Below the pieces are notes generated by a model that worked only from the letters and a program-made list of their open reading frames with translations, searched no databases and was not told where the DNA came from. This document shows positions 1 to 64,000 of a DNA stretch of 64,000 nt, in pieces; within the stretch, counting starts at the first letter, position 1, and each line of letters starts with the position of its first letter. The position numbers and the translations under genes are program-made. Source of the DNA: Immundisolibacter sp. GTDB lineage: Bacteria > Pseudomonadota > Gammaproteobacteria > Immundisolibacterales > Immundisolibacteraceae. The stretch lies in assembly GCF_014359565.1 (NCBI RefSeq), contig NZ_JACIZD010000001.1, forward strand, positions 434,001-498,000, given 5' to 3'.

Positions 1-1616
1 GGGCCGCCGATGTGGCCATCCAGGGCGATCGCATCGTCGCCGTTGGCAGCGAACTAGGCGGCGCGCGCGAGACGCTCGACGCCTGCGGCCTGGTGGTGTC
101 GCCGGGCTTCATCGACCCGCACACGCATTACGACGCGCAGTGGTGCTGGGATCCGCTGCTGACCAGCAGCGCCTGGCACGGCGTGACCTCGGTGGTGATG
201 GGCAACTGTGGGGTCGGCATCGCGCCGTGCCGGCCGGCGGCGCGCGAGATGGCGATGATGGACCTGGTCAACGTGGAGGCCATGCCGGCCGAGGTGCTGC
301 GCAGTGGCATCCGCTGGCAGTGGGAAACCTTTCCGCAGTTCATGGACGCCGTAACCGGCGGCGGCATCGGCCTGAACGCCGGCTTTCTGCTGCCGCTGGC
401 GGCGCTGCGCCATTACGTAATGGGCGAGCAGTCCGGCGAGCGCGGCGCCAATCCGGCCGAGATCGCGCAGATGGCCGATCACCTGCGCGCCGCCATGGAT
501 GCCGGGGCGCTGGGCTTCAGCACCACCGTGCTGGCGCAGCACATCGGCCACGGCGGCAAGCCGCTGGCCGCCCGCCTGGCCAGCCGCGATGAGTTGAAAG
601 CCCTTTGCAACGTGCTGCGCGATCTTCGCCGCGGCACCATCCAGATCGCCATGGGCGGCGTCGGCGGCGCGTTGAGCGCCGAGCAGCAGGACCTGCTGCA
701 CTTCTTGCTGGACGAAAGCCGGCGCCCGCTGACCTGGACCTTCCTGTTGGTGCCGGTCGGCAATCCCGAGCGCGCCCTGCAGACACTGGAGGAAACCGAC
801 TGGCTGACGCGCATGGGCGCCGTGCCGCAGGTGTCATGCCGGCCGTTCCTGACGCAGCTGGAAATGACCAATCCGTTCATCTTTGCCGACCGCAAGACCT
901 TCGCGCCGCTGTTCAACACCGACAACGCCCGGCTGGCCGCGGCCTACCGCGACCGCCATTTCCGCGACACGCTGCGCGCCGAACTGGCGCAGCCGGGAGC
1001 GTTTTCCAGCGACTGGACGCGGCTCGAACTGCAACAGGTCAACGATCCGGCGCTCGGCGGCCTGGTCGGCCGCACGGTGGCCGACATCGCCGCCGAGCGC
1101 GGCGCCGACGGCCTCGACACGTTCCTGGACATCGCGCTCGAGGACGGTCTGGGCGCGCGCTTTCTGTACACGATCTCGAACATCGATCTGGACGTGGTGG
1201 CCAGAATCATCAATGACCCGCGCACGCTGATCGGCGCTTCCGACGGCGGCGCGCATGTGGACCAGATTTGCGACGTCGGCTACGCCACCTGGCTGCTGGG
1301 CACCTGGGTGCGCGAGCGCAAGGCCATGAGCCTGGAGTACGCCGTGCAGCGCCTGACCGGCGACCCGGCACGGGTGTTCGGCATCGCCGACCGGGGGCGT
1401 ATCGCGGCCGGCCTGAAGGCGGACATCGCCGTGTTCGACCCGGCCACGGTCGGCTCGGATCGTCTGGCGCGGGCGGTGTTCGACCTGCCCGGCGGGCGGC
1501 GGCGGCTGGTGTCGGACGCGCGCGGCATCGCCGCCACGGTCATCAACGGCCAGCTGCTGATGCGCGCCGGCGATGTCAGCGCCAGCCGCGCCGGCGCGCA
1601 CATGCAGGCGGCCTGA
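1..1616 (+). CDS. N-acyl-D-amino-acid deacylase-like amidohydrolase (5' truncated)
   Basis: This is a metal-dependent amidohydrolase of the N-acyl-D-amino-acid deacylase / D-aminoacylase group, which hydrolyse amide or ring C-N bonds. A GTG at 12 opens the visible frame, but in-frame codons continue to the window edge and the first residues (AIQGDRIVAVG) are the usual second strand of the family. The true start is therefore upstream of the window. The metal-binding HTH motif with a following Asp lies about 37-41 residues after the GTG, followed by GNCGVG and later SDGGAHVDQ, a typical C-terminal metal or substrate site. The substrate cannot be assigned. The GltS-type symporter follows after 3 bases, suggesting co-transcription and perhaps uptake of a related amino acid. 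Confidence 0.8.
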   Translation, partial: AADVAIQGDRIVAVGSELGGARETLDACGLVVSPGFIDPHTHYDAQWCWDPLLTSSAWHGVTSVVMGNCGVGIAPCRPAAREMAMMDLVNVEAMPAEVLRSGIRWQWETFPQFMDAVTGGGIGLNAGFLLPLAALRHYVMGEQSGERGANPAEIAQMADHLRAAMDAGALGFSTTVLAQHIGHGGKPLAARLASRDELKALCNVLRDLRRGTIQIAMGGVGGALSAEQQDLLHFLLDESRRPLTWTFLLVPVGNPERALQTLEETDWLTRMGAVPQVSCRPFLTQLEMTNPFIFADRKTFAPLFNTDNARLAAAYRDRHFRDTLRAELAQPGAFSSDWTRLELQQVNDPALGGLVGRTVADIAAERGADGLDTFLDIALEDGLGARFLYTISNIDLDVVARIINDPRTLIGASDGGAHVDQICDVGYATWLLGTWVRERKAMSLEYAVQRLTGDPARVFGIADRGRIAAGLKADIAVFDPATVGSDRLARAVFDLPGGRRRLVSDARGIAATVINGQLLMRAGDVSASRAGAHMQAA

Positions 1617-1634
1617 GGCTTGTTTGCCCTTGGC

Positions 1635-2804
1635 ATGATCGAGACGCTGGCGCTGGCGGCGCTGGCAGTGGCGGTCGGCCAGGGGCTGCGGCGCTGGGTG
1701 CCGGTGCTGGCGCGCTACGACCTGCCGGCGCCGGTGCTGGGCGGGCTACTGGTGGCGGTCATGGTCAGCCTGCTGCGCCGGGACGGGCAGGATCTGGTGC
1801 GCTTCGACACCACGCTGCAGGCTCCGCTGATGATCGCCTTTTTCACCACCATCGGCTTTGGCGCCAGCCTGCGCCTGTTGCGAGTGGGCGGCGTGCAGGT
1901 GGCGTGGTTCCTGGCCATCGCCACCGTCGCCGCGCTGCTGCAGAACCTGCTCGGGGCGAGCCTGGCGCTGGCGATGGGCCTGCCGCCGCTGCTGGGCGTG
2001 CTGGCCGGTTCGGTCACGCTCACCGGCGGCCCGGCGACCGGCCTTGCCTTCGCGCCGCTGTTCGAGCAGGCCGGCGTCAACGGCGCCACGGGGGTGGCGG
2101 TCACGGCCGCCATGAGCGGCATCGTCATGGGCGGCCTGTTTGGCGGCCCGGTGGCCGGGCGCATCATTGCCCGCCGGCGGCTGTACTCGACCACTGCCCG
2201 TGCGCTGCCCGCGGCGGAGCCCGCATCCCCGGAACAGGCGACCGACACCGCGGCGCCGCTGCAGCGGGCGGTGATCCTGATCCTGCTGGCGATGTGGCTC
2301 GGCGACTATCTGGCGCGCGGCTTCACGGCCCTGGGCATCACCCTGCCGGCCTACATCGGCGCCATGCTGGCGGCGGCCGTGCTGCGCAACCTCGGGGACC
2401 GGCAGCCGCTGCTGCATGTGCCGACGCAGGCCATGCAGGACCTGGGCGCCGTGGCGCTGTCGCTGTTCATCGCCATGGCGCTGATGACGCTCAAGCTGTG
2501 GGAGCTGGTCGATCTGGCGCTGCCGCTGCTGGCGCTGCTGCTGGCGCAGGCGCTGCTGCTGGCGCTGCTGTGCCAGTGGGTGTTTCGGCTGATGGGGCGG
2601 GATTTCGACGCCGCCGTGATGGCCGGCGGTTTCTACGGCTTCATGATGGGCACCACCGCCAACGCAGTCGCCAACATGCAGGCCCTGACCGACCGCTACG
2701 GCCCGGCGCCGCGGGCCTTTCTGGTGGTGCCCTTGGTCGGTGCGTTCTTCATCGATTTCGTGAACGCGCTGCTGATTACGGCGTTCCTGAACCTATTGGG
2801 CTGA
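1635..2804 (+). CDS. gltS: GltS-type sodium/glutamate symporter
   Basis: This is an inner-membrane sodium:glutamate symporter of the ESS (GltS) family. The protein is almost wholly hydrophobic with about 10-12 segments. It carries two family-like repeats, one near GSVTLTGGPATGLAF and a second near GGFYGFMMGTTANAVANM, in the inverted-topology halves typical of GltS. Length (389 residues from the ATG at 1635) fits the family at about 400. A TTG at 1620 would add five residues; the ATG is preferred. It follows the amidohydrolase by 3-18 bases and probably shares its transcript. The last 12 bases overlap the converging zinc-ribbon gene. Family is confident; glutamate specificity is inferred. Confidence 0.85.
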   Translation: MIETLALAALAVAVGQGLRRWVPVLARYDLPAPVLGGLLVAVMVSLLRRDGQDLVRFDTTLQAPLMIAFFTTIGFGASLRLLRVGGVQVAWFLAIATVAALLQNLLGASLALAMGLPPLLGVLAGSVTLTGGPATGLAFAPLFEQAGVNGATGVAVTAAMSGIVMGGLFGGPVAGRIIARRRLYSTTARALPAAEPASPEQATDTAAPLQRAVILILLAMWLGDYLARGFTALGITLPAYIGAMLAAAVLRNLGDRQPLLHVPTQAMQDLGAVALSLFIAMALMTLKLWELVDLALPLLALLLAQALLLALLCQWVFRLMGRDFDAAVMAGGFYGFMMGTTANAVANMQALTDRYGPAPRAFLVVPLVGAFFIDFVNALLITAFLNLLG

Positions 2805-4007
2805 TCCCCGACCCATCGCCTGCCCGCACTCCCGACAATAGCGGCCGTGCACGTGGCTGGCCAGCCCGCAGTGCGGGCACGGCGCGAATTGTCCGAAGCC
2901 GCAGGCCGGGCAGAACGCGCTGTCCGGCGGCAGCGCCAGGCCGCAGTCCTGACACTGGCCGCGGGCGATGCGCCGGGAGAGCAGCTTGTCGCGCGCGAAC
3001 AGCTTGTTCTGCACCACGTAGATCAGCGTCAGGCTGGCGGCGACGGCAAGCGCGATCACCAGGTAATTCCACAGTGCGACCAGGTGCGCCGATTCCAGCA
3101 GCATCATCAACTGCCGCAGAAAGCGCCGCGGCAGGATGTCGTATACCAGCTGCAGCAGCTTGCACAGCACCGGAATGAACGCCACCACCAGCAGGTGCGC
3201 GGACACCAGCGTCTGCACCGCCCGGCCGCGGCGGATGCTGGCCGCATTCCAGGCATAGAAAAGCCCCAGCAGCGGCGCCAGGAACAGCAGCTCCCAGCCC
3301 AGACGGCGCACCGGATACCAGGTCTCGAGCTGCCGCAGATCGGCGCGCAGGCGCTCGCGGTCGTCGGCCTGCACGGCGTCGATGCGCTGCCACAGCGCCT
3401 GTACGCGGGCCTCGCCGGCGATGGCGGCTTCGAGCTGCGCCAGGCGGCCGGTCGCCTCCTCGAGTGCGCCGGTCTTGGCCGCCAGCTCACGGCCCAGCGT
3501 GTCGGCGCGCGTCGGCGCCTCGGCGCCGGCGATCTTTTCGAGCAGCGCCGTGTCGTAGCTGCCCTTCAGGCGCTCGATCTGCGTGCGCAGGTCGGCACTT
3601 TGGCGACGCAGCGCACGCGCATCGTCGAATCGCTTGGCCAGTGCGCCGTCGGCCAGCACGGCGTCGATTGCCCCGACCACGGGCGCGCACACCGGATGCG
3701 GGTTGACGCCGGACGCCCGTGCCTGCCAGGCGGATGCCGCCGTGTGCGCGTTCACCACCTCGCCGAGCTGTTCCAGTCGCCCGGCAGGCGTCCATTGCCG
3801 GTCGAGCACGATGTCGCGGCAGCGCGCCGGCACCGCCTCATATGGCTGCGCGAGCTGCGCGGTGTGCCGGGCCAGGCCGTCGAAGATCGAGCTGAGCACG
3901 AACGCATCGAGCAGCAACACGATGACCAGCGCCGCCCGGCTGAGCGGCTGGCGGTTCAGTTGCGTCAGATGGACGCGGACTGTGCCCAGGCTGCGTGCGA
4001 ACGTCAT
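2793..4007 (-). CDS. Membrane protein with C-terminal double zinc ribbon, unknown function
   Basis: I do not recognise a named family. The 404-residue protein has one N-terminal membrane segment (about 23-42) and a long charged, probably extracytoplasmic and partly coiled-coil region (about 45-230). Three further hydrophobic segments follow at about 235-345. The C-terminal tail holds four Cys pairs (CQDCG, CPACG, CPHCG, CRECG) spaced as two zinc ribbons. Such tails usually mediate protein or nucleic-acid contacts on the cytoplasmic face. Start is the ATG at 4007, preceded by GGGAGGGAG. It converges on gltS with a 12-base overlap and stands alone otherwise. Confidence 0.75.
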   Translation of the reverse strand: MTFARSLGTVRVHLTQLNRQPLSRAALVIVLLLDAFVLSSIFDGLARHTAQLAQPYEAVPARCRDIVLDRQWTPAGRLEQLGEVVNAHTAASAWQARASGVNPHPVCAPVVGAIDAVLADGALAKRFDDARALRRQSADLRTQIERLKGSYDTALLEKIAGAEAPTRADTLGRELAAKTGALEEATGRLAQLEAAIAGEARVQALWQRIDAVQADDRERLRADLRQLETWYPVRRLGWELLFLAPLLGLFYAWNAASIRRGRAVQTLVSAHLLVVAFIPVLCKLLQLVYDILPRRFLRQLMMLLESAHLVALWNYLVIALAVAASLTLIYVVQNKLFARDKLLSRRIARGQCQDCGLALPPDSAFCPACGFGQFAPCPHCGLASHVHGRYCRECGQAMGRGSAQ

Positions 4008-4070
4008 CGAAGGCTCCCTCCCCGCTGATCAGACCGACGCCAGTGTGCCATCGGCGCGCGCCGGCGCCGG

Positions 4071-4853
4071 TCAGGGCAGCTCGATGGCGTACTCCATGAT
4101 CAGCGGCGCGTGGTCCGAGAAGCGCTCGTCCTTGTGGATGCGCGCGCTGCGTACCGTGTCCCGCAGGCCGGGCGAGACGAGCTGGTAGTCAATGCGCCAG
4201 CCGACGTTCCTGGCCCAGGCCTGGCCGCGGTTGGACCACCAGGTGTATTGCTCGGCCTCCTGGTTGACGACGCGAAACGCATCCACCCAGCCGATGTCGC
4301 CGAACAGCACATCCAGCCAGGCCCGCTCCTCGGGCAGGAAGCCGGAGTTTTTTTGGTTGCCGCGCCAGTTCTTGATGTCGATGTTCTTGTGGGCGATGTT
4401 GATGTCGCCGCAGATGATCCACTCGCGCCCGTCGGCCAGCATCTGCTTCAGGTGCGGCGTCAGGCGCTCCATGACCCCGAACTTGATCTGCTGGCGCGCC
4501 TCGCTGCTGGAGCCCGATGGCAGGTACAGCGACACCACGCTCAGCTTCCCGTAATCGACCTGCAACCAGCGCCCCTCGGCGTCGAAGTCCGGCCAGCCCA
4601 GGCCCTCGACCACCCGGTCCGGGGCGCGTTTTGTGTATATGGCAACGCCGCTGTAGCCGGGCTTCGTGGCATGGTGGAAAAAGCTCTGGCAAAGGTGCGG
4701 CGCCCGCATTTCCTCGGTCAATTGCGGGTGCTGGACGCGGGTTTCCTGCAGGCACACCAGGTCGGCCTGTTCGCGCGCCAGAAAGTCCGCCAGGCCCTTG
4801 CGCCAGGCCGAACGAATGCCGTTCACGTTCAGGGTGATGATTTTCAGGGGCAT
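4071..4853 (-). CDS. xthA: Exodeoxyribonuclease III (AP endonuclease)
   Basis: This is exonuclease III, the 3'-5' exonuclease and AP endonuclease of base-excision repair. The EEP-fold motifs are in order: N-terminal NVNGIRSA, the metal-ligand Glu in CLQETR, YSGVAIY, catalytic Asp/Asn in GDINIAH, and the final DHAPL with the catalytic His. At 260 residues it is close to E. coli XthA (268). A longer frame starts at 4880, but MPLKIITLNVNG is the standard N-terminus, so ATG 4853 is chosen. The gene faces the zinc-ribbon gene in the same direction with a 63-base gap. A 300-base intergenic region separates it from the divergent coiled-coil protein. Confidence 0.95.
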   Translation of the reverse strand: MPLKIITLNVNGIRSAWRKGLADFLAREQADLVCLQETRVQHPQLTEEMRAPHLCQSFFHHATKPGYSGVAIYTKRAPDRVVEGLGWPDFDAEGRWLQVDYGKLSVVSLYLPSGSSSEARQQIKFGVMERLTPHLKQMLADGREWIICGDINIAHKNIDIKNWRGNQKNSGFLPEERAWLDVLFGDIGWVDAFRVVNQEAEQYTWWSNRGQAWARNVGWRIDYQLVSPGLRDTVRSARIHKDERFSDHAPLIMEYAIELP

Positions 4854-5153
4854 GTGTGTTTGGCCCGGCTGCGCAGCCAAGGCACTGTTTGTGGCAGGAA
4901 AATCGAGGGCGGCAGTCTAGCAGCGTGGGGTTGGTCGGCCGCAGGCTTGGGCCTTGTGCAACCTCCGATATCCGGCGAGCTTGGCTGGAAATTGATGGCG
5001 AGCGGCGGGCGTGCGCTCGTTGTAATGTTGTACAACTCCGGTTTAGTGGGATGAGATGGTGCACTGGGCGCTTTTGGATGGGGGCTGATCACGCGGGCGG
5101 GAGCGCCGCCTGCGCGCCGGCCGGGACGCAACGCAAGCCGCGGGTGTGATGCC
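4854..5153. other. Intergenic region between divergent xthA and the coiled-coil protein gene
   Basis: This is 300 bases with no convincing gene. It must hold the divergent promoters for xthA and the downstream secreted protein. It contains a 10-base palindrome GTTGTACAAC at 5027-5036 in a locally AT-rich stretch, which may mark a promoter or a small operator. No strong sigma-70 pair is evident and no hairpin with a T-run was seen. Confidence 0.4.
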
Positions 5154-5861
5154 TTGAACAGACTCGATACAACGCCAAGACCGGCCCGCTCGGGCGCCGC
5201 AGGGTGCCGGCTGCGGTGTGCGATGTGGATGTTTTTGGCAGGGACTTGGACTGCTACGCAGGCAGCGGAGCCGCTGCGCGTGTATCGCTACTACGACGCG
5301 CGCGGGGTCATGCATGTCGAAAGCGTGCTTCCGCCCGGCCAGGCGCAGTCCGGTTACGAGGTGCTCGACCGGCGCACGCTCAAGACGCTGGCGGTCGTCA
5401 CGCCCGCGCCCAGCCCGCAGGAACTGGCCGATCAGGAGCAGCGTCGGCGCGAGGCGGCGGCCGCACAGGCGGCGGCGCAGCGCAGCGCGCAGGCCCGGCA
5501 ACGCGACGCCGCCCAGCAGATGTATCGGGACCAGATGCTGCTGCAAACCTACGCCAGCGAGGCGGAGCTGATCCGCCTGCGCGACAGCAAGCTGGAATCG
5601 ACGGCCCTGATCCTGCGCTCGGTTGAGCAAACCGTCGGCCACCTGCGCGGCAACCTGGCGCAGATGGACGCAACGATCGTCGAGCACCAGGCGGCCGGTC
5701 GGGTGCCACCGGCTGACTTGCTCGAGGCGCGTGCCAGGACGGCGGCTGATCTTGACGAACAGGAGCGGGCGGCAGAACGCATTCACGCCGAGCAGGCGGC
5801 GATTCGCGACACCTTCGAGTCCGATCTGAACCGTTACCGCCTGCTGATGGGTGCGCGCTGA
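5154..5861 (+). CDS. Secreted DUF4124-like coiled-coil protein, paralogue 1
   Basis: This is a probable periplasmic protein of unknown function. A signal peptide runs to about residue 37 (WTATQA then AEPL). A short beta-rich segment follows (YRYYDARGVMHV ... GYEVLD) that resembles the DUF4124 domain. The rest (about 80-235) is a highly charged, Gln/Ala/Arg-rich helical coiled coil. The start is taken as TTG 5154; ATG 5223 is an alternative that leaves a short hydrophobic leader. It is clearly paralogous to the product encoded at 6563-7300, on the other side of pyrE: both share LRDSKLES-like and RNLAQMDAT-like blocks at matching positions. Function is unknown; a structural envelope role is only a guess. 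Confidence 0.75.
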   Translation: MNRLDTTPRPARSGAAGCRLRCAMWMFLAGTWTATQAAEPLRVYRYYDARGVMHVESVLPPGQAQSGYEVLDRRTLKTLAVVTPAPSPQELADQEQRRREAAAAQAAAQRSAQARQRDAAQQMYRDQMLLQTYASEAELIRLRDSKLESTALILRSVEQTVGHLRGNLAQMDATIVEHQAAGRVPPADLLEARARTAADLDEQERAAERIHAEQAAIRDTFESDLNRYRLLMGAR

Positions 5862-5991
5862 GCGCTCGGCTTGCGTGACAAGTCCTGACCCCCGGCGCAG
5901 CAGATTCTTCGTCCGGGGCAAAGCTGTTTGGCGCCTGTCCGTCAGGCGAGGGCGATAATTCAACTGATTGTTATGGAAAGGTAAATATCAG

Positions 5992-6633
5992 GTGGAAGCT
6001 TATCAGCGCGAGTTTTTCGAGTTCGCCATCGGCAGCGGCGTACTGAAATTTGGGCAGTTCACCCTAAAGTCTGGCCGAAACAGTCCGTATTTCTTTAACG
6101 CAGGACTGTTCAACAGCGGCCAGCGCCTGCGCCGCCTGGGCGGTTTCTACGCGGCGGCGCTGGTGCGCTCGGGAGTGGCCTTCGACATGCTGTTCGGGCC
6201 CGCCTACAAGGGCATCCCGCTGGTGGCGGCCACGGCCATCGCGCTGGCCGGCGAGCATGGCCGCGATGTGCCCTTTGCCTTCGATCGCAAGGAGGCGAAG
6301 GACCATGGCGAGGGCGGCGTGATCGTCGGTGCGCCCCTGGCCGGCCGGGTGGTGGTGGTGGATGACGTGATTTCGTCGGGCCTGTCGGTGCAGCACTCGG
6401 CGGACCTGATTGGCGCCGCCGGGGCCGATCTGGCGGCGGTGCTGGTGGCACTCGACCGGCAGGAGCGCGGCCAGGGTGAGCGTTCGGCAGTGGCCGAGGT
6501 GACGGCGCGCCACGGCGTGCCGGTGATCGCGGTGGCAGGACTCGAGCAACTGGTGCAATTTCTTGAAGAAGATTCGCAACACGCACCGGCTGCGGACATC
6601 CGCGCCTACCGGGCCCGCTACGGCGCGAGCTGA
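5992..6633 (+). CDS. pyrE: Orotate phosphoribosyltransferase
   Basis: PyrE transfers phosphoribose from PRPP to orotate, giving OMP in de novo pyrimidine synthesis. The PRPP-binding motif is plain ([11 protein letters not shown], about residues 117-127), as are the N-terminal [14 protein letters not shown] and the flexible-loop [12 protein letters not shown] longer frame opens at TTG 5968, but GTG 5992 ([12 protein letters not shown]) gives 213 residues, the E. coli length, and sits behind a GGAAAGG-like Shine-Dalgarno about 10 bases upstream, so it is preferred. The gene is sandwiched between two paralogous secreted coiled-coil proteins. The downstream one may begin inside the pyrE 3' end. 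Confidence 0.93.
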
Positions 6634-7300
6634 AGCACGCGGGATCGCGTGGCTGCTGCTGGCCGTCTTGTGCACAAGCGCGCAGGCCGTCGATGCGGGG
6701 CGCCTTTTCCGCTACCGCGACGAGCGCGGGGTGATGCACATCGGCACCAATCTGCCGGCCGGCCAGGTACAGGCCGGTTATGAGGTTCTGGACAGTCGCA
6801 GCCTGAAGTTGCTGAACGTGATCCCGCCGGCGCCCAGCGCCGAGCAACTGTCCCGGCAGGCCGCCGAGCGCCGCACGGCAGCCGTCGCCGAAGCGGCCAA
6901 CAGCAGGGCCGAACAGGCGCGCCAACGGGACATCGCCGAGCAGCGAAACCGCGACCGGATGCTGCTGGAAACCTACGCGGACGAGTCCGAACTGGTGCGT
7001 CTGCGTGACACGAAGCTGGAGAGCCTGGACCTGATCCTGCACACCGTCGACAACACCATCGTCCATCTGCGCAGGAACCTTGCGCAGATGGACGCGACAG
7101 CGCAGGAGCACATCGCGGCCGGTCGCCAGTCGCCGGCTTCGCTGGTGCAGGGCCGCGCCCGGACGGCGGCGGATCTGGCCAGTCAGGAGCTGGCCGCCGA
7201 GCGGACGCGCGCCGAACGGCTGGCCGTGCGAGCCCGCTTCGACGCTGACCTGGACCGCTACCGCCGCCTGACCGGAACCCTCAAGACCGCCGGGTCCTGA
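6563..7300 (+). CDS. Secreted DUF4124-like coiled-coil protein, paralogue 2
   Basis: This is a paralogue of the protein at 5154-5861. It has a hydrophobic leader ([15 protein letters not shown]), then [13 protein letters not shown] ... GYEVLD and a long Arg/Ala/Glu-rich coiled coil ending near residue 240. The only clear in-frame start is TTG 6563, which overlaps pyrE by 71 bases and places about 27 residues before the leader. A weak start nearer 6640 cannot be excluded, because the leader itself begins just after the pyrE stop. Translation is probably coupled to pyrE. The function is unknown; the pair looks like a duplication flanking pyrE. Confidence 0.7.
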
Positions 7301-7322
7301 TTCACGATACGTGCCGGGCCGA

Positions 7323-8657
7323 TCAGTCCGCCTGCGTCATCAGGCGCAGCCACTGCCGGTACTGGGTGTGGGTGAAGGTCTCATCGTCGATGTCGCTGCC
7401 GCTGAACTGCGGCGCAAGCCCTATTGCCCTGGCGTTGTCGTCGGCGCCGGCGGTCACATGCGTCATGCCGCGAAAATGCCCCTGCAGATACGGCCGGCGT
7501 GAGGCCGTGAAGCCGCGCTGGCAGGCTTCCATCACCGCCTGATCGTCCGGCGTGGCCAGGCCCGCCGGCCCCAGGAAGTCCTCGAACTGGCGCAGTCGGC
7601 GTTCGCGCGCGGCTTTTGGCTCACCCCTGGGCGCCACGCAGTACACCTCGATCAGGGTCTGATCGACCGACAGCGGATGCACGATGCGCACCGTCGAGGA
7701 CGACTGGTCCATCAGCAGCAGGTTCGGGAACACCACCAGGTTGCGCACGGCGTCGATCATCCAGCGCGCCTTGTCCGGGCCGAACTGGCGCGTGATGCGC
7801 TCGCGCTGGAAGCCCAGCGGGCGGTCGTCGCCGTTGGGCATCAGGCCCCAGTCCATGCTGTGGCCGTTCTCGAACTGGTAGCTGCCGCCCGGCAGGCTGG
7901 CCATCTGCGTCGGGTCGATGGTCTTGAGGGTGTTGGTGGCTTTCTTTTGCCGCTCCAGGATCAGCCCGATGTAGCTGGTGTGGACCGGAAAGAAGTGATA
8001 GCCGTCGATGTTCTCCAGCTGCATCTTCCAGTTGGCGCGGCAGGTGTAGCGGATGCCGCCGCGCAGCAGCTCCAGGCCGTCCGGGGACTGGTCGGCCATG
8101 GCGTCGATGACCGCCGCCGAGCCGCCAAGGTACTGCGCAAGCGGCTCCACGGACTCGTTCAGGCTGCCGAACACGAAGCCGCGGTACACGCCGACCTTGA
8201 CCCGCGCCAGATCGTGCGACAGGCCGGCGAAGTAGTCCGGGTAGCCGCCGCGCGGCTCGGCATCCACGTTCACGCAGCGGCCGCTGCTGTCGTACACCCA
8301 GCCATGATACGGGCAGGTCAGGGCGCGCCTGTTGCCGCGCTTGCTGCTGGTCAGCTCCGCGCCGCGGTGCGAGCAGCTGTTCAGGAAGGCGTGGACCTGC
8401 CCGTCCTCGCCGCGCGTGACCAGCACCGGCTTGCGGCCGATGCGGGCGGCCACGAAGTCGTTGGCGTTCGGGATCTGGCTCTCGTGGGCCAGGTAGACCC
8501 AGGTCGACTCGAAGATGTTGCGCATTTCGAGTTCGAAGATGGCCGGGTCGGCAAAGATGCGCCGCGCCACCTCGAAGCGACCCTGGTCCGGGGCGTCCTG
8601 CACGCAGTCGAGCAGTTCGGCGAGTTTCAGGCCGTCGCGGTCGGTGATCTGGTCCAT
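7323..8657 (-). CDS. Rieske ring-hydroxylating dioxygenase, alpha (large) subunit
   Basis: This is a catalytic subunit of a Rieske non-haem iron oxygenase that uses electrons from a ferredoxin to hydroxylate an aromatic or similar substrate. The Rieske [2Fe-2S] ligands are C95-x-H97 and C115-x2-H118. The mononuclear iron ligands follow the D-x2-H-x4-H pattern (D218, H221, H226) with the preceding NWK. At 444 residues it matches benzoate/anthranilate-type alpha subunits. The frame is open upstream, but ATG 8657 has a GAGGAGTGG-like ribosome site just ahead and starts at the conserved N-terminus. No beta subunit, reductase or ferredoxin is adjacent. An isochorismatase-fold hydrolase precedes it on the same strand (77-base gap). 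The substrate is unknown. Confidence 0.88.
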   Translation of the reverse strand: MDQITDRDGLKLAELLDCVQDAPDQGRFEVARRIFADPAIFELEMRNIFESTWVYLAHESQIPNANDFVAARIGRKPVLVTRGEDGQVHAFLNSCSHRGAELTSSKRGNRRALTCPYHGWVYDSSGRCVNVDAEPRGGYPDYFAGLSHDLARVKVGVYRGFVFGSLNESVEPLAQYLGGSAAVIDAMADQSPDGLELLRGGIRYTCRANWKMQLENIDGYHFFPVHTSYIGLILERQKKATNTLKTIDPTQMASLPGGSYQFENGHSMDWGLMPNGDDRPLGFQRERITRQFGPDKARWMIDAVRNLVVFPNLLLMDQSSSTVRIVHPLSVDQTLIEVYCVAPRGEPKAARERRLRQFEDFLGPAGLATPDDQAVMEACQRGFTASRRPYLQGHFRGMTHVTAGADDNARAIGLAPQFSGSDIDDETFTHTQYRQWLRLMTQAD

Positions 8658-8734
8658 GTTCCACTCCTCGTTGCAAAGGCCGGGCCGGTCTGTGCCGGCC
8701 TCTGGCGGGGGAAGTTTGCCGACGCGGCCGGCAG

Positions 8735-9346
8735 TCAGCCCAGCGCGGCGATGATTTGGTCGGCGGTCGCGATGTCCAGGCGCCCGGCCATGCGCCGCAC
8801 GGTGATCTCGTGCGCCTCCTGCGTGCCGCACACGCAGCAGTCCTCGGCCAGGATGTTGCTGTAGCCGCGGTCGTTGGCGTCCCAGGCCGTGGATTCCACC
8901 ACCGCGTCGGTGCTGACGCCGCTCAGGATCAAGTCGGTGATGCCGCGGCCGTCGAGCAGCTCCTGCAGGCCGGAGCTCACGAAGGCGCTGAAGATGCACT
9001 TGTAGACCACCGGCTCGCCCGGCAGCGGCTTGACCAGTTCGGCCGGATCGCCGCCCCAGGTGCCGCGCTTGCACACCTTGCCGCCGCCGACCATCTCAAA
9101 GAACGCGCCGCGGTGCGGCCAGCGCGGCTGCACGCCGGCTTCAAGATCGATCAGCACATGGATCACCGGTACGGCGCTGGCCCGGCAGGCGTCCATCAGG
9201 CGGCGCAGCTTGTTGAGCATGCCGGTCTGCTGGATCATGCCGGCGAAGCCCAGTTGCTGTGCCATGGGGGAATCCGGATGCGTGATGTCGTTTTGCACGT
9301 CCATTACCAGCAGGGCGGTCTTGGACTTGTCGATGCTGAGGGCCAT
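8735..9346 (-). CDS. Isochorismatase-fold hydrolase lacking the usual catalytic cysteine
   Basis: This 203-residue member of the isochorismatase-like superfamily keeps the N-terminal catalytic Asp (MDVQND, D16) and the Lys (VVYKC, K116). In the third motif, GVSTDAVVES, the position normally held by the nucleophilic Cys (G-V-x-T-x-x-C-V) is Val149. Cys-less members include true isochorismatases that act by acid/base chemistry. Amidase chemistry (nicotinamidase, N-carbamoylsarcosine amidase) is therefore unlikely. Start is ATG 9346 rather than the longer frame to 9442, as MALSIDKSKTALLVMDVQ is the standard N-terminus. It sits upstream of the Rieske oxygenase gene on the same strand and probably works in the same catabolic step. 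Confidence 0.8.
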   Translation of the reverse strand: MALSIDKSKTALLVMDVQNDITHPDSPMAQQLGFAGMIQQTGMLNKLRRLMDACRASAVPVIHVLIDLEAGVQPRWPHRGAFFEMVGGGKVCKRGTWGGDPAELVKPLPGEPVVYKCIFSAFVSSGLQELLDGRGITDLILSGVSTDAVVESTAWDANDRGYSNILAEDCCVCGTQEAHEITVRRMAGRLDIATADQIIAALG

Positions 9347-9441
9347 GGATTTTCTGCAGCCTATGGTCGGGTTGCGCGCCTGAACGGTCGCCCGGATTGT
9401 AGGGATCGCTCCCTGGCCCGGCAATCGACGCGGGGTGGCCA

Positions 9442-11874
9442 ATGACCGCCGCGCTGTGGCTGCTGGCGCTGCTGCTGATGGGCAGCGTGGTGGCTTATCG
9501 CCGACTCGAGCGCACGCCGGCCACCACGGTGTTGGGCGCGACGCTGCTGCTGGCGAGCGTCGGCGGCCTGTCGTGGTGGCTGGCGCTGCCGCTGTGGCTG
9601 CTGTGGCTGGCCGTGACCGTGCTGCTGTTTGCCGATGACTGGCGGCGCGAGTATGTGACCGCGCCGGTGCTGGACTTCTATCGCCGGAAACTGCCGCCGC
9701 TGTCGGACACCGAGCGCGAGGCGATGCAGGCCGGCAGTGTGTGGTGGGAGCGCGAGCTGTTCTCCGGCCAGCCGGATTGGGAGCGGCTCGGCGGCTTTGC
9801 CGATCCGCCGCCGAGCGACGACGAGCAGGCCTTCCTGGACGGCCCGGTCGAGCGGCTGTGCGCGCAGCTCGACGACTGGCGCATCACGCACGTCGACGCC
9901 GATCTGCCGCCGCAGGTGTGGCAGACGCTGCGCGAGGAAGGCTTCTTCGGATTGATGATCCCGACCGAGTTCGGCGGCAAGGGTTTCAGCCACCGGGCGC
10001 ATTCGGCGGTGGTGATGAAACTCGCCAGCCGCAGCGTGACTGCCGCCATCACCGTCATGGTGCCCAATTCGCTCGGGCCGGCCGAGTTGATCCGCCACTA
10101 CGGCACGCCGGCGCAAAAGGATCATTACCTGCCGCGCCTGGCCAGCGGCCAGGACATTCCCTGCTTTGCCCTGACCGGCCCGCAGGCCGGGTCGGATGCC
10201 GGGGCGCTGCCGGATGCGGGCGTGGTCTGCCGCGGCCAGCATGAAGGCGAGGAGGTGCTCGGCGTGCGCCTGAGCTTCGAGAAGCGCTACATCACCCTCG
10301 GTCCGGTGGCGACGCTGATCGGTCTGGCCTTCACGCTGCGCGATCCGGATCGCTTGCTCGGCGGCGCGGTCGAGCGTGGCATCACGGTGCTGCTGCTGCC
10401 GGCCGATACGCCCGGCGTGAGCCGCGGCGAGCGCCACTTGCCGCTGGATGTGCCGTTCCAGAATGGCCCGCTGCACGGCAAGGACGTGTTCGCGCCGCTG
10501 GAGTGGATCATCGGCGGCGAGGCCGGCATCGGCCGCGGCTGGCAGATGCTGGTCAGCTGTTTGTCGGAAGGCCGCGGCATCTCGCTGCCGGCGCTGTCCA
10601 CCGGCGTGGTCAAGGTGGCCGCCCGCCACACCGGCGCCTATGCCCGGGTGCGCGAGCAGTTCGGGCTGCCGATCGGCCGCTTCGAGGGCGTGCAGGAGGC
10701 CCTGGCCCGCATCGGCGGCCAGTGCTACCAGATGGATGCGGCCCGCCGCCTGACGCTGTACGCGCTGGACGAGGGTGAGCGGCCGGCGGTGGTGACGGCG
10801 ATCCTGAAATACCACCTCACCGAGCGCGGCCGGCGCGTGGTCAACGACGCTATGGACGTGCAGGCCGGCAGCGGCGTCATGCTCGGGCCGCGCAATTTCC
10901 TGGGCCGCTACTATCAGGTCATGCCGGTGGCGATCACGGTCGAGGGCGCCAACATCCTCACCCGCAGCCTGATCATCTTCGGCCAAGGCGCGGTGCGCGC
11001 TCACCCGTACGTGCTGGACGAAATGCAGGCCGCGCAGGAGGAAGACCCCGACCTGGCGCTGAAGCGCTTCGATCCGCTGCTGCTGGCGCACGGCGCCTAC
11101 CTGCTGGGCAATGCCGCGCGCAGCTTCTGGCTGGGTCTGAGTCGGGGCCGCCTGGCGCAGGTGCCCGGCGACGGCCCGCTCGGCCGCTACCAGCAGCGCC
11201 TGTCGTGGATGAGTGCGGCCTTTGCGCTGGCCGCGGACATCACCATGCTGGTCGTGGGCGGGGACCTGAAACGCCGCGAGCGCCTGTCGGCGCGTCTGGG
11301 CGACGTGCTGTCGGAGCTGTACCTGGCCAGCGCCGTGCTGTGGCGGCACGCCCAGCAGGGCCAGCCGCAGGACGACCTGCCGCTGCTGCGCTGGGCGATG
11401 GATGACTGCCTGGCGCGCATGGCCAGCGCCTTCGATGGTCTGTTCGCCAACTACCCCAACCGTGCGCTCGGTTGCCTGCTGCGTTGGCTGGTCTTTCCGA
11501 CCGGCCGGCCGAGCCGCGGACCGGACGACGCGCTGGATAAGCAGGTGGCGGAATTGCTGCTCGCGCCGGGCGAGACGCGCGACCGCCTGACGGGCGGCAT
11601 TTACCTCACGCGCGACGCGGCCGAGGCCATCGGCCGGCTGGAGCTGGCCATCGAACAGGCCGACCTCGCCGGCCAGGCGCAGCGCAAGCTGCGTGGCGCG
11701 CTCAAGGCCGGCGCCCTCTCGGCTGACCAGGACGTGCTGGCCCAGGCGCAGGACGCCGGCGTGCTGGATGCCGGCGAGGCAGCAGTGCTGGCGCAATACC
11801 AGGCGCTGGTGCGCGAGATCATTGCCGTCGACGCCTTCCCGGCCGACAGCTTCGCGCGCTCCGCTACCGCGTGA
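9442..11874 (+). CDS. fadE: Acyl-CoA dehydrogenase, FadE type
   Basis: This is a long-form acyl-CoA dehydrogenase catalysing the first, FAD-dependent step of fatty-acid beta-oxidation. The 810-residue length matches E. coli FadE (814). Two or three N-terminal membrane segments (about 2-65) are followed by the acyl-CoA dehydrogenase domains. Recognisable motifs include FFGLMIPTEFGG, LTGPQAGSDAG and VEGANILTRSLIIFGQGA near the active site, then the FadE-specific C-terminal domain (DUF1974). The stop overlaps the start of the acyl-CoA synthetase by four bases (GTGA), so activation and first oxidation of fatty acids are translationally coupled. Confidence 0.93.
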   Translation: MTAALWLLALLLMGSVVAYRRLERTPATTVLGATLLLASVGGLSWWLALPLWLLWLAVTVLLFADDWRREYVTAPVLDFYRRKLPPLSDTEREAMQAGSVWWERELFSGQPDWERLGGFADPPPSDDEQAFLDGPVERLCAQLDDWRITHVDADLPPQVWQTLREEGFFGLMIPTEFGGKGFSHRAHSAVVMKLASRSVTAAITVMVPNSLGPAELIRHYGTPAQKDHYLPRLASGQDIPCFALTGPQAGSDAGALPDAGVVCRGQHEGEEVLGVRLSFEKRYITLGPVATLIGLAFTLRDPDRLLGGAVERGITVLLLPADTPGVSRGERHLPLDVPFQNGPLHGKDVFAPLEWIIGGEAGIGRGWQMLVSCLSEGRGISLPALSTGVVKVAARHTGAYARVREQFGLPIGRFEGVQEALARIGGQCYQMDAARRLTLYALDEGERPAVVTAILKYHLTERGRRVVNDAMDVQAGSGVMLGPRNFLGRYYQVMPVAITVEGANILTRSLIIFGQGAVRAHPYVLDEMQAAQEEDPDLALKRFDPLLLAHGAYLLGNAARSFWLGLSRGRLAQVPGDGPLGRYQQRLSWMSAAFALAADITMLVVGGDLKRRERLSARLGDVLSELYLASAVLWRHAQQGQPQDDLPLLRWAMDDCLARMASAFDGLFANYPNRALGCLLRWLVFPTGRPSRGPDDALDKQVAELLLAPGETRDRLTGGIYLTRDAAEAIGRLELAIEQADLAGQAQRKLRGALKAGALSADQDVLAQAQDAGVLDAGEAAVLAQYQALVREIIAVDAFPADSFARSATA

Positions 11875-13655
11875 CCCGCAGCGCGCCGCACGCCGTCATC
11901 CCCTGGCAGCAGGCCGGCACGCTCGCCGGCCTGCTGCGCGAGCGTCTGGCGCGCAGCCCGGACGCTGTCGCCTATCGGCATTTCGTGGACGACGTCTGGC
12001 ATGCGCTGAGCTGGCGCGAGGTCGCGCGGCGGGTCGGCCGCTTTCAGGCCGCGCTGCGCAACGAGCATCTGCCGGCCGGAGCGCGGGTGGCGGTGATGCT
12101 GCCCAACGGCCCGGACTGGGTATGTTTCGACCTGGCCGCATTGGCGCTCGGCCTGGTGACGGTGCCCATCTACCGCGACGACCGGCCGGACAACGCCGGC
12201 TACGTGCTGGAGCACTCCGGCGCCGCCCTGCTGCTGACCGAAAGCGCCGACCAGTGGCAGGCGCTGCTGCCGCACGGCTACCTGGGTGCCCTGCAGCGGG
12301 TGGTGCTGGCGCAGGGCGAGGCCGATGACGACCGGGTGCTGTCGCTGAACCACTGGCTGCCGGCGCAGGGCGAGTTTGCGGTGGAGTGCACCGACGGCGA
12401 GGCGCTGGCCAGCATCGTCTACACCTCCGGCACCACCGGCCGGCCCAAGGGCGTCATGCTTCGTCATCGCAACATGCTGTGGAATGCCGCGGCGGCGGAA
12501 TCCATGGTGCCGGTCAGGCCGGACGATGTGTTCCTGTCCTTCCTGCCGCTGTCGCACACGCTCGAGCGCACCATCGGCTACTACCTGCCGCTGCTGGCCG
12601 GCGCTACGGTCGCCTTCGGGCGCGGTATCCAGCACCTCGCGGACGATCTGCTCGCCGTACGTCCGAGCGTGCTGGTCAGCGTGCCGCGCGTGTTCGAACG
12701 CAGCGCCGTCGCCATCCGCGACAGCATCGCCAAGCGCCCGTGGCCGGTGCGCCAGCTGTTCGCTGCGGCGCTCGAGCTCGGCTGGCGGGATTTCGAGCGC
12801 GCACAGGGCCGGGCGCGTGGCACGCCACTGCTGGCCGCCCTGCCGTTGCTGCGCCGCCTGGTGGCGCGGCCGGTGCTCGATCGCCTCGGCGGTCGGCTGC
12901 GCGTGGCCATCTGCGGCGGCGCCGCCCTGCCAGCGGACGTGGCGCAGCTGTTCATCAGCCTCGGCCTGCCGCTGCTGCAGGGCTATGGCCTGACCGAAGC
13001 CAGCCCCGTGCTCACCGTCAACACGCTGGACGACAACCGGCCGGACAGCGTCGGCCTGCCGTTGCCGGACGTGCAACTGCGCCTCGGTGCGGGCGACGAA
13101 CTGCTCGCCAAAAGCCCCGGCGTGATGGCCGGTTACTGGCACGACGCCGAAGCCAGCGCCGCCGTGATCGATGCCGACGGCTGGCTGCACACCGGCGACA
13201 TCGCCGCCCAGCGGGGCCGCCACTGGTACATCACCGGCCGCCTGAAGGACATCATCGTGCTCGCCAACGGCGAGAAGGTGCCGCCGGTCGACATCGAACA
13301 GGCGCTGATGCTCGACCCGCTGATCCATCAGGCCCTGCTGGTCGGCGAGGGGCGGCCGTATCTGGCCGCCATACTGGTGCTGCATCGCCAGCAGTGGGCG
13401 CAGCTTGCCGCCGAACTGGGGCTGGATGCCGACGCCCCCGCCTCCCTGACCGACCCGCGCGCCGAACGGGCGGTACTGGCACGCACCGAGACCGCGCTGC
13501 ACGCCTTTCCGGGCTACGCCCGGCTGCGCCGCGTGCATCTGACCCTCGAGGAATGGACCGAAGCCAACGGTCTGCTGACCGCCACCCAGAAGGCGCGACG
13601 CGGGAAGTTGGCTGAACGCTACGGCGAGGTCATCGAGGCACTGTATCGGGCATGA
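11871..13655 (+). CDS. Long-chain acyl-CoA synthetase (AMP-forming)
   Basis: This is an AMP-binding, adenylate-forming ligase that activates fatty acids to acyl-CoA. The P-loop-like motif YTSGTTGRPKG (about 183-193), the QGYGLTEASP motif, and the hinge region LHTGDIA ... GRLKDIIV are all present. At 594 residues it resembles the FadD/FAA-type synthetases with GxSLP-like variation. Translation starts at GTG 11871, overlapping the fadE stop (GTGA). Chain-length preference cannot be read from sequence. A 349-base non-coding stretch follows before the next gene. Confidence 0.88.
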   Translation: MTRSAPHAVIPWQQAGTLAGLLRERLARSPDAVAYRHFVDDVWHALSWREVARRVGRFQAALRNEHLPAGARVAVMLPNGPDWVCFDLAALALGLVTVPIYRDDRPDNAGYVLEHSGAALLLTESADQWQALLPHGYLGALQRVVLAQGEADDDRVLSLNHWLPAQGEFAVECTDGEALASIVYTSGTTGRPKGVMLRHRNMLWNAAAAESMVPVRPDDVFLSFLPLSHTLERTIGYYLPLLAGATVAFGRGIQHLADDLLAVRPSVLVSVPRVFERSAVAIRDSIAKRPWPVRQLFAAALELGWRDFERAQGRARGTPLLAALPLLRRLVARPVLDRLGGRLRVAICGGAALPADVAQLFISLGLPLLQGYGLTEASPVLTVNTLDDNRPDSVGLPLPDVQLRLGAGDELLAKSPGVMAGYWHDAEASAAVIDADGWLHTGDIAAQRGRHWYITGRLKDIIVLANGEKVPPVDIEQALMLDPLIHQALLVGEGRPYLAAILVLHRQQWAQLAAELGLDADAPASLTDPRAERAVLARTETALHAFPGYARLRRVHLTLEEWTEANGLLTATQKARRGKLAERYGEVIEALYRA

Positions 13656-14004
13656 GCCCCATCCAGTCCGGCAGGCAGCCGGCAGTCGGTGCGCGGCGGA
13701 ATCCGCAGAAAGCATCGCCAGAACGCCGCGGCTTGCGCCGCGCCCCACCACAGCAAGGGCTTGCTGCCGCTTGCCAGCCGAAGGCAGGACATGAGGGCGA
13801 GGGGTCCGGTTTCTGGCTCGACGCACTGGCGCACGCGGCGCGCAATCCCTGCGACCAGATCGGCCACCTTGCGCAGGGCGTGGTGCCGGTGCGGGCCGGG
13901 CCGGTGTCGGGCGGGATGTTGCATGGAACGCAAGCTTGCCGGGCCGAGCCGCCGGGCGCCTGAATTTCCTGGCCGCTTCAACTCGAACCGGACCCCGACA
14001 TTTC
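13656..14004. other. Intergenic region of 349 bases upstream of the dicarboxylate/amino-acid symporter
   Basis: Short frames on both strands (for example 13652-13963 plus and 13619-13981 minus) show no recognisable motif and mutually exclude one another. A small inverted repeat (CGCCGCGGCTTGCGCCGCG-like) lies near 13725-13745 and could act as a terminator for the acyl-CoA synthetase transcript. The promoter of the symporter should be in the last 100 bases, but no strong hexamers are seen. Confidence 0.4.
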
Positions 14005-15267
14005 ATGAAAAAACTGCTCGGCAACGTAGGCCTCGTCATCATCGCCCTGCTGGCCGGGGCGGCATTCGGACTGGCCGATCCGGCCACCGCTCCGGCGCTG
14101 GCGCCGGTCGCAAAGTGGGTGCTGCAGCTGATCAAGGCAGCCGCCACGCCACTGGTATTTTTCGCCGTGCTGGAGGCGATCTTGCGCTTTCGCGTCGCCG
14201 GTACGGATTTCCTGAAGCTGCTGACGATCGCGTTGGTCAACGCCATTTTCGCGATAGCCATCGGCATCGCGCTGGCCAATGCACTGCAGCCGGGCCAGTA
14301 CTTGCGGCCGTTGATCAGCGCCTCTGCGGCCACCCTGCGGCCGATCGATTTTGGCGACCTGCTCGCCCGGCAGTTGCCCAGCAGCGTTGTTCAGCCGTTC
14401 GTGGACAACAGCATCATGCCGATGGTGATGGTGGCGATCGCGTTCGGCTTTGCCTGGCGCCGCGTGCGACTGACGCGGGACGCCGACACCCTGCCACTGA
14501 TGGACAAGGGCGAGGTGCTGGTCTCGGTGCTGCGGGACGTGTGGGAGACGCTGCTGATCTGGATCGTCAAGCTGGTCCCGCTGGCGGTGTTTTGCGCCAG
14601 CGCCAACGTGACTGCCGAGCACGGACTGGCGTCGTTCACCGGCCTTGGACGGTACGTTGCCCTGTGCCTGCTGGGCATGGCGGTGCATGTGCTGGGCACC
14701 TACAGCGTCTGGTTGCTGCTGTACGCGCGCATCGGGCTGCGCCGGTTCTGGAGCCAGGCTGCGCAGCCGGTGCTCTACGCGTTCAGTGTCAACAGCAGCC
14801 TGGTGGCCCTGCCCCTGACGCTGCGGGCACTTGACCGGCTGGGCATTTCGCGGCGCGCATCGACGCTGGCCGCGTGTGTCGGCACCAATCTGAACAACGA
14901 CGGCATCATTCTGTACGAGGGCTTTACCCTGCTGGCGCTGGCGCAGGCCATGGGCATCGACATGAGCCTGGGCGCGCAGGTGTTTGCCGCGCTGTATTGC
15001 GTGGTGGCGGCGATGGGTGTGGCCGGCGTGCCGGAGGCCGGCGTGGTGGCGCTGACACTGGTGCTGGGTGGACTGGGATTGCCGACCGAGGCGCTGGCGG
15101 TGCTGCTGTCCGTGGACTGGATCATTGCCCGCGCCCGTTCCCTGCTGAACACCACTTCGGACATGGTCGGCTCGGCGGCGCTGGATCGGTGGCTGCGCTT
15201 GACCACAGCCACCCTTGCTGGTGCCGGCTCCGGCGCTACTGCGCCGGAGCCGGCAGGGGAGCGCTGA
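14005..15267 (+). CDS. Dicarboxylate/amino acid:cation symporter (DAACS family)
   Basis: This is an inner-membrane secondary transporter related to GltP, DctA and SstT. At 420 residues it has eight or so membrane segments and the family's re-entrant loops. The serine-rich NSSLVALPLTL corresponds to HP1, GTNLNNDG corresponds to the NMDG motif that binds cation and substrate, and NTTSDMVGSAA corresponds to the last conserved helix. The NMDG Met is replaced by Asn, so ion or substrate preference may differ from the model transporters. The frame extends upstream to 13936, but ATG 14005 (MKKLLGNVGLVII) is the natural start. Substrate is unknown; glutamate/aspartate or C4-dicarboxylates are the family norm. 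Confidence 0.85.
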   Translation: MKKLLGNVGLVIIALLAGAAFGLADPATAPALAPVAKWVLQLIKAAATPLVFFAVLEAILRFRVAGTDFLKLLTIALVNAIFAIAIGIALANALQPGQYLRPLISASAATLRPIDFGDLLARQLPSSVVQPFVDNSIMPMVMVAIAFGFAWRRVRLTRDADTLPLMDKGEVLVSVLRDVWETLLIWIVKLVPLAVFCASANVTAEHGLASFTGLGRYVALCLLGMAVHVLGTYSVWLLLYARIGLRRFWSQAAQPVLYAFSVNSSLVALPLTLRALDRLGISRRASTLAACVGTNLNNDGIILYEGFTLLALAQAMGIDMSLGAQVFAALYCVVAAMGVAGVPEAGVVALTLVLGGLGLPTEALAVLLSVDWIIARARSLLNTTSDMVGSAALDRWLRLTTATLAGAGSGATAPEPAGER

Positions 15268-15314
15268 ATGAAGCCGTTCTGGGTTTCCGTGCGCCCGCCA
15301 GCGGGAAAAACCCG

Positions 15315-15367
15315 GTGGGAGCACAGCTTTGCTGCGCGATGATCGCCCGGCACAGCCGGACTCCTAC
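15315..15367. repeat. REP-like palindromic element, divergent copy
   Basis: This starts with GTGGGAGCACAGC and ends with CTCCTAC. It is related in its outer arms to the copies at 18914, 32250 and 58225 but has a different core. It sits between the converging symporter and cold-shock genes and can fold as an imperfect hairpin. A partly repeated block (GCGATGATCGCCCGGCACAGCCGG versus a similar string starting near 15371) directly follows. Confidence 0.5.
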
Positions 15368-15412
15368 AACGCGGTGATCACCCGCCGCAGCCGGGCTACG
15401 GTTTTCCGATGG

Positions 15413-15763
15413 CTACAGCCCGCTCAGCCAGATATGGCCCACGGCGCCCAGGATGATTCCCAGCACCAGTCCGGCGGCGAATGGCAGATAGGGCCGCGCC
15501 GCGCGTCGCGGGGCGCCGGCGGCAGGCGCGCGGTTGGTTGAACGCGGGCGGGCCGCAGCCGGCTTGCCGCCGGGCTGAACCACGGCGACCGCGCACGGGC
15601 CCTTGTCACCCTGCTGGGCCTCGAACTCGACCTCCAGCCCGGGGCGCAGGGCTTCCTTGTCGCCCGTGAAATCGGTGTAGTGAAAAAAATATTCGGTGCC
15701 CTGGTCGCCTTCGATGAAACCAAAACCCTTGCGGAAGTAAAAACGTTTGACGGTGCCTTTCAT
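15413..15763 (-). CDS. Cold-shock-domain protein with C-terminal membrane anchor
   Basis: Residues about 1-66 form a cold-shock domain with both nucleic-acid-binding motifs (KGFGFI and YFFHY). A Pro/Ala/Arg-rich linker follows, then one C-terminal hydrophobic segment (about 92-114). The 116-residue product should bind single-stranded RNA or DNA while tethered to the inner membrane. Start is ATG 15763 (MKGTVKRF), the canonical CSP N-terminus; the frame is open further upstream without support. It converges on the symporter gene. Free CspA-type chaperones are cytosolic, so the anchor is notable, although CSD proteins with membrane tails occur in other proteobacteria. Confidence 0.85.
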   Translation of the reverse strand: MKGTVKRFYFRKGFGFIEGDQGTEYFFHYTDFTGDKEALRPGLEVEFEAQQGDKGPCAVAVVQPGGKPAAARPRSTNRAPAAGAPRRAARPYLPFAAGLVLGIILGAVGHIWLSGL

Positions 15764-15949
15764 GGAGCTGCGCTGAAGAGTGGGTGGCTGCGCGGAAGCG
15801 GTCGCGGTGACGAGGCGCAGGACGATCTGGAAGCGGCGCGAACCGGGTTGCGCGACCGGTCGGCGGATCCCGCCAGCAACGGCGTGGTCGCCCACCATCG
15901 CGCCCGTTCGCGCCGCCAGCCCCCGCCCGTTGCGGGCCAGGGCCGGGCA

Positions 15950-17350
15950 TTATAGCCGCCCGACCCGGTCGCGCGGTGCCGGCGCCAGGCGCAGCAGGCG
16001 CCAGGCCAGCAGCGTCTGTGCCGCTGCGACTGCCAGGCTTGCCGCATAGACGGCGCCCACCGCGCGCCGGACCACCTCGGCGTCGACGTGGGCGCTGAGT
16101 CCGGCCAGGGTGGCGATGACGCCCGCCAGCGCCGAGCCGAACGCGATGCCCAGCGTGCGCACGGTTGGGATACTGCCGGCGGTGATGCTCTCCTCGCCGG
16201 GACTGGCGTGCTGCATGGTGAAGGCGATCAGGTGGATGCTCAGCGCACCGACGCCAAAGCCGAGCATGACCAACGCCACGCCCACCGCCGGCGCGGCAAG
16301 CTGCCCCAGTCCGGCCAAGAGAACGCCGGTCATGGCCAGGATCAGCAGCGGCCCGCCGATGATGGCGCGCCGCTCGGCGGCGCCCTGCCAGCGCGCGGTG
16401 GTCAGCGAGGCGGCGGTCCAGCCGACCGCCAGCAGACTGGCGAAGTAGCCGGCGTGCAGCGGGCGCAGGTGATAGACCTGCTGCATCAGCAGCGGCACGA
16501 ACACGGTAATGGTGGTGTGCAGGACCGACGAGGTCACGAACAGGCCGTAGGCCACGCCCACCGGTGCCCGCAGCGACGCGGCGCGGCGTGGAAACAGTCG
16601 CACCGCGCCACGCCGGTCCAGAGCAAAGGCGCCGCCGACCAGCAGCAGCGCGAGCGCCAGCGCCGCCAGGCGCAGCGGCGTGCCAGCCAGCTGACCGGCC
16701 GCCGCCACGCCGAGCACGCCGGCGCCCAGCAGTCCGACCCGGCCAAGCGGAAACGGCTGGCGCGCGCGCCCGGCCAGCACCTGCGGCAGATGGCGGGCGG
16801 CCAGCAGGCTGAACACGGCGATGATCGGCACATTCACGCCAAACGCACCGCGCCAGAAACCGGCCTCGGCAAACAGGCCGCCCAGCGCCGGGCCGATCAG
16901 CGCCGCCGCCGCCCACATGCCTGAAATGGACGCCAGCATCAGCTTGCGCAGCTCGGCGCTGTACAGCTCGCTGACCAGCGCCATCGACTGCGCCACGATC
17001 AGGCCGCCGCCGAAGCCCTGCACCGTGCGCGTGGCCAGCAACACCGGCATGTTGGGCGCCACCGCACACGCCAGCGAGCCGGCCAGGAACAAGCCGCCGG
17101 CCAGCACATAGGCGTGACGCGGGCCGTAGGCGCTGCGCAGCGGCCCCGAGCTGGCGGCGCCCACGATCGAGCCGACCATGTACAGCATCGACACCCAGGC
17201 GTAGAAGCGCACGCCGCCGATGTCGGCCACCACGGTCGGCATCACCGTGGCGACCAGGAACACGTCCATGGCGTGCAGGGCGATGCCGAGCGCCAGCGTC
17301 ACCGTCAGCGGTGCCCGACCCTCGCGCAGCAGATCGGCAAAACCGGCCAT
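15950..17350 (-). CDS. Major facilitator superfamily transporter (drug/metabolite efflux type)
   Basis: This 466-residue MFS permease has about 12-14 predicted membrane segments. The N-terminal half carries DVFLVATVMPTVVADIGG, typical of the DHA2-like motif D1, and a degenerate motif A region (GPLRSAYGPRHAYV). The later RTVQGFGGGLI corresponds to motif B with its conserved Arg. Substrate is unknown; export of a small organic compound is most likely. It begins 5 bases after the SDR gene stop on the same strand, so the two form an operon and may act on the same compound. Confidence 0.85.
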   Translation of the reverse strand: MAGFADLLREGRAPLTVTLALGIALHAMDVFLVATVMPTVVADIGGVRFYAWVSMLYMVGSIVGAASSGPLRSAYGPRHAYVLAGGLFLAGSLACAVAPNMPVLLATRTVQGFGGGLIVAQSMALVSELYSAELRKLMLASISGMWAAAALIGPALGGLFAEAGFWRGAFGVNVPIIAVFSLLAARHLPQVLAGRARQPFPLGRVGLLGAGVLGVAAAGQLAGTPLRLAALALALLLVGGAFALDRRGAVRLFPRRAASLRAPVGVAYGLFVTSSVLHTTITVFVPLLMQQVYHLRPLHAGYFASLLAVGWTAASLTTARWQGAAERRAIIGGPLLILAMTGVLLAGLGQLAAPAVGVALVMLGFGVGALSIHLIAFTMQHASPGEESITAGSIPTVRTLGIAFGSALAGVIATLAGLSAHVDAEVVRRAVGAVYAASLAVAAAQTLLAWRLLRLAPAPRDRVGRL

Positions 17351-17355
17351 CGGCG

Positions 17356-18144
17356 TCAGATGCAGCGCGCCAGGCCGCCATCCACCTGCAGCGTGGTGCC
17401 GGTGATGTAGCTGGCCGCGGCCGAACAGAGGAACACCGCCGCGGTGGCGATTTCTTCCGGCTCGGCGCCGCGGCGCAGCGGCACGTGGGCCAGCTGCTCG
17501 GCTTCCAGCTGCGCCACGGTGAGGCCGCGCTCGGCCGCCTGGCGCTGCATCAGGCTTTGCCAGCGAGCGGTGCGCACCGGACCGGGATTGATGGCGTTTA
17601 CCAGGATGCCGTGCGGCGCGCCCTCGTCACCGAGCGCCTTGGTCAGGTTCATCAGGCCAGCGTTGGCGGCGCCACCGGCCAGATAGCCGGCGCTTGGCTG
17701 GCGGCCGGCGCCGCCGATGATGTTCAGCACCCGCCCACCGCCGCGCGCCACCAGCAGCGGCCAGACGGCGCGCGTCAGGCGCACGTAGCCCCAGAACTTG
17801 AGCGCAAAATCCTCCTGCCACTCCGATTCGGGCTTGCTCAGCAGCGAGCCGGCGCGGATGGAGCCGGCGTTGTTGACCAGAATGTCGAGGGCGCCGAAAC
17901 GGGCCGTGTGGGCCGCCACCAGCTGGCCGATGCCCGCCTCGCTGGACAGGTCGGCCGGCACCGCCAGCGCAGTGATGCCGTGGCGCTGCGCCAGCTGGTC
18001 GGTCACGGCGCGCAGCGGCGCCTCGCCCCGCGCGCACAGCGTCAGCTGCACGCCCTCGGCCGCCAGCGCCTGGGCAATCGCCCGGCCGATACCGGCGCTG
18101 GCGCCGGTGACCAGCGCAATCTTTCCGCGCAGCGCCAGTTCCAT
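17356..18144 (-). CDS. SDR-family protein with altered catalytic residues
   Basis: This is a short-chain dehydrogenase/reductase fold of 262 residues. The nucleotide-binding TGASAGIG (about 13-20) and the NNAG motif (91-94) are intact. At the active site the usual S...YxxxK becomes G144 ... Y154-LAG-G158: Tyr is kept, Lys is Gly and Ser appears to be Gly. A similar Y-x-x-G-x-x-x-N-A pattern exists in a subset of proteobacterial SDRs, so this is probably a genuine subfamily, not a decayed gene. Start ATG 18144 is preferred to the longer frame, with a GGAGGAG-like ribosome site just upstream. It precedes the MFS gene by 5 bases. Confidence 0.82.
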   Translation of the reverse strand: MELALRGKIALVTGASAGIGRAIAQALAAEGVQLTLCARGEAPLRAVTDQLAQRHGITALAVPADLSSEAGIGQLVAAHTARFGALDILVNNAGSIRAGSLLSKPESEWQEDFALKFWGYVRLTRAVWPLLVARGGGRVLNIIGGAGRQPSAGYLAGGAANAGLMNLTKALGDEGAPHGILVNAINPGPVRTARWQSLMQRQAAERGLTVAQLEAEQLAHVPLRRGAEPEEIATAAVFLCSAAASYITGTTLQVDGGLARCI

Positions 18145-18270
18145 GTCGTGTCTCCTCCTGGGGGGGGCGCCCGGCAGTGTAGCGGCTGGCGCAGCCTGGG
18201 TCCGGTATTGATAAAAGCGCCAGCACCGGCCCGATAATGGAACTATCCGCTGTCGCCGCGAGCACCCGCC

Positions 18271-18897
18271 ATGAGCCAAGCCCTCGATTACCTGATCCAG
18301 GCCCGCCCGGACGCCATGCAGCCGTATTTCGCCTTTCTGAAGGTGGCCGGGCGGCGTCTGGACCCCAAGACCCGGGCGCTGATTTCGCTGATCAGCAAGG
18401 TCCATGCGCAGACCGAACGCGGCTTTCGGCAGTACCTGACGCGCGCGCTGCGCAGCGGCGCCAGCGCCGACGAGGTGCTCGACGCGCTGTTGATGGCCTT
18501 TCCGATGCTGGGCCTGACGCGGGTCGTGTGGGCAGTGGACCAGCTGCTGGCGCTGGACCTGCCGGAGTTTCGCCTGGAGCAGCTAGGCCACGTGCCGGAC
18601 TGGCATGCGTTGGCGCCGCTGGCCGAGCTGCCGCCCGCCGGCTGCGTGCGCCGCGAGGCCGACGGCCGCGCCGTGTTCATTCACCGCACGGGCACCGAGC
18701 TGATGGTCTACGACGCCCGTTGCCCGCACCAGAGCACCGACATCCCGGAGCTGGCCATCGACGGCGAGCGCTTGACCTGCCCCCGCCACGGCTGGGCGTT
18801 CGATCTTGGCAGCGGCATGTGCGTGGCCAAGGGCTCACGGCCGCTGCGGGCGCTGGCTCACCGGGAACAGGACGGGCAGTTGTGGGCGTTCTGGTAA
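18271..18897 (+). CDS. Fusion of AhpD/carboxymuconolactone-decarboxylase-like domain and Rieske ferredoxin domain
   Basis: Two domains lie in one 208-residue protein. Residues about 1-95 are all-helical and resemble the CMD/AhpD family (DPKTRALISLISKV ... GASADEVLDALLMAFPMLG) but lack the redox CxxC. Residues about 112-208 form a Rieske [2Fe-2S] domain with ligands C151-x-H153 and C170-x2-H173. The Rieske part resembles small biphenyl/nitrite-reductase-type ferredoxin domains. A role in electron transfer to an oxygenase, or a redox-sensing hydroperoxidase-like function, is possible; neither is shown by the sequence. It is divergent from the SDR gene (126-base gap) and ends before a REP-like element. 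Confidence 0.78.
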   Translation: MSQALDYLIQARPDAMQPYFAFLKVAGRRLDPKTRALISLISKVHAQTERGFRQYLTRALRSGASADEVLDALLMAFPMLGLTRVVWAVDQLLALDLPEFRLEQLGHVPDWHALAPLAELPPAGCVRREADGRAVFIHRTGTELMVYDARCPHQSTDIPELAIDGERLTCPRHGWAFDLGSGMCVAKGSRPLRALAHREQDGQLWAFW

Positions 18898-18913
18898 GCC
18901 ACGAACGGTGTGT

Positions 18914-18977
18914 GTGGGAGCGGCGCCCTCGCCGCGAACCCTCCAATCAAGCATTCGGCCCGGGGCGGGCCTCCCAC
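18914..18977. repeat. REP-like palindromic element, copy A
   Basis: This 64-base imperfect palindrome opens with GTGGGAGCGGCGCC and closes with GGCGGGCCTCCCAC; the outer seven bases pair perfectly. It lies between the convergent CMD-Rieske gene and gatB and could serve as a bidirectional terminator. The same arms recur at 32250-32315 and 58225-58287. Confidence 0.8.
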
Positions 18978-18990
18978 AGGTCGCGGTCTG

Positions 18991-20427
18991 CTAAACGCCC
19001 ACTTTTGATCGCAACAGCGCGTTCACCTGCGCCGGGTTTGCCTTGCCGCCGGTGGCCTTCATCACCTGCCCGACCAGGAAACCGAGCACCTTGTCCTTGC
19101 CGGCCCGAAGCTGCTCGACCTGCTCCGGATTGGCGGCCAGCACCTCCTCGACGGCCGCCTCGATGGCGCCGCTGTCGGTGATCTGCTTCAGCCCCCGCGC
19201 CTGGATGATGGCGTCGGCCTCGCCCTCGCCCTGCCACATGGCGGCGAACACGTCCTTGGCGATCTTGCCCGAAATGGTCTGGTCGGCGATGCGCCCGAGC
19301 AGTCCGCCCAGCGCGGCCGGGCCGATCGGGGAGGCGGTGATCGGCAGATCGTCGCGGTTCAGGGCGGCGGCGAGTTCGCCGTTGATCCAGTTGGCGGCGA
19401 GCTTCGGTTCCGCGCCGCTGGCCAGTGCGGCTTCGAAGTAGTCGGCCAGCTCGCGCTCGGTCGTCAGCAACCCGGCGTCGTAGTCGGACAGGCCGTACTG
19501 GGACACGAAGCGCGCCTGACGGGCCTGCGGCAGTTCCGGCAGTTGCGCGCGCAGTTGCTCCACCCAGGCCTCGGACACCTGGATCGGCAGCAAGTCCGGA
19601 TCGGGGAAATAACGGTAGTCGTTGGCTTCTTCCTTGCTGCGCATGGCGCGCGTCTGGTTGCGCTCGGCGTCGTACAGGCGGGTTTCCTGCACCACCTGGC
19701 CGCCGCTTTCCAGCAGCTCGATCTGACGCTCGACCTCGACCTCGATGGCGCGCTCCACGAACCGGAACGAGTTGATGTTCTTGATCTCGGCCCGCGTGCC
19801 CAGTTTGCTGTCGCCGACCCGGCGCACCGACACGTTGGCGTCGCAGCGGAACGAGCCTTCCTGCATGTTGGCGTCGGAGATTTCCAGGTACCGCACCAGG
19901 GCGTGCAGTTTTTTCAAGTAAGCCACCGCCTCGGCGGCGCTGGACAGCTCCGGCTCGGAGACGATCTCCACCAGCGGCGTGCCGGCGCGGTTCAGGTCGA
20001 TGCCGGTCAGGCCGTGGAAGTCCTCGTGCAGGGACTTGCCGGCGTCTTCCTCCAGGTGGGCGCGGGTGATGCCGATGCGCTTGACGGTGCCGTCCGGCAG
20101 CGTGATGTCGAGGTGGCCGCGGGCGACGATCGGCAGCTCGTACTGGCTGATCTGGTAGCCCTTGGGCAGGTCCGGGTAGAAATAATTCTTGCGCGCGAAC
20201 ACCGAGCGCGGCGCGATCTGCGCGCCGACGGCCAGGCCGAACTTGATGGCCATGGCCACCGACTCGCGATTGAGCACCGGCAGCACGCCGGGCAGCGCAA
20301 GGTCGATGGCGCAGGCCTGCGTGTTCGGCGGCGCGCCGAATGCCGTCGCGGCGCCCGAGAACAGTTTGCTGCGGGTGGCCAGCTGGCAGTGGACTTCCAG
20401 GCCGATGACGGTTTCCCAGGCGCTCAT
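18991..20427 (-). CDS. gatB: Aspartyl/glutamyl-tRNA amidotransferase subunit B
   Basis: GatB is the kinase/tRNA-binding subunit of GatCAB, which converts Glu-tRNA(Gln) or Asp-tRNA(Asn) to the amide form. The 478-residue product begins with [13 protein letters not shown] and has the catalytic-cradle motif [14 protein letters not shown]. It ends with the YqeY-like tail domain ([13 protein letters not shown]). Start ATG 20427 overlaps the gatA stop by four bases. The gene is last of the gatC-gatA-gatB operon. Confidence 0.96.
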
Positions 20428-21881
20428 GCTTGGGCCTCCGGCGCGCGGCGCATGTGCCAGTCGGTCACCTGCTGGTAGCGGTGGGCGACGTTCAGCAACC
20501 GCGCCTCGTCGAAATCGCGGCCGATCAGCTGCAGCCCCACCGGCAGGCCCTGCACCAGCCCGCAGGGAACGGACAAGGCCGGCAGGCCAGCCAGATTCGC
20601 CGCGATGGTGTAGATGTCCGACAGGTACATGGCGACCGGGTCGTGCTGCTTCTCGCCCAGGCGAAAGGCCGGCTGCGGCGTGGTCGGCGCGGCGATCACG
20701 TCCACCTGCCCGAACGCGCTCAGAAAGTCTTCACGAATCAACCGCCGCACACGCTGGGCCTTCAGGTAATAGGCGTCGTAGTAGCCGGCCGACAGCACGT
20801 AGGTGCCAATCAGGATGCGCCGCTTGACCTCGGCACCGAAGCCCTCGCTGCGCGTGCGTTTGTACAGATCGGTCAGGTCGGCCGGATTTTGCGCCCGGTA
20901 GCCGTAGCGCACGCCGTCATAGCGGGCCAGGTTCGACGAGGCCTCGGCCGGCGCGACGACGTAATAGGCCGGCACCGACAGCGCCGTGTGCGGCAGCGCG
21001 ATGTCCACCAGCTGGGCGCCCAGGCGCTCCAGTTCCGCCAGAGCCGCGCGCACGGCATCGCCGACGGCGGTATCCAGGCCGGCATTGAAATATTCCGCCG
21101 GCAGGCCGATGCGCAGGCCGCTCAAGGGCGCCTCCAGCGCGGCCGCGTAATCCGGCACCGGGCGGTCGATGCAGGTCGAGTCGCGCTCGTCGAAACCGGC
21201 CATGACCTGCAGCAGCAGCGCCAGGTCGGCCGCCGAGCGGGCCATCGGCCCGGCCTGGTCCAGCGACGAGGCAAACGCCACCATGCCGTAGCGCGACACC
21301 CGGCCGTAGGTGGGCTTCAGGCCGCAGATGCCGGTCAGGGCTGCCGGCTGGCGGATCGAACCGCCGGTATCCGTGCCCGTCGCCGCGCTGCATAGGCCGG
21401 CCGCCACCGCCGCCGCCGAACCGCCGCTGCTGCCGCCCGGCACGCGATCCAGATCCCAGGGGTTGCGCACCGGGCCGTAGAACGAGGTCTCGTTCGACGA
21501 GCCCATCGCGAACTCGTCCATGTTGGTCTTGCCCAGCATCACCGCGCCGGCGGCGGCCAGGCGCTGGACCACGGTGGCGTCGTAGGGCGCGATGAAGTTG
21601 TCCAGCATCCGCGACGCGCAGCTGGTGCGCACACCGTCGGTGCAGAAGATGTCCTTGTGGGCGATCGGGATGCCGGCCAGCGGACCGGCATCGCCGCCGG
21701 CCAGCGCCGCGTCGGCGGCCGCCGCAGCCGCGGTGGCCGCCTCGGCCGTGACGGTGATGAAGGCGTTCAGTGCAGCGTTTCGAGCGCCGATGCGGGCCAG
21801 GTAGGCGGCCGTCAGTTCGGTGGCCGAATAATCGCCCCGGCGCAGCGCGGCGGCCTGTTCGGTCAGGGTCTGGTCGAGCAT
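20424..21881 (-). CDS. gatA: Aspartyl/glutamyl-tRNA amidotransferase subunit A
   Basis: GatA is the glutaminase subunit of GatCAB and belongs to the amidase-signature family. The Ser-cisSer-Lys triad is visible: Lys in GIPIAHKD (about residue 77) and the serines in [11 protein letters not shown]. At 485 residues it matches the family. It lies 32 bases after gatC and overlaps gatB by four bases (ATGA). Together they imply that this organism makes Asn-tRNA and/or Gln-tRNA by transamidation. Confidence 0.97.
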
Positions 21882-21913
21882 GGGTCAGGCTTGCCGTGGG
21901 GTGTAAACTGCGC

Positions 21914-22201
21914 TCATTCGATGACCTTTGGCACCAGATACAGGCCGTCCTGCACCGCCGGTGCGATGGCCTGGAAGCGGCGCCGCTGGTCGGTTTCGGC
22001 GACGGTATCGGCGCGCAGGCGCTGGCTGGCGTCGATCGGATGGGCCAGGGGGGGCACCTGCGCGGTGTCGGCACCGTCCAGCTGGGTCACCAGTTCCAGA
22101 ATGGTGCTCAGTTCGGCCGCATAGGTCGTCAGCTGCCCGGCCGACACCTCGATGCGGGCCAGATGCGCCACCTTGCGCACCTCGTCGCTGCTTATCGACA
22201 C
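21914..22201 (-). CDS. gatC: Aspartyl/glutamyl-tRNA amidotransferase subunit C
   Basis: GatC is the small stabilising subunit that wraps around GatA and GatB. The 95-residue product has the typical N-terminal helices (EVRKVAHLARIEVS) and central motif ELSTILELVTQL with a PLAHPID segment before the extended C-terminus. It is first in the gatCAB operon and divergent from mreB; the promoter must lie in the 106-base gap 22202-22307. Confidence 0.95.
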   Translation of the reverse strand: MSISSDEVRKVAHLARIEVSAGQLTTYAAELSTILELVTQLDGADTAQVPPLAHPIDASQRLRADTVAETDQRRRFQAIAPAVQDGLYLVPKVIE

Positions 22202-22219
22202 CCTGTTCCTCGCCGCTGG

Positions 22220-23351
<1,132 letters not shown>

Positions 23352-23396
23352 GTTCCCGCGCGGCCGATCCGGTCGCGCGGTATCGCCGCATGTCCC

Positions 23397-24275
23397 ATGC
23401 CTAGCCTGTTCCGGCGCCGCCCGTCGCTGGCGCTCCGCCTGCTGCTGGCAACGCTGGCGGCAGTGGTGCTGCTGTTTCTGGACCAGCGCGGTCCGCGCCT
23501 GGTGCCGCTGCGCAGCACCTTGCTGACCGTGCTGCACCCGGTGCAGCAGGCCATCGATCTGCCGTTTCGGGCCTGGGCCTGGGGCACCGACAACTTGCGC
23601 GAACGCGCCGTCCTGCGCGCGCAGACCGCTGCCCTGCGCGAGCAGAACCTGCGCCTGCATCTGCAGGTGCAGACGCTGGACGCCCTGCAGGCCGAAAACC
23701 GCCGCCTGCGTGCCTTGCTCGATTCGCTGGCGCACACGCAGCAGCCGCTGCGGGCGCTGATCGCCGGCACGGTCAAGGTCGGCCTGGACCCCTACATCGG
23801 GCAGATCCAGATCGACAAGGGCTCCCTGCAGGGCGTGTTCGTCGGCCAGCCGGTGCTCGATGCCGACGGCGTGGTCGGCCAGGTGCAGCACGTGGCGGCG
23901 CAGACCAGTCAGGTGCTGCTGATTACCGACAGCCGGCACGCCATACCGGTCAAGTGCGTCCGCAGCGGGGTACGCGCCATCGCCGTGGGCCGCGGGCCGA
24001 TCGGTGCGCTCGACCTGCCCTACCTGCCCAACCACGTCGATATGGAAGTGGGCGACGCGCTGGTCACGTCCGGGCTGGACGATGTGTTCCCGCCGGACCT
24101 GCCGGTGGCCACGGTCAGCAGCGTGAACCGCATCGGCGAGGGCGAGTTCGCCGAGGTGCAGGCCACGCCGCGCGGTCGCGTGGACCGCATCCAGGAGGTA
24201 TTGCTGGTATGGCCGGCGGCGCAGACTGCGCCCGCCGATCCCGGCGCCGCGACGGCCCCGGCGTCAGTCCCGTGA
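23397..24275 (+). CDS. mreC: Rod-shape determining protein MreC
   Basis: MreC is a bitopic inner-membrane scaffold of the elongasome that activates PBP2. One N-terminal membrane segment (about 12-28) is followed by a coiled coil (about 65-112). Two beta domains come next, with the conserved block QIQIDKGSLQGVFVGQPVLD and, further on, DSRHAIPV and GLDDVFPPDLPVATV. The 292-residue length is normal. It lies 45 bases after mreB and overlaps mreD by four bases (GTGA). Confidence 0.95.
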   Translation: MPSLFRRRPSLALRLLLATLAAVVLLFLDQRGPRLVPLRSTLLTVLHPVQQAIDLPFRAWAWGTDNLRERAVLRAQTAALREQNLRLHLQVQTLDALQAENRRLRALLDSLAHTQQPLRALIAGTVKVGLDPYIGQIQIDKGSLQGVFVGQPVLDADGVVGQVQHVAAQTSQVLLITDSRHAIPVKCVRSGVRAIAVGRGPIGALDLPYLPNHVDMEVGDALVTSGLDDVFPPDLPVATVSSVNRIGEGEFAEVQATPRGRVDRIQEVLLVWPAAQTAPADPGAATAPASVP

Positions 24276-24757
24276 GCGCCGCGCCCGTCCCGCCCCGGAG
24301 CATGGCCATCGCCGCCAGCCTGCTGGCGGCAGGATTGCTGTTGTCGGCGCCGCTGCCGGCCTGGGCGGTGGCCTGGCAGCCGCCCTGGCTGACCCTGGTG
24401 CTGGCCTATTGGTGCCTGGCCCAGCCGGACCGGGTGGGGATAACCGCCGGCTTCACGCTGGGCCTGTTGCAGGACGCGCTCACCGGCGCGCCGCTGGGCC
24501 AGCATGCGCTGGCGCTGGCCGTGGTGGCGGCCGCCGTGTTGGCCGAACATCAGCGTCTGCGCGTGTTGCCGTTGTGGCAGCAGGCGCTGCTGCTGGTGCC
24601 GCTGCTGTTGGTACAGCAACTCATCGTGGCGCTGGTGACCGGCAGCAGCGGGCGGCCGGTGTCGGCCGGCATGCTGCTGCCGGCCTTCAGCGGCGCCCTG
24701 GTGTGGCCGTGGCTGTTCCTGACCCTGCGCGACCTGCGCCGCCGCGCCAGTCGCTGA
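24272..24757 (+). CDS. mreD: Rod-shape determining protein MreD
   Basis: MreD is a polytopic inner-membrane protein of the elongasome. It has five or so membrane segments with the landmark PPWLTLVLAYWCLAQPDRVG, GLLQDALTGAPLGQHAL and LWQQALL. Two starts are possible: GTG 24272, overlapping the mreC stop as GTGA and giving 161 residues, or ATG 24302. The first is chosen because the overlap pattern recurs across this cluster and the length matches E. coli MreD (162). It is four bases from mrdA. Confidence 0.9.
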   Translation: MSAAPVPPRSMAIAASLLAAGLLLSAPLPAWAVAWQPPWLTLVLAYWCLAQPDRVGITAGFTLGLLQDALTGAPLGQHALALAVVAAAVLAEHQRLRVLPLWQQALLLVPLLLVQQLIVALVTGSSGRPVSAGMLLPAFSGALVWPWLFLTLRDLRRRASR

Positions 24758-24761
24758 GCCC

Positions 24762-26588
24762 ATGGTGCGCCGCCAGCAGACCATCAAGGACCCGGCAGCG
24801 GAACTGCGCCTGTTCCGGCGCCGCGCGGCGCTGCTGCTGGTCTTGATGGCACTGGCCGGCGGCGGTCTGCTGGTACGCCTGGGCTTCCTGCAGGTGGTGC
24901 AGCACGACCGCTACGCCACCGCTTCCCGTAACAACAGCATCCGCGCCGAGGTGATCGCGCCGGCGCGCGGCGTCATCACGGACCGCAACGGCACGCTGCT
25001 GGCCGAGAATGTGTCCAGTTACAGCCTGTACCTGACGCCCGAGAGCGTGCCGGACACGGCCGCCACACTGGCCGGACTCGGGCGCCTGATCGACCTGCGT
25101 CCTGCCGACCTGGAGCGCTTCGCCAGCCTGCGCCGCACCCGCCCGCGCTTCGAGGCGCTGGTGCTGCGTCGCAACCTGGACGACACCGAGGCGGCGCGCT
25201 TTGCCGCCCACCGTCATCAGTTTCCCGGCGTGGAGCTGCGCGGCGACCTGTCGCGCCATTACCCGCTCGGCTCGCTGACCGCGCACGTGGTCGGTTACGT
25301 CGGCCGCGTCAGCGAAGCGGAACTGGCGCAGGCCAGCGCCGAGCAGCGCGCCACCGACAGCATCGGCAAGACCGGCGTCGAGAACTTCTACGACGCGCTG
25401 CTGCAGGGCCGGGTCGGTTATCAGCAGGTGGAAGTGGATGCCCATGGGCGGCGGCTGCAGGTGCTCGATCGCACCCGGGCGCAGCCGGGCACGCCGCTGC
25501 GCCTCGAACTGGACATCGACCTGCAACGGGCGGCGCAGGCCGCGCTGGCGCAGCGCCCGGGTGCCGTGGTGGCCATCGACCCGAGCAGCGGCCATGTGCT
25601 GGCCATGGTCAGCGAGCCGGCCTTCGATCCGAACCTGTTCGTCGGCGGCATCGGCAACGCGGATTACCGCGGCCTGATGGACAATCCGGAGCGACCGCTG
25701 ACCGACCGGGCCCTGCGTGGGCTGTACCCACCGGGCTCGACCATCAAGCCGTTGATGGGCCTGGCCGGATTGGTCAGCGGCGTGGTGACGCCCGACAGTC
25801 ACGTCTGGTGCCCCGGCTGGTACACGCTGGGCAATTCCCCGCACCGCTACCGCTGCTGGCAACGCCACGGCCACGGCCGCATGGAACTGCTGCGGGCCGT
25901 GTCGCAGTCCTGTGACGTGTATTTCTACGACCTGGCCCTGAAGCTGGGCATCGACCGCATGCATGAGCAGCTGGGCCGCTTCGGGCTGGGGGCGCGCACC
26001 GGGATCGACCTGCCCGGCGAGCAGGCCGGTGTGCTGCCGTCGCAGGCCTGGAAGCGCAGTGCCCGCAAGGCGCCCTGGTATCCGGGCGAGACCCTGATTG
26101 CCGGCATCGGTCAGGGCTATAACACCGCCACACCGCTGCAGCTGGCCTACGCCACGGCACTGCTGGCCAGTCGTGGCCAAACGCCGACGCCGCGACTGGT
26201 AGCGCCACCGCTTGGCCTGCCGCCGGCCGCGCCCGGCCAGTCGCCACAGGCCAGCCCCGAGCAGTGGCAGATCATTGCCGATGCCATGCATGCCGTGGTC
26301 TCGCCCGGCGGTACCGCCTTTCGGGCGCTCGCCGGTGCGCCGTACAGCGCGGCCGGCAAGACCGGCACGGCGCAGGTGTTCAAGCTCAGCCAGCGTGCCG
26401 ACGACCGCGGTCGCACGGCGCCACAGCATCTTCAGGACCATGCGCTGTTCATCGCCTACGCGCCGCTGGAAGCGCCGCGCATCGCGCTGTCAGTGGTCGT
26501 CGAGCATGGTGGCTCGGGCAGTGGCACCGCCGCGCCGGTGGCCCGGCAGGTGCTCGATGCCTGGCTGGCGCGCCCGGGAGGCACATGA
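24762..26588 (+). CDS. mrdA: Penicillin-binding protein 2 (peptidoglycan transpeptidase)
   Basis: PBP2 is the class B transpeptidase of cell elongation. An N-terminal membrane anchor (about 24-46) precedes the pedestal domain and a transpeptidase domain. The SxxK motif is GSTIK, the second motif SCD sits in SQSCDVYFYD, and the third is KTG in AGKTGTAQ. The 608-residue length is close to E. coli PBP2 (633). It overlaps rodA by four bases (ATGA), fitting the PBP2-RodA polymerase/transpeptidase complex. Confidence 0.96.
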   Translation: MVRRQQTIKDPAAELRLFRRRAALLLVLMALAGGGLLVRLGFLQVVQHDRYATASRNNSIRAEVIAPARGVITDRNGTLLAENVSSYSLYLTPESVPDTAATLAGLGRLIDLRPADLERFASLRRTRPRFEALVLRRNLDDTEAARFAAHRHQFPGVELRGDLSRHYPLGSLTAHVVGYVGRVSEAELAQASAEQRATDSIGKTGVENFYDALLQGRVGYQQVEVDAHGRRLQVLDRTRAQPGTPLRLELDIDLQRAAQAALAQRPGAVVAIDPSSGHVLAMVSEPAFDPNLFVGGIGNADYRGLMDNPERPLTDRALRGLYPPGSTIKPLMGLAGLVSGVVTPDSHVWCPGWYTLGNSPHRYRCWQRHGHGRMELLRAVSQSCDVYFYDLALKLGIDRMHEQLGRFGLGARTGIDLPGEQAGVLPSQAWKRSARKAPWYPGETLIAGIGQGYNTATPLQLAYATALLASRGQTPTPRLVAPPLGLPPAAPGQSPQASPEQWQIIADAMHAVVSPGGTAFRALAGAPYSAAGKTGTAQVFKLSQRADDRGRTAPQHLQDHALFIAYAPLEAPRIALSVVVEHGGSGSGTAAPVARQVLDAWLARPGGT

Positions 26589-27682
26589 ACAACTGGCTCG
26601 CTTTCTGGCGGCGGATCGCCATCGACTGGGCGCTGCTGATCGGCCTGCTTGGCCTGTGCACCATTGGCCTGCTGCTGGCCTATAGCGCCGGCGCCGAAGC
26701 CCTGCCGGCGGTGAAAAACCAGGGCCTGCGGGTGGGGCTCGGCCTGCTGCTGCTGGTGGCGGTGGCGCAGGTCCCGATCGCCTGGTTGCAGCGCCTGGCG
26801 GCGCCGATTTACCTGCTCACGCTGCTGCTGTTGCTGGTGGTCGACGCCATTGGTGCCATCGGCCACGGCGCACAGCGCTGGCTGGAGCTCGGCCCGCTGC
26901 GCTTCCAGCCCTCGGAATTGGCCAAGCTGGCCGTTCCGATGATGGTGGCGCGCTACCTGAGCGACCGCCCATTGCCGCCGACGGCGCGTGACATTCTGGT
27001 CAGCGGCGCACTGGCGCTGCTGCCGGTGTTGCTGATCGCCGTCCAGCCGGATCTTGGTACCTCGCTGCTGGTGGCGGCGGCCGGCCTGTCGGTGCTGTTT
27101 CTGGCCGGCCTCAGCTGGCGGGTGATCGGCCTTTTCACAGGGCTGGCGGCCGCCGCTGCACCGTTGATGTGGCTGTTTGGCATGCATGACTACCAGCGCC
27201 AGCGCGTGCTGACCCTGTTCGATCCGCAGCGCGATCCGCTGGGCACCGGCTACCACATCATCCAGTCGACCATCGCCATCGGCTCGGGCGGTTTCTACGG
27301 CAAAGGCTGGCTCGAAGGCACCCAAACGCGCCTGCAATTCCTGCCCGAAAGCGCCACCGACTTCGTGTTCGCCGTGTTCGGCGAGGAATTCGGCCTGCTG
27401 GGCGCCATCGGCCTGCTGCTGCTGTACGGCTTTATCATCGGCCGCGGCATGCACATTGCCGCGCAGGCCAGCGACGGTTTTGGCCGGCTGCTGGGCGGCG
27501 GACTGGTGTGCACGTTTTTCGTTTATGTTGTGGTCAATATCGGCATGGTCAGCGGCGTGCTCCCGGTGGTCGGGGTACCGCTGCCGCTGGTCAGCTACGG
27601 AGGCACTTCGATGGTTACCCTGATGCTCGGTTTCGGCATGCTCATGGGCATCCGCGCCCATCGCAAACTGTGGCCGGCATGA
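26585..27682 (+). CDS. mrdB: RodA, SEDS-family peptidoglycan glycosyltransferase
   Basis: RodA polymerises lipid II during elongation with PBP2. The 365-residue, roughly ten-span membrane protein has the SEDS landmarks AQRWLELGPLRFQPSELAK, VQPDLGTSLL, and the C-terminal SESATDFVFAVFGEEFG followed by GVPLPLVSYGGTSM. The frame is open from 26264 but ATG 26585, overlapping the mrdA stop, is the natural start. It overlaps mltB by four bases in turn. Confidence 0.96.
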   Translation: MNNWLAFWRRIAIDWALLIGLLGLCTIGLLLAYSAGAEALPAVKNQGLRVGLGLLLLVAVAQVPIAWLQRLAAPIYLLTLLLLLVVDAIGAIGHGAQRWLELGPLRFQPSELAKLAVPMMVARYLSDRPLPPTARDILVSGALALLPVLLIAVQPDLGTSLLVAAAGLSVLFLAGLSWRVIGLFTGLAAAAAPLMWLFGMHDYQRQRVLTLFDPQRDPLGTGYHIIQSTIAIGSGGFYGKGWLEGTQTRLQFLPESATDFVFAVFGEEFGLLGAIGLLLLYGFIIGRGMHIAAQASDGFGRLLGGGLVCTFFVYVVVNIGMVSGVLPVVGVPLPLVSYGGTSMVTLMLGFGMLMGIRAHRKLWPA

Positions 27683-28656
27683 GGCGTCTGGCCGCCCTGC
27701 TGCTGGCGCTGGGCAGCGCCGCGCCGGCCTCGGCCGTGCCGCTGGCCGAACATCCGCCGCTGCAGGCCCTGATCGATACCCTGGTCAGCCAGGACGGTTT
27801 CGCGCGGGCCGATGTCGAGCGCCTGCTGGCCGGCGCGCAGTTCCAGCAGGGCATCGTCGACGCCATCACCCGTCCGGCCGAGAAGATGCCCTGGTATCGC
27901 TACCGGCCGATCTTCCTGACCCAGCAGCGCATCGACGGCGGCGTGGCCTTCTGGCGCGAACACGCGGCGCTGCTGGCGCGGGCCGAGCGCGAACACGGCG
28001 TGCCGGCGTCGATCATCACCGCCATCATCGGCGTGGAGACCCGTTACGGCGCCGTCACCGGTCGCTACCGGGCGCTCGACGCGCTGACCACGCTGACCAT
28101 CGCCGGCCTGCCGCGCAGTGCCTTCTTTGGCCGCGAACTGCGTGAACTGCTGCTGCTGGGCCGCGAGGAACGGCTGGACCTGACCGGCCTGAACGGCTCC
28201 TATGCCGGCGCGCTGGGCCTGCCGCAGTTCATCCCGTCGAGCTACCGCGCCTACGCGGTGGATTTCGACCAGGACGGCCGGCGCGACCTGCTCGGCAGCC
28301 CGGCCGACGCCATCGGCAGCGTGGCCAACTACCTGCGCCGTCACGGCTGGGAAGCGGGCCAGCCGATCACCGCCGCGGCCACGGCAACCCCCGCCGCGGC
28401 CAGCCTGGGCGGGACCGATCCGGCCCTGAAGTACACCGTGAGTCAGCTGCTTGCCGGCGGCGTCAGCGCCCCCGGCGCGGCGCCCGGCTCGCGCAAGGCG
28501 GCGCTGATCCGCCTGGAGGCCGAGCAGGGCGACGAGTACCACCTCGGTTTCCAGAACTTCTACGCCATCACCCGCTACAACCACAGCCCGCTGTACGCGA
28601 TGGCGGTCACGCAACTGGCGGCAGCCATCGGTGCGCAGCACCCGGCCTCACCCTGA
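27679..28656 (+). CDS. mltB: Membrane-bound lytic murein transglycosylase B
   Basis: MltB cleaves the glycan strand with formation of 1,6-anhydro-muramyl ends. The 325-residue protein has a signal peptide (about 1-20, without a clear lipobox, so perhaps soluble periplasmic). The SLT-2-type catalytic domain shows the catalytic Glu in IIGVETRYG and the signature GSYAGALGLPQFIPSSY. Start ATG 27679 overlaps the rodA stop (ATGA). Location beside PBP2/RodA couples synthesis and cleavage genes. Confidence 0.93.
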   Translation: MRRLAALLLALGSAAPASAVPLAEHPPLQALIDTLVSQDGFARADVERLLAGAQFQQGIVDAITRPAEKMPWYRYRPIFLTQQRIDGGVAFWREHAALLARAEREHGVPASIITAIIGVETRYGAVTGRYRALDALTTLTIAGLPRSAFFGRELRELLLLGREERLDLTGLNGSYAGALGLPQFIPSSYRAYAVDFDQDGRRDLLGSPADAIGSVANYLRRHGWEAGQPITAAATATPAAASLGGTDPALKYTVSQLLAGGVSAPGAAPGSRKAALIRLEAEQGDEYHLGFQNFYAITRYNHSPLYAMAVTQLAAAIGAQHPASP

Positions 28657-29479
28657 ATCCGATGTCGCCGCCGGCCGGCTGGCGCTGCTGCTGGTGCTGC
28701 TTCTGGCCGGCTGCGCCGGTCCCGGCAGCCGGCCCGGGCCGGACTACCGCAAGGACGGCCCGCCGACCACGGCGGTGGACATCGACGCCATCCCGGACGC
28801 CGTGCCGCGCGCCGAACCCCTGTGCCAGCCGTGCCTGCGCCCGTATGAGGTCGAAGGCGTCGCGTTCCGGCCGCTGGCCAGCGCAGCCGGTTACCAGGCG
28901 CGCGGCATCGCCAGCTGGTACGGGCGCGAGTTCGACGGCCGCCCGACCGCCAACGGCGAGCGTTACGACATGCTGGCCATGACCGCCGCGCACCCGACCC
29001 TGCCGATTCCGAGCTACGCGCGGGTCACGCATCTGGCCAACGGCCGCAGCGTGATCGTTAGAATCAACGACCGCGGACCGTTCAGGCGCGGCCGGCTGAT
29101 CGATCTGTCCTACGTGGCCGCGGCCAAGCTGGGCCTGGTCGGCCACGGCAGCGGACTGGTCGAGGTGCGGGCCGTGCTGCCGGGCGGATCGCCCGCGCCG
29201 GCGGTCATCACGGCCAGCGCATCGCCGGGCGCGCGAGCACTGCCGACCGATGCGGTCTACCTGCAGGTCGGCGCCTTTGGCGAGGCCGCCGCCGCGCAGC
29301 GCCTGGCCAGTCGCCTGCGCGGCGAGGCGCTGGCGCCGGTCAGCGTGCAGCCGGCCAACAGCGACAATCGCTGGCTGCACCGGGTGCGGGTCGGCCCGCT
29401 GCCGCAGGCGCTGGTGGAACAGACCGTGGCCCGGCTGGGGGCGCTCGGCCTGTCGGCCCTGCGCCTGCCGGCGCACTGA
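28631..29479 (+). CDS. rlpA: RlpA-type septal-ring lytic transglycosylase, lipoprotein
   Basis: RlpA is a lipoprotein transglycosylase that acts on denuded glycan. A lipobox LLAGC ends the signal peptide at about residue 28. The double-psi beta-barrel domain (about 85-185) shows GIASWYGREFDGRPTANGE and VRINDRGPF with the conserved Asp. A C-terminal SPOR domain (about 208-280; YLQVGAFG ... VRVGPL) targets septal glycan. GTG 28631 is the only suitable start and overlaps mltB by 26 bases. The order mltB-rlpA-dacA is standard in gammaproteobacteria. Confidence 0.9.
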   Translation: MRSTRPHPESDVAAGRLALLLVLLLAGCAGPGSRPGPDYRKDGPPTTAVDIDAIPDAVPRAEPLCQPCLRPYEVEGVAFRPLASAAGYQARGIASWYGREFDGRPTANGERYDMLAMTAAHPTLPIPSYARVTHLANGRSVIVRINDRGPFRRGRLIDLSYVAAAKLGLVGHGSGLVEVRAVLPGGSPAPAVITASASPGARALPTDAVYLQVGAFGEAAAAQRLASRLRGEALAPVSVQPANSDNRWLHRVRVGPLPQALVEQTVARLGALGLSALRLPAH

Positions 29480-29577
29480 TTCACCGACATCGTCAGGATT
29501 TTCGGATCCCTAACACCGTTTTCGCGGGCCAGTTGCCACCTCCTGGCAGCGGCCAGCCACTTACCTCAAGAGTCACC

Positions 29578-30720
29578 ATGCAATCCAGATATGCCCTTGT
29601 CCGCCGCGCCTTCGGCCTGATGTTTCTGACGGCCGCCGCCACCGCGGCGCCGATACCCAGCGCCCCGCAGCTGGGCGCGCGCAGCTACGTGCTGTACGAC
29701 TACCACACCGGTCAGGTGCTCACGGCCAAGGATCCGGAAGTGCCGCAGCCGCCGGCCAGCCTGACCAAGATCATGACCGCCTACGTGGCCTTCGATGCGC
29801 TCAAGAAAGGCGAGCTCAAGCTGGATGAGGAAATCACCATCAGCGCCGATGCCTGGCGCACCGGCGGTTCGCGCAGCTTCATCGACCCGGCCAAGCCGGT
29901 GCCGGTCGAGGTGCTGGTGCATGGCGTGCTGACGCAGTCCGGCAACGACGCCACACTGGCGCTGGCCGAGCACATGGCCGGCACCGAGACCGCCTTTGCC
30001 GACCTCATGAACGCCCAGGCCAAGCGGCTCGGACTCACGCAAACCCATTTCGTGAACTCGCACGGCCTGCCAGCGGACGATCACTACTCCAGCCCGCTCG
30101 ACATGGCGCACCTGGCGGCGGCCACCATCCGCGATTTCCCCGACTACTACCCCTGGTACGCGCTCAAGTCCTTCACCTGGAACAACATCACCCAGCCGAA
30201 CCGCAACCGCCTGCTGTTCTGGGACGCCAGCGTCGATGGCCTCAAGACCGGCTACACCGAGGCCGCCGGCTACTGCCTGGTGGCCTCCGCCAAGCGCGAG
30301 GACATGCGCCTGATCGCGGTCATCATGGGCAGCGCCAGTGACCGCTCGCGCTTCCAGGAAGCGCAGGCCCTGTTCAACTGGGGTTTTCGTTTCTTCGAAA
30401 CCCACCGTCTGTACCCGGCCGGCGAGAAGCGCACCGACGCCCCGGTGTTCGGCGGGCAGGAGCGCTCGGTGCCGCTGGGCCTGGCCGAGGATGCCTACAT
30501 CACCGTGCCACGCGGCAAGTACGCCGAACTGGCCGCCTCGGTGGAAGTGGCCCCGCGCCTGACCGCACCGGTGGCCAAGGGCTCGGCGCAGGGCACGCTG
30601 CGGGTGAAGCTCGGTGACGAGGTCCTGATGGAGCGCCCGCTGGTGGCGCTGGCCGACGTCGGCGAGGGCAACATCTTCAGACGCGCCATCGACGCCGCCC
30701 GCCTGTGGTGGCAGGAATGA
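29578..30720 (+). CDS. dacA: D-alanyl-D-alanine carboxypeptidase (PBP5/6 family)
   Basis: DacA-type enzymes trim the terminal D-Ala of stem peptides. The 380-residue product has a signal peptide (about 1-24), the serine motif SLTK, the second motif SGN in TQSGNDATLA, and KTG in VDGLKTGYTEAAG. A C-terminal PBP5_C-like beta domain ends in a possible amphipathic anchor (IFRRAIDAARLWW). ATG 29578 follows a weak AAGAG ribosome site. About 100 bases separate it from rlpA, so it may have its own promoter. Confidence 0.94.
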   Translation: MQSRYALVRRAFGLMFLTAAATAAPIPSAPQLGARSYVLYDYHTGQVLTAKDPEVPQPPASLTKIMTAYVAFDALKKGELKLDEEITISADAWRTGGSRSFIDPAKPVPVEVLVHGVLTQSGNDATLALAEHMAGTETAFADLMNAQAKRLGLTQTHFVNSHGLPADDHYSSPLDMAHLAAATIRDFPDYYPWYALKSFTWNNITQPNRNRLLFWDASVDGLKTGYTEAAGYCLVASAKREDMRLIAVIMGSASDRSRFQEAQALFNWGFRFFETHRLYPAGEKRTDAPVFGGQERSVPLGLAEDAYITVPRGKYAELAASVEVAPRLTAPVAKGSAQGTLRVKLGDEVLMERPLVALADVGEGNIFRRAIDAARLWWQE

Positions 30721-30724
30721 GCCC

Positions 30725-31600
30725 ATGAGCGTTGCCCTGCCCAACGAGGCCGACATCACGGTCCATTTCGACGGCGCCTTCATGCCGCTGTCGCAGGCGC
30801 GCGTGCACCCGCTGGATCGCGGCTTCATCTACGGCGATGGCGTGTACGAGGTGATCCCTGCCTACGGCGGGCATTACCTGCGCCTGGACGCGCACATCGC
30901 GCGCCTGGAGCGCAGCCTGGCCGAGGCGCGCATCGCCAACCCGTACCCGGCCCAGCGCTGGGCGGAAATCCTGACCGAACTGCTCAGCCGCCACGGCGGC
31001 GGCGATGCGTCCATTTACCTGCAGGTCACCCGGGGCGTGGCGCCGCGCGATCATGCCTTTCCGGACTGCCCGCCGACCGTGTTCGCCATGCCGCGCGTAC
31101 TCAAGCCGGTGCCGACCGGCCAGGTCGAGGGGGGGCTTAAAGCCATCAGCCTGGCCGACATCCGCTGGCAGTGGTGCCAGATCAAGTCGATCTCGCTGCA
31201 GGGTGCGGCCATGCTGCGCCAGCAGGCCATCGACGCCGGCGCCGACGAGGCCATCCTGCATCGCGGGCGCTGGGTCACCGAAGGTGCCGCCGCCAACGTG
31301 TTCGCGGTGATCGACGGCGCCGTGGTCACGCCGCCGCCGAGCAACTGGCTGCTGCACGGCATTACCCGCGACCTGGTACTGGAACTGGCGGCGCAGGTCG
31401 ACCTGCGGGTCGACGAACGGCCGCTGCGCCTGAAGGAACTGCTGGCGGCCGACGAGATCTGGCTGTCGAGCTCCACCAAGGAAGTGTTGGCGGTAACGCA
31501 GCTCGACGGCGCGCCGGTCGGCGACGGCCGGCCGGGTCCGGCCTGGCGGCGGGTGTGGGACGCCTACCAGGCCTTCAAGGCCGACCTGCGCGCCCAGTGA
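30725..31600 (+). CDS. D-amino-acid aminotransferase (PLP class IV)
   Basis: This is a fold-IV PLP transaminase of the D-alanine/branched-chain group, 291 residues. The N-terminal [13 protein letters not shown] is diagnostic. The PLP lysine lies in [10 protein letters not shown] (about 154-163), and later ones are TEGAAANVF and [13 protein letters not shown]. It begins four bases after dacA, so released D-Ala could be recycled here; that link is inference. 4-amino-4-deoxychorismate lyase is a less likely alternative. It overlaps lipB by four bases (GTGA). The DUF493 gene often found before lipB is absent. Confidence 0.85.
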
Positions 31601-32223
31601 CCGGGCTGCGCCTGCGCCGGCTGGGGCAGGTGGACTACGCCGCCTGCCTGGCGGCCATGCAGGACTTCACCGACCGGCGCACGGCCGACACGCCGGACGA
31701 GCTGTGGCTGCTGCAGCACCCGCCGGTGTTCACGCTGGGTCTGGCTGGCAAAGCGGAACACGTGCTGGACGCCGGCGACATCCCGGTCGTGCAGTGTGAT
31801 CGGGGCGGGCAGGTCACCCACCACGGGCCGGGGCAGGTCGTGCTGTACACGCTGCTCGACCTGAAACGCGCCGACATCGGCGTCAAGGCGCTGGTGACCA
31901 CGCTGGAGCAGGCGGTCATCGATCTTCTGGCCACGCTGGGCATTGACGGCGAACGGCGCGCCGGCGCCCCGGGCGTGTATGTGGCGGGGGCCAAGATCGC
32001 CGCGCTGGGGCTTCGCGTGCGCCGGGGCTGCGCCTACCACGGCCTGAGCCTGAACGTGGCCATGGACCTGGCGCCCTTCGAGCGCATCAACCCCTGTGGC
32101 TATGCCGGGCTGGCGGTCACGGACCTGCGCACCCTGGCGCCGGCCGCTGCGGACCCGCAGCGGATCGGTGAGTGCCTGGCAAGGACGCTTGCCACGCTGC
32201 TTGACCGGCCGCTGGCCGACTGA
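31597..32223 (+). CDS. lipB: Octanoyltransferase LipB
   Basis: LipB moves octanoate from acyl-carrier protein to lipoyl domains, the first step of lipoate synthesis. Motifs are [13 protein letters not shown], the catalytic Lys in GAKIAALG and the catalytic Cys in INPCGYAG. The product is 208 residues. GTG 31597 overlaps the transaminase stop; the longer upstream frame is a shadow. No lipA is seen downstream; a REP-like element and the convergent ubiI gene follow. Confidence 0.94.
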
Positions 32224-32249
32224 CGGGCGCAACGCCGATTCGGGCGGGC

Positions 32250-32315
32250 GCATTCGGCCCGAGGGCGGGCCTCCCACGCAGAAGGATTGTGGGAGCGGCG
32301 CCCCGCCGCGAATGC
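32250..32315. repeat. REP-like palindromic element, copy B (arms in opposite order)
   Basis: This starts GCATTCGGCCCGAGGGCGGG and ends GGCGCCCCGCCGCGAATGC, with CTCCCAC / GTGGGAG facing each other across an 11-base loop. The same two arms as copies A and C are present but in the reverse order. It lies between convergent lipB and the FAD hydroxylase gene. Confidence 0.75.
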
Positions 32316-32372
32316 TCTGGGACCGAGTTCCTGGTTGCCGCATGACCCGCGGCGAGCCTGGGACCGGCCCGC

Positions 32373-33569
32373 CTATCCGAAAGCCCCGTCTGCCAGGCCG
32401 CAGGCAGCCGTCGTCAGCAGCCGCTTGATCGGAGCTGCCCGATCCACCGCCAGCAGCCCCGCGCCGCGCAGGGCGCGCAGCGGCGCTGCACCGGCGGTGA
32501 ACAGCCGGTGCAGGCCGACGATGGCCTGCACCACCGGCAGATTCTGGCTGCGCCGCGCCCGCTCGTAAGGACGCAGCGTCTGGATGAGCCCCGGATCGCG
32601 CCCACTGTGCAGGGCGGCGATCACCAGGCGCGCCAGCGCCGCCGCATCGCCGATGCCCAGATTGGCGCCCAGACCGGCCATCGGATGCACCACATGCGCC
32701 GCGTCGCCGATCAGCGCCAGCCGCGGGCCGACATAACGGGCCGCTTCCAACCCGCGCAGCGGGATGACGGCCCGCTCGCCAATGGCCGTGATCTGGCCCA
32801 GGCGATGCTCGAAGGCTTGGCCCAGTTCCAGCATGAACTCGCCGGCCGGCAGCGCAGCCAGGCGCTGCGCCTCGGGCGGCGTGGTGGACCAGACGATCGA
32901 GCAGCGGCCATCGGCCAGCGGCAGAAAGGCCAGCGGGCCCGTGGGCAAGAAACGCTGGCGGGCGGTGTGGGCATGCGGGCGCTCGGTGGCGACATGACCG
33001 ACCAGGGCGCACTGCCCGAAATCGTCGGCCGCCGCGCCGATCCCGGCCCGCAGGCGCAGCGGCGAGGCCGCGCCGTCGGCGCCAACCAGCAAGCGCATCG
33101 TCAGTTCGCGGCCATCGCCGAGGCGCACGATCACGCGGTCAGCCCGCACCTCCCAGTCATCCAGCACGGCGGGAGCGAGCAGGCGCGCCGCCGGCAGCTC
33201 GGCCAGGCGCGCATGCAGCGCGGCGACCAAGGCCCGGTTCTCGGTAATCGAGCCCAGCCACGGCTGGCCGATTTCCGCGCTGTCGAAGCGGATGCTGCCC
33301 ACCGAAGCGGCGTCCCACACCTGGATATGGCCAAACGGCGCCCGGCAGGCCGCAGGCACCAGCGGCCAGGCGCCCAGGCGCTCCAGCAGGTCGACGGCCG
33401 CGGCGTGGATGGCGCTGACGCGCACGTCGAGCGGCTGTCCCGGCGCCGGCAGCGACGGGGCCGCCTCCCGGTCCAGCATCGTGACCGCGACCCCCGCATC
33501 GGCCAGCGCCAGCGCCAGGGTGGCGCCGGTGATGCCGGCGCCGACGATCAGTACCTCGCAGTCGCTCAT
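32373..33569 (-). CDS. FAD-dependent ubiquinone-biosynthesis hydroxylase, UbiI/UbiF type
   Basis: This 398-residue flavoprotein belongs to the UbiH/COQ6 family. The FAD motif GAGITGATLALAL lies at the N-terminus. A DG-type motif VGADGAASPLR is central, and GDAAHVVHPMAGLGANLG is C-terminal. The pairing with UbiH immediately upstream (four-base overlap) fits the ubiH-visC arrangement. Which ring position it hydroxylates (C5, C6 or C1) cannot be decided by eye, so no symbol is given. Confidence 0.88.
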   Translation of the reverse strand: MSDCEVLIVGAGITGATLALALADAGVAVTMLDREAAPSLPAPGQPLDVRVSAIHAAAVDLLERLGAWPLVPAACRAPFGHIQVWDAASVGSIRFDSAEIGQPWLGSITENRALVAALHARLAELPAARLLAPAVLDDWEVRADRVIVRLGDGRELTMRLLVGADGAASPLRLRAGIGAAADDFGQCALVGHVATERPHAHTARQRFLPTGPLAFLPLADGRCSIVWSTTPPEAQRLAALPAGEFMLELGQAFEHRLGQITAIGERAVIPLRGLEAARYVGPRLALIGDAAHVVHPMAGLGANLGIGDAAALARLVIAALHSGRDPGLIQTLRPYERARRSQNLPVVQAIVGLHRLFTAGAAPLRALRGAGLLAVDRAAPIKRLLTTAACGLADGAFG

Positions 33570-34777
33570 GGCCAGCGGCCGCGTTGCAGGCGATTTTGCG
33601 CGCCGCCCAGGCCCATGGCGCGCGTCATCAAACGCCGCTTGACGGGAGCCAGCAGGTCCAGTGCCGCCAGGCCCAGGCCACGGGCGCCCGCCAGCGGTGG
33701 GGCCGGGTTCTCGAACAGCCGCGGCAACCAGCCGGTGACCTGCCGCAACTGCCGCCAGTCGTCCTGCCGTGCGCGTTGATACGCCGCCAGCAGGCCGGCG
33801 GCGCCCGGATCATCCTGGCCGGCCGCCGCCGCGGCCAGCAGCCCGGCTACCGCCGCCACGTCGCGCAGCCCGAGGTTGAAGCCCTGCGCGGCGATCGGGT
33901 GCAGCGTGTTGGCGGCGTTGCCGATGGCCAGCACCCGCTCGCCGGTCGCCTGCACCAGCCAGCTCTCGGCCAGGCGCACGCTGCGTGGATTCGACAGGCC
34001 AAGAAACTTGCCGGCCCGCCAGCCGAAGGCCTCCTGCGCAATCGGCGCCAGATGCTGCGGCGGCAGCGCGGCCAGGTCGCTCGCCCGCTCGTGCGGCAGG
34101 GTCCAGACCAGCGTGTAGTCGCCCGCTGCGCAGCCGGGCAGCAGTGCCATCGGGCCGCTGGCGGCAAAGCGTTCGTGCGCCGTGCCGGCGTGCGGCCGAT
34201 CGGTGCGCAGTTGCGCCAGCAGCACGCTGTCCTGCGTCTGGCGCGCCCGGCGGGGCAGGCCGGCCAGCCGACACACGGTCGAGTCGCTGCCGTCGGCCGC
34301 CACCAGCAGGCGCGTGCTGACCGCAGTGTCGCCTTCGGGGCCGCTCAGTGTGACGTCGAGCGCGCCGTCGCGCGGCGTCAGCGCGGTCACTGCGGCAGCG
34401 CGGCGCGTCACTGCAGTTTCGGCGACGCGCGCCAGCAGGGCGCGCTGCAGGACCCGATCGCCCACCACCCAGCCGAGCGCCGGGGCGCGGACATCCACCG
34501 CCGCCATGCGTGTCACGCCCGGCCAGCCTTTTTCGGTGACTTCCAGCCGCGCAATGGGCACCGCCTGTGGCGCCAGTGCCGGCCACGCGCCAAGGCCCTG
34601 CAGGATGCGCTGGCTGCCCAGACCCAGCGCCAGCGCGCGCCGGTCCGGCTGACCGGGCGCCGGTGGCGGCGCGGCATCGACCAGCCACACGCGCAGCGGC
34701 AGCGGCGAGAGCGCGCAGGCCAGCGCCGCGCCGGCCGGCCCGGCGCCGGCGATCAGCACATCGCAGTCGGTGCTCAT
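33566..34777 (-). CDS. ubiH: 2-octaprenyl-6-methoxyphenol hydroxylase UbiH
   Basis: This is an FAD-dependent hydroxylase of ubiquinone synthesis. The 403-residue protein shows GAGPAGAALACAL at the N-terminus. Its GNAANTLHPIAAQGFNLGLRD stretch closely follows the UbiH signature, where Asn replaces the Asp of other members. Start ATG 34777 overlaps the pepP stop by four bases; it overlaps the next hydroxylase in the same way. The pepP-ubiH-ubiI order is conserved in gammaproteobacteria. Confidence 0.92.
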   Translation of the reverse strand: MSTDCDVLIAGAGPAGAALACALSPLPLRVWLVDAAPPPAPGQPDRRALALGLGSQRILQGLGAWPALAPQAVPIARLEVTEKGWPGVTRMAAVDVRAPALGWVVGDRVLQRALLARVAETAVTRRAAAVTALTPRDGALDVTLSGPEGDTAVSTRLLVAADGSDSTVCRLAGLPRRARQTQDSVLLAQLRTDRPHAGTAHERFAASGPMALLPGCAAGDYTLVWTLPHERASDLAALPPQHLAPIAQEAFGWRAGKFLGLSNPRSVRLAESWLVQATGERVLAIGNAANTLHPIAAQGFNLGLRDVAAVAGLLAAAAAGQDDPGAAGLLAAYQRARQDDWRQLRQVTGWLPRLFENPAPPLAGARGLGLAALDLLAPVKRRLMTRAMGLGGAQNRLQRGRWP

Positions 34778-36081
34778 GCGGCGGCCATCAGGGCTTCGAT
34801 GTCGGCCACTGTCTTGGGCACGCCATCGGTGGTGATCTCGTGCCCGCGGCGGGTGACCAGCACGTTGTCCTCGATGCGGATGCCGATGTTCCACCATTTT
34901 TTTGCCACTCCCGGCGTGCCGGCAGCGATGTACAGCCCCGGCTCGACCGTGGTGACCATGCCCGGCTCGAACACTCGCCAGGCGTCGCCGAGCTTGTACT
35001 CGCCCACGTCGTGCACGTCCATGCCCAGCCAGTGACCGGTGCGGTGCATGTACATGGGCCGGTAGGCGCCTTCCTCGATCAGTTGCCGCAGCTCGCCCTT
35101 GAGGATGCCAAGGCGCACCAGGCCGGCGGTGAGTACCTCCACTGCCGCCTCATGGGGTTCGTTCCAGTGGTTGCCGGGCCGCACCTTGTCGATGGCGGCG
35201 TGCTGGGCATCCAGCACGATCTCGTACAGGGCCTTTTGTTCCGGGCTGAAGCGGCCGTTGATGGGGAAGGTGCGCGTGATGTCGGCGGCGTAGCAGTCCA
35301 GCTCGCAGCCGGCGTCGATCAGCAGCAGCTCGCCGTCGTTCAGGCGGGCGTTGTTTTCCACGTAATGCAGGATGCAGCCGTTGGCGCCGCCCCCGACGAT
35401 CGGCTCGTAGGCCGGCAGGCGCGCGCCCTGGCGGATGAACTCGTGCCGCAGCTCGGCCTCGATCTGGTACTCCCACATGCCCGGCCGGCACACGCGCATG
35501 GCGCGGCAGTGAGCGGCGGCAGAAATGTCGGCCGCACGGCGCATCACCTTCATCTCGGCCGCGCTCTTGAACAGGCGCAGGTCGTGCAGCAGATGACCCA
35601 GGTCCGCGAACTCGCTGGGCACGTGCACACCCGCGCGGCTCTTGCTGCGCAGGCTGTTGACCCAGCCGAGCACGCGCTGGTCGAACTCGCTGTGCGCGCC
35701 CAGGCTGTAGAACACCTTGCCGCGGTTCTCCAGCAGGCCGGGCATGATGTCGTCCAGATCGGCGATCGGGAACGCATCGTCGGCGCCGAAGTGCTCGCGT
35801 GCACCTTCCGGTCCGGCGCGGCGGCCGGTCCAGGTCTCCTTGGCCGGGTCGCGCTCGCGGCAGAACAGGATGTACTCACCCTGTGGCCGGCCCGGGATCA
35901 GCACCGCCACCGCCTCGGGCTCGGCAAAGCCGGTCAGGTACTGAAAATCGCTGTCCGGGCGAAACGGAAACTCCGTGTCGCGGTTGCGCAGGTGGTGCGG
36001 ATTGGTCGGGACGATGGCGATGCCGCCGTCCATCTGCTGCATCAGGGCGCGGCGGCGGGCGGCGAATTCTTTGGGGGACAT
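34774..36081 (-). CDS. pepP: Xaa-Pro aminopeptidase (aminopeptidase P)
   Basis: PepP removes N-terminal residues before proline. The 435-residue product has the creatinase-like N-domain and a pita-bread catalytic domain. The metal ligands are visible in order: DAGCELDCYAADITR (two Asp), HRTGHWLGMDVHD (His), TVEPGLY (Glu) and RIEDNVLVT (Glu). It is the first gene of the pepP-ubiH-ubiI operon. A ygfB-like gene, often upstream, is not present; instead the divergent TIGR02449/zapA genes lie 157 bases away. Confidence 0.95.
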   Translation of the reverse strand: MSPKEFAARRRALMQQMDGGIAIVPTNPHHLRNRDTEFPFRPDSDFQYLTGFAEPEAVAVLIPGRPQGEYILFCRERDPAKETWTGRRAGPEGAREHFGADDAFPIADLDDIMPGLLENRGKVFYSLGAHSEFDQRVLGWVNSLRSKSRAGVHVPSEFADLGHLLHDLRLFKSAAEMKVMRRAADISAAAHCRAMRVCRPGMWEYQIEAELRHEFIRQGARLPAYEPIVGGGANGCILHYVENNARLNDGELLLIDAGCELDCYAADITRTFPINGRFSPEQKALYEIVLDAQHAAIDKVRPGNHWNEPHEAAVEVLTAGLVRLGILKGELRQLIEEGAYRPMYMHRTGHWLGMDVHDVGEYKLGDAWRVFEPGMVTTVEPGLYIAAGTPGVAKKWWNIGIRIEDNVLVTRRGHEITTDGVPKTVADIEALMAAA

Positions 36082-36238
36082 GGCGTGGCTGGCGGCTGGT
36101 TGATGGCGGTGCGGGCGGGTCCGGTGCGCGTGCAGCCCGGCCGTGCTGGCCGGAAAATATCCGGTACGGCATTTTGCGGCCGGCTTGGTAGATCATAGCC
36201 GGCCCCCGTCCACGTCGGGCATCCCGGGAGCACAGACC

Positions 36239-36451
36239 ATGGCACAGCAGGACGAGGCGCTGGCGGCACTGGAAGAATGCCTGCAGGCCGCTGTGCAGCG
36301 GGTCGAGGGCTTCGTGCTGGAGTACCGGGCCATGCGCGCCCGGCATCAGCAGCTGCTTGCCGAGCGCGCCGATCTGATGGACAAGGCCAACGCCGCGCGC
36401 AGCCGGGTCGAGACCATGATCGCGCGCCTGAAGAACATGGAGCAGCCATGA
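36239..36451 (+). CDS. Small TIGR02449-like coiled-coil protein
   Basis: This 70-residue, almost entirely helical acidic/basic protein resembles the short TIGR02449 family that precedes zapA in many gammaproteobacteria and is sometimes compared with ZapB. Residues about 5-65 form a coiled coil (LEECLQAAVQRVEGF ... ARSRVETMIARLKNME). ATG 36239 is chosen over the longer frame. Its stop overlaps the zapA start (ATGA), so the products are made together. A cell-division role is inferred from context only. Confidence 0.8.
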   Translation: MAQQDEALAALEECLQAAVQRVEGFVLEYRAMRARHQQLLAERADLMDKANAARSRVETMIARLKNMEQP

Positions 36452-36765
36452 GCAGGGACAGCGGGGGCGTGGCGGTGCGCGTGCTCGAGCGCGAGTACGT
36501 GATCGCCGCATCCGGCGAACAGCGCGACGCGGTGCTCGCCAGCGCTGATTACCTAAACGAGCGGCTGCGGGAGCTGCGCCGCGGCGGGCGGGTGGTCGGC
36601 AACGACCGCCTGCTGGTGCTGGTGGCCCTGAACGTGGTCAACGAGCTGCTGCAGGAACGCGGCGCCCGCCGGGATCAAGCGGCCGCCATCGAACGGCTGG
36701 GCGCGCTCGCGGCGCGCCTGACCGCCGCCCTCGGCACACTTGAGCCGACGCCCCATTCCGGGTAA
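36448..36765 (+). CDS. zapA: Cell division protein ZapA
   Basis: ZapA bundles FtsZ filaments at mid-cell. The 105-residue product has the family N-terminal domain (VAVRVLEREYVIAAS ... ADYLNERLRELR) and a conserved NDRLLVLVALNVVNELL helix leading into a C-terminal coiled coil. The overlap with TIGR02449 upstream and 6S RNA plus fau downstream is the standard gammaproteobacterial order, which strengthens all four calls. Confidence 0.93.
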   Translation: MSRDSGGVAVRVLEREYVIAASGEQRDAVLASADYLNERLRELRRGGRVVGNDRLLVLVALNVVNELLQERGARRDQAAAIERLGALAARLTAALGTLEPTPHSG

Positions 36766-36769
36766 TCAT
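36740..36769 (+). promoter_or_regulatory. Candidate promoter of 6S RNA
   Basis: TTGAGC (36740-36745), an 18-base spacer and AATCAT (36764-36769) would start transcription near 36776, exactly at the first base of the predicted terminal stem. The -10 box overlaps the zapA stop codon. The hexamers are weak (4/6 each), so this rests mainly on position. Confidence 0.35.
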
Positions 36770-36775
36770 TGGCAC

Positions 36776-36967
36776 GGGTTCCACTGCGGTGTTCGTGAGT
36801 GGATCAATCATTTTCTTGAACCACAAAGCGCAAGCTTTGGAAGCTGTTCGCCGGCCTGTGTGCAGGACCGCCCTGGTAGCGGGAAGCCTGATGGCCGGCC
36901 CCTGCTTCCACCTTGAACCATCAGGTTCAAGAGTGACGAACCGCAACGGCACAAGTGGTGGAACCCG
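36776..36967 (+). ncRNA. ssrS: 6S RNA
   Basis: 6S RNA binds the sigma-70 RNA polymerase holoenzyme and mimics an open promoter. The closing stem GGGTTCCAC (36776-36784) pairs perfectly with GTGGAACCC (36958-36966). Near the 3' side, CCTTGAACC followed by GGTTCAAGAGT matches the conserved hairpin in E. coli 6S RNA (CCTTGAACC / GGTTCAAGGGT). The length (about 190 nt) and position between zapA and fau are canonical. The fau start codon lies within its 3' strand. Confidence 0.9.
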
Positions 36968-37593
36968 CTGATTTCCCGGCCCTCGGCGCCCCGGCGCCGC
37001 CGGCCAACCTGCCCGCCCTGCGCCGCAGCCTGCGCGCCGGGCGCCGGCAGATCGGCCGATCCGCGCGCCGCTTGGCCAGTGCTGCCGTTGCCCGAAAATT
37101 GTCGACCCTGCCGGCGTTTCAGCGCGCATCGCGCGTGGCCGGCTACTGGCCGGCCGATGGCGAGATCGATCCGCTGCCCGCTCTGGCGCGCGCCTTCGCG
37201 GCCGGCAAGGCCTGCTACCTGCCGGTGCTTTGCCCGCAGCGGGATGGGCATCTGTATTTCGCGCGCTGGTGGCCGGGGGCGCCGCTGCGCCGCAACCGCT
37301 TCGGCATCGCCGAGCCGGTCGCCCCGCGCCGGGCCTGGCTGGCGCCGCGCATGCTGGACCTGGTGCTGGTGCCGCTGGTGGCTTTCGACATGGCCGGCAA
37401 TCGCCTGGGCATGGGCGGTGGCTACTACGACCGCAGCTTCGCCTTCGTGCGCCTGGCTTGCTGGCGCCGGCCGCGCCTGGTCGGTGTTGCCTTCGACCGC
37501 CAGCGCGTTGCGGGCCTGCCGCGACGGCCCTGGGACGTGCCGCTGGACGCCGTGATCACCGAGCGCCACCGCCATTCCTTCAGGCCGCTTTGA
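36955..37593 (+). CDS. fau: 5-formyltetrahydrofolate cyclo-ligase
   Basis: This ATP-dependent enzyme converts 5-formyl-THF to 5,10-methenyl-THF. The 212-residue protein has the N-terminal LRRSLRAGRRQ helix, GYWPADGEID, and the signature LGMGGGYYDR near residues 150-160 with the preceding VPLVAFDMAGNRLG. Only GTG codons at 36955 or 36958 are available as starts, so the coding region begins inside the last stem of 6S RNA. This matches the ssrS-ygfA dicistron known in gammaproteobacteria. Confidence 0.88.
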   Translation: MVEPADFPALGAPAPPANLPALRRSLRAGRRQIGRSARRLASAAVARKLSTLPAFQRASRVAGYWPADGEIDPLPALARAFAAGKACYLPVLCPQRDGHLYFARWWPGAPLRRNRFGIAEPVAPRRAWLAPRMLDLVLVPLVAFDMAGNRLGMGGGYYDRSFAFVRLACWRRPRLVGVAFDRQRVAGLPRRPWDVPLDAVITERHRHSFRPL

Positions 37594-37617
37594 GGCGCCC
37601 GGGCGCCATGCTCTAAT
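37590..37617 (+). promoter_or_regulatory. Candidate promoter of metK with palindromic spacer
   Basis: TTGAGG (37590-37595), a 16-base spacer and TCTAAT (37612-37617, 5/6) form a plausible sigma-70 promoter. A perfect 14-base palindrome, GGCGCCCGGGCGCC (37594-37607), fills most of the spacer and directly follows the fau stop. It could be an operator, or the hairpin of an incomplete terminator. Confidence 0.45.
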
Positions 37618-37665
37618 GCCGGCCCGCGAGGTCCCATCACTCATCCGTCAGCCGGGGATCAATTC

Positions 37666-38826
<1,161 letters not shown>

Positions 38827-38833
38827 GGGTCGG

Positions 38834-39298
38834 TCAGAGCTCGGCGCTGCCGGCCGGCTGCACATTGCTGCTGGCGAGCGCGCGCAGCGCTGCCGCCAGT
38901 CGCGGATCGGCAGTGGTTTTGGCCACTGTTTCGAGGTGTTCCCGGCTGGCGGTGCTGAGCGGTACCGGCAGCGGCGGCGCAGCGGATGGTGCCGCGCCGG
39001 TGGCCGTGGCCACGTGCACCTGCACCGCGTCGACCGGGCCGTAGGGCCAGTCGGCCAGCTGCCGGCACAGCTGCGGCGCCATGAAACGCAGGCGCGTCGC
39101 CCAGGCGCTGCCGCTGACGCCCAGACGCAGACGGCCGCGGTCCAGGGCCGCGCTGCGCAGCGCGGCGGCGAGGTCTGCCGGCAGGCGCTGCCGCAGCTGC
39201 GCCAGCAGTCTGGCGTGTTCCTCGCTCGCATGCAGCAGCTGCGCAAGCGGTCCGCCGGCAGCCGCCAGCAGCTTGTGAAGGTGTTGCTGGGAACCCAT
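38834..39298 (-). CDS. dciA: DciA-like DUF721 protein (replicative helicase operator)
   Basis: DciA loads or assists the DnaB helicase in bacteria that lack DnaC. Residues about 1-100 form the DUF721 (KH-like) domain, with LLAQLRQRLPADLA and the conserved GSAWATRLRFMAPQL; the tail is low-complexity and basic/proline-rich, as usual. The 154-residue length fits. The convergent metK and divergent M23 peptidase/secA order is that seen in other gammaproteobacteria. ATG 39298 is preferred over the longer overlapping frame. Confidence 0.82.
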   Translation of the reverse strand: MGSQQHLHKLLAAAGGPLAQLLHASEEHARLLAQLRQRLPADLAAALRSAALDRGRLRLGVSGSAWATRLRFMAPQLCRQLADWPYGPVDAVQVHVATATGAAPSAAPPLPVPLSTASREHLETVAKTTADPRLAAALRALASSNVQPAGSAEL

Positions 39299-39344
39299 AA
39301 TGCCTGCCCCCGGTCCGGCCTCCCATGGCTTGGCGACCGCCCGG

Positions 39345-39350
39345 ATTATA
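39345..39350 (-). promoter_or_regulatory. Candidate -10 box for dciA
   Basis: On the minus strand a perfect TATAAT lies 47 bases upstream of the dciA ATG. No good -35 hexamer is found at 16-18 bases. The same AT-rich patch could also serve the divergent M23 peptidase as TATAGT (39347-39352). Confidence 0.3.
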
Positions 39351-39360
39351 GTGTTCCGCG

Positions 39361-40290
39361 ATGATCAGCCTGCATATTCACTGGCTCCGCACCGGCGGCC
39401 AGCGCAGCCTCAGTCTGCACGGACCTACCCTGCTGGCGCTCGGCGGCCTGGTGCTGGGCGCCCTGGCCGGCAGTTTTGCGCTGGGCGCGAGCCTGCCGCT
39501 GGCCGAAGCGCTGCGCGACCGCAAGGCCGTTCGCCACGAGCTGCGCGCGCAGCGCTCGCGGCTGGACGACACGCTGCTCAGCGCACGCGCCCAGGCGCAG
39601 GCCCTCGCCAGCCGACTGGGTGAACTGCAGGGCCGCCTGACGCAGCTGGAGGCCGTCGGCCAGCGCGTAAGCGAAGCGGCCCGGCTGGCGCCGGATGCCT
39701 TCGATTTCGACGCCCCGCTGACCAGCGGTCCGGCCGGCGAGCAGCCCTTCGCGGTGGTCGATTTCGTGGCTGAGCTGGACGGTTTGTCGCGCCAGATCGA
39801 CCGCCGCGCGGCGCAATTTTCGGTGCTCGACCGGGTCATCGGCGCCGGCCTCGTCGAGCGCGGCCCGCAGCTGCCCTCGCCGGTGCCGGGCGCGCAGCTG
39901 TCGTCGTACTTCGGCAGCCGCAGCGACCCGTTCAGCGGCCGGCGGGAGTTTCACCCCGGCATCGATTTTCGTGCCCCGCAGGGCGCACCCATCCAGGCCA
40001 TGGCGGCCGGCGTGGTGGTCGGCAGCGGCTGGGAAAGCGGCTACGGCAACGTCGTCGAGATCGATCACGGCAACGGTTTCCGCACCCGGTATGCCCACAA
40101 TCAGGCCAATCTGGTTACCAAAGGTCAGACAGTGAAACGCAGTCAGCTCATCGCCCGCGTCGGCCGCACCGGCCACGCCACCGGCTCGCATGTGCACCTC
40201 GAGGTGCTGCGCGGCGGTCGACTCATGGATCCGGCCGATTATTTGGGTGCGCTGGCGGCCGGCGAGCCGCTGCGCACGGCCACCCGCTGA
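39361..40290 (+). CDS. M23-family peptidase, membrane-anchored, upstream of secA
   Basis: This is a LytM-type zinc endopeptidase acting on peptidoglycan cross-links. One N-terminal membrane segment (about 22-45) is followed by a coiled coil (about 50-105) and a catalytic domain (about 175-290). The zinc ligands HPGID (H-x3-D) and HVH are all present, so it should be active. It is 309 residues. It starts at ATG 39361, 62 bases from divergent dciA, and ends 10 bases before secA. Related genes occupy the same place in many gammaproteobacteria. Confidence 0.88.
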
Positions 40291-40300
40291 GGCCGGCCAC

Positions 40301-43009
<2,709 letters not shown>

Positions 43010-43039
43010 GCGCCGGGGCCTGATCGGGGGCGCCGCGCC

Positions 43040-44257
43040 ATGGCCGTGAACCTCGCCGCGCCGGACGCGCTGACCCCCGTGGCCGGCGTGCGCCTGGCGG
43101 CCGTTGCCGCCGGCGTGCGCAAGCCGGGCCGCGACGACGTGGTGCTGCTGGAACTTGCCCCCGGCAGCCGCGTGGCGGCGGTATTCACACAAAACGCCTT
43201 CTGCGCCGCGCCCGTGACGCTGGCCAGGCAGCACTTGGCCGCGGCCGCGCCGCGCTTCCTGGTGATCAACAGCGGCAATGCCAACGCCGGCACCGGCGCC
43301 GCGGGCCTGGCTGCCGCGACTGCCTGCTGCGCCGAACTGGCGCGCCTGGGCGACTGCTCGGCGCAGTCCGTGCTGCCGTTCTCGACCGGCGTGATCGGCG
43401 AGCCGCTGCCGGTTGATCGCATCAGCGCCGTGCTGCCGGCCGCCCTGGCCAGTCTGCGTGCCGATGGCTGGAGCGCCGCCGCCCGCGCCATCATGACCAC
43501 CGACACCGTGGCCAAGGGTCACAGCGTCACCGTCGCCAGCCCGCAGGGGCCGATCACCGTGACCGGCATCGCCAAAGGCTCGGGGATGATCCACCCGAAC
43601 ATGGCGACCCTGCTGGCCTACGTGGCCACCGATGCCGCGGTGGCGCAGCCGGCCCTGCAAGCCTGCCTGGCGCGCGCCGTGGGCGGCAGCTTCAACCGCA
43701 TCACCGTGGACGGCGACACCTCCACCAACGACGCCTGCGTGCTGATCGCCACCGGTCAGGGCCCGGTCACGGTGGACGATCTGGCAAGTCCAGCCGGACC
43801 GGCGCTGCAAACCGCCGTGGACGAGGTCTGCCGCGTGCTGGCGCAGGCCATCGTGCGCGACGGCGAGGGCGCCACCAAGTTCATGACCGTGCACATCGAA
43901 GGCGGGCGCGACGCCGCCGAGTGCGCGCAGGTCGCCTATGCCATCGCCCGCTCGCCGCTGGTCAAGACGGCTTTTTTCGCCAGCGATCCGAACTGGGGGC
44001 GCATCCTGGCCGCCGTCGGTTACGCCGGCCTCGACGCGCTGGCCATCGAGCGCGTGAACGTGTACCTGGGCGACGTGTGCATCGTGCGCGAGGGCGGCCG
44101 GGCGGCGGACTACACGGAGGCCCGCGGCCAGGCCGTGATGTCGCAGGACGAAATCACCGTGCGCGTTGAGCTTGGCCGCGGCGGCGCCCAGACCACCGTC
44201 TGGACCTGCGATTTCTCCTACGACTACGTGCGCATCAACGCCGAGTACCGCACCTGA
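43040..44257 (+). CDS. argJ: Bifunctional glutamate N-acetyltransferase / amino-acid acetyltransferase
   Basis: ArgJ recycles acetyl from N-acetylornithine to glutamate in arginine synthesis. It is made as a 405-residue precursor that cleaves itself before a threonine. The site is [16 protein letters not shown], where the AT-L boundary supplies the nucleophilic Thr. Other landmarks are [10 protein letters not shown], the [11 protein letters not shown] oxyanion loop and DPNWGRI. It follows secA by 30 bases, probably in the same transcript. Confidence 0.95.
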
Positions 44258-44282
44258 CCGCGGGCGCTTCAGCGCGCTGGCC

Positions 44283-45242
44283 ATGAGCCGCGATCCGGTC
44301 CACGTCGCCGTCGGCGTGCTGCGCCGCGCGGGCGAAATCCTGCTCACGCGCCGCCTGGCCGGCACCCACCTGGCCGGTTACTGGGAATTCCCGGGCGGGA
44401 AATTCGAGCCCGGCGAAATGCCGGAACAGGCACTCGCCCGCGAACTGCGCGAAGAACTCGGCATCGAGGTCGTGACCACGCAGCCGCTGATCCGCCACCG
44501 TCATCCCTACCCGGGCCGCGACGTCGTCCTGCACACCTATGAGGTCACAGCCTGGCAGGGCGAACCGCGCGGCCTGCAGGGCCAGGCGCTGCGCTGGCTG
44601 CCCGCCGACCTCATCGACCCGGCCGACTTGCCGCCCGCCGACGGACCGCTGCTCAGCGCCGCGCGGCTGCCCGACATCTACGCCATCAGCGGCGATTTCA
44701 GCGACCAGGCGGATTGTCTGCGCCGCGTCGAGCGCCTCATCGCCGGCGGCGTGCGCTTGCTGTGCCTGCGCTGCCCGGACCTGGACGCCGGCACCCACCG
44801 CGCCCTGGCAAGCGCGGTGCTGGCCCGGGCCCGGCCGATCGGCATGCAGGTCCTGCTGCATGGTGCGGCGGATTGGCTGACCGAACTTGCCGCGGAACTT
44901 GGCGCCGGCCGCCACCTGCCGGCGCGCGCCTTGGCGGCGCTCGACCAGCGCCCGTTGCCGCCCGGCGCCTGGTGCGCGGCCTCCTGCCACGACGCGAGCG
45001 AACTCGCCCAGGCGGCCCGCATCGGCTGCGACTTTGCCGTGCTGTCGCCGGTTGCGGTCACGGCCAGCCATCCGGACCGGCCGGCGCTCGGCTGGGCGCG
45101 TTTCGCCACGCTGGTCGAAGCCGCCGCCTTGCCGGTCTTCGCGCTGGGCGGCATGCAGCCAGAACTGGCCCGCGCCGCCCGCGAGCACGGCGGGCAGGGC
45201 GTGGCCGTGCTGCGTGGCTTGTGGAGCCGTGCCGGCGGCTGA
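44283..45242 (+). CDS. Nudix hydrolase fused to a ThiE-like domain
   Basis: The N-terminal half (about 1-130) is a MutT-type Nudix domain with a complete Nudix box in GKFEPGEMPEQA ... REELGI. This suggests cleaning of oxidised dGTP. The C-terminal half (about 135-315) resembles thiamine-phosphate synthase (TIM barrel, with a GCDFAVLSPVAVTASHP-like phosphate region and FALGG). The same two-domain protein is common after argJ in gammaproteobacteria. Whether the ThiE-like half still makes thiamine phosphate is doubtful. ATG 44283 is used. It is the last core gene before the accessory region. Confidence 0.85.
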   Translation: MSRDPVHVAVGVLRRAGEILLTRRLAGTHLAGYWEFPGGKFEPGEMPEQALARELREELGIEVVTTQPLIRHRHPYPGRDVVLHTYEVTAWQGEPRGLQGQALRWLPADLIDPADLPPADGPLLSAARLPDIYAISGDFSDQADCLRRVERLIAGGVRLLCLRCPDLDAGTHRALASAVLARARPIGMQVLLHGAADWLTELAAELGAGRHLPARALAALDQRPLPPGAWCAASCHDASELAQAARIGCDFAVLSPVAVTASHPDRPALGWARFATLVEAAALPVFALGGMQPELARAAREHGGQGVAVLRGLWSRAGG

Positions 45243-45611
45243 TCGTCTGTAGTCAGCCGCGCGGATGGCTCGCCGCCGCAGCGGCAACTGCCCGTCTATC
45301 ACAGCAGCGGGCTCACTCCCACTCTATTGTCAACGGCCAGTCGCTTTTCATAGGTAAGGACCGAGCTTTGTCGGCCGGAAATCGGCCGGATACCGACATC
45401 TCTACCGTCGCCAAGCAATGCATGACAACAGTCATCCCTATGACTTGGAGCGATGAAGCCCGCTTCACAGCCTTCGGCAAGGCAGAACGGGACGTCCTCA
45501 CCCGAGGTTGACGGTATCGGAAGTGCCGTGCCGCGAGCCAATGACGGTTGACCCTGCCTCGGTTTCACATACATCAGAACGTTGATAATTTTCTGATGAA
45601 CGGAGAGCGAG
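45243..45611. other. Non-coding junction between core genome and accessory island
   Basis: These 369 bases hold no convincing gene. They contain the guaA-tail-like direct repeat (45313-45330) and the probable left end of the IS3-family relic (near 45549). A minus-strand frame at 45313-45501 ends in PLTIEWE-stop, the same residues as the GuaA C-terminus except for one change, but the rest is unrecognisable. Confidence 0.6.
45313..45330 (+). repeat. Putative attachment-site repeat, distal copy of the guaA 3' end
   Basis: TCACTCCCACTCTATTGT matches the guaA 3' end at 56615-56632 (TCACTCCCACTCGATGGT) at 16 of 18 bases, in the same orientation. Read on the minus strand both encode TIEWE-stop; the two differences fall at codon third positions. 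It marks the core-side edge of a putative island inserted at the 3' end of guaA. Confidence 0.7.
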
Positions 45612-45681
45612 ATGGGCAACAGAGCATTGGTACCGAACCGGCAGTACCCGGATGAGTTCAAGGCGGAGGCGGTGCGGCTAG

Positions 45682-47202
45682 GAGCCTGGGCGGTAGGAAT
45701 CCATGGCGCTAAGATTTGGCCATGCCAACGACCTACCGCCCGTACGATCCCGACCAGCTTCTGTTGCTGCCTGCGTCACTCAAGGAGTGGCTGCCGGAGC
45801 GGCATCTGGCGTACTTCATATCCGACGCCGTGGAAGCGCTGGACCTCAAAGCGTTTCATGCGCGCTATGCGGGTGACGGCCGGCGGCGTCAACCGTTCGA
45901 TCCATCGATGATGGTCAAGGTGCTGGTGTATGCCTACGCCAGCGGCGTGTTCTCGTCGCGCAAGATCGCCAGTCGTTTGGAAGAGGACGTGGCGTTTCGC
46001 GTGCTGGGCGCGGGGAATTTCCCGGCGCACCGGACGCTGCGGGAGTTTCGGCAGCTGCACCTGGCGGAGTTCTCGGCACTGTTCGTGCAGATCGTGCAGC
46101 TGGCGCGGGAAGCGGGCTTGGTGAAGCTGGGCCGGATCGGCATCGACGGCACCAAGATCAAGGCCAACGCCAGCAAGCACAAGGCGATGAGCTATGGCCG
46201 GATGCGGGAGCAGGAGGCGCGGCTGAAGTCCGAGATTGCGCAGCTGTTGAAGCAGGCCGAGGCGCAGGACGCGCAGGAAGATGCCCAGTACGGCGACCGG
46301 CGCGGCGACGCGCTGCCGGATGAGCTGGGACGGCGCGAGCAGCGGCTCAAGATCATCCAGGCGGCCAAGGCGCGGCTCCAAGCGCGGCAGCGCGAGCAGG
46401 ACCACAGGGACGGACGCAGCATGGACGACGACGGCCAGACGCGCGGTCCGGGCGGGCGTCGCTGCAAGCGCGCCTTCGGCGTACCCGAGGACCAGGCGCA
46501 GGACAACTTCACGGATCCGCAGTCGCGGATCATGAAGACGGCCGATGGGTTTCAGCAGGGCTACAACGCTCAGGCGGCCGTGGACGAAGACAGCCATCTG
46601 ATTGTCGCGACCGGGTTGACGGACTGTGCGGCAGACACCCATCAGCTGCTGCCGATGATCGAGGCCACGATGCGCACCGTGGGCGCTGCGCCGACGATGA
46701 CGCTGGCTGACAGCGGCTATGCCAGCGAGGACAACTTCGCGGCACTGGAGGCGCGGCAACTGCCCGCGTGCGTGGCGCTGGCGCGTGAAGGCAAGGCCTT
46801 GCGCACGATCGATCCAGCGCAACACCCGGCAACGCAGCGCATGGCCGAGCGATTGGCCACGCCGCAGGGCAAGGATCACTACCGGCGGCGCAAGTTCATC
46901 CCCGAGCCGGTCTTCGGCTGGATCAAACAGGCGATGGGCTTTCGGCGATTCAGTGTCCGCGGCCGTGAGGCGGTGACGGGCGAGTGGAATCTGGTGTGTC
47001 TGGCGCTCAACCTGCGGCGGATGCAGCGGCTGGGATGGGCGCCGACGTAACCGATCAAGGGCGCAATGCGCCACCCACTGCATGCAAGCCCCCCGACCCG
47101 CTTCAAAGCGGATCATGCACGGCACGCTCCAGATCGATCATCGCCTCGCGTCGCTGGCGCGCTCGAATCAAGATCGGCTGAAACTTTCAGCCGCCCAGGC
47201 TC
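45682..47202 (+). mobile_element. IS1182-type insertion sequence
   Basis: This 1521-base element has perfect 12-base terminal inverted repeats (GAGCCTGGGCGG at 45682-45693 and its complement at 47191-47202). It is flanked by a 4-base target duplication CTAG (45678-45681 and 47203-47206). One transposase gene fills it. It inserted into the orfA of an IS3-family element, so it arrived later. The family is assigned from the transposase. Confidence 0.9.
45722..47050 (+). CDS. Transposase, IS1182 (IS5-like) family
   Basis: This DDE transposase of 442 residues has an N-terminal domain typical of IS1182/IS1380-like elements (YRPYDPDQLLLLPASLKEWLPE) and catalytic-domain signatures GIDGTKIKANAS, LADSGYASEDNF and EPVFGWIKQAMGFRRF. 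The last contains the catalytic Glu. The charged insert between the first two (about 155-250) is normal for the family. A TTG at 45716 adds two residues; ATG 45722 is preferred. The gene is intact, so the element may be active. Confidence 0.9.
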   Translation: MPTTYRPYDPDQLLLLPASLKEWLPERHLAYFISDAVEALDLKAFHARYAGDGRRRQPFDPSMMVKVLVYAYASGVFSSRKIASRLEEDVAFRVLGAGNFPAHRTLREFRQLHLAEFSALFVQIVQLAREAGLVKLGRIGIDGTKIKANASKHKAMSYGRMREQEARLKSEIAQLLKQAEAQDAQEDAQYGDRRGDALPDELGRREQRLKIIQAAKARLQARQREQDHRDGRSMDDDGQTRGPGGRRCKRAFGVPEDQAQDNFTDPQSRIMKTADGFQQGYNAQAAVDEDSHLIVATGLTDCAADTHQLLPMIEATMRTVGAAPTMTLADSGYASEDNFAALEARQLPACVALAREGKALRTIDPAQHPATQRMAERLATPQGKDHYRRRKFIPEPVFGWIKQAMGFRRFSVRGREAVTGEWNLVCLALNLRRMQRLGWAPT

Positions 47203-47450
47203 CTAGCGGAGTCGATCGGCGGCTGCCAGGCGGCGAAGCGGCTCGGGATTCCGGATTCCAGCTTGTGGAACTGGATCCGGCTCAGCCGGGTGGGAAAGCT
47301 GGCCACTGGGAAGCCGGGAGCCGTGCCGGTGAAGCGATCCGGGTCGGAGTTGGAGGCCGAGAACGCGCGCCTGCGTCGCGAACTGGCCAACACCCGGCTG
47401 GACCTGGAGATCGTAAAAAAAGCGGCGGCGTATTTCGCGAAGCAGTCGCG

Positions 47451-47800
47451 GTGAAGTACGCCTGGATCGATGCGCACCGCGACCGGTTCAGCGTGGCCCG
47501 GATGTGCCGTCAACTGGACGTTTCGCGCACCGGCTACTGCCAGTGGCGAACGCGGCCGCCAAGCCCGCGTGCGCAGGGCAATGCGGCGCTGGACGCCCAA
47601 GTGGCCGCACTTCACGCCCAGTACAAACGCCGCTACGGGCGCCGGCGGATTGTGCGGGCGCTGGGGCAGCCGGTCGGCCACGAGCGCGTGCGCAAGAGCC
47701 TGCAGCGCCAGGGGCTGCGCCCGCTGTACCGACGGCCCTACCGGGTGACGACGGACTCGGATCATCGCCGGCCGGTGGCGCCCAACGTGCTCGAGAGGCA
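47451..47800 (+). pseudogene. IS3-family transposase OrfB, 3' truncated
   Basis: GTG 47451 overlaps the orfA stop and lies in the -1 frame relative to orfA, as in IS3 elements. The product starts VKYAWIDAHRDRFSVARMCR and carries the HTH_21-like region (YGRRRIVRALG, GHERVRKSLQRQGLRPLYR). It loses homology after VAPNVLERQ, where the integrase-core DDE domain should begin. The break is close to 47800. Confidence 0.85.
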
Positions 47801-47803
47801 AGG

Positions 47804-49273
47804 TCACGCCGTTGTGCTCTCCAGCCCAATCCCGAGCACAGATCCATGCCAGACTTCCTCGCGCCAGTCCCCGTAATCGGTTTCGCGCTTCAGCACCCTA
47901 GCCCTCCACACATGGCAAAGCCGCATTCCGTCGACGTGAAGTAGTCGCCTGGTCACGTCGCGGTCGAGGACGAGTGCCACACCAGTGGGACCGCCCATAT
48001 GCTTCGGATGGGTTGGCCTCCACCTCCAGTTCCAGTGCAGCAGTTCGCCGACTTTGGTCCCAGAGAGAAGCACATCCGCGCCACCCTCTCTAGAAATCGC
48101 AATCAGGGGACTTTGTGATTCGTGCGCCGGGAGGCAAGGCATGCGGCTCACAAGATCGGACTGCAGATATCCCACTCTGTTGCCAACCAGCGGCAATAGG
48201 ACAGGCCGGAGGCGACCTCCCGCCTTCGCCGGAAAGGTCGCCTGTCTGTCCAGCGCATCGATCCGCAGCGTCAGGTCCTCGGCCCTGGGCACGTACATCG
48301 TGCCCGGAAGGAAGTCGTGGACCCGGAAGACTTCCTCCGCATCGATGGCTTCGCCAGAGCTAAGGATGGAAACAATCTCCAACTCGCAGTTGTATCGAAC
48401 GTCTCCATGCAGCGGCAGGTTGAGATGAAGCAGCGACTTAGCCTCGGCTTCTTGCACTTCCCTCAGGACTGAAGCGGCAAGGCGTGCCACCTCTTCCGGC
48501 GCACCGGGACGGGCCCCGTGGAGAGGCACCACCCATCCGGGTACCCCACCGGGCAGCATAGGCAGCAGACTGAGGTCAGCCGGCGACGCGACCATAGCCG
48601 CGGCCTGGGCCTCCGCAATGGGCATGTTCCAAATATCAGCGGCGAGGGCAAGCGTCCTGAGGAAGGCAGACCTCGCGAGCTGACCACGCCGCGCGACGAA
48701 CTGGCCCACCTCGCCCCGGTCGCTCTCGGGAAGGAAGAAGCTGAAGTGACCGTCACTGCTGCTGTCGGTATGCTCGATCAGCCGCTCGAACTCGAAGGTC
48801 CACTGCGCAATGAAGGGCCTGCCCGACTCCTGCTGCAGGTCTTGCAAGCTGAGCACCAGGGCCCTCGGGACGATCTGGCCGCGTGCGAGTTCCTCTCTCA
48901 GCTCTGGTCGCTGGTAGAAGCGCGGCGCCTCGCCAGAGTGACCCTTCAGCCACGAGTGCACGAGCACGGGCGTGCCGAAGGCGTGCCCGATGAAGGCATC
49001 AGACAGCGCGGAGGGTGCGTTGATCGAGGCCCGCAGATCCGCCGACGAGAGAACCGGTGCCCCCCGCGCAGCAACCACGATGGCGAGTGCCTCAAGTACC
49101 TCCGACTCAAGTGTGAGCGCACGCAACCATCGCAGCAGCGCCTGCCACGTCGCCGCGCCCGTCCTCTCGTTCTTGAGTGCTCCGGCGACCTGATGGATCA
49201 CTTGCAACTTGGCCATGGGAACGGGCAGGCGGAGCCTGCACATCGCAACATCGAGTAGTTCCGCGCTCGTCAT
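47804..49273 (-). CDS. Unknown partner protein of the STAND NTPase (489 residues)
   Basis: I do not recognise this protein. It is encoded directly after the STAND NTPase with a four-base overlap (ATGA at 49270-49273), so the two are an operon and presumably work together. The N-terminal 110 residues look helical (LDVAMCRLRLPVPMAK ... LEALAIVVAARG). The rest mixes beta segments and contains no membrane helix, P-loop, or nuclease motif that I can see. The last 90 residues include an unusual Trp-rich stretch (LLHWNWRWRPTHP). The gene ends at 47804, four bases from the break point of the IS3 relic, so its natural C-terminus may have been lost. The upstream in-frame extension to 49480 is a shadow inside the STAND gene. 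Confidence 0.75.
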   Translation of the reverse strand: MTSAELLDVAMCRLRLPVPMAKLQVIHQVAGALKNERTGAATWQALLRWLRALTLESEVLEALAIVVAARGAPVLSSADLRASINAPSALSDAFIGHAFGTPVLVHSWLKGHSGEAPRFYQRPELREELARGQIVPRALVLSLQDLQQESGRPFIAQWTFEFERLIEHTDSSSDGHFSFFLPESDRGEVGQFVARRGQLARSAFLRTLALAADIWNMPIAEAQAAAMVASPADLSLLPMLPGGVPGWVVPLHGARPGAPEEVARLAASVLREVQEAEAKSLLHLNLPLHGDVRYNCELEIVSILSSGEAIDAEEVFRVHDFLPGTMYVPRAEDLTLRIDALDRQATFPAKAGGRLRPVLLPLVGNRVGYLQSDLVSRMPCLPAHESQSPLIAISREGGADVLLSGTKVGELLHWNWRWRPTHPKHMGGPTGVALVLDRDVTRRLLHVDGMRLCHVWRARVLKRETDYGDWREEVWHGSVLGIGLESTTA

Positions 49274-52200
49274 GCCTCTGCCTGCACCAGCCAGGCCGGA
49301 CTCGTCAGCGGCTGGTCGGAGAAGTCCTCGACGGTCGTATCCACCATAGCCTCGACCACGCTCCTTGCCGCGGCAACCTCGTCCACCGCGAGGAGGAAGT
49401 GGACCAGGCGATGGTGCGGGATGGACAGCGAGCCACCAGGCCCGTCCGGCCGGGTTGTATCGGAGATGAACTGCCTCCACCTCTCCTTGTAGTGGGCCGC
49501 AAACGTCGCGTATCGCTCAAGCGCCTGCTGCAGGCCGTGGTACTCGTCCCAGCCGCGGCATTGCAGTTGCGCGGCGACCAGCCAGCGGTATGCCGTCTCC
49601 CTTCCCTCCAGACGCAGGCTCGTCTGGAAGGCCTGGTCCAGGATGTCGGCGATCCCGCCGAAGCCGTCGCGCCGGTCGCGAAGCGGTTCGAGGCAGCGCA
49701 GCAATTCGATACCCCGGCCCCGAGCCAGCCAATGCTCAAACCATCTACGGACGATTCTTCGCTCCGCCACGTAGGCCTTTCGCGAGCGGAGCTCCGCCAG
49801 CAGCTCCTGGACACTGGAGGCCGAGTAGATGGTTACGTCGATGTCAGGATCTTCCGGCTCGGGCGAGCTGTAGCGCTCCCGCTCGCTGCCAAGCTCTTCG
49901 ACCGGCAGGCCGAAGCGTTCCGCGTTGGCGGTGATCAAAACCTGTGCGTGGGGATCGCCTGCCGCTGCGCGGCCGCGCAGCGCGCCAACGGCAGTGCTGT
50001 CCCACAGCGCCGCGGCGACGACAGGCATGGCCGGGTCATCGAGCGGCTGGCTCGACAGCAGTTCAGCGAAGACGTTCGCCGCCGTGTACCACTCGGAGGA
50101 CACGAGGCAGTGGTTGAAGAAGGCGGCGAAGACCCCCGGCATGAGATCGATCATCAGGGCCGCAAGGTCCGAAGGGCGGGTGCCGGAGTCCTCGGTCATG
50201 TCCCCCAGAGGCAGGACGACCGGGACAAGCCGGCGCAGCATGTCCGTCGCGAACGCACGATCCTTCGGCGAGATTGCCTTCACTGCATCAAGCGCGAAAG
50301 CAATGGTGGGATCCTTGCGCCAGCCGTAGCCGATCACGCAGGCCAGCGACCTGCGCAAAAGGGCGTCGGCGCGCTCCCTGAGTCCGAAAGTGGTCGCGAG
50401 CTGGCAGAGCTCGACATAGCTGGCCGCCCTTTCGTTGAAGGGGGTCACGACCGCCGTGATGCCGCGAGCCCGGCCATCGATGTCGTCACCAACGAGTTCG
50501 CGATCCAGCAGATCCAGGCCTGGACCAGCAAACCGGTCGCACCAGCTTGATGACGCGAAGTGCTGCGACTTCCTGGCGTGGGCCCACTCAGTGGACGGGA
50601 CCTTTACCCGACCCGAGCGCAGCGCGGTCAGCAGGAACAGGTCGCCGGACACCTCCGTGAGTGCGTCACGGAATGGGACGTGGTCGGTCACGGCCTCGTA
50701 GCCCTCGGGCTGCCTGACTGCGTCCAGGAGGCGGAACGGCAATGCGAACGCCGGGTCCGCGTGGCGGGCCAGGAGTGCCCCAACAGTGTCTGCAAGCATC
50801 GCCATTTGCTTGCAGGCTTCCGTCAGCCAGGCTCGCTTGCCGTAGACAGGCGCCGGCTCGACGACCGCGGCACCGCGCTGCGACAGGCATCGCGCAACCC
50901 TCGCGAAGAAGAAGCGATGCAGATAGCGCTGCGTGAACTCGCGCGACGGTGAGTTGTGCTGAGCCACATCGAGCAACGGCTCATACTCCTTGAAGTGGCG
51001 ATGCCTGTAGGTGGCCTTCTGGTAGAGCAGTCGCCAGCACGAGGACAGTGGATGCTTCGAGAACCTGGTGAAGGCCGGCCACTCGTGAACCTTCGCGCGC
51101 AGCGCGCCGGCGAGACGCAGGCACGCCAACTCTAGTTCGACCCGCTGAACAAGCGCCATCGGCAGGTAAACGAACGCCATCAGCGGCGCAAGCTCGGCCT
51201 TTTTGGTGAGCTCCCGAAGAAATATTTCGAACAGGTGCGCGGCGTCATCTTTCGTGCCGCCGCCGCCGGTGATGGAAAGGATCCGCTCAGGTTCAAACCG
51301 GCTGGTGCCTGCGGCAAGCTGCAGCCAGCCCTCGATGGCGACCTTGTACTCATCGCGCGTGTAGGCGCCCACGCTAACTCGGTCGTTGATGCGCCGTCGC
51401 ATCCGCTCAAGCAGGTCGGTCGCTTCAGCGCTTCGCCCCGCCTGCAGATACTGACCGCCAATCAGATGGAGGCGATCAACACTCGCAGTCTGCAGGCCAG
51501 CAGCCAGTGTCTTCAGTGGGTACTCGTCGTCGGTGAGCTGCAAGGCGCAGGCGTGGAGCCGCTCGTAGTCGTCGACCTGGAACTGCGGTCCGTTGTAGAC
51601 GCGCGTCTTGAGCCACCGCATGCGGATCGCATCCGCAAAGTCACCGTTTCTGAACGCGATTTCCTCGGCACGCTCGAGGATTGCCTCGACCTGGTCTCGG
51701 GGATACGCGGTTGCAAGGCTCTCGATCACCCAGTTCCTGTCAGGGCGGGCCAGCAGGTTTCGCGGATCGCCGGCCCGCGCTTCGTACAACCACTGCCAGC
51801 CCCAGCGGTGAAACCTAGGAGCGTGATTCTTTAGCCACGCGACCACCTTGGGTAGAAGGACTTGCACCCGCTCGGCATGCTCGGTGATCTCACGGACGAA
51901 TGCGTACAAGCTTCCGTGGAAGGCCACCTGCCCGGCTTCCGAGTTGTGGAGCAGGTGCCCGATAGCGGGGCTCAGTTCGCCCGGCTCGATGCCCAGGCAG
52001 GTCTCCAGGCCCAGCGGCGGCCAGATGAAGCCGGTATCCGCCAGTAGGTGCAGGGCGTCCTTCGCGTGATTCGGCTGTTGCTGCCAGAGCATGCCGTAGT
52101 ACTTCCGGATGTCTCCGTCCGGCGCCAGCGCGTTTGAGCGGACCGTCGAAGGCTCCAGGACTCGATGCTGCCTGAGCAGTGACTCGAAGGCATAGGTCAG

Positions 52201-53646
52201 CACCAGCGGGTGGCTGCCAGTGACGTCCTGGAAGGCACCGGCGAGCCCCACCAGGCCGTCTGCCGCCGGATGCCTCGCACTCTCCAACTCGAAACGCCCT
52301 GCGTCGAGCTGAGCTCGGAGCCAGCTCTCGATGGACACGAGTGACATACGCGGAAGCTCCCGCCAAACATCGGCGTCGACAAAGCGGCCGAGCTGGAACG
52401 GCAATTGCGCGTCGGATACCTTCTGGGTGCCGATGACCAGGGTGACGTTGGCGGGCACTGGCAACAGCGCCTTGAAGAGGCTGTCCAGCGGTTGCCGGTC
52501 GCGGTCGTTCTCCCGCCAGACATGGTCGAGGCCGTCGACGACCACGATGAACCGCTTGCCTTCGCTGGCGTAACCGTTCGCGCAAGCCTCGATCCAGCCG
52601 CGCAGGTACTCCGGGCCGAGGTGCAGCCCCTGCACATGGGCGAAGTGACGCACCTCCATCTGCGAGATGAGCGAGTTGGCCACGCTCCCCAGCGTGAAAC
52701 GATCGGAGCGGTCGCCCAAGTCGAGGAAGTAGTGGTGGCGGATGTACGGCAGGTCACGTTGATCGAGTTCCCTGCAGACGTAGCTCAGGAACGTGCTCTT
52801 GCCCTGGCCGGGTGAGCCCCAGAGGACCACTGCCGCTTCCGTCTCCAGGTCGCGCAGGAACCGGGCGGCGAACTCCGCGTCGGGCGGCTGGTAACCATCC
52901 GGCACGCGAAACGCCTGCTCAAGGGGTCTCGGACGGCGGACGTCGACGGTCCCACGCAGGAAGTCAAGGGTGACCCTCCCATGCGGCGGTGGAAAATTCC
53001 TGCGTACCGCCCAATCGATCGCCTCTCGGAACAGGGCTAACCACCCGGTGCGATCACCGTGTCGCGGGATGAAGCGATCGACGACGGTTCGTTCGAGCGC
53101 TTCCGCGCCCTGGTAGCTGTGCCGGAACTCGAAACGGTCGAAAAAGGCCCGTGCCCTTCCTTCACCCCCAAGTTGCTCAAGGATCTCGGTGCGTGAAGCC
53201 GCGTCGACACGATCCAGGGTCACCTTGAGGGACGACGCGTCGATCGTGGCCTCGAACTCTCGGCTCGGGACTCGGTTCGTGACTAACGCGGCTGTGTGGA
53301 CGCGTTCCGCCGCGATCTCGAACAGGCCGTCGCACCACTTTTGCAGCAGTGACCGACCCCTCGGCCTGCGGGTTAGCAGCCAATCCCAAGTCAAGGCATT
53401 CCCGGCGTCCTGCGCGTTGACGGTGAACTTGACCTGCAGCAGGACGAGCGTGCCATCCCGTCGTTGCGCGACGATATCGTCGAGGCCCTGAGGAACCTCG
53501 TCGTGATCGGCCTCGAACTGGACCCAGTCGTAGAGTCCCGGATCGTCAAGCCAGTCACAGAGAAGACCGAGGCCGACGAGGTTCTGGTACACGTACCCGC
53601 TAAGCGGGATCGCGGTTCGCTTTATTGCGGTTGACAGTGCTGACAT
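49270..53646 (-). CDS. STAND-type NTPase with N-terminal Cap4-like PD-(D/E)XK nuclease domain (Avs-like)
   Basis: This is a 1458-residue protein. Residues about 10-150 match the architecture of Cap4/Avs effector nucleases: GYVYQNLVGL, an acidic patch, DD near 53 and QVK near 71-73, as in PD-(D/E)XK enzymes of the DD...QxK type. The P-loop NTPase follows, with Walker A GSPGQGKST (about 276-284) and Walker B VVVDGLDHV (about 367-375). The remaining ~1000 residues are helical, repeat-like and TPR-compatible, as in sensor regions of STAND proteins. By analogy with Avs proteins it may recognise a phage protein, oligomerise and cut DNA; this is inference. Alternative starts at 53667 and 53727 exist; 53646 begins at the conserved domain. 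The IS630-type element lies 67 bases upstream and may have replaced its promoter. No regulator is evident. Confidence 0.75.
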   Translation of the reverse strand: MSALSTAIKRTAIPLSGYVYQNLVGLGLLCDWLDDPGLYDWVQFEADHDEVPQGLDDIVAQRRDGTLVLLQVKFTVNAQDAGNALTWDWLLTRRPRGRSLLQKWCDGLFEIAAERVHTAALVTNRVPSREFEATIDASSLKVTLDRVDAASRTEILEQLGGEGRARAFFDRFEFRHSYQGAEALERTVVDRFIPRHGDRTGWLALFREAIDWAVRRNFPPPHGRVTLDFLRGTVDVRRPRPLEQAFRVPDGYQPPDAEFAARFLRDLETEAAVVLWGSPGQGKSTFLSYVCRELDQRDLPYIRHHYFLDLGDRSDRFTLGSVANSLISQMEVRHFAHVQGLHLGPEYLRGWIEACANGYASEGKRFIVVVDGLDHVWRENDRDRQPLDSLFKALLPVPANVTLVIGTQKVSDAQLPFQLGRFVDADVWRELPRMSLVSIESWLRAQLDAGRFELESARHPAADGLVGLAGAFQDVTGSHPLVLTYAFESLLRQHRVLEPSTVRSNALAPDGDIRKYYGMLWQQQPNHAKDALHLLADTGFIWPPLGLETCLGIEPGELSPAIGHLLHNSEAGQVAFHGSLYAFVREITEHAERVQVLLPKVVAWLKNHAPRFHRWGWQWLYEARAGDPRNLLARPDRNWVIESLATAYPRDQVEAILERAEEIAFRNGDFADAIRMRWLKTRVYNGPQFQVDDYERLHACALQLTDDEYPLKTLAAGLQTASVDRLHLIGGQYLQAGRSAEATDLLERMRRRINDRVSVGAYTRDEYKVAIEGWLQLAAGTSRFEPERILSITGGGGTKDDAAHLFEIFLRELTKKAELAPLMAFVYLPMALVQRVELELACLRLAGALRAKVHEWPAFTRFSKHPLSSCWRLLYQKATYRHRHFKEYEPLLDVAQHNSPSREFTQRYLHRFFFARVARCLSQRGAAVVEPAPVYGKRAWLTEACKQMAMLADTVGALLARHADPAFALPFRLLDAVRQPEGYEAVTDHVPFRDALTEVSGDLFLLTALRSGRVKVPSTEWAHARKSQHFASSSWCDRFAGPGLDLLDRELVGDDIDGRARGITAVVTPFNERAASYVELCQLATTFGLRERADALLRRSLACVIGYGWRKDPTIAFALDAVKAISPKDRAFATDMLRRLVPVVLPLGDMTEDSGTRPSDLAALMIDLMPGVFAAFFNHCLVSSEWYTAANVFAELLSSQPLDDPAMPVVAAALWDSTAVGALRGRAAAGDPHAQVLITANAERFGLPVEELGSERERYSSPEPEDPDIDVTIYSASSVQELLAELRSRKAYVAERRIVRRWFEHWLARGRGIELLRCLEPLRDRRDGFGGIADILDQAFQTSLRLEGRETAYRWLVAAQLQCRGWDEYHGLQQALERYATFAAHYKERWRQFISDTTRPDGPGGSLSIPHHRLVHFLLAVDEVAAARSVVEAMVDTTVEDFSDQPLTSPAWLVQAEA

Positions 53647-53710
53647 CGTGTGCAGTCTGACCTGCATCGGCAAACGGTTGGCTGCATTCCAACATGGTAT
53701 TGCGTCAGAC

Positions 53711-54793
53711 CTAGTGTTGTGTCCCATTGATAACCTTACATAGACGCTCGATCTTGGCGAGGATCGATTCGGCCGTGGCGGTCCACATGAAGGGCTTGGG
53801 GTGCTGGTTGTAGTGCTTCACGAACTCATCGATCTTGCGCTTGAGGTCGGCCACCGAATCGAACGAGCCGCGGCGAATGGCCTGGGTCGTGATCAACGCG
53901 AACCAGCGCTCGACTTGGTTCAGCCACGAACTGTAGGTCGGCGTGAAGTGCAGATGAAAGCGCGCTCGACGTGCCAGCCAAGCCTTCACTCGAGCGTGCC
54001 TGTGCGTCCCGTAGTTGTCGCAGATCAGGTGCACGTCGAGCGGCTCAGGCACGTTCGCTTCGATATGCCTCAGGAACGCCAGGAATTCCTGATGACGATG
54101 CTTGGGCTTGCACTGCGTCAGCACGGTGCCGTTGGCCACGTCGAGCGCCGCGAACAGCGTCGTGGTGCCGTGGCGCACGTAGTCGTGGGTGATGCCCTCG
54201 ACGTAACCAAGCCCCATCGGCAGCACCGGCTGGGTGCGCTCGAGCGCCTGGCACTGACTCTTTTCGTCAACGCACAGCACCAGCGCATGATCGGGCGGGT
54301 TCAGATACAGCCCGACGATGTCGCGCACCTTCTCGATGAAGAACGGATCGTTCGAGAGCTTGAAGCTCTTGGAGCGGTGCGGCTGCAGGCCAAACAGCGT
54401 CAGGTAGCGGTGTACAGTGCTCTTCGACAGCCCGGTTGCGTCCGCCAGGCTGCGACGCGACCAATGCGTCTTGCCGCTCGGCTTTCTGGTCAGTGCGGTA
54501 TTGATCAACTGCGCGATCTGATCCTCGCCGGTGCTTCGCGGACGACCGGATTTGAGCGCATTGTGCAGTCCGGCGATGCCCTGGTCTGCATACCGCTTGC
54601 GCCACAACGACACGGTGGGGCGGCTGACCCGGTAGCGGCGCGCCACCGCGCTGTTGGTCTCGCCGTCAGCCAACCGCAGGATCATCTGTGCCCGACGCGA
54701 CAACGCGGCCGGCAGACTCTGCGATCGGGCGATCGACTCAAGCTGCATCCGGTCCTGCGCAGTAACCAACAACTCAACCGCAGGCCTTCCCAT
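53711..54793 (-). CDS. Transposase, IS630 family
   Basis: This 360-residue DDE transposase has N-terminal HTH domains (AVARRYRVSRPTVSLWRKRY) and the IS630/Tc1-like catalytic core with Asp in CVDEKSQ, Asp in LICDNYGTH and Glu in LNQVERWF. It is complete. Its TAG stop is completed by the flanking TA target duplication (53712-53713) and one outside base, so the reading frame closes only because of where it landed. Confidence 0.92.
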   Translation of the reverse strand: MGRPAVELLVTAQDRMQLESIARSQSLPAALSRRAQMILRLADGETNSAVARRYRVSRPTVSLWRKRYADQGIAGLHNALKSGRPRSTGEDQIAQLINTALTRKPSGKTHWSRRSLADATGLSKSTVHRYLTLFGLQPHRSKSFKLSNDPFFIEKVRDIVGLYLNPPDHALVLCVDEKSQCQALERTQPVLPMGLGYVEGITHDYVRHGTTTLFAALDVANGTVLTQCKPKHRHQEFLAFLRHIEANVPEPLDVHLICDNYGTHRHARVKAWLARRARFHLHFTPTYSSWLNQVERWFALITTQAIRRGSFDSVADLKRKIDEFVKHYNQHPKPFMWTATAESILAKIERLCKVINGTQH

Positions 54794-54868
54794 CGATGTG
54801 CCCTCCCAGTGCCAAGCATACCGCTTGGACCGCGCAAATCATGGAAAGTTACATTCGGGACACAACGT
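53714..54868 (-). mobile_element. IS630-family insertion sequence
   Basis: This is a 1155-base element. The inner terminal repeats match over TTGTGTCCC: TGTTGTGTCCC (53715 onward) and its counterpart CGTTGTGTCCC at the other end (reading from 54867). A TA target duplication flanks it (53712-53713 and 54869-54870), as expected for IS630. It sits between the STAND gene and the toxin-antitoxin genes, only 67 bases from the STAND start codon. Confidence 0.88.
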
Positions 54869-54889
54869 TAGGTGGACCAATCACTTCCC

Positions 54890-55414
54890 TCATCCAACCA
54901 AGGCTTCCAGCTCCGTGGACGCCGAGCGCGGCAGCCGCCGGCCTTCCTTCGCCACGTTGACCTGCAAGGCTACCCGCGCCACGTCCAGCACGTCCTGCGC
55001 CAGCGAATAGCTGCCCTTGGCCTGCAGCCAAACCAGCACGTCGGCCAGGTGCCAGATTGACGCACTGCCTTCATGCACCGGTGCCGGGAAGCTGCCTGGA
55101 TGGGCCAGCATGAGCTTGCGCATGTTCTGCCGCGATACGCCGACGATCTCGGCCACATCAGTCAACCCGACGAGATCCGGCGCCACCTCGATCAACCGCG
55201 CCGATGGCACAGCGCGGCGCACGTCGGCCAGCGCGCTGCGCACAGCCGCGTCCGCATCAGCTGCCTCACGGGTGAATTCCAGCGCCAGGCGGCTCGGCTG
55301 CCCGATGCCGACCAAGGCATCATCGCAGCCGGCTTCACCCAAGCGCTCGACCATTGCATCCAGGTCGCGGTCGTCGTCGGCAAGCTGATACTTCAGGGTG
55401 AAGGTGTACTCCAT
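54890..55414 (-). CDS. HTH DNA-binding protein, probable antitoxin of the HicA-like toxin
   Basis: This 174-residue protein has an N-terminal alpha/beta domain (MEYTFTLKYQLADDD, perhaps HicB-like) and a MerR/AlpA-type helix-turn-helix at about 93-140 (LTDVAEIVGVSRQNMRKLM ... WHLADVLVWL). ATG 55414 follows a good Shine-Dalgarno (AAGGAG). It begins four bases after the upstream HicA-like gene and must be co-expressed with it. By analogy with HicAB it could be the antitoxin and autorepressor; I have not seen this exact pair named. Confidence 0.7.
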   Translation of the reverse strand: MEYTFTLKYQLADDDRDLDAMVERLGEAGCDDALVGIGQPSRLALEFTREAADADAAVRSALADVRRAVPSARLIEVAPDLVGLTDVAEIVGVSRQNMRKLMLAHPGSFPAPVHEGSASIWHLADVLVWLQAKGSYSLAQDVLDVARVALQVNVAKEGRRLPRSASTELEALVG

Positions 55415-55418
55415 CACG

Positions 55419-55694
55419 CTACTCCTTGGCACCGTCGTCAACCTCACGTTGCTTACGATGCGTGGTGCAGTTGTCCACGACGCGCCGCAAGGCGCGGGCG
55501 TGGTTGCTGGGGTTCTTCGGCGTGCTCCATATACTGGTGATGCAGAACTCGCCGCAGCGGCATTCCTCGTCGTTGTACGGGCAATACATCCGTCCCCAGG
55601 CGTGGCTACCGCCGACTTCGACTCGCCAGCCCTGCCCTTCGGCGTGCCTGAGAGCTTCCTCGACCTCTTTCTTCGGGTGAGGGGAACGAGCCAT
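55419..55694 (-). CDS. HicA-like toxin candidate
   Basis: This 91-residue basic protein resembles small HicA-type mRNA interferases. These have a double-stranded-RNA-binding fold with a conserved His, here in GGSHAWGR, and a C-terminal STPKNPSNHARALRR region. Three further cysteine-rich bits (YCPYNDEECRCGEFC) could bind zinc, not typical of HicA. It is the first gene of the pair with the HTH protein. A perfect 28-base palindrome lies 27 bases upstream. Confidence 0.65.
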   Translation of the reverse strand: MARSPHPKKEVEEALRHAEGQGWRVEVGGSHAWGRMYCPYNDEECRCGEFCITSIWSTPKNPSNHARALRRVVDNCTTHRKQREVDDGAKE

Positions 55695-55720
55695 CAGTGG
55701 TCTCCAATATGGGGAAGACT

Positions 55721-55748
55721 GGCGAGGTTGTCAAGTGACAACCTCGCC
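55721..55748. promoter_or_regulatory. Perfect 28-base palindrome upstream of the HicA-like gene
   Basis: GGCGAGGTTGTCA (55721-55733), two central bases and its exact complement (55736-55748). It lies 27 bases ahead of the HicA-like ATG and just after the dead vapC. No T-run follows on either strand, so an operator bound by the HTH partner is more likely than a terminator. Confidence 0.6.
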
Positions 55749-55753
55749 ACCTT

Positions 55754-56207
55754 TCAAGCAGTTGCGCTCAACGCCGGCGCCACCATGTTCTCCGGCATCA
55801 ACTTCGGCACGTAGGTCACACCCGCCGCTTCATTGGGCGAGGGGTCACGTGATGCCACGATGAAGCCCCGGGCCGCAGCGATGGCGGCGATGTAGCCGTC
55901 TGGCGTCGGGAAGCCGCGCCCGCCGTCCCTGGCCGTCACGGCCAGGTCGGCACAGTGGCGCGCGGCACCCGTGTCGAACGGCAGCACCCGATCCTTGAAC
56001 AGCTCCAGCAGCGCCGCCAGCGCCCGGTCGAACAGGTTCTTGCGCTTGCCCGCCGGCGCCGCCCGGATGCCAAGACAGCAACTCGGCCAGGGTGACGCGC
56101 GACAGATACAGGGTTTCCGCCGCCTGGTCGTTCAGCCAGGCCCTCATGGCGGCGTCTGGTTCCGGCTTCATCACCGCGGAAACGACGTGGGTATTCAGGA
56201 TGATCAT
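55754..56207 (-). pseudogene. VapC/FitB-type PIN toxin, frameshifted and active-site mutated
   Basis: This toxin ribonuclease is broken. The N-terminal part (56207 to about 56066) reads MIILNTHVVSAVMKPEPD, where the family has LDTNVVS, so the first catalytic Asp is Asn. Near 56066 a one-base insertion shifts the frame (ELLS then WHPGG instead of ELLFGIR). The C-terminal part resumes in another frame as LPFDTGAARHCADLAVTAR ... DGYIAAIAAARGFIVASRD. The last residues are also unusual. It starts directly after the antitoxin stop. Confidence 0.85.
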
Positions 56208-56462
56208 TCAGTCGAAGCTCAAGGGTTTGGCCGGCGTCTTGTCGCGCACACGCTCGAAGACGGCGAAATCTTCGTTGCTCAGACCGATCTTGCGGCCGAT
56301 GGCGGCCAGGGCATCGCCCACACGCACGCGGCTCGAAGGCTTGACCACGGCCGCCAGAATCTCGCGCACCTCCGCCTCCGTGCTGCGGCCGTGCGGGGGC
56401 GCCCGCACGCGCAAGGCGCGATGCACGTCATTCGGCACATTCCTTACCGTCAGGGTGGCCAT
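56208..56462 (-). CDS. FitA/VapB-type ribbon-helix-helix antitoxin
   Basis: This 84-residue antitoxin has an N-terminal ribbon-helix-helix domain (ATLTVRNVPNDVHRALRVRA ... STEAEVREIL) and a C-terminal tail that would bind the PIN toxin. It appears intact, while the toxin that follows is not. ATG 56462 is preferred over the longer frame to 56498. An inverted repeat at 56515-56537 may be its operator. Confidence 0.82.
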   Translation of the reverse strand: MATLTVRNVPNDVHRALRVRAPPHGRSTEAEVREILAAVVKPSSRVRVGDALAAIGRKIGLSNEDFAVFERVRDKTPAKPLSFD

Positions 56463-56514
56463 GATTCGCAGTTCCGTCTTTGCTTTCGGTGACTGCAAGG
56501 ATGGGTTTGTGCAG

Positions 56515-56537
56515 TCGTTCGTGCAAGGTTCGAACGA
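56515..56537. promoter_or_regulatory. Inverted repeat upstream of the FitA-like gene
   Basis: TCGTTCG (56515-56521) and CGAACGA (56531-56537) flank a nine-base centre. It lies 53 bases upstream of the antitoxin ATG. RHH antitoxins bind such repeats in their own promoters, so this is a possible autoregulatory site; short repeats also arise by chance. Confidence 0.35.
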
Positions 56538-56541
56538 TCAC

Positions 56542-56565
56542 AAAAAAGCCCGCAGTGACGCGGGC
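56542..56565 (-). terminator. Rho-independent terminator of guaB-guaA
   Basis: On the minus strand GCCCGC, a six-base loop and GCGGGC are followed by six T residues. It is 50 bases beyond the guaA stop and lies on the island side of the proposed junction. Confidence 0.85.
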
Positions 56566-56614
56566 CTAGCTGTGTTTTGGTGCCTGACCGTACCAGCCGG
56601 TGCCGGACCCCAAA

Positions 56615-58189
<1,575 letters not shown>

Positions 58190-58224
58190 GGGCGGGCCAG
58201 GGGCGAGGTTGGAGCGGGGCGCGT

Positions 58225-58287
58225 GTGGGAGCGGCGCCCCGCCGCGAATCTTCCGATCAAGCACGCGGCCCGGGGCGGGCCTCCCAC
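58225..58287. repeat. REP-like palindromic element, copy C
   Basis: This has the same arms and order as copy A (GTGGGAGCGGCGCCCCGCCG ... GGGGCGGGCCTCCCAC), including a shared ATCAAGCA in the loop. It is the only copy between co-directional genes (guaB and guaA), where it may stabilise or attenuate the transcript. Confidence 0.8.
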
Positions 58288-58312
58288 AAGCAAAGTTGCT
58301 GCCGGCGACCGC

Positions 58313-62175
<3,863 letters not shown>

Positions 62176-62201
62176 TCGGCACACGGCCCGAGGAACGACA
62201 C

Positions 62202-62981
62202 ATGAGCAGCACCGCGCCCGGCATCGGCGACATCACCGGCAAGCGGCTGCTGATCGTCGGCGCCAGTCGCGGCATTGGTCTTGCCATCGCCACGCGGGCG
62301 GCGCAGCTGGGCGCCGTGGTGCATCTGACCGCGCGCAGTGCGCAGGCGGCGGCCGAAACCGCAGCTGCGCTCGCGGCCAGACACGGGACGCAGGTGACGG
62401 GGCATGGTCTGGACATCGCTGCCGCCGATGCCCCGGCGAGCCTGGAGGCCGTGCTGCAGGCCGCAGGTGACCTGGACGCGCTGATCTACAACGCCGGTGT
62501 GAGTCCGGTCTACGCGCGGCCGGAGCGCATCAGCGACGCGGCCTTCGACCAGATCATGGCGGTCAACCTGCGCGGGCCGTTTCTGGCCGCGCGCGCCTTC
62601 GGTGCCCGGTGCCTCACGCAGGGTCGGCCGGGGGCGATCGTGTTCATCGCCTCGGTCGCGTCCCTGATCGGCACGCCGCGCGTGGCTGCCTACAGCGCCA
62701 GCAAGGCCGGCGTGCTGGGCCTGACGCGCAGCCTGGCGGTCGACTGGGCGACCGACGGCATCCGCGTCAATGCCGTGGCGCCCGGCTGGGTGGCCACCGA
62801 CATGACGCAGGGCCTGCAGGACAACCCGCGTTTGCACGAGCGCCTGGCCGCGCGCGTACCGATGGGCCGCTTCGCCCAGCCGGACGAAATTGCCGACGTG
62901 GCGCTGTTCCTGGCCTCCGACAGCGCGCGCTACGTGACCGGCTCGGTTTACAGTGTGGACGGCGGCCTGCTTGCGGGCTGA
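62202..62981 (+). CDS. SDR-family oxidoreductase
   Basis: This is a classical short-chain dehydrogenase/reductase of 259 residues. The GASRGIG motif (about 22-28), YNAGVS, the catalytic Ser in IASVAS and YSASK (Tyr and Lys) are all intact, and the VDGG C-terminal motif is present. An NADP/NAD-dependent alcohol/ketone reaction is expected; the substrate is unknown. ATG 62202 has AGGAACGACAC upstream and is preferred to a TTG start at 62172. It is 26 bases after the M23 gene and 51 before the Rieske ferredoxin. Confidence 0.88.
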   Translation: MSSTAPGIGDITGKRLLIVGASRGIGLAIATRAAQLGAVVHLTARSAQAAAETAAALAARHGTQVTGHGLDIAAADAPASLEAVLQAAGDLDALIYNAGVSPVYARPERISDAAFDQIMAVNLRGPFLAARAFGARCLTQGRPGAIVFIASVASLIGTPRVAAYSASKAGVLGLTRSLAVDWATDGIRVNAVAPGWVATDMTQGLQDNPRLHERLAARVPMGRFAQPDEIADVALFLASDSARYVTGSVYSVDGGLLAG

Positions 62982-63032
62982 CCGTTTTCACCACAGCGGC
63001 GGCGCTGGCCGCCTTCAGCCAGGGAGACTGCA

Positions 63033-63380
63033 ATGGCTTACGTACGCGCCTGTTCAGTGAACGACGTGCCGGCCGGCGGCATGGCCCGCTTCAAGGTCAA
63101 CGGCGAGGCGGTCGTCGTGTACAACCTCGCCGATGGCTTTCGGGCCACCGCGGCGAGCTGTTCGCACGTGTTCGGCCCGCTGGCCCGCGGCAAGATTCTC
63201 GACGGCCAGCGCGTGCAGTGCCCGCTGCACCGGGCCGAGTTCGACATCAAGACCGGCGAGGCCGTGAAGTGGGCCTGCTTCCCGCCGGGGGTGCAGCTGC
63301 TGAACCTGTTCCGGCCCAAGAAGCCGATCAAGACCTACGCCACCAAGGTGGAAGGCGACGCGGTGCTGGTGGACGTGTGA
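63033..63380 (+). CDS. Rieske [2Fe-2S] ferredoxin
   Basis: This small ferredoxin of 115 residues is of the type that feeds ring-hydroxylating oxygenases. The cluster ligands are C43-SH45 (ASCSHVFGPLARG) and C63-x2-H66 (QCPLHRAEFD). The protein is soluble and cytosolic. A Shine-Dalgarno (GGGAGACTGCA) precedes ATG 63033. It has no reductase or oxygenase next to it, but the unlinked Rieske oxygenase at 7323-8657 could be a client. That pairing is inference. Confidence 0.87.
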   Translation: MAYVRACSVNDVPAGGMARFKVNGEAVVVYNLADGFRATAASCSHVFGPLARGKILDGQRVQCPLHRAEFDIKTGEAVKWACFPPGVQLLNLFRPKKPIKTYATKVEGDAVLVDV

Positions 63381-63433
63381 GGTAAAGGCCTGACCCGCGT
63401 CACGGGCGCGGGGCGGGCTTTCTGGCGGCGCCG

Positions 63434-64000
63434 TCAGCCGCGCGCCAGCACCGAATCGGCCACGAACGGGTTGCTGCGCCGCTCGGCGCCGAAGGTGGAC
63501 ATGGGGCCGTGGCCGGGCACGAAGCGCACGTCGTTGCCGAGCGGCCACAATTGTTCGGGAATGGATCGCAGCAGGTCGGCGTGGTTGCCGCGCGGCAGGT
63601 CGGTGCGGCCGATGGAGCCGGCGAACAGCACGTCGCCGACCAGCGCCAGGCGCGCCTCTGCATCGAAGAACACCACGTGCCCCGGCGTGTGGCCCGGGCA
63701 GTGGCGTACAGCCAGCTGCACCTGCCCGAAGCGCACTGTGTCGCCGCCCTCGAGCCAGCGGTCGGGCGTGAAGGCGGGCAGCGGCGGGAAGCCGAACATC
63801 TGCGCCTGCATGGGCAGGCTCTCGATCCAGAACGCGTCGGCCGGGTGCGGGCCCTCGACCGGCACGCCGTAGCGGTCGCGCAGCGCCACGGTGCCACCGA
63901 CGTGGTCCAGATGGCCGTGGGTGAGGAAGATTTTTTCCAGGTGCGCGCCGTGGCGCTCGATGGCCGCGACGATGTCCTCCACGTCGCCCCCCGGATCGAC
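63434..64000 (-). CDS. Metallo-beta-lactamase-fold hydrolase, GloB/YcbL-like (5' truncated by window)
   Basis: This is a glyoxalase-II-type thioester or phosphodiester hydrolase. The zinc motif THGHLDHVGG is complete (HxHxDH), followed by HCPGHTPGH and GDVLFAGSIGRTD, all hallmarks of the glyoxalase II-like subgroup, and PGHGPMSTFG at the end. The frame runs on to the window edge (VDPGGDVED), so the N-terminus lies outside; about 188 codons are seen. The substrate is unknown. It converges on the Rieske ferredoxin gene. Confidence 0.9.
   Translation of the reverse strand, partial: VDPGGDVEDIVAAIERHGAHLEKIFLTHGHLDHVGGTVALRDRYGVPVEGPHPADAFWIESLPMQAQMFGFPPLPAFTPDRWLEGGDTVRFGQVQLAVRHCPGHTPGHVVFFDAEARLALVGDVLFAGSIGRTDLPRGNHADLLRSIPEQLWPLGNDVRFVPGHGPMSTFGAERRSNPFVADSVLARG

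Follow-up and report, generated by a model that had tools for sequence, protein, structure and literature searches.

PDC-M06, a catalogued candidate defence system, as a probable toxin-antitoxin module of guaA islands with a covarying palindrome upstream

The PDC labels of PADLOC denote candidate defence systems that came from a guilt-by-embedding search and are, in the available text of the source, mostly unvalidated (PMC12988326). PDC-M06 is one such candidate and is catalogued without a description. The gene pair described here is a member of PDC-M06: the two-gene make-up is the same, both proteins match nearly full length and no difference was found. No paper on PDC-M06 turned up in a literature search for that name. 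In our literature searches the HicA-like/excisionase-like make-up of PDC-M06, its position behind the guaA integrase and its covarying operator arms were likewise not met.

Several described systems resemble the pair or its setting. As in HicAB, the small gene comes first, its protein has a predicted alpha-beta-beta-beta-alpha order with a histidine at the GSH position, a predicted DNA-binding partner follows and there is a probable palindromic operator. Unlike HicAB, the first protein has no Pfam HicA match and carries a Cys-rich insert in the island clade, and the partner has a predicted ferredoxin-like N-terminal domain and excisionase-type helix-turn-helix (HTH) and, judged by profile and predicted strand order, no HicB domain. 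The AlpA/RdfS-type excisionases (phrog_2620; PDB 8dgl) share with the pair the predicted winged HTH and an adjoining tyrosine integrase with an Arm-DNA-bind_3 domain. PDC-M06 differs from them by the ferredoxin-like domain, by a nearly constant small partner and by an operator core that is found in this genome only at its own promoter. Shi of ICEclc is also a small HicA-derived protein on an integrative element. In the accessible part of its description Shi works with ParA, whereas the partner here is another protein, and it is reported not to impair growth when expressed alone, so a HicA-like fold is no proof of a toxin (PMC6812849).

The 3' end of guaA is a described integration site. In the sections at hand of the report on it, GIsul2 inserts there at GAGTGGGA, the same site as that of the island studied here (PMC9376610). 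Stenotrophomonas maltophilia defence island #13 (guaA-pgrR), which the available text gives as the most diverse defence island, is likewise flanked by guaA and carries defence systems (PMC11680222). The present island carries PDC-M06 next to the place of the integrase, in a copy from which most of the integrase is gone, and may differ in this from the published guaA islands.

Here we describe the pair in the window, which is the whole stretch of 64,000 nucleotides that was analysed. We read it, with a probability of about 0.62, as a type II toxin-antitoxin-like module that regulates itself and belongs to the backbone of a family of defence islands inserted in guaA. The data show the linkage of the two genes, a conserved core over the -35, the position in the island and the covariation of the outer palindrome arms; the folds of both proteins and the HTH are predicted, and toxicity, neutralisation, DNA binding, the dimer, metal binding and the purpose of the module are inferred. 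The coordinates are collected in Table 1.

Table 1. Features of the gene pair and its island, in positions of the window
Feature	Position	Strand	Remarks
Gene 1, HicA-like putative toxin	55419..55694	-	91 aa, ATG at 55694; ORF list; PADLOC PDC-M06A
Gene 2, putative antitoxin/repressor	54890..55414	-	174 aa from ATG; PADLOC PDC-M06B
Palindrome 14+2+14, probable operator	55720..55749		core 55726-55743 conserved; arms outside core covary
-35-like TTGACA	55729..55734	-	sequence and consensus of 57 relatives
-10-like CATATT (relatives: CATACT)	55706..55711	-	17 bases past -35; sequence and relatives' consensus cATACTGGAG
GGAG, Shine-Dalgarno-like	55702..55705	-	7 bases ahead of ATG; sequence, conserved in relatives
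attL-like repeat GAGTGGGAGTGA	56615..56626	-	3' end of guaA (guaA 56615-58264)
attR-like repeat GAGTGGGAGTGA	45313..45324	-	sister-genome similarity resumes at 45324
Integrase tail, last ~22 codons	55754..55822	-	22-residue match to relatives' integrase C-terminus
PIN-domain (VapC/FitB-like) gene, probable pseudogene, includes integrase tail	55754..56207	-	two ORFs, different frames
FitA-like ribbon-helix-helix antitoxin of PIN gene	56208..56498	-	PF22513 E 1.5e-18; TTG-start ORF, ATG inside
IS630-family transposase, directly downstream of pair	53711..54793	-	NF033545 E 2e-82
1485-aa NACHT/STAND protein	49270..53727	-	PF05729 E 5.1e-08

An earlier note on this DNA had reported a palindrome, a small gene with a Cys insert and a gene for an HTH partner, and all three are found on the minus strand. 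The perfect symmetry that it gave the palindrome holds (100% complementary), although at 14+2+14 and not 13+2+13. The palindrome does lie upstream of gene 1, at 25 bases from the ATG (26 for the 13+2+13 form) in place of the 27 given. The PADLOC membership, the guaA-island setting with its integrase remnant and the covarying arms go beyond that note. In the ORF list the ORF of gene 2 reaches back to a GTG at 55447.

The palindrome is not a chance feature, because its 18-base core has a single occurrence in the window, where 0.10 occurrences are expected with up to three mismatches, and the 16-base core is a single site in the 3.09-Mb genome even with two mismatches allowed. The earlier note had held that a palindrome not conserved upstream of homologues would refute its reading; a core of at least 13/16 precedes gene 1 in 74 of the 76 distinct stretches with at least 75% toxin identity and in 24/30 at 50-75%. 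Below 50% toxin identity it has mostly disappeared or changed (7/41 distinct stretches at 30-50%). Counted with same-place repeats, the figures for the three classes are 98/100, 31/37 and 9/51. Distant viral relatives have a related core, GTTGAC...GTCAAC, in 15/21 distinct upstream stretches; these cores also hold TTGACA or TTGACG, and TATAAT follows them in several loci. Within 110 bases of a few distant toxins (L102, L110 and L112) no palindrome with at least six pairs per arm was found. A scan of the whole viral collection for the core returned at least 120 stretches, and by our rough estimate chance alone gives as many.

The palindrome covers the predicted -35 (TTGACA-17-CATATT in the window), and TTGACA lies nearly all in its downstream half. 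The consensus of 57 relatives, the ones that share one spacing among the 67 distinct close rows, is GGTTGTCacTTGACAACCt.gcc..tcatcc.cATACTGGAGa.cactgATG. In almost all close loci the core keeps its distance from gene 1 to within a base. On these sequence features the palindrome is a probable operator over the pair's own predicted promoter. The GGAG would fall outside the message if the start site were close to the ATG.

The two genes are rarely apart. Protein 1 led us to 189 loci, of which 188 match the toxin at E<=1e-3. The partner follows directly downstream on the same strand in 144/147 distinct toxin-bearing stretches (185/188 loci with repeated stretches; the other three are partial or weak toxin matches). 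In the reverse direction, 46 of 50 viral loci collected through protein 2 have the toxin at E<1e-3; the remainder comprises two with a C-terminal toxin remnant, one without toxin and one cut by the contig end. The viral loci of the two collections have many contigs in common. A partner without an intact toxin is as expected for an antitoxin. The earlier proposal of a compact autoregulated module is supported, in the form of a tightly linked and probably autoregulated gene pair with a small HicA-like first protein, its Cys-rich insert and an HTH partner. Viral contigs L379 and L381 keep protein 2 behind a decayed toxin remnant.

Matches at E<=0.001, with weak and partial ones included, occur in 4/56 relative genomes; they were also found in 23/398 genomes of the phylum (with another profile), 19/369 of the class (the window's own genome counted in all three) and 11/399 and 20/341 genomes of two orders. 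A single-protein search for close viral relatives gave 11 stretches that fit a pattern, with none confirmed, and an alignment-based viral search gave 33 loci. Protein searches returned 115 plasmid records, mostly below 60% identity, and three phage records, one annotated as HicA toxin protein.

Protein 1 matches the PADLOC profile PDLC04385 (PDC-M06A) over nearly its full length (E 9.3e-55). The HicA-like fold that the earlier note suggested agrees in topology with the predicted model (pLDDT 81, alpha-beta-beta-beta-alpha), while the kinship behind it is weak, consisting of low-Z alignments and a short profile match. In VIA the model aligned with 5yrz_B (Z 4.0, 58 of 58 aligned) and 1whz (Z 3.5, 63 of 70), which we take to be HicA chains, and with 6g26_F (Z 3.9, 59 of 60) and 6hpb_A (Z 3.7, 54 of 57), whose entries carry HicAB complex titles. 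The HicA chains do not rank above unrelated folds (the top row is 4tsh_A, Z 5.1), and by the tool's own caution a Z below 8 can reflect a merely shared arrangement. An hhalign match of 27 columns (probability 34.8, E 0.0004) sets GW...SH31 of protein 1 against the GSH motif of HicA and so pairs His31 with the HicA histidine. The HicA side of that comparison was made of seven genome HicA proteins from 30 HicA loci found, namely those in which the script correctly picked the ORF on the given strand. Foldseek against the PDB gave no match to the model at E<=0.001, and Pfam gave no family at E<=1, PF07927 (HicA_toxin) included. HicA_toxin was also absent among the Pfam matches of 11 aligned family members, and a sequence search of solved structures returned chance-level matches (best thioredoxin reductase, E 0.087). 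Because there is no Pfam match, unrelated folds score equally high and the profile alignment is short, we call protein 1 HicA-like and not a HicA member; from the models and profiles, kinship to HicA is plausible but weak.

His31, in GSH31, is invariant in 28 aligned sequences, as are Cys38 and Cys76. The insert holds Cys38, Cys45, Cys47 and Cys51, and in the same alignment Cys45 and Cys47 are absent from 16 shorter viral relatives. We infer that the four-Cys insert is possibly a metal-binding site.

Protein 2 matches PDLC04388 (PDC-M06B) nearly full length (E 5.5e-85) and, in PHROGs, phrog_2620, "excisionase and transcriptional regulator" (E 1.5e-23). In its model (pLDDT 87.9) residues 1-80 are ferredoxin-like with the order beta-alpha-beta-beta-alpha-beta. 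A winged HTH of excisionase type is predicted at about 80-135, with the recognition helix at 95-104, in agreement with the HTH of the earlier note. The possible HicB-like domain proposed there for the N-terminal part is not supported, since no HicB family matches in Pfam or NCBIfam and the strand order of the model is another one; that of HicB is beta-beta-beta-alpha-beta. At E<=1 Pfam gave a sub-threshold AlpA match alone (E 0.21), and NCBIfam gave no match at all. Foldseek found nothing in the PDB at E<=0.001; its rows include the RdfS excisionase 8dgl_B (probability 1.00, E 0.026). The top VIA row is 7lw0_A, from a viral DNA-packaging motor and presumably an HTH (Z 6.8, 53 aligned, rmsd 2.1), and its score ties with ferredoxin-like rows. 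No HicB chain is among the best 50 Foldseek or VIA rows, an absence that excludes nothing.

These predictions suggest how the module may work. Protein 1 is probably an RNA-acting HicA-like toxin in which His31 would take the place of the catalytic histidine of HicA. The ferredoxin-like domain of protein 2, the putative antitoxin, probably binds and would neutralise it. As a dimer, protein 2 would bind the palindrome over the -35 through its winged HTH of excisionase/AlpA type and repress the operon. Loss of the island, or protein synthesis upset by phage attack, would then free the toxin, whereby the module may stabilise the island and possibly add a defence of the abortive-infection type.

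The island extends from about 45325 to 56614 (~11.3 kb) in the 3' end of guaA, and a 12-bp direct repeat of that end marks both borders. Similarity to a same-genus genome spans guaA as far as 56615 and begins again at 45324, with 94.7% identity over 7.6 kb. In this sister genome 2.3 kb of other DNA separates the flanks and the second repeat differs at 2/12 bases, so that the border is well placed although an empty site was not seen. A tRNA gene as integration site was discarded, as neither the island nor the sister stretch has one. GAGTGGGA alone has three copies in the window, where 1.34 are expected. One further copy, at 48170-48177 (minus strand), follows TTGGCAACA, which resembles TTGACAATA ahead of the repeat at 45313-45324; a second, tandem island possibly has its border here. 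A DDE transposase (DDE_Tnp_1, DUF772; 45716-47050, plus strand) lies beside the right border.

The order in most close relatives is guaA, tyrosine integrase, palindrome, pair and variable cargo. The 3' end of guaA is upstream on the same strand in 52/80 loci. A full integrase (about 418 aa, Arm-DNA-bind_3 and Phage_integrase) is upstream in 48/80 and ends ~60 to 210 bases before gene 1; the other 32 comprise 23 loci without such an integrase, six with a remnant and three with too little upstream DNA. The window retains guaA, a FitA-PIN pair, the integrase tail, the palindrome and the gene pair. Beyond the ~22-codon tail, which is in frame with the C-terminal PIN remnant, no further integrase match was found in the window's copy of the island, and most of the integrase is lost. 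The split PIN ORFs have sub-threshold PIN matches (E 0.0033 and 0.016). A reading of the gene upstream of the palindrome as VapC was dropped; in the relatives it is an integrase. Among the loci compared by match, a FitA-PIN pair stands at that place in the window and in L056 only; the order after guaA in L056 is similar to that of the window's pair (55754-56498).

The arms of the palindrome go on pairing beyond the 8-bp half-core. At positions 9-14, 281/402 cells are paired in 67 unique sequences (0.70; 0.41 in shuffled controls, largest shuffle 0.49), and with one arm shifted by 1-3 bases pairing falls to 0.14-0.27. A larger set of 71 unique sequences gave 285/426 paired cells against 166, with all four pair types present at positions 10 to 13. 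Representatives below 85% gene identity (21 sequences) still pair at 0.59 against 0.35 shuffled (largest shuffle 0.51). The excess ends at about position 14. A further 36 unique, mostly more distant loci pair at 0.42 against 0.28 (largest shuffle 0.41); the six close ones reach 0.53 and the 30 distant ones 0.39, both within their shuffles (largest 0.56 and 0.42). Since neither identity half of these loci beats its largest shuffle, the covariation belongs mainly to the guaA-island clade and is much weaker elsewhere, with scattered strong cases such as L089 (20 bp, one mismatch), L092 (15-16 bp) and L333.

Ordinary homodimer operators conserve sequence. The arms here change fast yet stay paired, unlike such operators, which calls for a hairpin or cruciform structure, insulation against read-through or fold-back mutation. 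If the core folds the nascent strand back, template switching would copy one arm from the other and the symmetry would be a by-product of mutation. L023 and L026 are what such copying might leave behind. Their genes are 97.9% identical and their toxins identical, and two concerted pair changes beside the core (CCATGG to CCTAGG) alter four bases and keep the arms paired. Protein 2 differs by four changes, none in the predicted recognition helix 95-104 and one, at residue 128, in the helix that follows the wing. Imperfect intermediates with single arm changes are also common between close pairs, however, as they would be under stepwise compensation, and the end of the excess near position 14 also speaks against fold-back. 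We regard fold-back as a tentative explanation of the arms, possible but on the unlikely side.

The cargo bears on another alternative, in which the pair defends against phages as a system in its own right, as its PADLOC candidate label implies. In the window the NACHT/STAND protein, with weak PADLOC matches to LmuA (1.3e-06), Avs1b (2.4e-05) and SAVED-PDDEXK effectors, is likely defence cargo of the island. For a survey of relatives, the longest ORF was taken from 44 of the 62 loci with a downstream ORF of at least 200 aa in view (the 18 left out mostly looked like repeats of loci already taken) and compared with PADLOC at E<=1e-10; in some cases the ORF so chosen may lie on the wrong strand. 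Among the matches listed (25 of 61 families) are HamB (Hachiman), GajB (Gabija), QatC, HerA, a type II methyltransferase, AbiEi, SoFic and PDC families, each listed model in one member. Ten downstream ORFs scanned singly gave four strong known-defence matches, one weak PDC match and five without a PADLOC match at E<=1e-5. The recurring part is the integrase with PDC-M06, and the changing part includes defence. The match to both PDC-M06A/B models and the defence genes that adjoin the pair in several relatives favour a defence system, and toxin-antitoxin pairs often act in abortive infection. But because the pair usually adjoins the integrase and the cargo varies, co-location alone is no proof that the pair defends; it may follow from residence in the island. 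A literature search for the label gave no paper and no antiphage test of the pair is known to us; a free-standing system seems to us rather unlikely.

Protein 2 may instead be chiefly a recombination directionality factor or island regulator, with protein 1 as its modulator and not a toxin. An excisionase-like partner beside an integrase could serve excision in place of the module proposed here. The pair comes directly after the integrase in 48/80 loci, the HTH is of excisionase type by the phrog_2620 and 8dgl_B rows, and in the available sections of the GIsul2 report alpA follows the integrase of that guaA element and its overexpression is reported to raise mobilisation, although its deletion left integration unchanged (PMC9376610). 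Against such a role, the operator core occurs once in the genome, at the pair's own promoter, although an excisionase could use other sites; distant viral pairs such as L116, L123 and L133 show no such integrase within the 3 kb covered; and the window keeps the pair after the loss of its integrase. We consider this role unlikely.

The palindrome itself may mainly be a transcribed hairpin at the end of the upstream gene, where it would terminate transcription, protect the 3' end or shield the toxin from read-through, and not an operator. It comes directly after the integrase stop codon in many loci, and all four pair types take part in the covariation of the outer arms. Pairing at positions 9-14 is highest with a full integrase upstream (4.53 of 6, shuffled 2.58, 45 rows), compared with 2.95 without one (shuffled 1.77, 21 rows, distant ones included) and 4.33 with a remnant (shuffled 3.10, six rows, within shuffles). 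The predicted RNA fold has a median of -20.7; when the arms were re-dealt 30 times the mean was -15.2. Mismatches number 33 for G-T/T-G against 46.7 expected, 24 for A-C/C-A against 46.5 and 84 for others against 166 (9, 4 and 22 in well-paired rows), so that those of G-U type are only slightly in excess, too little to prove an RNA hairpin. Energy and mismatch types do not decide the cause of the arm pairing. The strict conservation of the core sequence, however, is not needed for a hairpin, and long arms persist without the integrase (L041, 19 bp; L092, 15-16 bp). A hairpin in place of an operator is doubtful, and an intrinsic terminator is rejected, as by eye neither arm is followed by a T-run.

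Elements of these alternatives can be joined. PDC-M06 would then be a resident control module of defence islands, its antitoxin would also steer excision, and excision or loss would free the toxin. The palindrome would combine a specific core with self-complementary arms into a cruciform or hairpin sensor of supercoiling, single-stranded transfer DNA or read-through transcription. Such a combination, taken as a whole, is improbable.

With the toxin-antitoxin-like reading, a catalogued but undescribed defence candidate gains a testable identity. It also carries a warning, as a candidate found by its company may be the mere backbone of an island that carries the real defence genes. If a HicA-like protein is combined with an excisionase-type antitoxin, addiction and mobility would be joined in a single small module. 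Operator arms that change fast but in concert are unusual, and offer a clean case for setting selection on DNA or RNA structure against fold-back mutation.

Nine of the 23 loci without the usual integrase (L045-L053) have a common upstream stretch, another integrase and a 14+3+14 palindrome of their own before the same pair. In these 6.3-kb loci 83-84% of positions agree when compared without alignment, and they are perhaps a recently spread element.
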